Source: Candidatus Lokiarchaeota archaeon | GTDB lineage: Archaea; Asgardarchaeota; Thorarchaeia; Thorarchaeales; Thorarchaeaceae | NCBI GenBank assembly: GCA_014730275.1 | Contig: WJIL01000089.1 | Location: 1-47,352, forward strand | Length of the DNA stretch: 47,352 nucleotides | Direction of reading: 5' to 3' | Shown here: positions 1-47,352 of the stretch, in pieces | Position numbering within the stretch: the stretch's first letter is position 1 | Layout: every line of letters starts with the position of its first letter | The notes under the pieces: generated by a model | Seen by the model: the letters and a program-made list of their open reading frames with translations, nothing else | The model's database searches: none | What the model was told of the DNA's origin: nothing | Position numbers and translations under genes: made by a program

Positions 1-2
1 CA

Positions 3-854
3 TATCATAACAGCTACATTATTGCAGACTTCACGGAAGCTTGGATTCTCGAAACTTCGGGCCGACAGTGGGTAGCAAAACAAGTCGAAGGGTTTCAAGC
101 CATTTCAAATGGTTATACGATAACCAACGACTGGGATAGAGCTTCGGAAGACGTGATTGATCATGCTATTGAGAGGGGATGGTTTGATGAGGAAGAAGAG
201 TTCTCTTTTGCGGGTGTCTATGAAAACGAAGCCATGAGGTATATCACTCGTTGTGATGATAGACTCTCAGAATCAACAACACTATTGCAGGATGAGTTCG
301 GCAAGATAGAGTTCTCCACGTTGATGAAGCTTCTCAGAAATCATCCTGATGATTGGAGACCGTGGAATCAACCTAAAGCAGCCATATGTCAGCATGCTTG
401 CCATGAGAATTCCTATGTAACGGCGGGCAGTCAAATATCTGAGCTGGGTGATGATCATCTTCACTGGTTTACTGGTTCGTCTAATCCTTGTACCAGCGTT
501 TATTGGCCATTTACCTTTGATTCTCCGTATGTATACGATGGTTTCGATATGGCTTCTGAGAAATACTCCGAAGAATCATATTGGTGGATTAGAGAGAAGC
601 AAAATCGTGCAATATCAAAAAGCTTCGACGTAGCTATGACAGAGGCGCAATATACTGTAGCAAAGCATCAAGATATTGTCTATAGACTGGCTAGCAGGAG
701 AATAGAGCAGGATGTCGTTGAAAGAACAATCATCGAATACATGAGAGAGCTACAAGGCAGCATTGAGAGCGCTGCTGTTGATACTGGTATTCCGACGGAG
801 TTCAAAAATTACTGGAATAAGAGGAATGCTGAAGCTGGTATGAAAGTACCCTGA
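3..854 (+). CDS. Secernin-like C69 family peptidase, 3' part (5' end outside window)
   Basis: The reading frame is open from the left edge, so the gene is 5'-truncated. A GTG at position 153 lies inside the frame and is not the true start. The upstream residues include HNSYIIAD, AWILETSGRQWVAKQV and ISNGYTI, which match the secernin/dipeptidase C69 pattern (NSYIIAD.KEAWVLET.GR.W...GV..ISNG). The rest continues as expected, with the WRPWNQP, ICQHA and SVYWPF segments typical of secernins. The family consists of N-terminal-nucleophile hydrolases acting on small amides or dipeptides. The catalytic N-terminal Cys lies off the window, so activity cannot be judged. The next gene is convergent, 4 nt downstream. 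Confidence 0.8.
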   Translation, partial: YHNSYIIADFTEAWILETSGRQWVAKQVEGFQAISNGYTITNDWDRASEDVIDHAIERGWFDEEEEFSFAGVYENEAMRYITRCDDRLSESTTLLQDEFGKIEFSTLMKLLRNHPDDWRPWNQPKAAICQHACHENSYVTAGSQISELGDDHLHWFTGSSNPCTSVYWPFTFDSPYVYDGFDMASEKYSEESYWWIREKQNRAISKSFDVAMTEAQYTVAKHQDIVYRLASRRIEQDVVERTIIEYMRELQGSIESAAVDTGIPTEFKNYWNKRNAEAGMKVP

Positions 855-858
855 ATAC

Positions 859-1461
859 TCACTCTTTCGTAGATTCTGCGATTTCTTGCAAGGTCTTTCC
901 GGTTAATGCTGATTCTGGCTCCTCCTCCAAAACATTCCGGTCTGGTTCTGCTTTTTCATCCCTCATCTTGATTAGAAGCCATCTTGCATTCTTTCCGCTT
1001 CCAGTTCGAATCAAAACATAACCACCTTCTAGTTTCTTGCCTTCCAGCCATACCTCCACTTTCCCATCATCTAGACTTTCAGCCATATTCTTGCGGTCTT
1101 CTCTCTCTTCTTTCTCAGCGCGTAGATTACGATACGTCCCATAATCCCATACCATTACAGTGCCCGCACCATATTCGCCCTCAGGAATGACGCCTTCAAA
1201 ATCAGCATACTCTAATGCATGATCCTCAGTAGGCACGGCTAAACGTCTGGTCGATGGATTGGTTGAGGGTCCTTTCGGAACAGCCCATGATTTCAAGATA
1301 CCTTCCACTTCCAGTCTGAAATCGTAATGGAGATTACTAGCATCATGTTTCTGAATCACGAATATTGGCTCCTCCGATGGACTCCTTTCACCCCCTTCAG
1401 GTTCAGGGGTTTTAGAAAAATCTCGTTTCTTGCGATATTCCGTAAGCGGGTCTTCTTCCAT
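859..1461 (-). CDS. Stand-alone DNA ligase D-type 3'-phosphoesterase (PE domain)
   Basis: A 200-residue protein made essentially of one LigD phosphoesterase domain. Visible signatures are YRKKRDFSKTPEP near the N-terminus, FVIQKHDASNLHYDFRLE (His and Asp metal/phosphate ligands), LKSWAVPKGPS, RLAVPTEDHALEYADFEG and IPEGEYGAGTVMVWD. In bacteria this domain is usually fused to a ligase and polymerase in LigD and trims 3'-phosphate or 3'-ribonucleoside ends before sealing; free-standing archaeal and bacterial versions are known. The gene lies 32 nt downstream of ligA on the same strand, so the two are probably co-transcribed as an end-cleaning plus sealing pair. The charged C-terminal ~40 residues lie beyond the core domain. 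Confidence 0.9.
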   Translation of the reverse strand: MEEDPLTEYRKKRDFSKTPEPEGGERSPSEEPIFVIQKHDASNLHYDFRLEVEGILKSWAVPKGPSTNPSTRRLAVPTEDHALEYADFEGVIPEGEYGAGTVMVWDYGTYRNLRAEKEEREDRKNMAESLDDGKVEVWLEGKKLEGGYVLIRTGSGKNARWLLIKMRDEKAEPDRNVLEEEPESALTGKTLQEIAESTKE

Positions 1462-1493
1462 ACTCCTCTTCTCCCTTTACAAAGCTCGGAGCT

Positions 1494-3575
<2,082 letters not shown>

Positions 3576-3669
3576 TCATTGCTGCAAAAGAGTATATCAA
3601 GGTCCCCAATATACGATAACAAACTCTTTAATTAGGAGGAACAAGGCACCGGTCACCTCTTAGTGTAAT

Positions 3670-4629
3670 ATGGAGTTGATTACGACGAGTCGCAGAGCAG
3701 TTGTAGCAATAGGCGGAAATTCGCTGATTAAGGACAAGGAACATCAATCCATTCCAGACCAATATGCCGCTGCAGCAGAGAGCTGTAAGCATATCGCGGA
3801 TATGATTTCGAAAGGTTGGGATGTTGTGCTAACATCTGGAAATGGACCCCAAGTAGGTTTCATTATGCGGCGTTCAGAGCTTGCCAAACATGAGCTGCAC
3901 GAGGTCCTGATGGATTACGCTGGAGCTGATACTCAGGGTGCAATAGGATATATGCTCCAAAGAGCCCTGCATAATGAGTTCAAGAGAAGAAGTATAGACA
4001 AACATGCAGCAACTATTATCACTCAAACGCTTGTTGACAAAGACGATCCAGCTTTTGAGGATCCCGCAAAACCAGTAGGCACATTCATGGACAAAGAAAC
4101 CGCAGAAAAGAGAGCCAAAAAGCAAGGTTGGGAAATAGTTGAAGACGCTGGTCGCGGCTGGCGAAGAGTTGTTCCATCTCCAATCCCCATAGAAATCATA
4201 CAACAGCCTGCTATTGATGCCCTCATCAAAGAGGGAATTGTTACCTACGCCGTTGGTGGAGGTGGCATCCCCGTGATTAAAAATGAAGATGGTACTCTCG
4301 AAGGTGTTGAGGCAGTCATAGACAAAGACAGAGCATCTAGTCTGCTTGCTAGTGATATGGGTGTAGATCTATTGCTAATCTCGACTGCAGTTGAGAAGGC
4401 TTATCTTAATTTTGGAACTGAGGAACAAGAGCCAATTGATGAGATGACACCCTCAGAAGCAGAGAAGTATATCAAAGAAGGTCATTTCGCTCCAGGAAGC
4501 ATGCTGCCAAAGGTAGAAGCCTGTGTTGAATTCATCAAGCAAGGTGGAGATCTTGCGATAATAACCGATCCACCAAATATCACCAATGCCTTAGAAGGCA
4601 AAACAGGAACACGAATTGTTCCGGAATAG
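3670..4629 (+). CDS. arcC: Carbamate kinase
   Basis: A 319-residue amino-acid-kinase-fold protein of normal carbamate kinase length. It opens with VVAIGGNSLI (phosphate-binding glycine loop) and contains LTSGNGPQVGF, DYAGADTQGAIGYMLQ, GWRRVVPSP, YAVGGGGIPV, VIDKDRASSLLA and PKVEACVEF, all characteristic of ArcC. The enzyme interconverts carbamoyl phosphate + ADP and carbamate + ATP, either in arginine/citrulline fermentation or in carbamoyl phosphate synthesis. No arginine deiminase or ornithine carbamoyltransferase gene is nearby. It is transcribed divergently from ligA, and the 97-nt intergenic region must hold both promoters. A RidA gene follows 106 nt downstream. Confidence 0.96.
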   Translation: MELITTSRRAVVAIGGNSLIKDKEHQSIPDQYAAAAESCKHIADMISKGWDVVLTSGNGPQVGFIMRRSELAKHELHEVLMDYAGADTQGAIGYMLQRALHNEFKRRSIDKHAATIITQTLVDKDDPAFEDPAKPVGTFMDKETAEKRAKKQGWEIVEDAGRGWRRVVPSPIPIEIIQQPAIDALIKEGIVTYAVGGGGIPVIKNEDGTLEGVEAVIDKDRASSLLASDMGVDLLLISTAVEKAYLNFGTEEQEPIDEMTPSEAEKYIKEGHFAPGSMLPKVEACVEFIKQGGDLAIITDPPNITNALEGKTGTRIVPE

Positions 4630-4735
4630 AAAAAGTGTTCATCAAAAGCAAAAAAAGCCTCAGATATGTCTCGGAACCTGATGGCATAAGAGGACAGATT
4701 AATACAGTCGTTTGTGGATGAAAAGGTGAAGTAAA

Positions 4736-5113
4736 ATGAGAGAAGTAGTGCACACCAAAGATGCGCCGCAGGCTGTCGGACCGTATTCACAAGCTATCAA
4801 AACAGGAGAGCTCATCTTCTGTTCAGGCCAAATACCCATGGAACCCGATACAGGCGAGATTGTAACAGGCACTATAACAAATCAAACCAGACAATGCCTT
4901 AGCAACATCAAAGCTGTACTTGAAGCAGCTGGCTCATCTATGGAGAAGGTTGTGAAGGTTACCGTTTTTCTGAAGAACATGGATGATTTCGGCGAGATGA
5001 ACGAGGAATATGCCAAATGGTTTGGAGATGAGCCCCCGGCCAGAGCAGCCGTCGAAGTACGAAGGCTTCCAAAGCATGTGGGTATAGAGATCGAGGCAAT
5101 TGCGCTTCAGTAA
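4736..5113 (+). CDS. ridA: RidA/YjgF/UK114 family enamine/imine deaminase
   Basis: A 125-residue RidA-family protein of typical length. Hallmarks are AVGPYSQAI near residue 13, [15 protein letters not shown], the substrate-binding Arg103 in PPARAAVEV, and the C-terminal glutamate-containing IEIEAIA. The protein hydrolyses reactive enamine/imine intermediates such as 2-aminoacrylate, and usually acts as a trimer in the cytosol. An AGGTGA Shine-Dalgarno (4724-4729) precedes the ATG by 6 nt. It lies 27 nt upstream of the TTG-start membrane protein gene and is probably co-transcribed with it. Confidence 0.96.
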
Positions 5114-5140
5114 ATCGAAAATGTGTAAGGAGAGAATCCC

Positions 5141-5899
5141 TTGAGACAGCAGCTGTCCCAAATTGGAACTATACTTGTAATAGTTTCAGGTTTCATAGTT
5201 GCGTTAACTGTTATAGCTGATGCCATGCTTGGTCTTGATGTCATTGGAGACCGGATTCCCTTCATGATTATTGCTGCTCTAATTTTCATACTTGGGGGAT
5301 CTGTTTGTTTCAATGCTCAACTCCAACACCGATCACTACTCATAACAGCAGGACTGGCTGTCATTGGGATTTCTCTCTATCTGATTGAGCCATTCATTAT
5401 CTCTCTTTTCGCCCTCGCTTCTGGAGCTGTTCTCCTGTCAGCAGGTTTTGTTGGGAGACACAAACCACCAGACACTCCATTCAAGTTCGATTTGGCAAAT
5501 GATTGGCATTTTCGTAATGCTCGCGGAGATGAACAACAGGGTAGCCTCCAAGCAGCTACCTTCGTTGAAAGCGACCTCGTTGTTTTCTTGTTGATGTGGA
5601 ACAAAGCGGAAGGGGCTGTCAAGGATGCATTCAGCAAAATCAGGAAAGAGGTAATGGAACCGCGAAGTGAGGATATCACCTCAAGAACAACCGAGATTCA
5701 TGGCCACGAAGCCAAATCATTCATGGGAACCAGCACCGATGGTCACTACTTCGAAGTGTTTCAGTACTTCTGCGAACGTTCAAACACTCACATACTCCTT
5801 CAGATAAGCTCTCAAGCAGGAGAGGCTCCAGTAAAGGAAGGCCACGATTTAGTCACTTGTCATGATTCATTTGAAGAAGAAACGGATAGTCAGACATAA
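5141..5899 (+). CDS. Membrane protein with about four TM segments and a soluble C-terminal domain
   Basis: A 252-residue protein starting at TTG, supported by AAGGAGAG (5127-5134) placed 6 nt upstream. About four hydrophobic segments fill residues ~8-105 (ILVIVSGFIVALTVIA, IPFMIIAALIFILGG, LLITAGLAVIGISLYL, IISLFALASGAVLLSAGF). A cytoplasmic-looking domain of ~140 residues follows, rich in charged residues and beta-strand-like stretches (TFVESDLVVFLLMWNKAEG, EIHGHEAKSFMGTSTDGHYFEVFQYFCE). I do not recognise the C-terminal domain. Position suggests an operon with ridA, but no functional link can be stated. Confidence 0.8.
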   Translation: MRQQLSQIGTILVIVSGFIVALTVIADAMLGLDVIGDRIPFMIIAALIFILGGSVCFNAQLQHRSLLITAGLAVIGISLYLIEPFIISLFALASGAVLLSAGFVGRHKPPDTPFKFDLANDWHFRNARGDEQQGSLQAATFVESDLVVFLLMWNKAEGAVKDAFSKIRKEVMEPRSEDITSRTTEIHGHEAKSFMGTSTDGHYFEVFQYFCERSNTHILLQISSQAGEAPVKEGHDLVTCHDSFEEETDSQT

Positions 5900-6028
5900 G
5901 ATGCATACCCGATAGGCCACCATAGAAATCAAACTCAGAACCACGCAATTTATTGGCGTTTATCTTGTCCGTAATATCTCTTTCTGGCAAAAAAAGCATG
6001 CTAGACTGTCTTAGAGCTGTTCCCTAAG

Positions 6029-6038
6029 CTATATATTT
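6029..6038 (+). promoter_or_regulatory. TATA box candidate
   Basis: CTATATATTT lies about 45-54 nt before the ATG at 6083, which would place transcription start near 6060 and leave a ~20-nt leader. The preceding 5900-6028 stretch shows no other recognisable feature. Confidence 0.5.
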
Positions 6039-6082
6039 CATTACGAAATGCTTGGTCGTACATAACGTTAGGGTGCTAAAGA

Positions 6083-7561
6083 ATGTCAAGCAGTCCAGAT
6101 ACAAAGAAATTAGCAGCCTTCATCGTTGTCGTAATTGTCATAGCAGGGGCTGCGTTCGGTGTTATCATGTTGATGCAACCGAGTGTAGAGCCTGGCGGTC
6201 CAGAAGTGGGAATTGCTACACCTGATGAGGCTACGAATATTACACTCAATGAAATCAAAGCAATGGAAACCGTAGAAGGCTTTGCATCATTTCAAAACTC
6301 TTACGGAAATATAAGAGGTCAAGGAAACTACAGCGGAATCAAAGTTTCCTATTTGCTTGATGAACTCGTTGGCGGTATGGAAAGCAATCAGATACTTACA
6401 GTAAACGCCACCGACGGGTATGCTGTCACATTTCCATACTCAAAAGTATACCCCAATGAGACAATTCAGGCAATCCAAGGAGATATGATTCTGGCGTACG
6501 AATACAACGGAACCGAAGTTCCTGACTGGGAAGATGGTTACAGAATTATCTTCCTTACTGAGGATGGGTATTACTCAACTGAGGACGCCAATCAAACAAC
6601 CCCTGATGAATACTTCATGGGGGCTGCGGGACCAACTTGTATCAAGATGGTTGATACGCTGAAAGTTGAGACCCTAGAACCGACGGCTCTCACCGTTGTG
6701 AGGGAAGAAGGGACAACAGAATTTACCATGACTGAATTGAAAGAAATGGATACGATTACCGGCCTAGGGGGTTACAAACGATCGTCCGGCACTATGGAAG
6801 GACCACATAATTACACCGGAGTCACATTTCAAACAGTTCTGAGTGCTACGGGTCTCCTACCTGCGAACTACACAGTTGAAGCCATGGGGAGTGATGGCTT
6901 CACAACATACTACAACAAAACACAAGTTGAACTCGGATACTTCCCCGGGTACGACCCCGAAACAGGAGATGATATCGGAACAATAGCCTGTAATGTATCA
7001 CTAGCATGGGCTGATGAAGGCGGAACTCTTCCTTCAGATATCGGTCCACTTCGCGCCGTCTTAATCAATGAAGATGGCAATTTCACCGATGGGCATTTCT
7101 GGAACAAAGACGTTGTCAAGCTAACTGTGATTGAAGAAGTGCCAGACTGGGAGGTTGAGCTGGATGGCGTAGATCATTTCAACATGAGCCATGATGATTA
7201 CTATGCCGGCGCCTCGTGTAGTCACCATCGGACTGAGATAGAAATGAACGGTGATACATACAAAGGATTGCCACTATACGTACTCGTTGCTGCGATGGAT
7301 GGCGGCGATGATACGCATTTTACATTCAATTCCAGCCTAGCACTCCAAACCCATTACAATGTCACACTCTATGATAGCGAAGGTACCAATGTAACGATAT
7401 CTGTGGACCAGATTGCTGATAACACCAGTATTGTGGTTGCTGGCTGGAAGAATAACAAGCTTCTTGAAGGAGATGAGTGGCCCATTAAGCTTGTTACGCC
7501 CAATGCAACCGCAGTACTTGACGGTATCGTCAAGATTGAGATGGTTGGCTGGGAAGACTAA
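6083..7561 (+). CDS. Membrane-anchored extracellular protein with three tandem molybdopterin-oxidoreductase-like domains
   Basis: A 492-residue protein. Residues ~8-34 (LAAFIVVVIVIAGAAFGVIMLM) form a signal anchor; the remainder is acidic, rich in N-x-S/T sequons and probably extracellular. Three repeats of ~140 residues can be read. Each starts with a TLxEIKxMxTVxGF-like helix or equivalent (NITLNEIKAMETVEGF; FTMTELKEMDTITGLGGY; a degenerate third beginning after VPDWEVELDGV), then a Y-x-G(V/I/L)-x(4-6)-L motif (NYSGIKVSYLL, NYTGVTFQTVL, TYKGLPLYVLV), a VTxxDGYxxTF-like strand and a closing KxVxTLxVE-like strand. This resembles the sulfite-oxidase/molybdopterin-binding fold (PF00174-like) used as a binding module. 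No cofactor cysteine is obvious, so a binding or adhesive role is more likely than catalysis; this is inference. Confidence 0.65.
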   Translation: MSSSPDTKKLAAFIVVVIVIAGAAFGVIMLMQPSVEPGGPEVGIATPDEATNITLNEIKAMETVEGFASFQNSYGNIRGQGNYSGIKVSYLLDELVGGMESNQILTVNATDGYAVTFPYSKVYPNETIQAIQGDMILAYEYNGTEVPDWEDGYRIIFLTEDGYYSTEDANQTTPDEYFMGAAGPTCIKMVDTLKVETLEPTALTVVREEGTTEFTMTELKEMDTITGLGGYKRSSGTMEGPHNYTGVTFQTVLSATGLLPANYTVEAMGSDGFTTYYNKTQVELGYFPGYDPETGDDIGTIACNVSLAWADEGGTLPSDIGPLRAVLINEDGNFTDGHFWNKDVVKLTVIEEVPDWEVELDGVDHFNMSHDDYYAGASCSHHRTEIEMNGDTYKGLPLYVLVAAMDGGDDTHFTFNSSLALQTHYNVTLYDSEGTNVTISVDQIADNTSIVVAGWKNNKLLEGDEWPIKLVTPNATAVLDGIVKIEMVGWED

Positions 7562-7712
7562 AACCTGTTAGGGGGATTTGGGTGGGTTTTCCCGCTCCTA
7601 TCCCTCAACACACTATTTCACTACGATTGCACTCAGAACAACCCTTTTTTGTAAACGATTGACGCCTTTTCTCAAATAGTATGTGCCATGATTATAGGGA
7701 GCAAGGCAGTTA

Positions 7713-8318
7713 ATGACCAAAAATACACCTCGAAGCCAGCGAATGGGGGATTTCTTAGAGAAAGCCGCGTCTCTCATTAACAGAGCAAAATACAGCGAGG
7801 CAGTGGATGCACTTGAAGAAACTCTGAGAATTCAACCTGACAACGCTGAAGCATGGAAAAGGCTCATCGCCTGTCAAATCGAAATGAAACAGCCACAGCA
7901 AGCAATTGATGCTCTTGATAATTTGTTGAGAATTGAACCGGGAGCGCAACGGGCATGGGCAGATAAGGGGTATCTTCATCTCCTTCTGAATCAGCAATCG
8001 GAAAGCGTAGAATCTCTAAGGAAAAGCCTAGAACTATCACCCAGAAACTGGCGGCACTGGCTACTTCTGGCTGCGGCCCACCTTCTTGAAGAAGAATGGG
8101 CAGAAGCCCTTCTAGCTCTGGAGAAGGTCCTGCGTCTCAACCCAAATCATGCAGAGGCGTGGTACAACTGCGCAGTATGTTATCTGATGTTGGGGGACGA
8201 AGAGGCTGCTGCGATAGCACTTGACTATGCTACATCTTTGGACCCGAATTTCGAGGACCTTATTGAGGAATGGTCTGATATAGATAATAAGGCTGAGAAC
8301 TTGGGCGAAGCGTCATAG
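7713..8318 (+). CDS. Tetratricopeptide repeat protein
   Basis: A 201-residue soluble protein made of about five TPR units. The repeating pattern is readable as AKYSEAVDALEETLRIQPDNAEAWKRL, QAIDALDNLLRIEPGAQRAW, SVESLRKSLELSPRNWRHW, ALLALEKVLRLNPNHAEAW and AAIALDYATSLDPNFED. TPRs form a superhelix that binds other proteins. The start codon follows a GGGAGCAAGG stretch. It stands alone, ~220 nt upstream of the coiled-coil/GTPase operon and on the same strand. It could be a partner of that operon, but nothing in the sequence proves it. Confidence 0.9.
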   Translation: MTKNTPRSQRMGDFLEKAASLINRAKYSEAVDALEETLRIQPDNAEAWKRLIACQIEMKQPQQAIDALDNLLRIEPGAQRAWADKGYLHLLLNQQSESVESLRKSLELSPRNWRHWLLLAAAHLLEEEWAEALLALEKVLRLNPNHAEAWYNCAVCYLMLGDEEAAAIALDYATSLDPNFEDLIEEWSDIDNKAENLGEAS

Positions 8319-8425
8319 TATATCCATGATGCTAACAGCATTTCGAATCAGAGAAAGATGTTGTTGAGTTGCAATACAAGGTTATTATAACTGAGGCATA
8401 GGAAGTAAATCATAGCAAGAACCGG

Positions 8426-8488
8426 CTATTTCGAAATAACACAATATAATGGTCCAATTCGAAGAAAATCCGAATATTCGCGAAATAG
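8426..8488 (+). promoter_or_regulatory. Palindrome cluster around the TATA box of the coiled-coil/GTPase operon
   Basis: The perfect 12-bp palindrome TATTTCGAAATA occupies 8427-8438. The perfect 8-bp palindrome GAATATTC lies at 8472-8479, immediately followed by CGCGAAATAG. The octamer CTATTTCG (8426-8433) recurs inverted as CGAAATAG (8481-8488). A TATA-like AATATAAT sits between them (about 8443-8450), so the palindromes flank the core promoter and the probable start site. This is what operator sites for a dimeric regulator would look like. No regulator gene adjoins. Confidence 0.5.
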
Positions 8489-8540
8489 ACTTTAATATGT
8501 GGTTGACAAGTTTGAAGAAGACTATCAGGAGGTAGGCCCT

Positions 8541-11237
8541 TTGAATACTACAGAATGGAGGAGAGAATTAGACAGACTCTCTGAAGCAAAAAGCATACTT
8601 GTGCGCTTGAATCCAAAGACTGATGAGAAACTCAAAAGGCCAATGCGTCACCTGTACGACGTATTTGCCAAGCTAACGCAAATTGAGGACGAACTGGAAG
8701 GCACCTCAGGCATAAACATTCTCAAGAAAAGGAAACTATCGGATCAACTTGAGAAAACAAAAGGTGAACTCAGAGAAGGCTTCATGAGAATAGTAAGAGA
8801 TTTAGCTGACGAGGTACGGCAAGAATATCAACAGACTGTCCAGCTTACTCAACGCCTCCAGAATATATCACCAACAAAAACCAAAGCACTACAAGCGCTT
8901 GAATTCCCTCCGGTAGGAGCTGGAGATGTAAAGGATTTCAAAGAGCTCTACCAATTCCTGAAGGAGTATTCCGATAGATACTCAGCTTTGCACAGAGAAG
9001 TTGCAAGACAAGTAGGTTCTTTGCTTGATGAAAACAAGCGCACCTTGGAAACTTATGAGAGACACATAACAATAGACCGGGGAGAGGTCTCTGCAACAGT
9101 TTCTATGAACGGTGTAGAAGGGCAACCTATCAACGACCTTGTTGAATCAATGGAGAAACTCAAGGCGGAGAAGTCCTACCTTGACGGTCGAAAAGACGAA
9201 GTAGGTAGAATGTTGGCAGCCTCCCTGGTTTCTGAAGTAGAATCACTTCAGGCTTCAGTTGATACTGCTTCTCGATTGGGACTCGATTTGCCAATAGATT
9301 ACTCAAAAGAAATCAGAAGCATAGCCAGAGATGCCACCAAAACAGACAACCTTACCTCTCTAGTAAGTTTGGAAAGCCGATTACGATCTTCCAAACAGAA
9401 GATGGCAAACATGCTCAGAGACAAGATTATCAACATCAAGCATAGTGTGACATCAAGGGTTGTGGAAGGAGGCATACCAACTAGTTCTGATATGATTCCC
9501 GAACCACCTACAGCAATCTCAGAAAGCGAAGATGTGGCCGGTCTTCTGTCATCATACCAAGAGATGATTGAGTGGCGAGGGCAAGTCAAAATAGCCCTAA
9601 AAGATCAAATCCAAGAAGTGTTAGAAGAAATCGAAAAAGCCACTGAACGTCCCGAAGATACGGGCATCAAGGATATACTCAAGGTCAGGGAATTTCTTGC
9701 AGATGCGAAAAAGAAGCTCGATAAAGCAGAAATCGATGACATGATTAAGATTTACTTGAAAGCTAGTAAGATGCAGGAGAAATATCGGAAAACAGTTACC
9801 GAGGAAATCCGAGATTACCTGCAGCGATTCAATGAGCTAGCAACCTCAGCAGACCGTGTGCTTGACTACGCTCAACTGAGCAAAAAGGCTCCAAAAGTAG
9901 ACGAATTGCAGGGCGGGTTAGTGTATCTACTTGAGTCTCTGGATAATCTCCGCGATGCTGTTGAGAGCGGAGTTGCTACATTTAGAGATGCCGCCAAACA
10001 GGAACTCGAGGCAATCATCAACGATCTTCAAACTATCAAGCCAGAGTATGCAGAGTTATTCCTTCCAATAATCGTTGACTTGGAAGACGGTGTAGCGAGA
10101 ATAGAAGAGCTTGATGAATTTGGTGCAATTCGCTCCGAGATGAGGACGATAAAGGATAGCATCCTGGTGAAAGCAAAAGAAGCCATTGAGAACCTCCGTT
10201 ATAGACTTGGAGTCAAAATCCGACTCGCCGCAGCAAAGCTCATGGGTGCGGGAGTCAAGATGCCCGCTGAAGTCCAAGATTCAATTAGCGAACTAAACAA
10301 CGTTGGAGTCGCTGCTGATTCCGTATTCAAATTGCCAGCAAGAGCACGAAAAATGATTGAAATCTATGAGAATGACATCACCGATGAAATCGTGGAACTT
10401 CTAATAGATGAAATCGACGAACTCATGGAATCATTTGAACAAGCTGCAAAGGTGGGAGTGCCAATGGATGAAGAATTAACAAGACTAAAGTCCATCAAGC
10501 ACGAGCCGCCTCGTGAGCTGGAAGCTGCAGCAGAGACCTATGATGAACTACGTGCTTTGACCTCGTCAAATGATCTACAGCAGAAAATACGCAGCAGAGG
10601 AGATCAAGCGTATGACCAGCTTAAGGGAGCAATATCTATCTTCGAACAGGAAGGCATGACAGATTTTGTAGAACGGTTGAACAATCTGCTTGATCAGGTC
10701 CCTGAAGAGATAGCCAGTGATGACACAGAAATTACAGAGGCTCTTGATGTATGTCTTACCATGGCTAATATCCAGGAGGAAATGCTTGAGGTAATCAAGG
10801 AAATTGCGGGGAAGAATCAAGCAGCATTACATGAACAGCTTTCAGAGGAGAGCAAATACTACTCTACGATTCGTCGGGTTTACGAGAAACACCCTAAGGA
10901 ATTCAGTAAGAAGGTCTATCCACTAAACCGTATGGAAAACCTTCAAGAGGATTTGCAGAATGCCGATATACTAGATACTGCAATAACGAAGTTCAAGGAA
11001 ATCAAGGAGCTTCAAACCGGATGGGTGCAGCAAGCGAAGAAAATGGATGATTGGCACAAATCATTGCGCATGTACATGTCTGGATTCACACCAGCAGCAC
11101 CAGTTGATGATCGAAACAAGTTCATTGAGGATGCTATAAGAGAAATCAAGGACAACTATAGCAAGGAAGATATTGTTTCCTATCTATCCTGGGCTATGCG
11201 TGTAATAGCCGATACGATGGTAGAAAAACGAGAATAG
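8541..11237 (+). CDS. Large coiled-coil protein, first gene of the CetZ-like GTPase operon
   Basis: About 898 residues from the TTG at 8541, preferred because a near-perfect AGGAGGT (8527-8533) lies 7 nt upstream. An in-frame GTG at 8499 would add 14 residues but has no good ribosome site. The protein is almost entirely predicted alpha-helix, very rich in E, K, L, R, D and S, with many heptad-like stretches (ELEGTSGINILKKRKLSDQLEK, EIEKATERPEDTGIKDIL, REFLADAKKKLDKAEIDD). There is no signal peptide, no TM segment and almost no Cys or Trp. It resembles elongated scaffold or tether proteins in general rather than a family I can name. The CetZ-like gene begins 18 nt after its stop, so the two are almost surely co-transcribed and may act together as filament and cross-linker. 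Confidence 0.9.
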   Translation: MNTTEWRRELDRLSEAKSILVRLNPKTDEKLKRPMRHLYDVFAKLTQIEDELEGTSGINILKKRKLSDQLEKTKGELREGFMRIVRDLADEVRQEYQQTVQLTQRLQNISPTKTKALQALEFPPVGAGDVKDFKELYQFLKEYSDRYSALHREVARQVGSLLDENKRTLETYERHITIDRGEVSATVSMNGVEGQPINDLVESMEKLKAEKSYLDGRKDEVGRMLAASLVSEVESLQASVDTASRLGLDLPIDYSKEIRSIARDATKTDNLTSLVSLESRLRSSKQKMANMLRDKIINIKHSVTSRVVEGGIPTSSDMIPEPPTAISESEDVAGLLSSYQEMIEWRGQVKIALKDQIQEVLEEIEKATERPEDTGIKDILKVREFLADAKKKLDKAEIDDMIKIYLKASKMQEKYRKTVTEEIRDYLQRFNELATSADRVLDYAQLSKKAPKVDELQGGLVYLLESLDNLRDAVESGVATFRDAAKQELEAIINDLQTIKPEYAELFLPIIVDLEDGVARIEELDEFGAIRSEMRTIKDSILVKAKEAIENLRYRLGVKIRLAAAKLMGAGVKMPAEVQDSISELNNVGVAADSVFKLPARARKMIEIYENDITDEIVELLIDEIDELMESFEQAAKVGVPMDEELTRLKSIKHEPPRELEAAAETYDELRALTSSNDLQQKIRSRGDQAYDQLKGAISIFEQEGMTDFVERLNNLLDQVPEEIASDDTEITEALDVCLTMANIQEEMLEVIKEIAGKNQAALHEQLSEESKYYSTIRRVYEKHPKEFSKKVYPLNRMENLQEDLQNADILDTAITKFKEIKELQTGWVQQAKKMDDWHKSLRMYMSGFTPAAPVDDRNKFIEDAIREIKDNYSKEDIVSYLSWAMRVIADTMVEKRE

Positions 11238-11255
11238 ACAAGGTGGACGACAATT

Positions 11256-12641
11256 ATGCAAGGAATGGGATCAGCAGGAACTGAAGGCGACTCAGCTCGA
11301 GCTGCCGAAGTATTTGCCATAGGAATTGGGGAATGTGGATCGAATATCGTTGGCTCTTACCTGCAGTCAAGCAGAGACAAGAAACTGCCCTCCAGAGTGA
11401 GGGGCTATATGCTCATCAATACAGATAGAGCTGACCTAACCAAAGTTAGGGACAAGTATGGAATTCCAAAAGAACATACCCTCCTGTATGGAGCAAGCGA
11501 AATCGGTGTAGGTGGACGCTTCATGGATGGTTATGAAGCTGTCATGGATTCAAAGGACATCATTTTCGACCAGCTGGCCGGGCTGGGCTTTGAAGGAGTT
11601 TCTGGATTCTGTATTTTCACCAGTCTTGGTGGAGGTACCGGATGCGGTGGCACTCCTGCACTCATCAAGCTATTGAAGCAGAGATTCCAAGAAGAAGAAG
11701 GTAGGCGAATATTCGTCTATGTGATTGGAGTGTTGCCTTTTGAAGGGCAGTCAAGCGAAGCACTCAACTCGCTATGGGGAATGTCAAAATTACTTCGGGA
11801 ACAGCTTCAGGAACGCGGCGCTGATCTTACCATTCTTCTCAGCAATCGAACTATGTTAAAGCGCATCCTCCAGTCCAGAAGGACAGATAGTGTGGATTAC
11901 CTTCAAAGGGAGCTTGAAGTCGATATTGCAAATGTGAATTCTATCGAGAGAATGGTTCCATCTACGCTCGAATCTGCAGCCCCTCAAGATGTTAGGACTG
12001 AACAAGCCTTCGTTGAACTTGTCAATCCCCTCGCACTTGAGGTAATCGATGCCATGCTTTCTCCAGGGGTATATGAACCTGAAAAGGATGTTTTCCCAAC
12101 CACGGACCTAGCAGACTACAGTAGGCGCCTAGACCCAGTAGTCATACCAGCTCTTTACCGAGATGCAGGCTTAATACCTGATGCAGGTAATATGCAAAAC
12201 CAGCTGAAGGCAATGGTCAACTATGCAGCTACAGAAAGATCCTATGCTGATATTGGAGAACAGCCCAACGCGGAATCGGTCTTCTATGTTTTGAAAGGGT
12301 CACGAAGAATCGCAAAAGCAGAATACGGGGCATATCTCAAGGAGTCACTTAACCAGTTTACGGCACCCGGCGCAGCGGTAACTCCCTGTTACGTGAAATA
12401 TAATAACGAAACCCCAACGGACCTACTGATTCTTTTTGGTTTACCAAAAATACCTGAACTCGTACAGATTGTCAAAGAGGCCACACAGCTTGTTAATCTG
12501 CACAGTGGGAAATCTCCACTCAAACAGTCGTGGTTCAAGCGTTCAAAGGGTGTTGAGCGCAGAGAGTTGGTAAATGCAATCAACGATATCCGCGAGCTTT
12601 TTGGCTACTATGCAGATTTCTCTACTCAACCCACTGAGTAG
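11256..12641 (+). CDS. Divergent CetZ/tubulin-like GTPase
   Basis: A 461-residue tubulin/FtsZ-superfamily protein. The N-terminal nucleotide loop is GIGECGSN (23-30), closer to the GQxG of CetZ and tubulin than to bacterial FtsZ GVGGxGxN. INTDRADL (54-61) matches the CetZ NTAKADL position. The tubulin signature loop is GGGTGCG (125-131), followed by GTPALIKLLK, again like CetZ GGSPVLAKHLK. The next strand, IFVYVIGVLPFEG, has the expected GxLP. No NxDxxD T7-loop pattern is seen; the corresponding stretch after the central helix reads NPLALEVIDAMLSPGVY. Hydrolysis may therefore be slow or use other residues. The C-terminal half (~300-461) shows weak similarity only. Expected role: cytosolic GTP-dependent polymer. 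It is co-transcribed with the coiled-coil gene upstream. Confidence 0.85.
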   Translation: MQGMGSAGTEGDSARAAEVFAIGIGECGSNIVGSYLQSSRDKKLPSRVRGYMLINTDRADLTKVRDKYGIPKEHTLLYGASEIGVGGRFMDGYEAVMDSKDIIFDQLAGLGFEGVSGFCIFTSLGGGTGCGGTPALIKLLKQRFQEEEGRRIFVYVIGVLPFEGQSSEALNSLWGMSKLLREQLQERGADLTILLSNRTMLKRILQSRRTDSVDYLQRELEVDIANVNSIERMVPSTLESAAPQDVRTEQAFVELVNPLALEVIDAMLSPGVYEPEKDVFPTTDLADYSRRLDPVVIPALYRDAGLIPDAGNMQNQLKAMVNYAATERSYADIGEQPNAESVFYVLKGSRRIAKAEYGAYLKESLNQFTAPGAAVTPCYVKYNNETPTDLLILFGLPKIPELVQIVKEATQLVNLHSGKSPLKQSWFKRSKGVERRELVNAINDIRELFGYYADFSTQPTE

Positions 12642-12700
12642 CCCCAGATTGCTCTTCAGTACAGCAATACAGGGTCAATCCGGCAAGCAAGGTGACATAG

Positions 12701-12928
12701 CTAGAGTGTGTTGGCACACGTCCAGATTATAGGAAGCTTGGCTTATCTAGGATGATGATTGTTCAAGTTCTACGATTGACAAAACTCCACAATCCACCTT
12801 TCATTTGTATTTCCCGTACAAATCCGTCTGAAGCAGCAAGCAGGCTGTATGACTCTGTGGGCTTCAAGGTAGATTCTAGGGGGAATACTTCTGTAAGCAC
12901 TATTGTCGAATGTACTAAACCTTTTTAG
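12701..12928 (+). pseudogene. GNAT acetyltransferase remnant (3' half only)
   Basis: In one frame from 12701, just after a TAG, the translation reads ECVGTRPDYRKLGLSRMMI and later ISRTNPSEAASRLYDSVGF, ending at a TAG at 12926-12928. VGTRPDYRKLGLS is the acetyl-CoA-binding motif A of GNAT enzymes (V.P.YR..G.G), and NP..A.RLYDSVGF is their conserved C-terminal block. The N-terminal half of a GNAT (~70-80 residues) is absent from 12642-12700, and no start codon precedes motif A. I read this as a decayed gene that lost its 5' part. It accounts for most of the 330-nt gap between neighbouring genes. Confidence 0.75.
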
Positions 12929-12973
12929 AAGAAAGGCCGAACCTTAAACAGAATTTCGTACCGAGGTTTCAGT

Positions 12974-14830
12974 TTGGAAGAATATAGAGGGAGAATTGTA
13001 GCAATCTACCTGCTAGTTTTTTTGATTCTGGGAGGTTTGATTTTCACATCACCAGAAGTCACTCCAGATGGCACCAGCACTCTGGAGGAAGTTGAATCAT
13101 TCGAAGGGAGTTTAGGTGTAGAGAAAGTACAGGATGTTTACAGTCCAACATCTGAGATTGTTCTTTTCAATGACACACCCTCCAGTAGTTCTTCATCATG
13201 GGTGTTTTCGTTCCGTTGGGGCATTCCAGAAATACAAGAAAGTTCTGAGAGATTCACTGTTGGAATGGAACCGAATATCCTGATAGGCGAGAATGCAGCT
13301 ATGTCGTGTTCCGCGGTAGTAAACGTCCCCGTACAAAGCATAGATACTCTCACATACAGTAGCTATTTGAGCGTGCATTCAGGTGAAATCAAGGCCAGAC
13401 TGGGAGCTAGCACCTTCAATCTAGATGAAGACTTGGACTTCTCACATGAATTGACACTTGATACAGGAGAAAGCACTAGAATAATTCTTGATGACATTTT
13501 GGAAGATATGCAGGCTGCTACCGATTCGTTCATAGTACAGACTCTATTCTATCTGGAAGTAGTTTTCATCTCAGACGCCAAAGTTGGCATACATTACATG
13601 GCGGCAAACGCATCAACCACAGAAAACGTCATGCCGGTGACAATAGATCCACAATCTCCAGATGGGACAAGCCTCTCAGAAAGTCAGTATCAGCATCAAA
13701 TAAGTGAGTGCGCGGCGATAAGCGTATCCTCATTGAATAGTAATCAAACATTCATGCTATACTTTTGGAGGGGGAAAAATCAGATTTTCCTACCTTCAGA
13801 TAATTACACGTGTTATGCAGGGTGGAAGGACAATCTTGGTGATGGAAAGCCGCCATTCTATGGCGGAGAAATCCTGGCTTTTTCAATCAACGTTGAAAAC
13901 GGAGAAAGCACAGTCTGTGCAGTCAGGCTACCTTGCATCAAGTTGTACATCCGTGTCTCCCCCAGTGTTCCCACGCTGTCACTCAGGATATCGACCAGTA
14001 GTGAAGAGCAATACGATGTAGACATACACGGAGGGCCAAATGACGCTTTGTTGTTTGTTCCAACTGAAGATAGTGATTCCTGGCTTTCCGTCCGAAGCCG
14101 TGTCGTGAGCAGAGAGTATCGGAATTGGCCAGAAATTCCTAGGGTGTCAGGCGAATTCAGCATCTATTCAATTATCAGAGCTACCTTATCGGTATCAAGC
14201 ACTACATTTTTCGGTGTCTTGATAACGCCGTTAGAAATCTACACTGTTTTGGCAGCAATAATGGTAGCTATTCTCGCTGTACCAAAGATACATGAATTTG
14301 TGAGAACAAAGGGAATGAAGAATCTGCTTAGGCAGCCAGCAACGATACCCTTTCTCATGTTGACAGCGAGCGTACTACTACCATGGATAGTCTTTCAGAG
14401 TTCATCGGGCTATGACACAGGCAAGCATTTGACATGTTCATACATTTACAGCATCCCACTATCCTCCTTTGTTTTAACAGCAAATGGCTTTCATGCGTTT
14501 TTCATGCCCGAGATATGTATGATACATAATCCATCATGGTCACATCTGTGGGGCAATGCATTTCGAGACATTGCATTTTCCCTTATTCTCTTCTGGATAC
14601 CATGGATGTATCTTGCTAATAGGATAAAGCATCAAAAGGCGAATCAGCTTGCCCTTACCAAACTATGGATTTTTCTCCTTCCTTCTATTGCAATTCTGCT
14701 GGTTCGGTTGTTTAATCCCTGGCTCTATTTCGGATATTTGTCTCTCGGAGCATTTCTTGCAATAGCAGCTCCAACAAGCTACATAGCAATGCATGTCATC
14801 CATCGGTACAGGCCAGAGTATATTTCCTGA
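12974..14830 (+). CDS. Large surface protein with signal anchor, extracellular region and C-terminal polytopic membrane domain
   Basis: A 618-residue protein beginning at TTG, with a weak CGAGGT ribosome site ahead. Residues ~6-26 (RIVAIYLLVFLILGGLIFTSP) are a signal anchor. About 390 residues of Ser/Thr-rich, beta-prone sequence with N-x-S/T sequons follow and are presumably outside the cell. The last ~210 residues hold about six TM segments (LEIYTVLAAIMVAILAV, IPFLMLTASVLLPWIVF, IPLSSFVLTANGFHAFF, IAFSLILFWIPWMYLA, LWIFLLPSIAILLVRLF, YFGYLSLGAFLAIAAPTSYIA). I do not recognise a family. The gene stands alone; the next one is convergent. Confidence 0.8.
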   Translation: MEEYRGRIVAIYLLVFLILGGLIFTSPEVTPDGTSTLEEVESFEGSLGVEKVQDVYSPTSEIVLFNDTPSSSSSSWVFSFRWGIPEIQESSERFTVGMEPNILIGENAAMSCSAVVNVPVQSIDTLTYSSYLSVHSGEIKARLGASTFNLDEDLDFSHELTLDTGESTRIILDDILEDMQAATDSFIVQTLFYLEVVFISDAKVGIHYMAANASTTENVMPVTIDPQSPDGTSLSESQYQHQISECAAISVSSLNSNQTFMLYFWRGKNQIFLPSDNYTCYAGWKDNLGDGKPPFYGGEILAFSINVENGESTVCAVRLPCIKLYIRVSPSVPTLSLRISTSSEEQYDVDIHGGPNDALLFVPTEDSDSWLSVRSRVVSREYRNWPEIPRVSGEFSIYSIIRATLSVSSTTFFGVLITPLEIYTVLAAIMVAILAVPKIHEFVRTKGMKNLLRQPATIPFLMLTASVLLPWIVFQSSSGYDTGKHLTCSYIYSIPLSSFVLTANGFHAFFMPEICMIHNPSWSHLWGNAFRDIAFSLILFWIPWMYLANRIKHQKANQLALTKLWIFLLPSIAILLVRLFNPWLYFGYLSLGAFLAIAAPTSYIAMHVIHRYRPEYIS

Positions 14831-14907
14831 TTGGCATAGTTGACTCCATATTTGCCAAGTAATGACCTTCAAACGCCTTAGACCGATAGATTTTGCTCAG
14901 TAAGCAC

Positions 14908-16980
14908 TTAGGCCCAGAATTCATCACGCTCCCTTGTTTCATGAAAGAGCTTTGATTCAACAATAATTTGTTGTACGGATTCGTCCGTGTCGTTCCGAAG
15001 GATCTCTACTACACCTGGATAGCAATCAACGCCCAAGCGAAGTAATACGATTGCAAGTGTCCTTCTGACATTTTCATCTGGATCCCTGGCAAGTTGTGCT
15101 AACGGCTTACTCAGCTCAGAATCCATTCTTAGTACTAGGTGCTTAGCCACAGCTGCCCTAACAAGAGGGTCTGAATCTCCAGTTTTTTGAATCAAGTATT
15201 TAGAAGCTCTGCGATGGTTGATGGAACCGATTCGCTCTATTTTCTGCAATGTTACAAACCGATGGGTTTCTGGAACCTCGAGCAAAGCTTCTAAGGCGGG
15301 AAGATCAATCTCTCCAAGGGCTTCCATTGCAGCATGGACAATCTCTTCACGCTCTGACCTTACAAGATCTACCAAGTATGGAATCGCCCTCTCTGAATGA
15401 GTCAATCCCAAAGCCTCAATGGCCTCAGTCACTGCAAATTTAGGATAATCTATATCTGAAATCCTACGAAATGCTTGAATTCTTCGCTGAATCAAGTCTA
15501 GAATGTGCTCTTCGGAAGGTTTCCAGTCGATTTCAGTTTCTATGATTTTCGCGGTTTCCGGATACAATTTCAAAAGGCTTGCCAAAACTGGTACCCCAAT
15601 AGAACCAAGCCGTTTGAAACCAGCTACAGCCTGCGTTCTCAGTCGGTCAATAAGAGTATCAGCTAATTCTTCTTGGTTCTCACGTCTCAGAGCCATAATC
15701 ATATTGAACATTCGGATTTCATCAGTCTCCAAAAAGGCTTGCAAGTCGAGCATCAGGAGGTTAACCAAGAAGGACACGGCGTAGTCTGATTTTGTGGCGC
15801 CTATCTCCTTTGCCATCGAAGCCAAATTCACGATGTCGAACTCCCGAATCCATTTCCAATACTCATTCTGAATCGTCGGTGAGTTAATCCTGAAAAGCGC
15901 TTTCAAGGCTGAAAGCCGAACTTTATCGTCCGATGAGTCAACTAACTTTCTTAGCTCATCTGTACACTCCGACGCTCTAAGTACACCCAAAGCATCGCAA
16001 GCTGCCTTTTGTATGACAGGAGAGCTTCGTCTTAGAGAGTTTCGAATTTGTGGAATAACCTCTTCTATTCCCAATCTTCCCAGTCCTGTAAGAGCACAGG
16101 CCACAGTGGATTCGTCTTCCCGACCTAATGCAAATAGAAATGGCTCTTTACAATATTCATGACCAATTTTGCATGTCTTCTCGAGCCCGATTCTACAAAT
16201 CTGATCATCAATATCTAGGCTCATGGTGATACCCTGAAGCAAGTCCTTATGATATGAAATTGAATCTGTGTAAAGTCCGAGGTATCTTTCCTTCACAGAC
16301 AGAGAACCGACCTCATCACGTGCTGCTTCTGGAATTTTGACTGGTGAAAGCTTGAGCTCAACAAGCTTTTCGAGAACAGGTTTGGCTTCTTCTATGGTAG
16401 TTCTACCACCTACCCCAGATTTGACGAGAAGGTTCAGAGCAAGTGGAAGCTCCAGAAAATCGAACATATCGACAAGTCCGTCTTGCATCAGGTATGGCCT
16501 TGCTTCTCCCATTTTGGCCTTGCGTGCATCCAGGATTTTTGGTAGATATGCCATCAAATCAGGATCTTCGAATTGACTCGGGCGAAGTAGGAATACATCC
16601 CCTGTCTCAATTTGCTCTTTCAAATATTTAAGGGCAAGTTCTCGACTAGCACTGTTCACCTCGCCCCAAGATTCCGGTTGTTGCTGAGCTATCTTTTCAA
16701 CAAATTGTGAGGGGTCGCAAGCCAATCCATAGAACTCTCTGATTTCAAAAAGACGGAGAATTGAATTCAGATACATTCCCCATGCTTGCGTTAACTGGAA
16801 TGACAGGGCAATTTGCTTCAGGGTATTGGTGATTCCTATTTGTTCAGCAGAGTCTAGTATTTGTTTCCGCCATGCCTTTCGCTTTGCCAAATCCAGAAGC
16901 TCTGCTTGATTAGATGCAGCCAGATAGTCTCTCCAGCTCAAACCTTTCTCCATGAGCTCTAGAAGTGTGTTCTCAATCAT
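14908..16980 (-). CDS. HEAT-repeat protein
   Basis: A 690-residue soluble helical-repeat protein. Several HEAT/PBS-lyase-like units are clear, for example TVACALTGLGRLGIEEVIPQI, VIQKAACDALGVLRASECTDEL, KVRLSALKALFRI, FAVTEAIEALGLTHSERAIPYL, IVHAAMEALGEIDLPALEALL, LVRAAVAKHLVLR and NVRRTLAIVLLRLGVDCYPGV. The N-terminal ~200 residues are helical but less regular. HEAT arrays are protein-binding scaffolds. Its ATG overlaps the stop of the upstream TPR gene (ATGA at 16977-16980), so the two are translationally coupled and their products probably work together. The partner they hold is unknown. Confidence 0.9.
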   Translation of the reverse strand: MIENTLLELMEKGLSWRDYLAASNQAELLDLAKRKAWRKQILDSAEQIGITNTLKQIALSFQLTQAWGMYLNSILRLFEIREFYGLACDPSQFVEKIAQQQPESWGEVNSASRELALKYLKEQIETGDVFLLRPSQFEDPDLMAYLPKILDARKAKMGEARPYLMQDGLVDMFDFLELPLALNLLVKSGVGGRTTIEEAKPVLEKLVELKLSPVKIPEAARDEVGSLSVKERYLGLYTDSISYHKDLLQGITMSLDIDDQICRIGLEKTCKIGHEYCKEPFLFALGREDESTVACALTGLGRLGIEEVIPQIRNSLRRSSPVIQKAACDALGVLRASECTDELRKLVDSSDDKVRLSALKALFRINSPTIQNEYWKWIREFDIVNLASMAKEIGATKSDYAVSFLVNLLMLDLQAFLETDEIRMFNMIMALRRENQEELADTLIDRLRTQAVAGFKRLGSIGVPVLASLLKLYPETAKIIETEIDWKPSEEHILDLIQRRIQAFRRISDIDYPKFAVTEAIEALGLTHSERAIPYLVDLVRSEREEIVHAAMEALGEIDLPALEALLEVPETHRFVTLQKIERIGSINHRRASKYLIQKTGDSDPLVRAAVAKHLVLRMDSELSKPLAQLARDPDENVRRTLAIVLLRLGVDCYPGVVEILRNDTDESVQQIIVESKLFHETRERDEFWA

Positions 16981-18740
16981 TCAAGCGACTCCGTCATGTA
17001 TTTCTCAAGCAGATGAGCTATCTGTGCCCGAAGATAATTGCGTTTGAGCTCAGTTGCCAAGTCGCCATACATGTATTTCTCAGTTAATCGATCTACGTGA
17101 GCACGAGGTATTCCTAGGTCCAGCGCATCTTCAGTTCCTTCGGTATCAGAATGTTGTATAAGTGCCTTCAGTCTCTTTCTGGCAACAGTTCTCACTGCAT
17201 CTTCTCCATCATTCTTGCGACTGAGAGCCAGTAGAGGCCAGGCAATGGGTTCTTCAGGATTCTCTTCCACTACGTCCTCAAGAAGTTGAATTGCCTCATC
17301 TCTCCGATTCAGTCCAAACAGACTTCTTGCCCGGTCTACAGGCGAGGCCTCTGTAGAGGAAAGGACTTGATTCAATAGACTCTCAGCTTCACCCCTTTTG
17401 CCTTCTCGTCTCAACAAACTTGCCAATAGAATCATAGAATCATGAGTTCCCTCGTTTGCAGCTATTTCTAGTGATTCTTGCGCGTCAGAATCATCAAGGT
17501 AGGTCTGCACACGACCAAGAACCGCGTAGAAGAGAGGCGGGGTTTCTTCGATCTTGACATATTCGTTTAGAGCCTCAGCAATAGAATGATAATTTTGATC
17601 TCCAAGGTTTTCAACCAAGAGCACAAGGATTTGATCGCGGTTTGACTTCGCTTTTTTCTTTGCTTGTGCAAAGATTTTCTCAGATTCTTCCTCCAAACCA
17701 TGAACTCGAAGATCTAAAGCAAAAAGCGCAATACTGGCTACATCCTCGAGGGGGACATCACTCATGAATTTCTTGAGATGCTGTTTAGCCTTCTCAATCT
17801 GGCCTTTTTTGAGTAGCGATCTAACGCGCAATACTTGGGAAAAGCGCCAATCAACCTGTGACAGGAATTTATCCGCCGGCTTATTCTGTGTAACCTCTTC
17901 TTTCAGACGCATCCCTTCCGCGATATGCCCTGTTTGGAGATACACTCCTAGGAGCTGCATCTTGACCCGGATATTATCAGAATCCCAAGATAGGACATCC
18001 TCGAGATTCTTAATAGTCTTCTCAGGATTCTTTCTGTGAGATTGCCCAGAAACTGAGATAAGCACATCTATGTTATCAGGGTCTTTCTCAAGTGCTTTTG
18101 TTCCATATTCAAGAGTCAGATTCCCGTCGATTTCGTGAAGCATGCGGATTGTTCTCGTTCGTTCTTCGATGTTTGTCTGGAAGAGATTCTTCAAGGCCCT
18201 CTCGGTGTATTCCTCTGATTCTTCCAATCTTCCGCGGTTCTTGAGATCAATGGCGTAGAGAATTGATATCAGAGGGCTCTCCGGATTCTCTTTCAATGCA
18301 CGTTCTAGGAGCGATTTACTTTCCTTTTCCTTGCCCACCCGGTCGAGTATGGATTTAGCCGCATGAACAGCCCACGGATATCCAGGGTCAATCTCTAGAG
18401 CCTTGTACATCCATTCCAAGCCCTTTTCATATTCCATGTTGTTTGAAAAGACAACCCCAATGCCGGTCAGCAGTTCCAAATTCTCTGGTGCTAAATCAAT
18501 GGCCTGCGTGTACACTTCCTTTGCTCGATCCAAATCCCTTCTTCTATTCAGAATCTTCCCAAGAAGGGCCAGTACGTCAGGATCAGCCGGGCGATGCTTC
18601 AGGACCTTGGCTATCGCCTCTTCGCTGACACCAACAATGTATCGATCTGCTGCGTGTTTTCCTAGTTTGAACCAGGCATCTATGTTGTCTGGTTCCGACT
18701 CTGCCTTTGCTTTGAGTTCAGCAATCCTGCCATCTCTCAT
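16977..18740 (-). CDS. Long TPR protein, translationally coupled to the HEAT-repeat gene
   Basis: A 587-residue soluble protein composed largely of tetratricopeptide repeats. Clear units include EAIAKVLKHRPADPDVLALLGKIL, RAKEVYTQAIDLAPENLELLTGIG, KGLEWMYKALEIDPGYPWAVHAA, ESKSLLERALKENPESPLISIL, GTKALEKDPDNIDVLISV and EAIQLLEDVVEENPEEPIAWPLLAL. The start is supported by GGAGAG (complement of 18747-18752) a few nt upstream, with AT-rich TATA-like sequence at about 18753-18783. No signal peptide or TM segment is visible. The stop overlaps the ATG of the HEAT gene by 3 nt. The pair may form one scaffold complex; this is inference from gene order. Confidence 0.92.
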   Translation of the reverse strand: MRDGRIAELKAKAESEPDNIDAWFKLGKHAADRYIVGVSEEAIAKVLKHRPADPDVLALLGKILNRRRDLDRAKEVYTQAIDLAPENLELLTGIGVVFSNNMEYEKGLEWMYKALEIDPGYPWAVHAAKSILDRVGKEKESKSLLERALKENPESPLISILYAIDLKNRGRLEESEEYTERALKNLFQTNIEERTRTIRMLHEIDGNLTLEYGTKALEKDPDNIDVLISVSGQSHRKNPEKTIKNLEDVLSWDSDNIRVKMQLLGVYLQTGHIAEGMRLKEEVTQNKPADKFLSQVDWRFSQVLRVRSLLKKGQIEKAKQHLKKFMSDVPLEDVASIALFALDLRVHGLEEESEKIFAQAKKKAKSNRDQILVLLVENLGDQNYHSIAEALNEYVKIEETPPLFYAVLGRVQTYLDDSDAQESLEIAANEGTHDSMILLASLLRREGKRGEAESLLNQVLSSTEASPVDRARSLFGLNRRDEAIQLLEDVVEENPEEPIAWPLLALSRKNDGEDAVRTVARKRLKALIQHSDTEGTEDALDLGIPRAHVDRLTEKYMYGDLATELKRNYLRAQIAHLLEKYMTESLE

Positions 18741-18821
18741 ACGGAACTCTCCGCCTATATATTCACTGTTTTAATATTTAAATAACGCCCCAAAAAATAA
18801 TCAAGCCATTTGGAAGAGCGT

Positions 18822-20096
18822 CTATCTGTATAACAATAGATTCCACATCATGTCGGCCAAATTGGATCCGTAGAATCTCTCCTCAGAAACTTCTTCGCTC
18901 ATATTCGTCCAAGAATGAGTACCATCATGTAGCGTTACGAGCAGAACCTGTTTGTACTCAAGACATCCAGTATACTTCCAAATCTCAATGGCCCCACTAG
19001 GAGACTCTTCAACAATCGGTATTTTAGAGCAATTATTGCTATCCACCCAGAATGCCACAGATTCGTTGGCTGACAAGTCAATACGGTCTACGAGGAATCC
19101 TTTCTCTCCTCTTCCTCCTTCGTATAATACTTGTTCATCTAGTTTCCCATGTATGTGTACTACTGAAACTGGGTGCTCAGGCTCGGGAATAAGATACAAC
19201 TCACCATCTATAGTGGCTTTTCCACCCACGCTCCCAGAAACCGGGGCAATACCAGCAAGCATCCCAGAGTGTTCCGCAGCGAATCTATATGTCATCATAG
19301 CACCGTTCGAATGACCTGTCATATAGATCTCTGAAGTGTTGATATTGTACTCATCAGATAAATGAACAATCAATTCGTAGATAAACTGGACGTCACTGAT
19401 GTTGTTTCTTGATGCATAAGCGTCTATGTAGCCAGAATTCCAGGTGTGTAGTGAGTATGGGAGATCACCTGTGCCATCAGGATAAGCCACGATGAAACCG
19501 TAGTCCTCAGCAACAGAATCAAAACCGTATGACCGTTTCATGTTTCGAGCGTCACCTCCACCTCCATGCAGAGCTACCAGCAAAGGCACGGGTTGAGAGG
19601 ATTCGTAAGATTTGGGAACATGAAGCAAGTATTTTCGCTCCGTGCCCCCGATAGTTAGATAATGAAATCCGCGAGCTCGGGAGTTCAATATTCCCAGTAG
19701 AGGAAGAAGCACAATAACGCAAACGAGTAGCAATCCCACAACCTGCTTTCTTTCAAAGGATGAAATATGAATGCAAATTAGAATACCCGATGCAATGACC
19801 CCCACCAATGGCACAATATACGAACCCATCACCAATACGCCCCAAGATGAAGAAACAGCAATCATCACTGAGCCTACAGTCTTGTATCTTCGATAGATTA
19901 GGAGGCTGATGAAAACTGAGCTTCCAATCAGAAGCCCCCATAGTACAAGAATCATCCCAGCGGTTGGCCTAATCGTGGTTAGTAACGTGCCAAAGACAAC
20001 GAACTTCAGGCTGTTGATTAGAATTAGAATGCCTGCTATGATTGAGACAATGATTCCAAACTTCCCAAGATTCCGGTTTGACTTACTCTCACTCAT
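18822..20096 (-). CDS. Membrane-anchored PHB-depolymerase/LpqC-type esterase
   Basis: 424 residues from the ATG at 20096. An in-frame ATG at 20138 exists, but a TATA box sits between the two, so the shorter form is favoured. The N-terminal ~130 residues carry four or five TM segments (GIIVSIIAGILILINSL, AGMILVLWGLLIGSSVFISLLI, SVMIAVSSSWGVLVMGSYIV, VGLLLVCVIVLLPLLG). The outer domain is an alpha/beta hydrolase of the PHB depolymerase/feruloyl esterase LpqC family (COG3509-like): LLVALHGGGGDARNM (oxyanion region), IVAYPDGTG, TWNSG, nucleophile Ser in MTGHSNGAMMTYRFAAE, APVSGSVGG, VVHIHGKLDEQV (acid) and HDGTHSW (His). The substrate is unknown. The fusion to a polytopic membrane domain is unusual for this family. 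Confidence 0.85.
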   Translation of the reverse strand: MSESKSNRNLGKFGIIVSIIAGILILINSLKFVVFGTLLTTIRPTAGMILVLWGLLIGSSVFISLLIYRRYKTVGSVMIAVSSSWGVLVMGSYIVPLVGVIASGILICIHISSFERKQVVGLLLVCVIVLLPLLGILNSRARGFHYLTIGGTERKYLLHVPKSYESSQPVPLLVALHGGGGDARNMKRSYGFDSVAEDYGFIVAYPDGTGDLPYSLHTWNSGYIDAYASRNNISDVQFIYELIVHLSDEYNINTSEIYMTGHSNGAMMTYRFAAEHSGMLAGIAPVSGSVGGKATIDGELYLIPEPEHPVSVVHIHGKLDEQVLYEGGRGEKGFLVDRIDLSANESVAFWVDSNNCSKIPIVEESPSGAIEIWKYTGCLEYKQVLLVTLHDGTHSWTNMSEEVSEERFYGSNLADMMWNLLLYR

Positions 20097-20119
20097 TTGA
20101 TTCGAAATCCATATCTGCG

Positions 20120-20128
20120 ATATAATAA
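20120..20128 (-). promoter_or_regulatory. TATA box for the esterase gene
   Basis: On the minus strand this reads TTATTATAT and ends about 24 nt before the ATG at 20096, the spacing expected for a leaderless archaeal transcript. It argues against the longer start at 20138. Confidence 0.5.
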
Positions 20129-20221
20129 CAAAATGCATGAATCATCTATAGCAAAGACACAATTGGCGTATTCCAAGGCCTTAATTGAGACCCTGACTCG
20201 CTGCTATTCAGGGAATAGAGT

Positions 20222-20710
20222 ATGGACTCGAAGAACTTGAAAGGACTCTTTCTCATTCTGGTGATTGTTGGAGCTGCCGCCGGATTCATTCATCTATATG
20301 GGATGACTTCTACAGCGTATGCCATTGACCAAGTATCAAATTCCGGTTCAGTCAAGAGCATATCAATACTCCGAGAGAGGGACCCCGACCAGGCGTTTCT
20401 CATAGTTCAATTGGAAAACCCCACCAATCTTGATGTGAAAATAGGATTTGATGAATCATATGCAGTAACGCTTGATAGTTTCACAGCTACAGGCCTACTC
20501 TCGGGTTCGAGGGAAGAGGCCATAGAACCCCATGGATCGATTGAGTTTCAAATGATTGCTACTCTCAGTGAGGGGTGGACAGCTACTGATGACAACCTTA
20601 CAATTACAGTAGCAGGGGAGCTAGAGATATCGACAACCTCTCTTTGGGTGCAAAAGACAAGAACCAGAGAACTAGATTTCACTGACTACTACGAAATATT
20701 TGAGAGTTAG
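20222..20710 (+). CDS. Small membrane-anchored extracellular protein
   Basis: 162 residues. The N-terminus is a signal anchor (LFLILVIVGAAAGFIHLYGM, ~10-29). The rest is a single beta-rich domain with FLIVQLENPTNLDVKIGFDESYAV and a late IEFQMIATLSEGW strand. The N-P-T-N-x-D-V-x-I pattern recalls LEA14/WHy-like domains, but the similarity is too weak to assign. It is transcribed divergently from the esterase gene across 125 nt. Function unknown. Confidence 0.7.
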   Translation: MDSKNLKGLFLILVIVGAAAGFIHLYGMTSTAYAIDQVSNSGSVKSISILRERDPDQAFLIVQLENPTNLDVKIGFDESYAVTLDSFTATGLLSGSREEAIEPHGSIEFQMIATLSEGWTATDDNLTITVAGELEISTTSLWVQKTRTRELDFTDYYEIFES

Positions 20711-20856
20711 CTACTCTTTGTCTGCTTCAAGATGAAATTACCTTGAAGAACATAGGTTGGAACATAACCATGAGCTAGAAATCTTGATATTGGTGGTCAT
20801 ACCCTGATGCATAGCCGAGGCAGTTTATTAACTAACTACTTTGGAGGAAGCTGCGA

Positions 20857-21921
20857 GTGAGTGAACCACTAAGAACAGATGAACTCGTCGAGAGACTACT
20901 GGTTATCTCGACGCTCAACTCAACCTTGATACACTTTCTCCTTAGCTCGGAGATTGAGGGCAGAATAGACCCAGATCGGGTCGATTCGTTAACTCAAGGG
21001 CTCCAGCGCACTCGGAAGTGGATGGAGAATGCGACGACGGCGAATGGTATTTCCGATTCAGAAGCTAACATTATGGGTCTCATAATCAAGCGACTATCGC
21101 AAATAGAGAATCTTCTACCAAGATTGGCAGAACGTGAGAAGCTAGCAAAGATTAGAGGAAGGCCTGCCACTGAAATACTATCGCTACTCGAGGGCGAAAC
21201 GACTAGAGTCCCCGGCGAGGTAGAACAAGTTCCAACTCAAGCTACACCTGCTCCAGACACAGCTCAAGTCCCTCAGGAATTTGAGCCGCCACAAGAAGAT
21301 CCTTACAGGAAAGTGGATATCGAAGATGATGAATGGGGCCTGATTGGCACCACTCAACGCATGATTAATCAATACGCCAAAAGGTGTCATATTCTCCTTC
21401 CAATGTTCTGGCTCGAAGTGCTAAAGGAATTACATCGATATAGGTCAAATTCACCATACATCGGCGATGTAATCGAAATGCCAGCGAAAGTCGTTGTGCG
21501 AATTATACGAGGGTTACTCACCGAAGCACCAGGCGCCAGATTGCTCCAAGACCTTCAAAAGAAAAGACCACCCGAAAGAGAACTTATGCCTGACGAGCTA
21601 GAAAGAATAGAACGGGCGGTAGCAAAGTACTTCGCAGGTGTCGAACCCGTTCTTGCAGAAGAAGATGTGAATGTGCAGGAAAAAGTGCTAGAAGCACAGA
21701 CCACTTTCGACTCCTTTGATTGGGGCGGCCCCGAACTCGAGAAACGGATCATCAAGCGATTAAACCAGCGCTGTGAGGAGACTCTGAGGAACGCAGAAAC
21801 CGATAGCGATGCAACTCGACAGGTAATCTACGCTGAGACATCGAAGCTTCTGTGTAAGCTGCAGCTTGCCATTCTTGCTGAACCACGTTTCCGGGAAGTT
21901 CTAGCGCAAATGAAACCCTAA
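20857..21921 (+). CDS. Unknown soluble helical protein
   Basis: 354 residues from a GTG start; GGAGG at 20843-20847 lies 9 nt upstream and decides the start. Two helical regions (~1-110 and ~155-354) are separated by a Pro/Gln/Glu-rich linker (~115-150). There is no signal peptide or TM segment. Conserved-looking stretches are QRMINQYAKRCHILLPMFWLEVLKELHRY and RIIRGLLTEAPG. The sequence matches no family I recognise. It is a single gene, with the MuiA-like genes convergent downstream. Confidence 0.85.
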   Translation: MSEPLRTDELVERLLVISTLNSTLIHFLLSSEIEGRIDPDRVDSLTQGLQRTRKWMENATTANGISDSEANIMGLIIKRLSQIENLLPRLAEREKLAKIRGRPATEILSLLEGETTRVPGEVEQVPTQATPAPDTAQVPQEFEPPQEDPYRKVDIEDDEWGLIGTTQRMINQYAKRCHILLPMFWLEVLKELHRYRSNSPYIGDVIEMPAKVVVRIIRGLLTEAPGARLLQDLQKKRPPERELMPDELERIERAVAKYFAGVEPVLAEEDVNVQEKVLEAQTTFDSFDWGGPELEKRIIKRLNQRCEETLRNAETDSDATRQVIYAETSKLLCKLQLAILAEPRFREVLAQMKP

Positions 21922-22016
21922 GATTCCATTACCGTCTCTTGGTGCAGTATCGATCCAACTGTTTGGACTTTCTTTCAATTCTATGATATGCTGAAGATTC
22001 AACCACAAAGTATTGA

Positions 22017-23567
22017 TTATGGAAGAGGTGGTCTAATCTCAATTTCCTTCTCCCATTCCACCGAATAAGAATACTCGATTCTCATTTCTTCTTCAGCTGG
22101 CATCTCAAATTCCCATTCAACAACACCAAGCTCCATGCTTTTGTAGTCCCGGGTGAGATTCTCGAGTTGTACATTGATTCTCTCCGAGTCACTATGCGGG
22201 ATTCGATCAATTAAGCGAACAGTGACAGGTTCCTTGGTGAAACTCTCAATCTCTAGTTGGTACTTGTACTCCCGTCGCTTCTTGCCCCTTGTTAGACCCG
22301 CTTTTTCGGTTTCCTTCTCAAGCATTTTCTTCTCGCCTTTGATATCATAGGCTTCTCTAGTTCCCAAGTGGAACTCTTCTCGTGGAGCGACTGTTGATAT
22401 TGCCGTTTCACTAAGGAAATCTCCATCCGCATAGACCTTGACTTTTCCGGGAATAATCAGCGAATCGCCATTGGTTATGCGATTCTGAATCACGAAAGAG
22501 TCCATTGCATAGGCATTCCAGTAGTAGATTTCTTTACTTTCAAACACCTCTTCAAGCAGAGTGATGGGGTGTTGATCCATATCGGCAGGAATAGTTACCC
22601 TTCCAGGAACCTGAAATACCATACCTCCAGCTGTGGTTTCAGCAACTCTCGCAGGAGCAGACCTCATATCATCAACACTTTCATAGGCTCTCTCGATTTC
22701 AGCAATGACTTCCTCAGTTTCATCACGAGTTGGTACGGTATCTCCTCGTCTTGATCTGATGTAAAGTGGTTCGGGTTCAATCTTGCTCACTGGTTTAGCT
22801 GATGCTGTTGACACCACCAGTTCCACATCAGTCCAGTTCTCAAGGCTATGATTCCATATCAATGCAAGCCGCTTCATGGTGGTTCTATTACCCACGACAT
22901 CTATGTCATACTGGGGAATCCATCGAGCCTCCCGAATCTGATATGTCACCTCTAACTGAACTGTACATTCCTCTTTTACATCGAGTTGAATTGATACATC
23001 CTTAGTGACTTCTATTCTTCGCTCGCCCTCGATTCGTTGCAATGAGTTTCTAACCTCAGAAATTTGTGCTTCGACCTTCTCCAGTTCCATTTGTAAATCT
23101 CGAAGCTTTTTGTAGGCTTCCTGCTTCATAGCAGTAGTTTCCTGGTCTAAAGTGGATAATGCAGCTATTTCACTATCACCAAAGGCGTAGCGTTTTCCAA
23201 ACTCCTCGGAAAAGCTGGTGAGTACAGTCTGAAGACGATCAATCCTAGCCTGTTGAAGTTCTACTTCATCATTGATTTCGTCTCGCTCAGCTTCCAGCTT
23301 CTTCAGCTTATTTCTCAGCTTCTCGGTGTCGCCCTCTGGCTCATAAATTTCTTTTCGAGTACTCGAGTTAATTCCACGAAGGCTTGCTTTTCCAGTACCT
23401 TTCACGCGGAAGCTATCATCTTCAGCGAATTTTGTTATTCCGGTTACCAGAATCTCATGCTCTCCGGGACCGAGTGATTTCGTTCCCTTTCGCGTTACTC
23501 GAGCACCATCTACAAATACAGTAACGCTGCTAACTGGTGCATCAATTGTCGTAGTCATATTCATCAC
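22017..23567 (-). CDS. MuiA-like DUF4139 protein, second of a tandem pair
   Basis: 516 residues. The N-terminal domain (~8-70) has SSVTVFVDGARVTRKGT and GEHEILVTGI, the DUF4140 pattern. It is followed by a coiled coil (~78-190) and then a beta-rich DUF4139 domain with VQLEVTYQIREARWIPQYDIDV, ALIWNHSLENWTDVELVVSTA, DGDFLSETAI, KGEKKMLEKETEKAGLTRGKKRR and VRLIDRIPHSDSERI. The family is named after mucoidy inhibitor A; its biochemical role is not established. No signal peptide is visible, so it is probably cytoplasmic. It starts 3 nt after the stop of its paralog and is clearly in the same operon. Confidence 0.9.
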   Translation of the reverse strand: MMNMTTTIDAPVSSVTVFVDGARVTRKGTKSLGPGEHEILVTGITKFAEDDSFRVKGTGKASLRGINSSTRKEIYEPEGDTEKLRNKLKKLEAERDEINDEVELQQARIDRLQTVLTSFSEEFGKRYAFGDSEIAALSTLDQETTAMKQEAYKKLRDLQMELEKVEAQISEVRNSLQRIEGERRIEVTKDVSIQLDVKEECTVQLEVTYQIREARWIPQYDIDVVGNRTTMKRLALIWNHSLENWTDVELVVSTASAKPVSKIEPEPLYIRSRRGDTVPTRDETEEVIAEIERAYESVDDMRSAPARVAETTAGGMVFQVPGRVTIPADMDQHPITLLEEVFESKEIYYWNAYAMDSFVIQNRITNGDSLIIPGKVKVYADGDFLSETAISTVAPREEFHLGTREAYDIKGEKKMLEKETEKAGLTRGKKRREYKYQLEIESFTKEPVTVRLIDRIPHSDSERINVQLENLTRDYKSMELGVVEWEFEMPAEEEMRIEYSYSVEWEKEIEIRPPLP

Positions 23568-23570
23568 ATC

Positions 23571-25136
23571 TTATGGCAATGGGGGAGAGATGGCCTTCCC
23601 GCGTTCCCATTCTACCTCGTATTCATATTCAATCGTATGTTCTTTCTGAGGCGTTAATCCAAGATTCCAGGTTAGTATTCCCAGCTCATGTTTGTCTGGA
23701 TTGAATCTTTTCAAGTCAGCCTCAATCTCTAAATCAGGATCATCGCTGTGCGGAATCCGATCTACAACCTCAATTTCTATTTCTTCTCTGAACAGATTCT
23801 CTATGGATAGCCGATACGAGTACTTCCTTCTAAGCTTCCCTCGAGTCAAACCAGCTTTCTCGATTGTCTTGTCAACCATTTTTTTCTCAGATTTTACATA
23901 GTGAGCAATTCTAGTGCCAAGAGTTCGCGTTTCACGGGGAGAAGTGAAGGGGATATTTGTTTCACCTATGTATTCGCCATCGGCATAGATTTTTGCTGGG
24001 CCAGCCATCAATACAGTATCACCATTGGTAACTTCATTCTCAGCAATGACATCCATCATACCATCAGGATACCAGTAATGTTTCACTTCTGAATCCAACT
24101 TCTCGCTGATGAGGTCTACAGGCTTCTTCTCACCGGATTCAATGGTAACTGGAGATGGAGCTTCATATCTCGAAATACCACCCTCAATCTCCTCGACTTG
24201 TGCTTCTTCGATTTCCATTTCGGGTTCAGGTGGTCTAGGAGCCATCGCCTCCTTCTTCGGAGCTGCTGAGGGTATTGCACCTACACCACCGCCGCGTGCA
24301 GCCATTTTCCGCTTCGGTGGCCGCGGGACATACTCCCTCAGTATCAAGGGTGATCCTTCGATAGCCTCTACCGGTCCGGCTTGAGCGCTGGAAACAACCA
24401 GTGAAACATCGTTCCAATCTTCACCAGTTTGATTGCGTACTACTGCGATTCGCCTGACTTCAGCTTCAGTATGCGTAAGATTGATGTCGTAGTTTGGCTC
24501 CCAAGATGCTGAAGAACATTGGTAGATAACATTCATAGTAATGTCTGATGTCTTTTTCACATCAAGACTTACCCGAACATCATACGTGTTCTTGGTCAGT
24601 TTCTGTCCAGACTTGTCAGCGATTTCATGCTTCAGGACCTGAATTTCACTTACAAGGTTCTTTCGCTTGTCCGATAATTCTCTGAGTTTCTTCTTGACTG
24701 ATCTGATTATTTCCAAAGACTCAGTATCCATCTCGGTTAGCTTCTGAAGTTCAATTTCACCGCCAGCAAAGGTTCGGCCGAATGTCTCCGAAAAATCGCC
24801 AACAACGGCCTTGATAGCGGTCAGACGATTCTCATGAATCCTCAACTTGTCATCGATTTCATTCAGCTTCTCTTCGTGTTCGCGAAGCTCATCTCTAAGT
24901 TCAGAAAGGTCCGCTTCTGGAGCTACAACCCTAGTTTGTTTGATAACATCGAAATTCGTAATCGTTGCTGCTCCGTCTCCAGTCACTCGAAAACTATCAC
25001 TCGAAGCATTGATAGTGATTCCGCGCACCCAGACCTCGCGAGAACCAGTTTCAAGCTTTGTGCTGCCGGTTCTGGTTACTATGGCACCGCCCAACAGGAC
25101 GCTGACCTCTGTAACCGTTGATTTCAAATCGGTCAA
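23571..25136 (-). CDS. MuiA-like DUF4139 protein, first of a tandem pair
   Basis: 521 residues with the same plan as the downstream paralog: DUF4140-like start (TEVSVLLGGAIVTRTGS, VWVRGITI), coiled coil (~75-185), and DUF4139 core (VIYQCSSASWEPNYDINL, VVRNQTGEDWNDVSLVVSSA, DGEYIGETNI, VDKTIEKAGLTRGKLRR, VVDRIPHSDDPDLEIE). It differs by a low-complexity Pro/Ala/Gly/Met/Glu insert at ~265-325 (PRPPKRKMAARGGG and the following acidic stretch). Both proteins end in a similar W-E-x(4)-I-x-P-P-L-P tail. Shared architecture and order show a tandem duplication that has since diverged widely. Confidence 0.9.
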   Translation of the reverse strand: MTDLKSTVTEVSVLLGGAIVTRTGSTKLETGSREVWVRGITINASSDSFRVTGDGAATITNFDVIKQTRVVAPEADLSELRDELREHEEKLNEIDDKLRIHENRLTAIKAVVGDFSETFGRTFAGGEIELQKLTEMDTESLEIIRSVKKKLRELSDKRKNLVSEIQVLKHEIADKSGQKLTKNTYDVRVSLDVKKTSDITMNVIYQCSSASWEPNYDINLTHTEAEVRRIAVVRNQTGEDWNDVSLVVSSAQAGPVEAIEGSPLILREYVPRPPKRKMAARGGGVGAIPSAAPKKEAMAPRPPEPEMEIEEAQVEEIEGGISRYEAPSPVTIESGEKKPVDLISEKLDSEVKHYWYPDGMMDVIAENEVTNGDTVLMAGPAKIYADGEYIGETNIPFTSPRETRTLGTRIAHYVKSEKKMVDKTIEKAGLTRGKLRRKYSYRLSIENLFREEIEIEVVDRIPHSDDPDLEIEADLKRFNPDKHELGILTWNLGLTPQKEHTIEYEYEVEWERGKAISPPLP

Positions 25137-25295
25137 AATTATCTGCCTAGTATTTTCATGGGTATTGCTCCCATTTATCTCTTGAGCCTGTTGTTCGCTC
25201 TTGAATCCACTAGCTGACCTTCTTGTTTAGTAATTCTGTTTTCTCAAAATTGGGGAAACACTAAGTGTAGTAGCCAGATGCAGCTCCAAGTAAAA

Positions 25296-25355
25296 AAATA
25301 TATAGAGGAGTTATGTATCAATACTCAATATGTAGACGATACATATATTGAGGTG
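25296..25355 (+). promoter_or_regulatory. TATA box, inverted repeats and ribosome site upstream of the CopD-like gene
   Basis: A TATA-like AAATATATAG is at 25296-25305. Downstream of it, where the start site should fall, a perfect 8-bp inverted repeat TATGTATC (25312-25319)/GATACATA (25338-25345) has an 18-nt centre. Overlapping it is a second pair, CAATATGT (25326-25333) and ACATATATTG (25341-25350). The ATGT-N7-ACAT core resembles known PadR-family operators (ATGT-N8-ACAT). GAGGTG (25350-25355) is the ribosome site for the ATG at 25362. Confidence 0.5.
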
Positions 25356-25361
25356 TTAAGT

Positions 25362-25853
25362 ATGGCAAATCTGATAGTTATGACGATCATGAGATTCCTA
25401 CACAATCTCTTCACAGTGATATGGATAGGCGGAATGTTTGTACTGGGTATTGGAATGCTTCCTGTTATTCAGAGCAAAGTCGAGAAACCAGAGAGAAGAA
25501 TCCTTATTGAGGGGATAAGAACAAGAATGAACAAATTGGTCGCAATCAGTATCATTGGCCTATTTGTAAGCGGCCTCTTGATGAGCAATGCGTCGCCACT
25601 GTTTCAGGGATATCTATCTCTGGGCAATCAATACTCAAGCATATTGGCTATCAAGCATATAGCCGTTGGAGCTATGGTAGCAGTCACACTTGTTAGGAAC
25701 AGAATGCTTTCAAATCTAGAGCCCGGAAGACAAACCAAACAACAGAAGATTACTGCCCTTCTCTTGATTGTAAATATACTACTTGGCATGGTTGTTCTCT
25801 TCTTGAGTGCATGGACAGCTTCTCTCACGGCAATGCAAGCAAATCTAAATTAG
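25362..25853 (+). CDS. CopD-like four-TM membrane protein
   Basis: 163 residues from the ATG at 25362 (MANLIVMTIMRFLHNLFTVIWIGG), chosen because a ribosome site and operator-like repeats lie directly upstream; an earlier in-frame ATG at 25278 lies before the TATA box. Four TM segments are visible. The opening RFLHNLFTVIWIGGMFVLGIGMLPV, with a His in the first helix and WIGG, matches CopD-like (PF05425-type) or related heme/copper membrane domains, as does AIKHIAVGAMVAVTLVRNRML in helix 3. It may handle copper or heme, but only the fold class is supported. A PadR-type regulator follows 53 nt downstream. Confidence 0.7.
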   Translation: MANLIVMTIMRFLHNLFTVIWIGGMFVLGIGMLPVIQSKVEKPERRILIEGIRTRMNKLVAISIIGLFVSGLLMSNASPLFQGYLSLGNQYSSILAIKHIAVGAMVAVTLVRNRMLSNLEPGRQTKQQKITALLLIVNILLGMVVLFLSAWTASLTAMQANLN

Positions 25854-25906
25854 GTACAGCCACGTAGACAAACTGAAAAGCGGCAAAAAGAGCTAAACGA
25901 CCGCAC

Positions 25907-26287
25907 ATGGACTTGTATGTCATGAATACAGGCTCAACAGAATCTCAGAATTCCCTTGACCCATTACCACTGGTTCGAGCAATCCTACTTTCGGAAATCT
26001 GGAAAAATCCGAAATCCTCAGGATATGACCTTATGAAGTTGAGCTCAGAATTGACCGGATTCAACGTAGAGATGCAGTCAGGGACAGTTTACGGAGAGCT
26101 TCGAGCCATGGAAGAAATGGATCTGGTTACATCGGAACAAGAGGATTCGGGGCGGCGGAGACGTGAATACAAAATCACGAGCAAAGGTAAGAGATATGTG
26201 GAGGATCTCCAGCAACAGATTAGGGGAAGAGTGAATGATGTTCTTGAACCCCTTCTTTCACTCATGACTTCTTTAACAGGATTGTAA
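25907..26287 (+). CDS. PadR-family transcriptional regulator
   Basis: 126 residues with a winged helix: LVRAILLSEIWKNPKSSGYDLMKLSSEL (helices 1-2), MQSGTVYGELRAMEEMDLVTSEQED (recognition helix, with the GTVYGxLxxxE motif in place of the usual GTIYxxLxrLE), then RRREYKITSKGKRYVED (wing and start of the dimer helix), ending in a C-terminal helix. PadR proteins are usually repressors that dimerise through the last helix. An internal ATG at 25922 is an alternative start. Its position just after the CopD-like gene makes the inverted repeats at 25312-25350 its most plausible target. Confidence 0.9.
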   Translation: MDLYVMNTGSTESQNSLDPLPLVRAILLSEIWKNPKSSGYDLMKLSSELTGFNVEMQSGTVYGELRAMEEMDLVTSEQEDSGRRRREYKITSKGKRYVEDLQQQIRGRVNDVLEPLLSLMTSLTGL

Positions 26288-26380
26288 TCTTCGTTCAATT
26301 TTCAAAACCAGTCCAATGCATTGGAGGTTAAATCCTGAGGCTTCAAGATGCAGCTCAAGAAGCAATCAGAATAGCCGGAT

Positions 26381-26944
26381 TCATTCACTGGTCTCTCTTT
26401 GCAATGCCGCAATCTTTTCTGGATGCCAAGGAATATTACTTAAACTGGGTGGATCGGAGTTAACCAATGCGGGAAGCACGCATAACCTAGCTGCGCCCAA
26501 AAGCGACTGAATTCTCTCTCTAATTATGTTGATTGAATCCTCTCTTTGAATAGGCTCAAGATTTGTAATTCCGAAACCTTCGAATAGAGAGGCGTAATTA
26601 AGAACACCCGAAGTGGTTTGTTGATGTCCGGTGGTAGCATATTCATTATTGTCGAGAATCAAAATTTTCAGGTTCTTCGGACCAACGAACGAAGTGGTTG
26701 CTAGTGAACTTAATCCCATCAACAGATTACCATCTCCAGTTACTACAAGAACCTGCTTCTTGGGGCGGGATAAGGCGACACCCACTCCAACTGAAATCCC
26801 AAGCCCCATGCTCCCACGCAAGTAGATTTGCGGGCGTGGTAAGTAGTGATACACCTGTCGGCTGATATTGCCGTTGGTGCTGACTACTACTTCATCCCCA
26901 CTCAGTAGATCTGCGAGTTCCTGAATGAGCTCATAACCATACAT
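26381..26944 (-). CDS. ThDP-dependent decarboxylase, beta-type subunit (sulfopyruvate decarboxylase ComE-like)
   Basis: 187 residues carrying the ThDP/Mg-binding motif GDG (70-72) to NN (99-100): TGDGNLLMGLSSLATTS then LKILILDNNEYATTG. GSMGLGISVGVGVAL precedes it, as in sulfopyruvate and phosphonopyruvate decarboxylase C-terminal halves. With the upstream alpha-type subunit it would form one split enzyme. In coenzyme M biosynthesis ComDE converts sulfopyruvate to sulfoacetaldehyde; other 2-oxo acids are possible here, since no other coenzyme M genes are in view. It starts 2 nt after the upstream stop. Confidence 0.8.
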   Translation of the reverse strand: MYGYELIQELADLLSGDEVVVSTNGNISRQVYHYLPRPQIYLRGSMGLGISVGVGVALSRPKKQVLVVTGDGNLLMGLSSLATTSFVGPKNLKILILDNNEYATTGHQQTTSGVLNYASLFEGFGITNLEPIQREDSINIIRERIQSLLGAARLCVLPALVNSDPPSLSNIPWHPEKIAALQRETSE

Positions 26945-26946
26945 AA

Positions 26947-27465
26947 TTAGCCTAAAACCCCCTTTCTCACCACAAGAGCAACAGGTCTTGATGTTTCTTC
27001 CATCTTCGCAAGTGCCTCATTCAAAACATGCTTCCAATCGTCTTCTCTCAAGAACCAGTATGGCACACGATAGCAATCTAGTGCATCTTCCATCACATCA
27101 CCCATCAGGGAGTGCTCAGGGAAGTCTCTGTCTGGTTCAAGGCCTCGATAACTGATGATAATCAGCATTGGCAGTTTGTATAGCTGAGCCAGTGAAGTCA
27201 ATGCATCACCTATTGTAGCATATCCAGAATTCTGCATGATCACGAACGCCTTCTTGCCTCCAAAAGCAACTCCGGATACGATTCCAATTGCCTCATCCTC
27301 TCGTGTGGCTGATATATATCTAATAGAATCGAAGGAAGGAAGTTTGCGGATGATTTCAGCGAAGTACGAGCATGGAACTCCACTACCAAATGAAAATCCA
27401 TTCGAGCTAAGATGCTTCAGGAAATCTGTCGAGTCAATCATTGCTCTACGATGTGAGTCAACCAT
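26947..27465 (-). CDS. ThDP-dependent decarboxylase, alpha-type subunit (sulfopyruvate decarboxylase ComD-like)
   Basis: 172 residues resembling the PYR half of ThDP decarboxylases. FGSGVPCSYFAEII is the usual opening, the ThDP-activating glutamate is in SATREDEAIGIVSGVAFGGKKAFVIMQNSGYATIGDALTSLAQLYKLPMLIIISYRG, and PEHSLMG follows. An ATG eight codons downstream of the annotated one (27441) is an alternative start. It is transcribed divergently from the NDP-forming acyl-CoA synthetase gene across ~130 nt. The substrate cannot be fixed from sequence: sulfopyruvate and phosphonopyruvate decarboxylases look alike at this level. Confidence 0.8.
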   Translation of the reverse strand: MVDSHRRAMIDSTDFLKHLSSNGFSFGSGVPCSYFAEIIRKLPSFDSIRYISATREDEAIGIVSGVAFGGKKAFVIMQNSGYATIGDALTSLAQLYKLPMLIIISYRGLEPDRDFPEHSLMGDVMEDALDCYRVPYWFLREDDWKHVLNEALAKMEETSRPVALVVRKGVLG

Positions 27466-27598
27466 TCTTTAAACATAGTGTTTCACAAGCTCATATTTGT
27501 CGAGTTTTCATTACCCTGCGTATCGCCAATAAAACTGGAGAGCGTATTTCATATAAAGGGGAATTTCATACGTGCACATCATTACAAGAGGATGTATC

Positions 27599-29002
27599 AT
27601 GTCTAATCTGGAAACTATGCTCAACCCAAAATCCACGGCGGTACTTGGTGTATCAACGACCAATCCTTTCTCGCCTGGAAACGTAATCTTCAGAAAACTG
27701 GCCTTCGAGAATGGACTCCCCACCTATCCAGTTAATCCTAAAGGAGGAAAGGTGGAAGGAAGAGACGTATACAAGAACATAGCAGACACACCTGAAGTCG
27801 ACTTGGCAGTTATATCCATTCCAGCCAAATACGTTCCTTCAGCACTTCAAGAATGTGGAGAGAAGGGAATAAAAGCGGTAATCGTGGTTTCTGGAGGATT
27901 CAGTGAAACGGGTGAAACCGGAGAGACCCTGCAACACGAAATCGTGAAGATCGCACAAGAATATGATATTACAATGGTTGGGCCAAACTGTATCGGCGTC
28001 TTCGTTCCAAACAAGCTTGATACATTCTTCCTGCCCTCTGAACGTGTAGCCCGTCCTCGTGAAGGATCTGTCGCAATTGTATCTCAGTCCGGAGGGTGGC
28101 TGATAGAAAGACTGGAAGAATTCGCCCACCGAGATGTTGGTATAGCTGCTGCTGTTTCCATTGGAAATGCAGCTCAAACGAACGTGACGGAGTTGGTAGC
28201 CCATTTTGGCACAAAACCAAGAGTCAGCACGATTCTTGCATATCTCGAAGGGTTCAGTCCAAACGGCGGGAGGGAATTTGTCAGGAAATGCAAAGAAGTC
28301 TCTCCTGAGAAGCCAGTCATCGTACTCAAAGGCGGGGATTCCGATGCAGGCCAAAGAGCAACTCAAAGCCACACTTCTTCTCTTGCAGGTAATAACAGGA
28401 TAGCAATTTCAGCGTTCAAGCAATATGGTGTAATCGACGCAGTAGATGAAGATGAAGTCATGGCCTATTCGAAGGCGTTCTCGTTTGAACCAAGCTATAT
28501 GAAAGGGCCTCGGGTTGGTGTTCTTAGTGTAAGTGGAGGCCACGGTGTCATAGCGTCGGATGAAGCTGAGCATTACGGGCTCGAGTTTCCAAGATTCAAT
28601 GAAGAGCATCAAGACGCAATGAGAGAGGTTATGACTGATGCGTACCGAGATATCTCCTCGTTCAACAACCCTTGCGACCTCACTGGCAGTGCTTCAGACA
28701 TCGATTATGAACGCGTATTGGACGTTATGCTAGGAATTGATTATATCGATGCAGCCCTCTTGCTTCTATTGCCATACGCTCCAGGAATTTCACTTCAAAT
28801 CGGCGCTAGGGTAGCCAATGTAGCGAAGAAGCATGAAAAAACCGTTGTCGCATATGTTCCAAACCTAGAGAAGTATGAGGTCATAATCAGAGGCTTCGAG
28901 CTCAACGGCATTCCTTGCGGGGACACAATTGAAGAGTCGGTTCAAATGCTAGACGGCATCAGGCAGCATTCCAAATTCCTACAACGCATTGGCAAGCTAT
29001 GA
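27599..29002 (+). CDS. NDP-forming acyl-CoA synthetase, alpha-type subunit
   Basis: 467 residues from the ATG at 27599 (MSNLETMLNPKSTAVLGVS), supported by AGAGGA at 27587-27592 and a TATA-like CATATAAAGG at about 27549-27558; an in-frame ATG at 27572 is less likely. It has the CoA-binding Rossmann domain (YPVNPKGGKVEGRDVYKNIADTPEVDLAVISIPA), the succinyl-CoA-synthetase-like ligase domains (VVSGGFSE, MVGPNCIGVF, SIVSQSGG-like AIVSQSGG) and the phospho-His loop SHTSSLAGN near residue 260. The enzyme makes ATP from acyl-CoA + ADP + Pi in archaeal fermentation. No ATP-grasp beta subunit is adjacent, so it must be elsewhere. Confidence 0.92.
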   Translation: MSNLETMLNPKSTAVLGVSTTNPFSPGNVIFRKLAFENGLPTYPVNPKGGKVEGRDVYKNIADTPEVDLAVISIPAKYVPSALQECGEKGIKAVIVVSGGFSETGETGETLQHEIVKIAQEYDITMVGPNCIGVFVPNKLDTFFLPSERVARPREGSVAIVSQSGGWLIERLEEFAHRDVGIAAAVSIGNAAQTNVTELVAHFGTKPRVSTILAYLEGFSPNGGREFVRKCKEVSPEKPVIVLKGGDSDAGQRATQSHTSSLAGNNRIAISAFKQYGVIDAVDEDEVMAYSKAFSFEPSYMKGPRVGVLSVSGGHGVIASDEAEHYGLEFPRFNEEHQDAMREVMTDAYRDISSFNNPCDLTGSASDIDYERVLDVMLGIDYIDAALLLLLPYAPGISLQIGARVANVAKKHEKTVVAYVPNLEKYEVIIRGFELNGIPCGDTIEESVQMLDGIRQHSKFLQRIGKL

Positions 29003-29028
29003 TTCAAATCTCTCCTTGGCAAGATCCA

Positions 29029-30159
29029 TCAGTAGATGCGTGAATAGCTGCGATAGTCGAGTTCAAGAGCCTCTAACCGTTCTAGCAGGGTACCACCAAC
29101 AATGAGCCTGCACTCTCTAAGCTCGTCTATGGTCTTCGTGCCAAGCAGGTACATGCTGACATGTATGGATTCAATCATCTGATTTAGAAGTCCAATGATA
29201 TCGTCTGAAGTCCCATTCACAGCAGCTTCGAGCAATGGATGAGCCAATCCCGCTGCGATAGCTCCTAAAGAGATGCACTTCGCCACTTCCAAGCCGCTTC
29301 TGATTCCTCCCGTTGCCATAATCGGAATCTCTGTCGCCTCTTGAGCCATGATAAGGCTCAAAGCGGTTGGAATTCCCCAGTCCCAAAATTCCTGTCCAAG
29401 ATGTGCCTTTGTGGGGTCTTCCTCACGCAAGGCCCTGTAGTATTCCACAGCAGACCAACTCGTACCTCCAGCACCACCTACATCAATAGCTGCTACTCCA
29501 GCTTCCTGAAGAGACCGGGCAGCATTAGCAGAGACACCCGCACCTGTTTCTTTTGCAATAACTGGAACATCAACAGCATCGACTATCTTGCGTATGCTCG
29601 AAAGAACACCACGTGAATCACAATCGCCCTCTGGCTGGATAGCTTCTTGGAGTGTGTTGAGATGAATGGCCAGAAAATCCGCATCAATCATCTCAACTGC
29701 ATCAGGGGCCTCACGAACATGTGTAGCTCCGATATTTGCAATAACGGGAACAGAGGGGGCACTATCCCTGACAACTCTGAAAGTATCTACGAGTGATGGA
29801 TCTTCCAGGGCGGCACGTTGACTTCCAACACCGATTGGTAAGCCTACTGCTTCAGCGGCTTCGGCAAGCCGTTTATTGATATCATAAGTGTCCGGGTGGC
29901 CGCCAGTCATGGCCGCTATCACAATCGGAGCTGCAGCTTCAACACCAATGAAATCAACTGTCAGATCGATATCTGCCTTGTTGATTTCTGGAACCGCATT
30001 ATGAATGAAGGATACATCTTCCAGGAGTGTTGAATGAGTATATTGAACATCCTTCTCCAGACAGATTTCAATGTGTTCCAATTTTCTCTTCCGTGTTGCT
30101 CTAGCTTCAGGTGAACCCAACTTCGTATCGTCTTTGTGTGTGGATTGGTCTTTCGCCAT
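29029..30159 (-). CDS. fni: Type 2 isopentenyl-diphosphate delta-isomerase (FMN-dependent)
   Basis: 376 residues from the ATG at 30159, preferred over an in-frame ATG at 30240 because TTAGGAG lies just upstream and the family N-terminus (RKxEHIEICLEKDVQ) then sits normally. Visible motifs are APIVIAAMTGG, GLPIGVGSQRAAL, VIANIGA, the FMN- and substrate-binding HLNTLQEAIQPEGD, VIAKETGAGVS, AIDVGGAGGTSWSAVE and ATGGIRSGLEVAK. It interconverts IPP and DMAPP for archaeal ether-lipid isoprenoids, using reduced FMN and Mg2+. The gene upstream runs divergently. Confidence 0.96.
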   Translation of the reverse strand: MAKDQSTHKDDTKLGSPEARATRKRKLEHIEICLEKDVQYTHSTLLEDVSFIHNAVPEINKADIDLTVDFIGVEAAAPIVIAAMTGGHPDTYDINKRLAEAAEAVGLPIGVGSQRAALEDPSLVDTFRVVRDSAPSVPVIANIGATHVREAPDAVEMIDADFLAIHLNTLQEAIQPEGDCDSRGVLSSIRKIVDAVDVPVIAKETGAGVSANAARSLQEAGVAAIDVGGAGGTSWSAVEYYRALREEDPTKAHLGQEFWDWGIPTALSLIMAQEATEIPIMATGGIRSGLEVAKCISLGAIAAGLAHPLLEAAVNGTSDDIIGLLNQMIESIHVSMYLLGTKTIDELRECRLIVGGTLLERLEALELDYRSYSRIY

Positions 30160-30305
30160 GCATGATTCTCCTAACAAACAACTCAATACGTTCATAGATA
30201 GCGGTTTTGGTTCTAGGAAACTAGTATTCAGTAGCAGCAAAGGTGAACTTGCGCCATGCGAAGCCTTTATCCAAGATTGCAGTCAAGTATAGCGAGGAGT
30301 CAACT

Positions 30306-30824
30306 ATGGACGAAGAAGAAAAATATCGGCTAGAGGAGGCCGATGAAGAGAAATCAAAGACAGGTATCGCGAAACCCCTTCCACAAAAACCAAAGAGAGG
30401 GGGAAAGGCCATAGTTAATTTCCTTGGATTTTCCATAGCTGAAAATCGAAGAGACATGATTGTGTTTATCATAACGCCAATCATAACAGCACTTGTAGAT
30501 GCCGCAATCTATGCAAGGATAACAACGGACATGCTTCCAGACAGCCAAATCTACATATTTGCAATTCCAATGCTTGCTGCCATTCCCATTGGGCTGTTGC
30601 TCCATAGAGCTGGTAGGGCCTTGATTGGAGGATTTTTATCTGCAGTGTATTTCGCGATAATATACATCCTCTTTCTGGTCAGCCCTGCATTTTACGATCC
30701 GAATACAGGTGTAGGTGATTTCTTTATTTCCGCGGGTGCCATAACAGCTGGCTACTTCTTTTTCGTAACCATGGCATCCCTACTAGGAGCTTTTGTCGGA
30801 TTGCTATTGCGAGAATTCTTCTAG
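30306..30824 (+). CDS. Four-TM membrane protein
   Basis: 172 residues from the ATG at 30306, chosen because GAGGAG (30294-30299) lies 6 nt upstream; an in-frame ATG at 30243 has no such site. A charged cytoplasmic N-terminus (MDEEEKYRLEEADEEKSK) and a basic Pro-rich stretch precede four hydrophobic segments (IVFIITPIITALVDAAIYA, IFAIPMLAAIPIGLLL, LIGGFLSAVYFAIIYILFLV, AGYFFFVTMASLLGAFVGLLL). I do not recognise a family. Confidence 0.8.
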   Translation: MDEEEKYRLEEADEEKSKTGIAKPLPQKPKRGGKAIVNFLGFSIAENRRDMIVFIITPIITALVDAAIYARITTDMLPDSQIYIFAIPMLAAIPIGLLLHRAGRALIGGFLSAVYFAIIYILFLVSPAFYDPNTGVGDFFISAGAITAGYFFFVTMASLLGAFVGLLLREFF

Positions 30825-30888
30825 GAATTCAAGAATAGGTAAGTTTTACAAGAATCCCAAAAAACAAGGCGGAAAAGTACAAGAAATC

Positions 30889-31140
30889 GGTAAGACTTCC
30901 CTGAAGAGTTCTTACCACCCACGCGGGGCGTTTACTAATGCCCGTATGAGACTTCGTTTCAGTAGGTCTAGGGCGGTGGGGCACTCCCCCACGGGAGGAA
31001 CCCCGTTCCAGTAAACGTGGACAAAGCCCCTGTTAACTCACGGGCCTATGGGTACCGTAAGGATAGTGACGCTAGCAGTTTCATGCAGTTGCTACAACTG
31101 AAAGAAATAGGTTGTGAATGCAGCTACTGCACAAGAAATA
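30889..31140 (+). ncRNA. Candidate structured RNA of unknown family
   Basis: This ~250-nt stretch is locally far more GC-rich than its surroundings and can form many helices. GGTAAGA (30889-30895) pairs with TCTTACC (30910-30916), extended by CTTC/GAAG around a CCT loop. GTGGGG (30976-30981) pairs with CCCCAC (30987-30992); GGAAC (30997-31001) with GTTCC (31005-31009); CAGTT (31086-31090) with AACTG (31096-31100); TGCAG (31119-31123) with CTGCA (31127-31131). Long-range pairs are CCAC (30919-30922) with GTGG (31017-31020), GTTTACT (30930-30936) with AGTAAAC (31010-31016), GGGGC (30925-30929) with GCCCC (31026-31030), and GCCCGT (30940-30945) with ACGGGC (31040-31045). Some of these would form pseudoknots. 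Strand is inferred from the flanking genes. I see no match to tRNA, 5S, SRP or RNase P signatures. Confidence 0.55.
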
Positions 31141-31168
31141 AGGGCAGTCTCATTAACGTTGCCTTGAG

Positions 31169-32317
31169 ATGTCACGAAATCTAGCCTACCCCTACTCAGA
31201 TGAACTCCTAAATTACGAGTTTAGTAAGACCCATCCATTGAAGCCTGAGAGACTCAAACTTACGCATCTTCTTTCAAGAATGAAGGGATTACTGGATAGC
31301 GTTGATATTATCAGGCCGGGTGTGGCCTCAAGAACTGCTTTGGAGCTATTTCACACCAGTGATTTCATTGAAGCTGTGAAGAAATGCAGTGTTGGTTCTT
31401 GCAGGAATGTTAGGTATGGGCTTGGTATTGCTGACAATCCTGTTTTCCCAAAAATATACGAAGCAGCTTCCCGGTACGTAGGGGCAACCCTGGAAGGGAT
31501 GAAACAGATAATCGAAGGATATGAAAAGGCATTCTGTATCTCTGGAGGGCTTCATCATGCACAGAGAAGCGAAGCCGCTGGATTCTGCATTTTCAATGAC
31601 GTCGTCATCGCCATCAACTATCTACTGAAAAAAAGAGATTGTAAAGTGCTATACTTCGATTTTGATGCCCACCATGGTGACGGTGTACAAAATGCATTCT
31701 ATCGGCAAGATAATGTCCTCACTATCTCTATCCATCAAACGGGGAAGACGCTCTTTCCAGGAACAGGTTATGTCTACGAGATTGGAGCCGGTGATGGTCT
31801 CGGGTATTCTGTCAATATTCCGCTCCTACCAGGAGCAGGATCATCCGAACTCATCAAGGTATTCAATGAAGTTGTTGTTCCTCTATTCAAATCATATGAA
31901 CCTGATCTCCTAGTCAGCCAACTGGGTGTAGACGGGCACTACATGGACCCATTGGCTCATCTGACATATACCACCTACGGCTATGAAACAGTTTTGAACA
32001 AATTCAAGGCTTTACAAGAGGAATGCTGTGATATGGGATGGTTAGCAGTTGGCGGGGGTGGTTATCACCCAATCAACGTAGCGCGGCTCTGGACACTCTT
32101 CTTATCAATCATAGCCGGTCAAGAGATTTCATCAGACATTCCCCGCTCCTTCAAGAATAAATGCTCGGAAATGGGATTTGACCGTTGCCCAACATCGATG
32201 CGAGATGAAACGAAGGTGATACAGATGTACAATTCCAGAGAAGACATTGAACTGGATTTGGAGAGAGCTTTAAGACGGGTGAGAGAGATGGTCTTTCCAC
32301 ATCACGGCTTGGACTAA
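31169..32317 (+). CDS. Histone-deacetylase-family amidohydrolase (AcuC-like)
   Basis: 382 residues with the class I HDAC/AcuC/acetylpolyamine amidohydrolase core. Visible are LFHTSDFIEAV, the catalytic pair GGLHHA (H129-H130), GFCIFNDVVIAI, and the zinc ligands in FDFDAHHGDGVQNAF (D166, H168). The third ligand is in QLGVDGHYMDPLAHL (about D254), and the transition-state Tyr is in GGGGYHP. It removes acetyl groups from lysines or small amines using zinc, in the cytosol. The exact substrate is unknown. It begins ~30 nt after the structured RNA candidate, so that RNA could be part of its 5' leader. Confidence 0.95.
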   Translation: MSRNLAYPYSDELLNYEFSKTHPLKPERLKLTHLLSRMKGLLDSVDIIRPGVASRTALELFHTSDFIEAVKKCSVGSCRNVRYGLGIADNPVFPKIYEAASRYVGATLEGMKQIIEGYEKAFCISGGLHHAQRSEAAGFCIFNDVVIAINYLLKKRDCKVLYFDFDAHHGDGVQNAFYRQDNVLTISIHQTGKTLFPGTGYVYEIGAGDGLGYSVNIPLLPGAGSSELIKVFNEVVVPLFKSYEPDLLVSQLGVDGHYMDPLAHLTYTTYGYETVLNKFKALQEECCDMGWLAVGGGGYHPINVARLWTLFLSIIAGQEISSDIPRSFKNKCSEMGFDRCPTSMRDETKVIQMYNSREDIELDLERALRRVREMVFPHHGLD

Positions 32318-32318
32318 A

Positions 32319-32933
32319 CTACCGTAACTGACTATCAATCCATTTCTTCACCATTTTTGTTGCCAAATCTGAAGCAGCCGCCATTATGACAGAATCAGCA
32401 TCTTCTGACAGAAGCGAAGTAGGATCTACACCCGACCGAGCAGTTCGTAGGAGTGTGGGCAAACAGAGAAGGCCAAGGGCTTCTATAATCTTAGCAGGAT
32501 TCTCTCCCGTAACTTTCATTTCTTCACCCAAGACCTGGACAGGCAATAGTTTTGAATCAGGATCAAGTAATTCAATGAGTGTGTCCTCAGGACATTCAAT
32601 TATTACCTCGGGATCTGTGCAATCCTTGTAAACATGGGACTCTCCCCCTGTGAAGACAAATGTGAATTGCTTGGAGGTCTCTACGGTTTTGAAACATATG
32701 TCTAAATCCTGAAAGGAGTCTTCAGCCAAATGCATGTAATGCTTGAATTTGGAATCAGACATCTTGTCGATTGCTGTCGCATCTTCAACACTGACATTCA
32801 TTGCAGCTTTGCATCCATCCACGACAGGCCCCAAATACTCCATGAGCATGTATGAGTCTTCGTTGGTTTCGACTGAGAGAGATTTCAGGCTCTCCTTTAA
32901 ACTCATAGGCTCTCCAGATTCACTCAATATCAT
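32319..32933 (-). CDS. SCP2-like domain protein (tentative)
   Basis: 204 residues; an internal ATG at 32906 (MSLKESLKSLSV) is an alternative start. The middle contains FKTVETSKQFTFVFTGGESHVYKDCTDPEVIIECPEDTLIELLDPDS and VLGEEMKVTGENPAKIIEALGLL. This follows the SCP2 sterol-carrier-like pattern (a strand, then D.L..LL.G..., then .G.ikI.G....a..l). The N-terminal ~70 residues are helical. SCP2 domains bind lipids or acyl-CoAs. The similarity is by eye and moderate. It lies tail-to-tail with the deacetylase gene and head-to-head with the amidohydrolase gene. Confidence 0.55.
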   Translation of the reverse strand: MILSESGEPMSLKESLKSLSVETNEDSYMLMEYLGPVVDGCKAAMNVSVEDATAIDKMSDSKFKHYMHLAEDSFQDLDICFKTVETSKQFTFVFTGGESHVYKDCTDPEVIIECPEDTLIELLDPDSKLLPVQVLGEEMKVTGENPAKIIEALGLLCLPTLLRTARSGVDPTSLLSEDADSVIMAAASDLATKMVKKWIDSQLR

Positions 32934-32992
32934 TCACAGCTCAAGTGGATATTACACACATTGTTTATCAATCATTGCGCATAGTCAGGTGT

Positions 32993-33748
32993 ATGACCAC
33001 CGATATTCACACTCACCTGGGCAGGAACCGCATGGAGTACGCCAGTGTGGATAAGCATAATCTAGCCGAGCATGTTGATACCCATATCCAATACATGGAT
33101 CTCTTTGGTATAGAACGGGCGGTCTTGACACCCGTGGAACCAAACATATCAACCAATCTCTACAAAGAGGCTGCAGCAATATATCCGGACCGTTTCTTTT
33201 GGGCATGTTCATTATTACCGAGACCAATGAATCTTGCACAAACGAGGCTTAAGGAATACGAAGAAGAAGGTTGCATGGCGCTGGTCTTGGATGAATCTCA
33301 GTATCATCCTGACGATCCGGCAGTCCACATATTGATTCAGAAGGCAATCCAACTCAATCTTCCCGTCTTTTTTCATCAAGACTCTGTAACTTCGAAGACT
33401 GCAGCATTTATTGATGAGATATCAAGAACCTATGAGAATGGCAAATTTGTTGTCTTACAAATGGGCGGAATCTTTGGTTTTCAGAATCTGCTTCCAATCA
33501 TACGGAGAAAAAACATCTGGCTTGAAATATCAGTCACCCTTGCACGTCTGGTAGAGTCACCGCTTCGAGTATTCCTTGATGCTCTCATTCAGGACATGGG
33601 CGTTCGAAGCCTGGTTTATGGATCAGAGCATTGGAGCGAATATCCGAATCTTTCTGCCGCCATGAATATGATCGACCTAAATGTTGAAACGAACCGTGCA
33701 ATACGAAAGCAAAACGCCCGTGAGATTATTGGTTTAGCAGCCTATTAG
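32993..33748 (+). CDS. Amidohydrolase-2-type (TIM-barrel) metal-dependent hydrolase
   Basis: 251 residues from the ATG at 32993 (MTTDIHTHLGRN), chosen because the family metal motif DIHTH should lie at the N-terminus; an in-frame ATG at 32945 exists. Further family features are YMDLFGIERAVLTPVEP, LNLPVFFHQDS (metal-ligand His), FVVLQMGG and SLVYGSEHWSE near the C-terminus, where the usual catalytic Asp of FGSD is replaced by GSE. The family includes decarboxylases and hydrolases of small aromatic or carboxylic compounds; the substrate here is unknown. Confidence 0.8.
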   Translation: MTTDIHTHLGRNRMEYASVDKHNLAEHVDTHIQYMDLFGIERAVLTPVEPNISTNLYKEAAAIYPDRFFWACSLLPRPMNLAQTRLKEYEEEGCMALVLDESQYHPDDPAVHILIQKAIQLNLPVFFHQDSVTSKTAAFIDEISRTYENGKFVVLQMGGIFGFQNLLPIIRRKNIWLEISVTLARLVESPLRVFLDALIQDMGVRSLVYGSEHWSEYPNLSAAMNMIDLNVETNRAIRKQNAREIIGLAAY

Positions 33749-33854
33749 AACCAGATCCGAATCTTTTGCCTGGAAACTATTGAAAACCCCATTTCGCAGA
33801 ATTATCATCGGCCCATCCAAGGGCAAATATCTTTTTATTAATACAGAAATTTTT

Positions 33855-33883
33855 CATATATTCATACTATTTAACATTATATA
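33855..33883 (+). promoter_or_regulatory. Promoter block of the first V4R gene, duplicated at 34636-34664
   Basis: A 29-nt AT-rich block beginning CATATATT and ending TTAAC-A-TTATATA. It aligns without gaps to the block upstream of the second V4R gene, differing at a handful of positions in the centre. The final TTATATA is the TATA box, 35 nt before the ATG at 33918. The shared upstream half could bind a regulator. Confidence 0.6.
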
Positions 33884-33917
33884 ATAGAAAGTAAGTAACA
33901 AGAAACAGGTTATCCAG

Positions 33918-34478
33918 ATGAAAGTGGAAAATCTGAATCTCAAAGAACAACTCGACTTCAATCCGGAAGACGGTATTCTCAAACTAGGTGGTCAAAGAAT
34001 GGTGATCATGCCGGCTGATTCAATCGGGCAGTTGATTGGATTCATCATGCGAATAGGCGACGAAAACATGGTTCATATGTTTCTGTTTGAAATGGGAGAA
34101 GAAGCTGGACGCAGAGACGCAGAGAACCTGAAGAAAGAATTTCCGCCCGATACGGACATGGATTGGGCAGGTCTAGGACCCACTATCCACTCCTGGGAAG
34201 GCATAGTCAAGGCAGTTCCCGAGGAAATCGAAATAGATCGTGACAAGCCATACACACACTGGAAAGGCACCTGGGACAATTCGTTCATCGCGGATCAGTG
34301 GCTGGATCGATTCGGTGAATCTGATGAGGCAGTATGCTCGTTGCTTACAGGCTATGCTCAAGGATATTCATCAATCGTTGTTGGCGAAGAGACCGAAGCA
34401 CGGGAACCAATGTGTAGAGCAAAGGGCGATGATAAGTGCATGTTTGAAATCAAACTCAAAGGCGATTGGGAAGAATAG
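33918..34478 (+). CDS. V4R-domain protein, copy 1
   Basis: 186 residues. The N-terminal part (DFNPEDGILKLGGQRMVIMPADSIGQLIGFIMRIGDENMVHMFLFEMGEEAGRRDAENL) resembles the XylR_N/methanogen-output type of sensory domain. The C-terminal part, GYAQGYSSIVVGEETEAREPMCRAKGDDKCMFEIK, is a V4R (4-vinyl reductase) domain with its typical paired cysteines. These small domains bind hydrophobic ligands or metals and often act as sensors. No DNA-binding or catalytic domain is attached. Copy 2, with about 24 differences out of 186 residues, follows 225 nt downstream. Confidence 0.85.
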   Translation: MKVENLNLKEQLDFNPEDGILKLGGQRMVIMPADSIGQLIGFIMRIGDENMVHMFLFEMGEEAGRRDAENLKKEFPPDTDMDWAGLGPTIHSWEGIVKAVPEEIEIDRDKPYTHWKGTWDNSFIADQWLDRFGESDEAVCSLLTGYAQGYSSIVVGEETEAREPMCRAKGDDKCMFEIKLKGDWEE

Positions 34479-34489
34479 TGCCAATCTGT

Positions 34490-34527
34490 GAGATATCCAA
34501 GAGGGTATCTCGCAACCTTTTTCTTTT
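34490..34527 (+). terminator. Hairpin terminator after V4R copy 1
   Basis: GAGATATCC (34490-34498) pairs with GGGTATCTC (34503-34511) around an AAGA loop, making 9 bp with one G-U pair. A T-rich tract follows at 34518-34527. The same structure follows copy 2. Confidence 0.65.
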
Positions 34528-34635
34528 CCACCAAGCTAGCGAATTCCTGTATCCTGTAGTCCCCCCGTTTTCATTACAATTGTCGTACAATCTTTAACAG
34601 GATTTTCATAATATTGTATTAATTTAGTAATATTA

Positions 34636-34664
34636 CATATATTAGTACAAATTAACGTTATATA
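34636..34664 (+). promoter_or_regulatory. Promoter block of the second V4R gene
   Basis: Counterpart of 33855-33883. It shares CATATATT, TAC, TTAAC and TTATATA at the same spacing. The TATA box ends 40 nt before the ATG at 34704. Confidence 0.6.
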
Positions 34665-34703
34665 GAGGATTTCTTTTGGTTAGGCTATAGAGGTCCATTC
34701 AAA

Positions 34704-35264
34704 ATGAAAGCAAAAGACTTGAACCTAAAGACTGAACTCAACTTCAACCCTGATGAAGGGATCCTCAAACTTGGGGGCCAGAGAATGGTTATCATGCCCG
34801 CTGATTCGATTGGGCAGTTGATTGGATTCATCATGAGAATCGGTGATGAGAACCTCGTTCACATGTTCCTACACGATATGGGTGTTGAAGCCGGACGCAG
34901 AGACGCAGAAAACTTGAAGGAAGAATTTCCACCGGATACGGATATGGATTGGGCAGCCCTAGGCCCCACTATTCACTCTTGGGAAGGTATCGTCAGGGCA
35001 ATTCCTGAGGAAATCGAAATAGACCGTGAGACGCCATATACATACTGGAAAGGAACATGGGATAACTCGTTCATCGCGGATCAGTGGCTGGATCGATTCG
35101 GTGAATCTGATGAGGCTGTGTGCTCACTGCTTACAGGATATGCTACAGGTTACTCATCGGTCGTCGTTGGTGAAGAAACAGAAGCACGGGAACCGATGTG
35201 TAGAGCAAAGGGCGACGATAGGTGCGTGTTTGAGATCAAACTCAAGGGCGATTGGGAAGATTAG
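34704..35264 (+). CDS. V4R-domain protein, copy 2
   Basis: 186 residues, about 87% identical to copy 1 by eye count, with the same XylR_N-like N-terminus and C-terminal V4R domain (CRAKGDDRCVFEIK). Differences cluster in the first 15 residues and around residues 50-75. A 50-nt tract (34281-34330 and 35067-35116) is identical at the nucleotide level, including synonymous sites, although neighbouring codons differ. This suggests recent gene conversion. It has its own promoter and terminator and is therefore an independent transcription unit. Confidence 0.85.
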   Translation: MKAKDLNLKTELNFNPDEGILKLGGQRMVIMPADSIGQLIGFIMRIGDENLVHMFLHDMGVEAGRRDAENLKEEFPPDTDMDWAALGPTIHSWEGIVRAIPEEIEIDRETPYTYWKGTWDNSFIADQWLDRFGESDEAVCSLLTGYATGYSSVVVGEETEAREPMCRAKGDDRCVFEIKLKGDWED

Positions 35265-35275
35265 AAAAACACAAT

Positions 35276-35327
35276 GAGATGTCCGAGAGGATGTCTCACC
35301 CACCACCTCGTTATTTATTCTTTTTTT
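35276..35327 (+). terminator. Hairpin terminator after V4R copy 2
   Basis: GAGATGTCC (35276-35284) pairs with GGATGTCTC (35289-35297) around a GAGA loop, giving 9 bp including two G-U pairs. A run of seven T lies at 35321-35327. Relative to copy 1 the stem bases changed, but pairing was kept. Confidence 0.65.
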
Positions 35328-35403
35328 GCTACGATTCGTGAGGTTCTTTCCTGATACTTATGGGTCCATTTTGGCGAATGATGATTTGCGGCCTAAATCA
35401 TTT

Positions 35404-35742
35404 TTACTGGAGATCTAGTCCACGATGAGGAATGCATTTTCGTATCAGTTCACTCAGCTCTTCTCTGCTGGGAAGACCAGTAATCTGTGTGTTTCCAATC
35501 ATCAGTGTAGGGAGTGCTACTATGTTCTCCTTCTCGCAGTCCTCAATTGACTTGTCAATAATCCGAATATTGTAGCCATAATAGGAAAGCTCCTGAGCTA
35601 CACTCCGCACAAGCTTCATTGTTTCATCATGAAACATACAAGCATCGTTGGAAAAGACCTGCATCTTGATGGATTCCTCGTTCTTGATAGATTCAAGCGG
35701 ATACAGCTTGTTTGGTTGATAGACCGACGGTTCCATTCTCAT
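35404..35742 (-). CDS. Thioredoxin-fold protein with a CxxH active-site variant
   Basis: 112 residues. After a ~25-residue lead, IKMQVFSNDACMFHDETMKLV forms the first strand and active-site loop with only one cysteine: C35-M-F-H38 instead of CxxC. IVALPTLMIGNTQITGLPSREELSELI supplies the cis-Pro loop and last helix of the thioredoxin/glutaredoxin fold. It may work as a monothiol or binding protein rather than a disulfide reductase. It follows the PRC-barrel-like gene by 17 nt in a two-gene operon. Confidence 0.65.
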   Translation of the reverse strand: MRMEPSVYQPNKLYPLESIKNEESIKMQVFSNDACMFHDETMKLVRSVAQELSYYGYNIRIIDKSIEDCEKENIVALPTLMIGNTQITGLPSREELSELIRKCIPHRGLDLQ

Positions 35743-35759
35743 GGTGATGTGCTTCCTTT

Positions 35760-35993
35760 CTATTCGGCGTACTTAGGAGGCTTGAGTCGAATTTGTTGTT
35801 TGACAGAATGAACGGCGCGAAGGGGGATGGTCTCCCAGCTCATGCTATTATTCCTAGTTGATGGTCTTTCAACAACAACCAATGGTCCATGTTCCTCATC
35901 AAACCAGACACGTTTCACTCGACCGATTGGAAACCCGCGAAAATCACAAACGAGTTTATTCTTCAGAAGCCAGTTGGTGTCGTCGCTTGTCAT
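35760..35993 (-). CDS. PRC-barrel-like small protein
   Basis: 77 residues. LLKNKLVCDFRGFPIGRVKRVWFDEEHGPLVVVER matches the PRC-barrel pattern (G..V.D..G..IG.V.DV..D...G....), and WETIPLRAVHSV completes the small beta barrel. Such domains bind RNA, reaction centres or partner proteins. It is the first gene of a pair with the thioredoxin-like gene. Confidence 0.65.
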   Translation of the reverse strand: MTSDDTNWLLKNKLVCDFRGFPIGRVKRVWFDEEHGPLVVVERPSTRNNSMSWETIPLRAVHSVKQQIRLKPPKYAE

Positions 35994-36077
35994 TGCTCCT
36001 CAGTATCTCGATAAGAAACAAGACTAAGAGCCTATGTAAGACGAGGATTAGGCCGCAATAACACTAAGTTTGCGATA

Positions 36078-36659
36078 TTAAGCTTCCATGTCTTCCTCAT
36101 AGCCCCAGTCGACTATGGCCTCTTCTCCCGTTTTCATCAGACTTCCGCCAACACAATAACCAATCATGCACATGACAAGACCAATGATATTCAAAGAGCC
36201 ACCGGTTACGATGAACAATCGTGAGTCGCTGACTTGCTTGTAACCAATATCTATGATTGTGGGGCCTTCAACATTGTCAAGGATTATGGTGTAGTTTCCA
36301 GGCTCCAAAGAAACGACAGACCGATCAACATACTTGGGCGGATCACTGTCTTCTATCCGGTCTTCATCATCCAGAGTCATGTTGATTACTTTCGTCTCCG
36401 AAGTTACATTGTTGATAATCACGAAATCCACTTGCATAACATTGGATGTCACATTCTCGGCATTGATGCTTACTGAAGCCTCAAACTCTGGATAGTAGCC
36501 AGAACGATCCCATATTTCAAATGTACCAACATGTCCTTCTCTTGCCATCAACCCAACATAATGGTAAGGAGCTGATAATACGATTGCTCCACCAAGCAGA
36601 ATCACAAAGGCACCACCAAAATACAAGAATGCCTTCACTTTGTTAATCCGGCTACTCAT
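36078..36659 (-). CDS. Two-TM membrane protein with an extracellular beta domain
   Basis: 193 residues. N-terminal TM ~8-30 (AFLYFGGAFVILLGGAIVLSA), then ~110 residues of beta-rich sequence with several N-x-S/T sequons (NVTSNVMQVDFVIINNVTSET, VVSLEPGNYTIILDNVEG), then a second TM (FIVTGGSLNIIGLVMCMIGYCVGG) and a short acidic tail. The middle resembles the emp24/GOLD-like or jelly-roll 'EPGNYTI.LDN' pattern seen in many archaeal two-TM proteins, but no family is assigned. Confidence 0.75.
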   Translation of the reverse strand: MSSRINKVKAFLYFGGAFVILLGGAIVLSAPYHYVGLMAREGHVGTFEIWDRSGYYPEFEASVSINAENVTSNVMQVDFVIINNVTSETKVINMTLDDEDRIEDSDPPKYVDRSVVSLEPGNYTIILDNVEGPTIIDIGYKQVSDSRLFIVTGGSLNIIGLVMCMIGYCVGGSLMKTGEEAIVDWGYEEDMEA

Positions 36660-36774
36660 CGGTAATCACATGGTTTGATGTAAATTGAACATTTAATCTT
36701 AGTGAACTCCGTGATGAAACATTGAAATTGAATCTGGTCGCCAACGTAGGAGAGACGAATATCGAGGACTATCT

Positions 36775-37021
36775 ATGGCTCAATTTGATGCATTTGCTAG
36801 TGTGCAAGAAAAGATAGCATCCACGTCGAGTACGAATTCGAAAGCAGATTTCCTTTCTGAGTGGTTCAAATCTCTCAGTCCTGATGGAATCGGGACTCGC
36901 CCTTCGATTTGCCAGAATTATTTCCATTAGAGAAGATAAGGGCCCCGAAGATGTCACAAATATTGGTCAGCTTCGATGAATATTCGATAAGCAATTCAAG
37001 TATGAAGCCAGAAGCCAATGA
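36775..37021 (+). pseudogene. Remnant of ATP-dependent DNA ligase with a large internal deletion
   Basis: From the ATG at 36775 the frame reads FDAFASVQEKIASTSSTNSKADFLSEWFKSLSPDG, the N-terminal DNA-binding-domain opening of archaeal/eukaryal ligase (F..A....KI..T.SR..K...L...F..L.P.). At about 36888 similarity shifts by one frame into ESGLALRFARIISIREDKGPEDVTNIGQLR, the ligase C-terminal motif VI block (LALRFPRF..IREDK.PEDATT). It continues, after an in-frame TGA at 36976-36978, with IFDKQFKYEARSQ and a stop at 37019-37021. About 500 central codons, including the catalytic Lys motif, are missing. The gene is dead. The 36660-36774 stretch upstream holds no other gene. Confidence 0.8.
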
Positions 37022-37099
37022 CTTCGGTTTGTGAACTAAAAGAATTGCAAGGTAGGCTTAAGAGGGTCAAAGTGAATAATCGATTGGGAGCTCGCCGCA

Positions 37100-37738
37100 A
37101 TGATGGAGGAACCAGATTCGGGCAAATCCAATTTGAATCCGTACCTCAGATACTATGTACATGGCTTGCTATGGTCGATTATTCAGCAAGTTCTTGGAAT
37201 AGGATGGTTAATCATAGTTATTCCTTTGATTCAAATCGGCCTTCTCTTTGGTTTGATACTCGGTTTCGCATTGCTATTCTATGGTATGGGGTATCTAAAT
37301 CAAGGATTGATTGGAATCATATGGAATGGGAATCAAAGTGAGGATTGGAAGGTTGTTGTTTTTCACGGCTTCACGCTTTTTCTTATCCTAGCTACCTTGC
37401 ATATACCCCTGAGCCTCTTCTTTGGTCCGTTAGTCCTCGCACGGACTTCGGGTCTTCCAGGTGCCATAGTTTTCATGATATTCGCCTTCCTAATGTACCC
37501 GATTGCAGATGGTCTTATTGCCAAAGGCGTAGGAAGTGCGTTTGTAGATGATGAATCTTCAAAGGGCTATTTCCCTACTGTTAATCGCCCTGAAGACATT
37601 GAAAGAGAGGCTGGGCCCCTTACCAAATGCCCATACTGTGAAGAGTTGTTTCCCTATAGAGATGATCACCTTTCTGAAGATGGTATAGCAACATGCCAAC
37701 ACTGTGGAGCTTCAATAAAGGATCCTCGTTATGAGTAA
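37100..37738 (+). CDS. Membrane protein with C-terminal zinc ribbon
   Basis: 212 residues. Four or five TM segments fill ~20-150 (LLWSIIQQVLGIGWLIIVIPLIQIGLLFGLILGFALLFYGMGY, VVFHGFTLFLILATLHIPLSLFFGPLVLA, IVFMIFAFLMYPIADGLIA). The tail carries a four-cysteine ribbon, CPYC-x(~20)-CQHCG. The membrane part recalls DUF4013-like proteins. The ribbon is presumably cytoplasmic. Function unknown. Confidence 0.8.
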   Translation: MMEEPDSGKSNLNPYLRYYVHGLLWSIIQQVLGIGWLIIVIPLIQIGLLFGLILGFALLFYGMGYLNQGLIGIIWNGNQSEDWKVVVFHGFTLFLILATLHIPLSLFFGPLVLARTSGLPGAIVFMIFAFLMYPIADGLIAKGVGSAFVDDESSKGYFPTVNRPEDIEREAGPLTKCPYCEELFPYRDDHLSEDGIATCQHCGASIKDPRYE

Positions 37739-37904
37739 ATCTAGTGTTGTGCACTCCAACAGAGAATCGAGGAAGTGGGGCTAGGATAAGAGAAGTAACT
37801 AAAGTGGAATTCATTTTGCAGTAGATACTGAGACAATGAAGGCGAAAATGGAGTAGTTTAATACTTGCAGGGTTGAACTTATCGATATGCTTTAGATTAC
37901 GTGT

Positions 37905-37910
37905 AGGAGG
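37905..37910 (+). promoter_or_regulatory. Strong Shine-Dalgarno for the TGT-like gene
   Basis: AGGAGG sits 6 nt before the ATG at 37917, one of the best ribosome sites in the window, and fixes the start. The rest of 37739-37904 shows only AT-rich promoter-like sequence. Confidence 0.7.
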
Positions 37911-37916
37911 AAACTA

Positions 37917-39053
37917 ATGGGCAAAAAGGGAAATCCCCCTCTCTCTTCGCTCGTTCCCAAGCACCATTTTGCCGGTTTAAGCTTCTTCCGACAACCTCCC
38001 CTGGTAAACTGGAAATTCACCGATTCTGTTCTTTTCACGGCTTATGATTTCTATCGAACAAGCAGTTTTTGGGTAGAAAGAGTGATTCGCCAAGGAATGA
38101 CGCTCAAGCAAGCTCTAATCGATATGGGCTTTCCAAAAGAGAACAGATCACTGGCCGATACCGGAGTGTTCTCGATAGAAGCCAGAAAAGCTGGAATTGC
38201 TAGGGAGTTAGGTATTGAACCCGATATTGAGCTAACAAATGAACAAATTTTCCATGCCTATTCGGTGTCCGGTGCGGACCTTTTTGTATCGCCGGACGAA
38301 ATCGTTGTTCCCGATGATGGGAAAGAAGAAGTCAATGAGAAAATATCGACAATCAAAGACAATTTCCTTGACCTACTGGAAATCGTACCCCCATCTAAAG
38401 TTCTGGCTGTGATTCAGGCCCCAGATGAACCGACCGCCCAAGAACTGTTTGATTTCTACAAATCACACGGAATCACAACATTTGCTGCTGGTGGACTGAT
38501 CCCTTTGTGGAAATCAAGCGCTAAGAAGCTTCGAGACATGTTGCAGTACATCAGGGAACTCACCGATGGCTACTGGCTCCATGCCTTCGGACTCCCACGA
38601 ATCAGGTTACTGCCCTACTACATTCATATGATTGGCATTGATTCTGTTGATAGCAGCATGTTGCTGTATCTATCAGCCAAAAAGCGTTACCTAGAAGGGT
38701 TGAAAGCTATACCCGTTCGCAAAGCCGATTTCAGCAAATGCCAGTGTTCCGGATGTTCCAGTATGAAAAAGAAACCAGTTGCTCACAGCTATCAGTTCTT
38801 CATAAATCTCTATATCCACAACGTTCACGCTGCGACAAACTTAGCTTTGGAATCACAAGAAAAGTCCAAACTGGATAATTATATTGACAAGGTTGCTGAA
38901 TATAGACAAAAACGACGAAAGAAGAAAGAGACTCGGCAGAAGCGAAAAATACCACAAAACGCATGGATGAACGCCAAGACCCTCCATCGAGAAAAATACA
39001 TGACTAAAAAGAAGAAAGTGGATTCCAAAGAGAAAGCAAAACGCAGACCGTAG
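37917..39053 (+). CDS. Divergent tRNA-guanine-transglycosylase-like protein
   Basis: 378 residues with a degenerate TGT plan: LADTGVF (D81) in place of the substrate-binding DSGGFQ; AAGGLIPL (~191-197) in place of GGLAVGE; LHAFGLPRIRLLPYYIHMIGIDSVDSSM (D242, D245) in place of H..G.G.P......GIDxFDC; then a zinc site CQCSGC (C275, C277, C280) with H301 in YIHNVHAATNL, matching C.C..C...HN of TGT. A very basic tail (~325-378, KKK/RRKKK) follows. There is no PUA domain, so it is not a standard archaeosine TGT. Options are a paralog acting on another RNA or on DNA (DpdA-like proteins are TGT relatives that modify DNA). No 7-deazaguanine biosynthesis gene is nearby. Confidence 0.75.
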   Translation: MGKKGNPPLSSLVPKHHFAGLSFFRQPPLVNWKFTDSVLFTAYDFYRTSSFWVERVIRQGMTLKQALIDMGFPKENRSLADTGVFSIEARKAGIARELGIEPDIELTNEQIFHAYSVSGADLFVSPDEIVVPDDGKEEVNEKISTIKDNFLDLLEIVPPSKVLAVIQAPDEPTAQELFDFYKSHGITTFAAGGLIPLWKSSAKKLRDMLQYIRELTDGYWLHAFGLPRIRLLPYYIHMIGIDSVDSSMLLYLSAKKRYLEGLKAIPVRKADFSKCQCSGCSSMKKKPVAHSYQFFINLYIHNVHAATNLALESQEKSKLDNYIDKVAEYRQKRRKKKETRQKRKIPQNAWMNAKTLHREKYMTKKKKVDSKEKAKRRP

Positions 39054-39106
39054 GCTTTATAGGCCTCTCTTGTCCGCAAAATCATGTATAGCTGGTGTGA
39101 CCGAAA

Positions 39107-39496
39107 ATGTGGTTCGAAATTAGTTTAATCCCCTTTGTTGTAATCGTCGTGCTGTTCGTTATCTTCTTTATCGTTCAGGAAGGTACGACTTGGCAGAAAC
39201 ATAAATATCTGGGTCCATTCGCAAGATTCATTCAAGCGTCAGCAGCACGAGGGTTCTTCACCTTTCTCATTCTAACCATAATGAGTATTCCAGCAGTCCT
39301 TGGTGTAATGCAGGGATTCTGGATTGATCGATTCATAAGTGGTAATTTGCCATCAGGAAACACATTTGTTGTCAATACTCTGCTCCTTATGTTTCTGATT
39401 TTGGCGATGATGCTCCCTGTAATGTGGGGTAGATTCAGAGCCTGGCGTCAAGCTGTTAGAGCCAAGTCAGAAGTAAAAATCAGATCTTCAACGTAG
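39107..39496 (+). CDS. Small membrane protein, three TM segments
   Basis: 129 residues. Hydrophobic segments are ISLIPFVVIVVLFVIFFIV, GFFTFLILTIMSIPAVLGVM and TFVVNTLLLMFLILAMMLPVMW; the C-terminus is basic. It follows the TGT-like gene by ~50 nt on the same strand. I do not recognise a family. Confidence 0.75.
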   Translation: MWFEISLIPFVVIVVLFVIFFIVQEGTTWQKHKYLGPFARFIQASAARGFFTFLILTIMSIPAVLGVMQGFWIDRFISGNLPSGNTFVVNTLLLMFLILAMMLPVMWGRFRAWRQAVRAKSEVKIRSST

Positions 39497-39523
39497 AAAG
39501 TCCGGCAACCACAGCCGGCTTTC
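39496..39523 (+). terminator. Hairpin at the 3' end of the small membrane protein gene
   Basis: GAAAG-T-CCGGC (39496-39506) pairs with GCCGG-CTTTC (39514-39523) around a 7-nt loop: 10 bp with one bulged T. It begins on the last base of the stop codon. No long T-run follows, so termination is possible but unproven. The remaining 39524-39687 shows no gene. Confidence 0.4.
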
Positions 39524-39729
39524 TAGTCGGTTTGATTGGAATCTAGCACAGCTATGGATTACAATTCACGCCAGCTGTATAGGTTTCTCAAATACATCTA
39601 ATATATAGTGTATCCGTACTTTTGTTGTCTGAGAAAGAGACTGATTGCTATCCAATCAGATTCCATGTTTTAGTATCAAGAGCAAACGTTTATTATGGAT
39701 TTTAACAATTGTTAACATATTCTGGGGAT

Positions 39730-41838
39730 ATGCCGTTGGATGCTAAAGAACACAGAACAACAAACAAACTCATCAACGAAACTAGCCCGTACCTACAACA
39801 ACATGCACATAATCCAGTAAATTGGTACCCTTGGGGCGAAGAAGCCTTCAAGAAAGCCAAAGAAGAGGACAAACCAGTTTTCCTTTCAATTGGCTATTCC
39901 ACCTGTCATTGGTGCCATGTGATGGAAGAAGAATCATTTGAGGATGAAGAAGTCGCCGATTTGCTCAACGAGAACTTCGTATCAATTAAGGTGGATCGTG
40001 AAGAAAGGCCTGATATCGATGGACTGTACATGCAGGTAGCTCAGATGATGACTGGAAGAGGAGGATGGCCATTGACAATCGTGATGACTCCAGGCAAGGA
40101 CCCATTCTTTGCTGCCACCTATATTCCGAAGGAATCTCATCACAGCAGGCTTGGAATGGTCGACCTTCTTCCAAAACTGGCTGAAGTCTACGAGACCGAA
40201 CATGAGAAGATAGAATCCACGATAGCGAAGGTGAAAACTCGTCTGAATCAGATGCAGCAAGGAGTCTCCAGTGATATCCCAGATAGAAGCGTAATCGACG
40301 CTGCAACAGGGAAACTTTCAAACAGATTCGATGAAGACCACGGGGGTTTCGGAGTGGCCCCTAAATTCCCATCTGCCCAGAATCTAATGCTGCTCCTTAG
40401 ATCTTGGAAGCATAATGATGACGAATGGCATCTGCATATGGTTGAGAGAACATTACAACAAATGAGGAAAGGAGGTATCTATGACCAGATTGGATTCGGC
40501 TTTCACAGATATTCAACAGATAGGAAATGGCTACTACCTCATTTCGAGAAAATGCTTTACGATCAAGCGATGCTAGTCTATGCCTTAATTGAGACATATC
40601 AAGCAACAAGCAATGAATACTATGCTGACATAGCAGCAGAAACCATCGAGTATGTACTAAGAGAAATGACATCAGAGGAGGGGGGTTTCTTCTCGGCTCA
40701 GGATGCAGATAGTGAAGGAGAAGAAGGAAAATTCTACATTTGGTCAATTGATGAGACAGAATCGATTCTAAACAAACAAGAATTCGAAGTTGCTACGCAG
40801 TTATACGGGATTCAGGAAAAAGGTAATTTTCTCGACGAGGCCACCCGAAAGAAAACAGGCAAGAATATTCTCCATGTCAACAAAGAGTCAAAGGAAGTAG
40901 CAAAGGCGCTCGGAATCGACGAAAACGAGATTCAAGATACTATTCAGACCATAAACACGAAGCTACTACGGCGTAGAAAAGAGAGAGTTACCCCTCTCAC
41001 CGATGACAAGATACTCGTAGACTGGAATGGGCTTATGATTGCTGCATTGGCTAAAGCCGGAAGAGTACTGAACAATTCTAAGTATCTAGAAGCAGCCAGA
41101 AAAGCAACAGATTTCATACTGAAGGAGATGAGAACAGAAGAAGGAGGGCTATATCATCGGTATCGTCAATCCGAAGCTGACATAGATGCCTACTCTACTG
41201 ATTATGCATTTCTAGTGTGGGGCTTGATTGAGTTGTATGAAAGCACGTTCGATCCAAATTACCTCTCGATATCAAAGCAGCTTCTGACATTTTTGGAAAC
41301 ACATTTCTGGGATGAAGACAATGGAGGTTTCTACTTGAGTGCTGATTTCTCAGAGGAGCTTATGGTAAGACAGAAACCAGCATTTGACGGTTCACTGCCC
41401 TCAGCTAATTCTGTTGCAGCCTATGTCTTCCTGCGGCTTGCGAGACTGCTGGGAAATTATGAATTGGAGAATGTCGCAGAAGAGATTCTAGCTGCTTTTG
41501 GGAAACAAATAGAGGCAAGACCTACTTCACACACAATGATGCTGGTCGCGCTCGAGTATCTTCTGGGCATGTCACGAGAAGTGGTTTTGGTTGGAACACG
41601 CAATAGCCAAGATCTACAGGCGATGATTAGCGCACTTCAGCAAAAATTTCTGCCTTCAGTTTCGGTACTCGTCAAGGATGATGAAAGCATCTCAGAAAAG
41701 CTTGCTTCGGTTGCCCCATTTACAGAACACTTTGATTCTGTCAATAAGCAGGCAACAGCCCACGTTTGTATTGATCAGAATTGTAAGCTTCCAACAACCA
41801 ATCTCGATGAGATGCTGTCCTCAGTAAAAGCCAAGTAA
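39730..41838 (+). CDS. YyaL/SPATA20-type thioredoxin-domain protein (DUF255)
   Basis: 702 residues from the ATG at 39730; a TTG at 39709 in frame is closer to the TATA-like GTTTATTATGG (39688-39698) than a start should be. The N-terminal domain has [29 protein letters not shown], then the thioredoxin motif [10 protein letters not shown] (C59-H-W-C62), [10 protein letters not shown] and [12 protein letters not shown] long alpha/alpha-barrel region follows ([70 protein letters not shown]). Members occur in all domains; the biochemical role is not settled. Confidence 0.95.
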
Positions 41839-42022
41839 CATTGGAGAAATGTAGGAAAGTGTAGCGGTAAGTCCGGTTCAGTTTCTCTAAATCCACAAGA
41901 TATATTGGGTGGATGAAAAACTTGAATGGACAAGTATGCGGGCGGCGGTTTACGCTGAGACTGATTATTTGTTATCTAACAATAGGCCCTCAAACAGAAT
42001 CTCCCATCAGATGTGATACCCA

Positions 42023-43159
42023 ATGAACATCCGTCGGAAAAGCGATGGCAAACCGGGATTCACCTTTCCATTGCCGACGTATTTCCTGGCTAAACTCGTG
42101 CATAGTTATCCCCAAGTTGGAGATGCCCTACATGGTTTAGAATCGCGATACTTGAATTCCAAATTGACAAAAACTAGAATCAAGAAGCCAATCTATGTAG
42201 TAGGACTCGCGCGAGCAGGCACTACAATTACGACACAGATGCTTGGGGAACATAACAAGATAGCAACGCACACATATCTGAACATGCCTATGCCATATCT
42301 TCCCTACTGGTTTCGAAGGCTGGTGAGTAATACATCAATCATGACACAGCCAACCGAAAGACTCCATAAGGATGGACTTATGGTAACCAGGGATAGCTCA
42401 GAAGCCGTTGAAGAAATATTCTGGCAGAGATACTTCCAAGAAACACTGGAGGAAGATAAATCCAGCATTGTCAAATATAATGGGGGCGATACGGCATTTG
42501 AGAGATTCTACAAGAGCCACATTAAGAAACTCTTGCTGTCTCAAGGAGCTAGTCGATATGCCTGCAAGAACAATTACAATGTTGCTAGAATGAAGTATAT
42601 ACAGGGTTTGTTTCCTGATGCGAAATTTGTCATTCTTGTAAGGAATCCATTCAGCCATATCGCATCACTTGCAAAACAAGACATGGTCTTGGAACGACTA
42701 AGGCATGAAAACCCCCTTCTTCAAGATTGGACCAAAATAATCGGGCACAGAGACCTAGGCTCGTGGAAGATATGCATCAACTTGAACGATGGAGATACTG
42801 TAAGATCAATTAGGAAACTCTGGAGCGAAAATGACACATATGTCAAAGGATGGGCCTTATACTGGAGTCATATCTACCGACACATCCAAAACAGACTCCA
42901 GCATGATAAGAAGTTGAATAGGAACTCATTGCTCGTAAACTACGAAACACTCTGCAAATCACCAAAGCATGTGATAGATGGCATATTCAAGCATATAGAA
43001 ATGAATGATAGAGACTTTATACGAGTGAGAGAGAAATATTCAGAATTACTACATGAACCCGGGTACTATAGCGTTGAATTCTCTGAGAAGGAGAAAAAGG
43101 ATATCATAGACGCAACCGGTAGTACTGCAAGAGAATTTGGATATGATTTAGCCGTTTGA
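42023..43159 (+). CDS. PAPS-dependent sulfotransferase family protein
   Basis: 378 residues. YVVGLARAGTTITTQML (61-68 core) is the 5'-phosphosulfate-binding loop, and FPDAKFVILVRNPFSHIASL (~198-215) is the 3'-phosphate-binding region with R and S. LLVNYETLCKSPKHVIDGIFKHIEM near the C-terminus is the usual 'YE.L...P..' helix. It would transfer sulfate from PAPS to a sugar, protein or lipid. There is no signal or TM segment. It lies ahead of two surface-protein genes, so surface glycan sulfation is plausible but unproven. The 41839-42022 stretch before it holds nothing I recognise. Confidence 0.85.
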   Translation: MNIRRKSDGKPGFTFPLPTYFLAKLVHSYPQVGDALHGLESRYLNSKLTKTRIKKPIYVVGLARAGTTITTQMLGEHNKIATHTYLNMPMPYLPYWFRRLVSNTSIMTQPTERLHKDGLMVTRDSSEAVEEIFWQRYFQETLEEDKSSIVKYNGGDTAFERFYKSHIKKLLLSQGASRYACKNNYNVARMKYIQGLFPDAKFVILVRNPFSHIASLAKQDMVLERLRHENPLLQDWTKIIGHRDLGSWKICINLNDGDTVRSIRKLWSENDTYVKGWALYWSHIYRHIQNRLQHDKKLNRNSLLVNYETLCKSPKHVIDGIFKHIEMNDRDFIRVREKYSELLHEPGYYSVEFSEKEKKDIIDATGSTAREFGYDLAV

Positions 43160-43272
43160 AGTGGACTAATGAACATACAATACGGTTTAGCATTCGGCTT
43201 GCTCGAAGAGTATGGATTAATTATGCCCTCGTTCTGACTGATAACACTAGCCTTAATACTCACGACAAAAAA

Positions 43273-43286
43273 GTCGCATTTGCGAC
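43273..43286 (+). repeat. Perfect short inverted repeat upstream of the SBP-like gene
   Basis: GTCGCA-TT-TGCGAC, 33 nt before the ATG at 43319. It could be an operator or a leader hairpin. It also argues that an in-frame ATG at 43280, inside the repeat, is not the start. Confidence 0.35.
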
Positions 43287-43318
43287 ACCTTGGATACCAA
43301 GCCAGAGTGCTGATTTCG

Positions 43319-45466
43319 ATGACTAGCAAACGATACACAACAGTAGCTTTTCTTCTTGTAATGATAGGACTTCTTCCTGCGATAACTACAATCACAATCG
43401 ACTATCAAGTCACCACTCAGATACGCGCAGCAAAGGGTCAGTTCGTCGACTCAGAGTTGCCGCTCATATTTCATGAAGGAACTGTGGAGAGCATATCAGT
43501 GGAGGAATATGAGTCGATTGACGAAGCGTTGACAGCACTCAATAACGGCGAAGCAGACATCTTCGGTCATCCGATTAATGATTCCGATTATTCACTTGTA
43601 GATTCATATCCTAATATTGAGAAGCAATGGGCGTACGACAACTGGATTTACACAATGGCCATCAATACCAGATTCTATCCACTGGAAAACGTCTATCTTC
43701 GAAGAGCCATCGCCTACGGGATTTCCAAACTAGATATCGCCGAAGACGCCATGAACAACACTGTCGAGCCAGTAGATTTTGCCACTCCTATCACCAACGA
43801 GTACTCAATAGAGCGTGGAGAAGGCGGTAGATACTACGAACACGACTTGGCAAACGCAACAGATATGCTTGCTTCTGCGGGCATGTTGGATGTTGATGAC
43901 GATGGTCTAGTCGAGGCACCAAATGGTAGCGAGCTTTGTTTGGATCTCTGGTACCCGAATGATGTACCAGGACTTTTTGATACAGCGCTTCTGATTTCAA
44001 ATAACTTGCTAGACATAGGAATTAACAACACTCCAATTGGTATGAGCAAATCGATTCTGCAGTCCGAAATCAGAAACCATAATCAGACATACAGTCTTGC
44101 GCTCTATCATCAAGAGCTTCCTCCGTATAGTCTTCAATGGATTTCAACCACATTCAAAGATGAAAACCGCTTTGTGCCGGGAGAGAACATTGCCAATATC
44201 GATAATAGCCAGCTGAACGATATAGCGGCAGAATACGAGGATAACCTAGAGCTCTCGAAAGTAGAAACAATTGGTCAGGAAGCCATGAGAACGGTCAGAG
44301 ACTTGTGCCCGATTATACCACTTTTCGAAGAAGAATGGCTTTCAGTCTATTCCGATGTCAACTTCGATGGTTGGATAAATGAGACTAATAGCGGAAGCTT
44401 CAGCATATGGAACCCAATTTCTGTGCAACCTAAAGGTTCACGAAGTGAGCTCCGGATAGCAGTACTTCCTTCATTTTTCGGCGAATTTTTCACCTCGCTT
44501 AATCCTTTTGATTCCAGCTCCCCTATAGATCACAACTGGATTGCTAGAGACTTTTTCAATCCATATCTGTTAGTATTTGACAGCCCTCTCGCCACATTGC
44601 CAAATGGAAAACCAGTCCCAAGACATGCCACATATTGGGAGATGCTTTTTCTGGGCCAAATTCCAGATATCAACAGCAGCCAAGCGAGGGCTAGGTACTA
44701 TTTGGATCCTTCTGCAAATTGGACGGATGGAGAACAGATTAATGGACAGGATTATAGTTTCACGTATTCCTACTACTCTAATTACTCACTGATAGAAAAC
44801 GCGGGGCTTATAGATTCAGTGAAAGTTGCTGGAGATTACAAAGCCGGTGTTACATACAATGCCAAGGATATATTCGCGTATCGAAAGCTTGGTGAGCTTC
44901 CAATCCTCCCGCGGCACATTATCGAAGGCATGTCTCCAACCAACTGGAACTTGTCTGTGGATACTTTTGTTGGGTCAGGCCCGTATATGATTTCCAGTTT
45001 TAACCCGGGAGAATCATTAGTGCTTGAGAAAAATGCAAACTACTATCCAGCAGTTGATACCGAGCCACCTGTTCTTGTTTCCAAAACAGTAATTCCGGAC
45101 GATCCTATACCCACTGAAAGCGTACTCATTCGCGTAATACTCGATGACAAGAGCAGAATCACGAATGTGACATTAGAATACATCTACCAAGTGGGCAATA
45201 TCAATTTCACAGAATCCGAGTCCATGATTGAGACTCCTTCTGGTTTTGAGGGCACAATTCCGGCACGAGCAACAGCGACCTCAGTCTTCTATGAGATAAA
45301 AGCCACAGATTCTTGGGGAAACTCTGCAGTAATACTGAAGGGATCGTATGCACGTGCTATTGAGGGCAACAACAATGGAATTCAGACCACTCTGCTGGTT
45401 GCAATAGCTGTTATCGGGGTCATATCGCTCACTGTGGTGGTCATAGCTCTGAAGTACAGGAAGTAA
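43319..45466 (+). CDS. Surface-anchored SBP-family-5-like protein with rearranged domain order
   Basis: 715 residues from the ATG at 43319 (MTSKRYTTVAFLLVMIGLLP, signal peptide). The first half reads like the second lobe of a peptide-binding protein (SBP_5): IDEALTALNNGEADIFG, NVYLRRAIAYGISKLDIAEDAM, DLANATDMLASAGMLDVDDDG. The second half reads like the first lobe: LRIAVLPSFF, NWTDGEQINGQDYSFTY, VGSGPYMISSFNPGESLVLEKNANYYP. So the lobes appear in swapped order, or two truncated copies are fused. A ~90-residue Fn3/Ig-like domain (ITNVTLEYIYQVGN, SVFYEIKATDSWGN) and a C-terminal TM (LLVAIAVIGVISLTVVVIALKYRK) follow. No permease genes are adjacent. Confidence 0.75.
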   Translation: MTSKRYTTVAFLLVMIGLLPAITTITIDYQVTTQIRAAKGQFVDSELPLIFHEGTVESISVEEYESIDEALTALNNGEADIFGHPINDSDYSLVDSYPNIEKQWAYDNWIYTMAINTRFYPLENVYLRRAIAYGISKLDIAEDAMNNTVEPVDFATPITNEYSIERGEGGRYYEHDLANATDMLASAGMLDVDDDGLVEAPNGSELCLDLWYPNDVPGLFDTALLISNNLLDIGINNTPIGMSKSILQSEIRNHNQTYSLALYHQELPPYSLQWISTTFKDENRFVPGENIANIDNSQLNDIAAEYEDNLELSKVETIGQEAMRTVRDLCPIIPLFEEEWLSVYSDVNFDGWINETNSGSFSIWNPISVQPKGSRSELRIAVLPSFFGEFFTSLNPFDSSSPIDHNWIARDFFNPYLLVFDSPLATLPNGKPVPRHATYWEMLFLGQIPDINSSQARARYYLDPSANWTDGEQINGQDYSFTYSYYSNYSLIENAGLIDSVKVAGDYKAGVTYNAKDIFAYRKLGELPILPRHIIEGMSPTNWNLSVDTFVGSGPYMISSFNPGESLVLEKNANYYPAVDTEPPVLVSKTVIPDDPIPTESVLIRVILDDKSRITNVTLEYIYQVGNINFTESESMIETPSGFEGTIPARATATSVFYEIKATDSWGNSAVILKGSYARAIEGNNNGIQTTLLVAIAVIGVISLTVVVIALKYRK

Positions 45467-45467
45467 G

Positions 45468-46955
45468 CTAGCCGGACTGGTGGTTTTTGGACCACCAATA
45501 GACTGCTAAGCCTACTGACACCAAACCAACAATGCCCAGGATTATGAAAGGTGCATAGACGATCAGCGGATTGTTTGGCCATATTTCAGAAAGTGTCTCA
45601 CCAGCATGAAGCCATGAATCAGCTATGGCTTGCAAATGGGTAGTGATGTTTCTGAGATCTTCTTCAAAGACTGTAAGGGTTCCTTCCAAATCACTCGATT
45701 GATTGAGTTGAATCGACATGCTGCGAAACACATCTACAACATGACCCTCAGCAGCACTCTCATTTCCTGGAAATATTAGAGTCGAGTTATCGGATAATAC
45801 TTCGAAATTGTCCAATGCGTCTTCTGCAAAACTGGTGAAGGCAGAAAGATTGTATTCACTAAGAAATGAAGGAAGAGTCGATAGTGCTTGACGATAAGAT
45901 AGATACTGCAAAGTCACCTGTGTCTGCAATCCAAGTCCTATGAAATTCAATATTTGAGACTGTAACCTCGGTGCGTTTGAAGCTTCTGAGAAAATGCTAA
46001 GAAACTCTGATAGTCCTTCTGCTGTCAAATCACGTGCCAATTGCGAGAACGCTTTTGCACCATAATCAAACAGATAGGCACCTGCACTGTTAGGATCATA
46101 TGAGGACCCCACACCAAGTAAACGATCGCGGACATAAGGACCAAGTCGCTCTGCAATATCAGCAGTAGCACCTTCCTCGTTTGGTTTCAGTAGCATGCTT
46201 ACGTAATACCTGTTACTCCATGCTTTGTTGAGAGACGTGTATGTAATTTCGGAATAGTTGCCTCTTCCATCTTCAGGATAACTACGGTTCTCACCAAAGG
46301 AACCTACTCCTGGATCCAGAATTGTTGCCTTTCCTTCTGCATCATCATAGCCAACTATGACCACAGCATGTGCCCCTCCTGTCAAACCCTGTTCTCGAAG
46401 AACATCATAATCGGCTGTTGGTAACCACGAAGGGTCAACACTTGCAACAACAGGATATCCTGTATCAATCGCTCGCCGCATAAGGTCAAAAGCGGCAGAC
46501 TGCCCCTTAAGCAAACCAACTGATGTCCCTTGACTCCTCCAAACCTCCGCTTGGTCTTCAGCTCCTGCCAACTCCTCAGAAAGATACACGCTGAGATTCA
46601 GACCGTAAAGATCAGCTACGAACTGGGTAGGTTCAATTTGCTTATAGAGTACACCTGGAAACATTGTCAACGTATCATTGTATTTTATGTAAATGAAAGA
46701 GAATCCAGTCCCCGTCACTGAAAATAGGTCATACAAATCCAAATCCACATCAAGATAGTTTAGTACACTCGTCAAGGACGCCCAAGCGCAGAATCCGTTG
46801 ATTTCCTGCCAAACATACGGAACGCCAGAAAGTAATTCAGATGAACCTGTCTGTGAAGTTACCGGATGAGCTGGTTCCGAGCGTGGGTGCTGAACCGGCG
46901 TAGAACCGATTACCAGAAGAATAATCAAGACGGTTGATACAACATGGCGCTTCAT
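45468..46955 (-). CDS. Secreted, membrane-anchored C39-like cysteine peptidase
   Basis: 495 residues. Signal peptide ~5-20 (VVSTVLIILLVIGSTPV). The peptidase domain has VPYVWQEINGFCAWASLTSVLNYL (catalytic C56), GGAHAVVIVGYDD (H196) and TILDPGVGSF (D214), the papain-like C39/BtrH order. A helical extracellular region (~250-460) and a C-terminal TM (FIILGIVGLVSVGLAVYWW) with a short basic tail follow. It probably cleaves peptides or processes surface proteins outside the cell. It is convergent with the SBP-like gene, separated by 1 nt. Confidence 0.8.
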   Translation of the reverse strand: MKRHVVSTVLIILLVIGSTPVQHPRSEPAHPVTSQTGSSELLSGVPYVWQEINGFCAWASLTSVLNYLDVDLDLYDLFSVTGTGFSFIYIKYNDTLTMFPGVLYKQIEPTQFVADLYGLNLSVYLSEELAGAEDQAEVWRSQGTSVGLLKGQSAAFDLMRRAIDTGYPVVASVDPSWLPTADYDVLREQGLTGGAHAVVIVGYDDAEGKATILDPGVGSFGENRSYPEDGRGNYSEITYTSLNKAWSNRYYVSMLLKPNEEGATADIAERLGPYVRDRLLGVGSSYDPNSAGAYLFDYGAKAFSQLARDLTAEGLSEFLSIFSEASNAPRLQSQILNFIGLGLQTQVTLQYLSYRQALSTLPSFLSEYNLSAFTSFAEDALDNFEVLSDNSTLIFPGNESAAEGHVVDVFRSMSIQLNQSSDLEGTLTVFEEDLRNITTHLQAIADSWLHAGETLSEIWPNNPLIVYAPFIILGIVGLVSVGLAVYWWSKNHQSG

Positions 46956-47038
46956 AGGAACTCTTGATTGAGGTTACTCAATTCATTTCATAAGGATGAC
47001 GATGCTGCGGTTTGTCAGCTTTAGGTGAATCTACTAGG

Positions 47039-47352
47039 CTATTCCGCAAGTAGGTTATCGAGCTTCGATTTTGCCGCACGAATCTGTTGTATCGCTTCAC
47101 AATCAGGGGCATAATCAAGTGGAGCTTCGCCTTTTCTCCCAGCAGCGCGTATTTTGTCGTCGTCCGGAAGGATTCCGATGAGAGAGAAACCTCCAGCAGT
47201 AGCCTCTTGCTGGATAAAGGCCTTGTCCTCTTGAGAACGAACCTTATTTCCAATAACGAAAACATTGTCATGGCCAATATCACCAGCGAGGCCCGAGATT
47301 CTATCAAGTGTTTCTATTGAACTCATGCTTGGTTCCACGACTACTATCAGGG
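47039..47352 (-). CDS. MinD/ParA-family ATPase, CooC-like, 3' part (5' end outside window)
   Basis: The frame stays open to the right edge, so only the C-terminal ~104 residues are seen; the GTG at 47338 is internal. LIVVVEPSMSSIETLDRISGLAGDIG, VFVIGNKVRSQEDKAFIQ and LIGILPDDDKIRAAGRKGEAPLDY match the C-terminal half of CooC-type nickel-insertion/MinD ATPases (VVEPS..S..TA.RI..LA...G, .VVNKV, .G.IP.D..V..AD..G..). The Walker A region lies off the window. A link to carbon monoxide dehydrogenase cannot be tested here. The gap 46956-47038 holds nothing obvious. Confidence 0.85.
   Translation of the reverse strand, partial: LIVVVEPSMSSIETLDRISGLAGDIGHDNVFVIGNKVRSQEDKAFIQQEATAGGFSLIGILPDDDKIRAAGRKGEAPLDYAPDCEAIQQIRAAKSKLDNLLAE

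Follow-up and report, generated by a model that had tools for sequence, protein, structure and literature searches.

A unitary pseudogene of a second ATP-dependent DNA ligase at a conserved Thorarchaeota locus

A Thorarchaeota genome carries the two ends of an archaeal ATP-dependent DNA ligase gene, joined out of frame at a locus where its relatives keep the gene intact. We analyzed a 47,352-nucleotide stretch of contig WJIL01000089.1 (hereafter the window) from assembly GCA_014730275.1 (genome G000), a 99.5% complete draft of 151 contigs. Profile searches, synteny and comparison with intact copies confirmed that positions 36775–37021 are a pseudogene of a euryarchaeal-like ATP-dependent ligase that we call type B. 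The remnant is very probably a unitary pseudogene, left by a second ATP-dependent DNA ligase that was redundant, and the locus is best read as ordinary decay of such a gene rather than as a case of an essential gene being replaced. Three features make up the remnant:

36775–36894, plus strand: N-terminal stump of the type-B ATP-dependent DNA ligase, frame 1, codons 1–40 of about 557, with the original ATG present
36887–37021, plus strand: C-terminal stump, the last 44 or so codons, frame 2, with an in-frame TGA at 36977–36979 and the natural stop at 37019–37021
36883–36894, plus strand: deletion junction GATGGAATCGGG, placed from the sequence and the nucleotide context of intact copies

Six-frame profile searches recovered both halves of the ligase. 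Using a profile made from 11 type-B ligases of relatives, all intact or nearly so, we searched the whole window and found nothing credible besides these two. The C-half, translated from 36887–37021 in frame 2 as ESGLALRFARIISIREDKGPEDVTNIGQLR and IFDKQFKYEARSQ, each followed by a stop, matched profile positions 512–545 with 33 bits (E = 1.5e-9, versus 0.0022 for a profile of the other ligase type, type A). Read through the TGA by tblastn, it showed 53% identity to contig L058 (E = 1.4e-10) and 56% to contig L059 (E = 9e-10). The N-half, MAQFDAFASVQEKIASTSSTNSKADFLSEWFKSLSPDGIG, a translation of the intergenic stretch 36775–36894 in frame 1, aligned without gaps to profile positions 1–40 at 8.2–10.3 bits. 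This half is short, its E of 0.016 in the window search is weak by itself, and its match to Pfam DNA_ligase_A_N (E = 0.011) is likewise weak, below the cut-off. Scored against a profile of 16 intact type-B copies, the halves reached 33.1 and 8.2 bits, versus 4.5 for the best of 3,000 dinucleotide shuffles of the intergenic region.

The remnant retains the outer limits of the gene and little else. Original start and stop are both kept, about 472 codons between them are missing, and about 84 of about 557 are left. Codons about 41–512 are deleted, taking with them the adenylation domain and the KxDG lysine motif (KxDGxR, residues 251–256 in intact type-B copies). Deletion, frame change and stop codon together disable the reading frame. 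Both stumps have diverged from intact copies beyond the level seen among those copies themselves (23% versus 42% similarity for the N stump, 56% versus 64% for the C stump), as expected under lost constraint. An earlier, sequence-only reading had recognized a decayed archaeal ATP-dependent ligase with its termini in different frames and an in-frame TGA. Our analysis bears this out, with both termini matched in order, on one strand and above every shuffle. That reading placed the halves ~40 nt apart, which is incorrect: they are contiguous or share about 8 nt (36887–36894). Its figure of ~500 missing codons is corrected by the count given above.

Relatives encode two kinds of full-length ATP-dependent ligase, A and B, about 30–36% identical to each other. 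Type A most resembles 2HIV, a ligase from Saccharolobus (Sulfolobus), at 520 bits, with LIG1 at 305 bits. For type B the best matches are 2CFM and 3RR5, solved structures from Pyrococcus/Thermococcus (about 425 bits, E about 1e-126, full length), ahead of 2HIV (236) and LIG1 (132). Intact type-B orthologues thus match these euryarchaeal ligases over their full length, and the remnant stumps match the type-B ends; unlike the euryarchaeal ligases, the remnant has no adenylation domain to carry the catalytic lysine motif. The likeness to 2HIV and eukaryotic LIG1 belongs to the retained type A, not to the remnant. Type-B-like ligases (38–44% identity to the query) are present in other families of the phylum and patchy in Asgard archaea, and none was found in the many genomes of family f2. 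Genome G002 encodes, besides its type A, a 590-aa ATP-dependent ligase (contig C29; L066 7704–9473) with 39% identity to type A and 36% to type B of the family; it may represent a third lineage or have arrived by transfer. Type B is the sole ATP-dependent ligase found in G021 (contig C1; L064 7877–9562), a single-contig genome estimated at 86% complete in which no LigA was found; there type B may serve replication.

The genome that carries the remnant retains other, intact ligases. Contig C49 of G000 encodes a type-A ligase of 584 aa in which Pfam recognizes the N-terminal, adenylation and C-terminal domains (208.6 bits to PF01068). We ruled out contamination as its source, since the sister species G001 has a copy 89% identical to it. 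No intact type B was found elsewhere in this 99.5% complete genome. A divergent 509-aa ATP-ligase-like protein on contig C40 (L002 664–2190, minus strand) was rejected as the missing ligase: it lacks an N-terminal DNA-binding domain, its adenylation and C-terminal ligase domains are weak, and it is neither A nor B. The window itself encodes an NAD-dependent ligase, as the sequence-only reading had correctly noted:

1494–3572, minus strand: intact NAD-dependent DNA ligase LigA, 692 aa, identified by NCBIfam NF005932 (844 bits) and by Pfam domains

Its adenylation, OB, Zn-finger, HHH and BRCT domains all score over curated cut-offs, and G001 holds a 92% identical copy.

The coexistence of these ligases argues against LigA having displaced the ancestral archaeal replicative ligase, with the remnant as its fossil. 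The sequence-only reading favored this explanation, and two observations speak for it: the window also holds an intact LigA, 33 kb from the remnant, and the ATP-dependent ligase gene at 36775 is defunct. However, G000 and its sister species both carry an intact, three-domain ATP-dependent ligase, which refutes the strong form of the idea, in which the sole replicative ligase was displaced, as distinct from a weak form in which LigA would have assumed the specific role of type B. The earlier reading had named beforehand another ATP-dependent ligase in the genome, as a sign of mere duplication, as the finding that would count against it. The 584-aa ligase on C49 is such a gene, but it comes from another ligase lineage and is no second copy of the decayed gene. 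Replacement of the replicative ligase is therefore unsupported, and we consider it improbable.

The distribution of LigA across the family points the same way. Fewer than half of the 47 family genomes have a LigA homologue, a count that leaves out a weaker match in G065 (34%), and most LigA-bearing genomes also have one or both ATP-dependent ligases. LigA presence is unrelated to type-B presence: with genomes treated as independent, 7 of the 47 have both, 10 have B only, 13 have LigA only and 17 have neither (Fisher p = 1.0), with some of the absences expected to be assembly gaps. The corresponding value for type A and LigA, again with genomes treated as independent, is p = 0.44. Among the 40 genomes with at least 80% completeness, 11 have A and LigA, 10 A only, 9 A and B, 5 all three ligases, and 1 each B with LigA, B only and LigA only; 2 have none. 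The five genomes in which A, B and LigA stand together also speak against displacement. In G010, the genome scored as LigA only, the type-B gene is cut by a contig end; we considered this fragment (contig C54, 106 aa, 64%) as a second type-B remnant and rejected it, as it runs off the end of a 9,055-bp contig and so reflects truncated assembly.

Synteny ties the remnant to intact type-B genes. Three neighbors define the locus:

36078–36659, minus strand: divergent upstream neighbor and 5' marker of the ligase locus, encoding 193 aa without a Pfam hit
37100–37738, plus strand: gene for a 212-aa protein, between the remnant and the TGT-like gene
37917–39053, plus strand: TGT-like protein with a PF01702 match, in most relatives the 3' marker of the ligase locus

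An intact type B sits exactly between homologues of the divergent 36078–36659 gene and the TGT-like gene in both G007 and G017. G020, G025, G028, G059, G060, G061, G063, G064, G065, G066 (on two contigs) and G067 show a matching arrangement, a few of them without the TGT-like gene. By contig, the upstream homologue is divergent from and adjoins intact type B on L058, L059, L061, L062, L065 and L147–L155, and the TGT-like gene lies directly 3' of it on L058, L059, L089, L093, L101, L104, L147, L148, L150–L152 and L154; L093 (CSMAG_1925, apparently genome G026) begins within the ligase, and its downstream side alone is visible. Several of the named Thorarchaeota contigs with this arrangement are genomes already counted. 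Intact type-B orthologues thus occupy the syntenic position, with the same neighbors, in at least 12 Thorarchaeota assemblies, where the sequence-only reading had proposed to look for them. This shared gene order identifies the organism as one of the Thorarchaeota.

Other relatives have an empty locus. No ligase was found there in G001, G002, G006, G009, G018, G019, G021 and a number of other named assemblies; two of these genomes, G019 and G021, carry type B at another place. Homology between the window and the sister species G001 is confined to the first 88 bp of the compared stretch and to its final 111 bp, which reach up to the TGT-like gene, and the G001 locus has no recognizable ligase trace. 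The 212-aa gene was not found at the locus in the relatives examined, and is therefore probably a later insertion. In a tree of seven neighboring genes, midpoint-rooted and with weak deep supports, the group of G000 and G001 falls outside the lineages with intact type B. If the remnant is orthologous to those copies, this proxy tree implies that type B stood at the locus in an early ancestor and was lost there repeatedly.

The same comparisons weigh on three further explanations. A collapsed or misjoined intact type-B gene is conceivable in a draft of 151 contigs, but a misjoin explains neither the in-frame TGA, nor the extra divergence of both stumps, nor the neighboring inserted 212-aa gene; intact type-B sequence is absent elsewhere in G000, and the sister species also has no type-B gene at the locus. 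Such an artefact is slightly less probable still than displacement by LigA. Recruitment of the stump as a short functional protein could draw on the surviving original ATG and the 51-codon open reading frame that starts at 36775 (51 aa), but the sister species has no copy, no conserved copy was found, and the N-half is the more diverged stump, so that we regard this as very improbable. A chance match in intergenic DNA, suggested by the weakness of the N-half alone (E about 0.02 in the window), is refuted and has a negligible probability, as no shuffle reached the score of either half and the halves lie in the expected order, on the expected strand and in the syntenic place.

Decay of a redundant type B accounts for the remnant through a short series of steps, whose order and mechanism we infer from sequence comparison. 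The family ancestor would have had type B between the 36078–36659 gene and the TGT-like gene, with a type-A ligase alongside. A large internal deletion would then have taken out the adenylation domain together with most of the other coding sequence, joining the ends out of frame. At the junction GATGGAATCGGG, the N frame reads ...(P)DGIG and the C frame reads ESG. Short sequences resembling one another stand at the two corresponding places in intact copies, which makes a microhomology-mediated deletion plausible. The TGA would have arisen afterward within the remaining C-terminal codons, and the 212-aa gene would have come to adjoin the remnant. Any product of the remnant would be unable to ligate. 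The loss would have been tolerated because, judging from gene content, ligation was supplied by type A and probably by the NAD-dependent LigA too.

Experimental work in another archaeon offers a parallel. In Haloferax volcanii, the ATP-dependent LigA and the NAD-dependent LigN are singly dispensable and jointly essential (PMC7776575). G000 resembles it in combining an ATP-dependent with a bacterial-type NAD-dependent ligase. It differs in that a further ATP-dependent ligase existed and decayed in the Thorarchaeota genome. By this analogy, the best reading is that type B would have been redundant because type A and LigA backed it.

These findings recast what the locus can say about Asgard archaea. 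As a pseudogene the remnant is ordinary; its modest interest lies in the evidence that it gives of a two-ligase state among Asgard archaea, and the claimed replacement of an essential replication gene in one of them is removed. The general pattern suggested is one of two distinct full-length ATP-dependent ligases, with an NAD-dependent one patchily present beside them, and it opens both ligase redundancy and the origin of the LIG1-like lineage to testing. We found no description of this pattern in the literature searched, in which coverage of subscription journals was thin. We lean slightly toward an Asgard ancestor with two full-length ATP-dependent ligases, a euryarchaeal-like B and a Saccharolobus/LIG1-like A, that were differentially lost; the B locus of Thorarchaeota would have been fixed and then emptied several times, with the remnant both a half-way loss and evidence of an early B.

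Two neighboring gene sets show differences of their own. The TGT-like protein is weakly similar to the archaeosine synthase ArcS and is a conserved ligase-locus neighbor in Thorarchaeota; in G001 its gene (L072 5711–6843) is interrupted near the end by a TGA and a frame change around query residue 344, and the window copy is intact. Upstream, the window carries tandem duplicate genes for XylR_N plus V4R proteins at 33918–34478 and 34704–35264. The sister species has one copy, with its match split over two frames.
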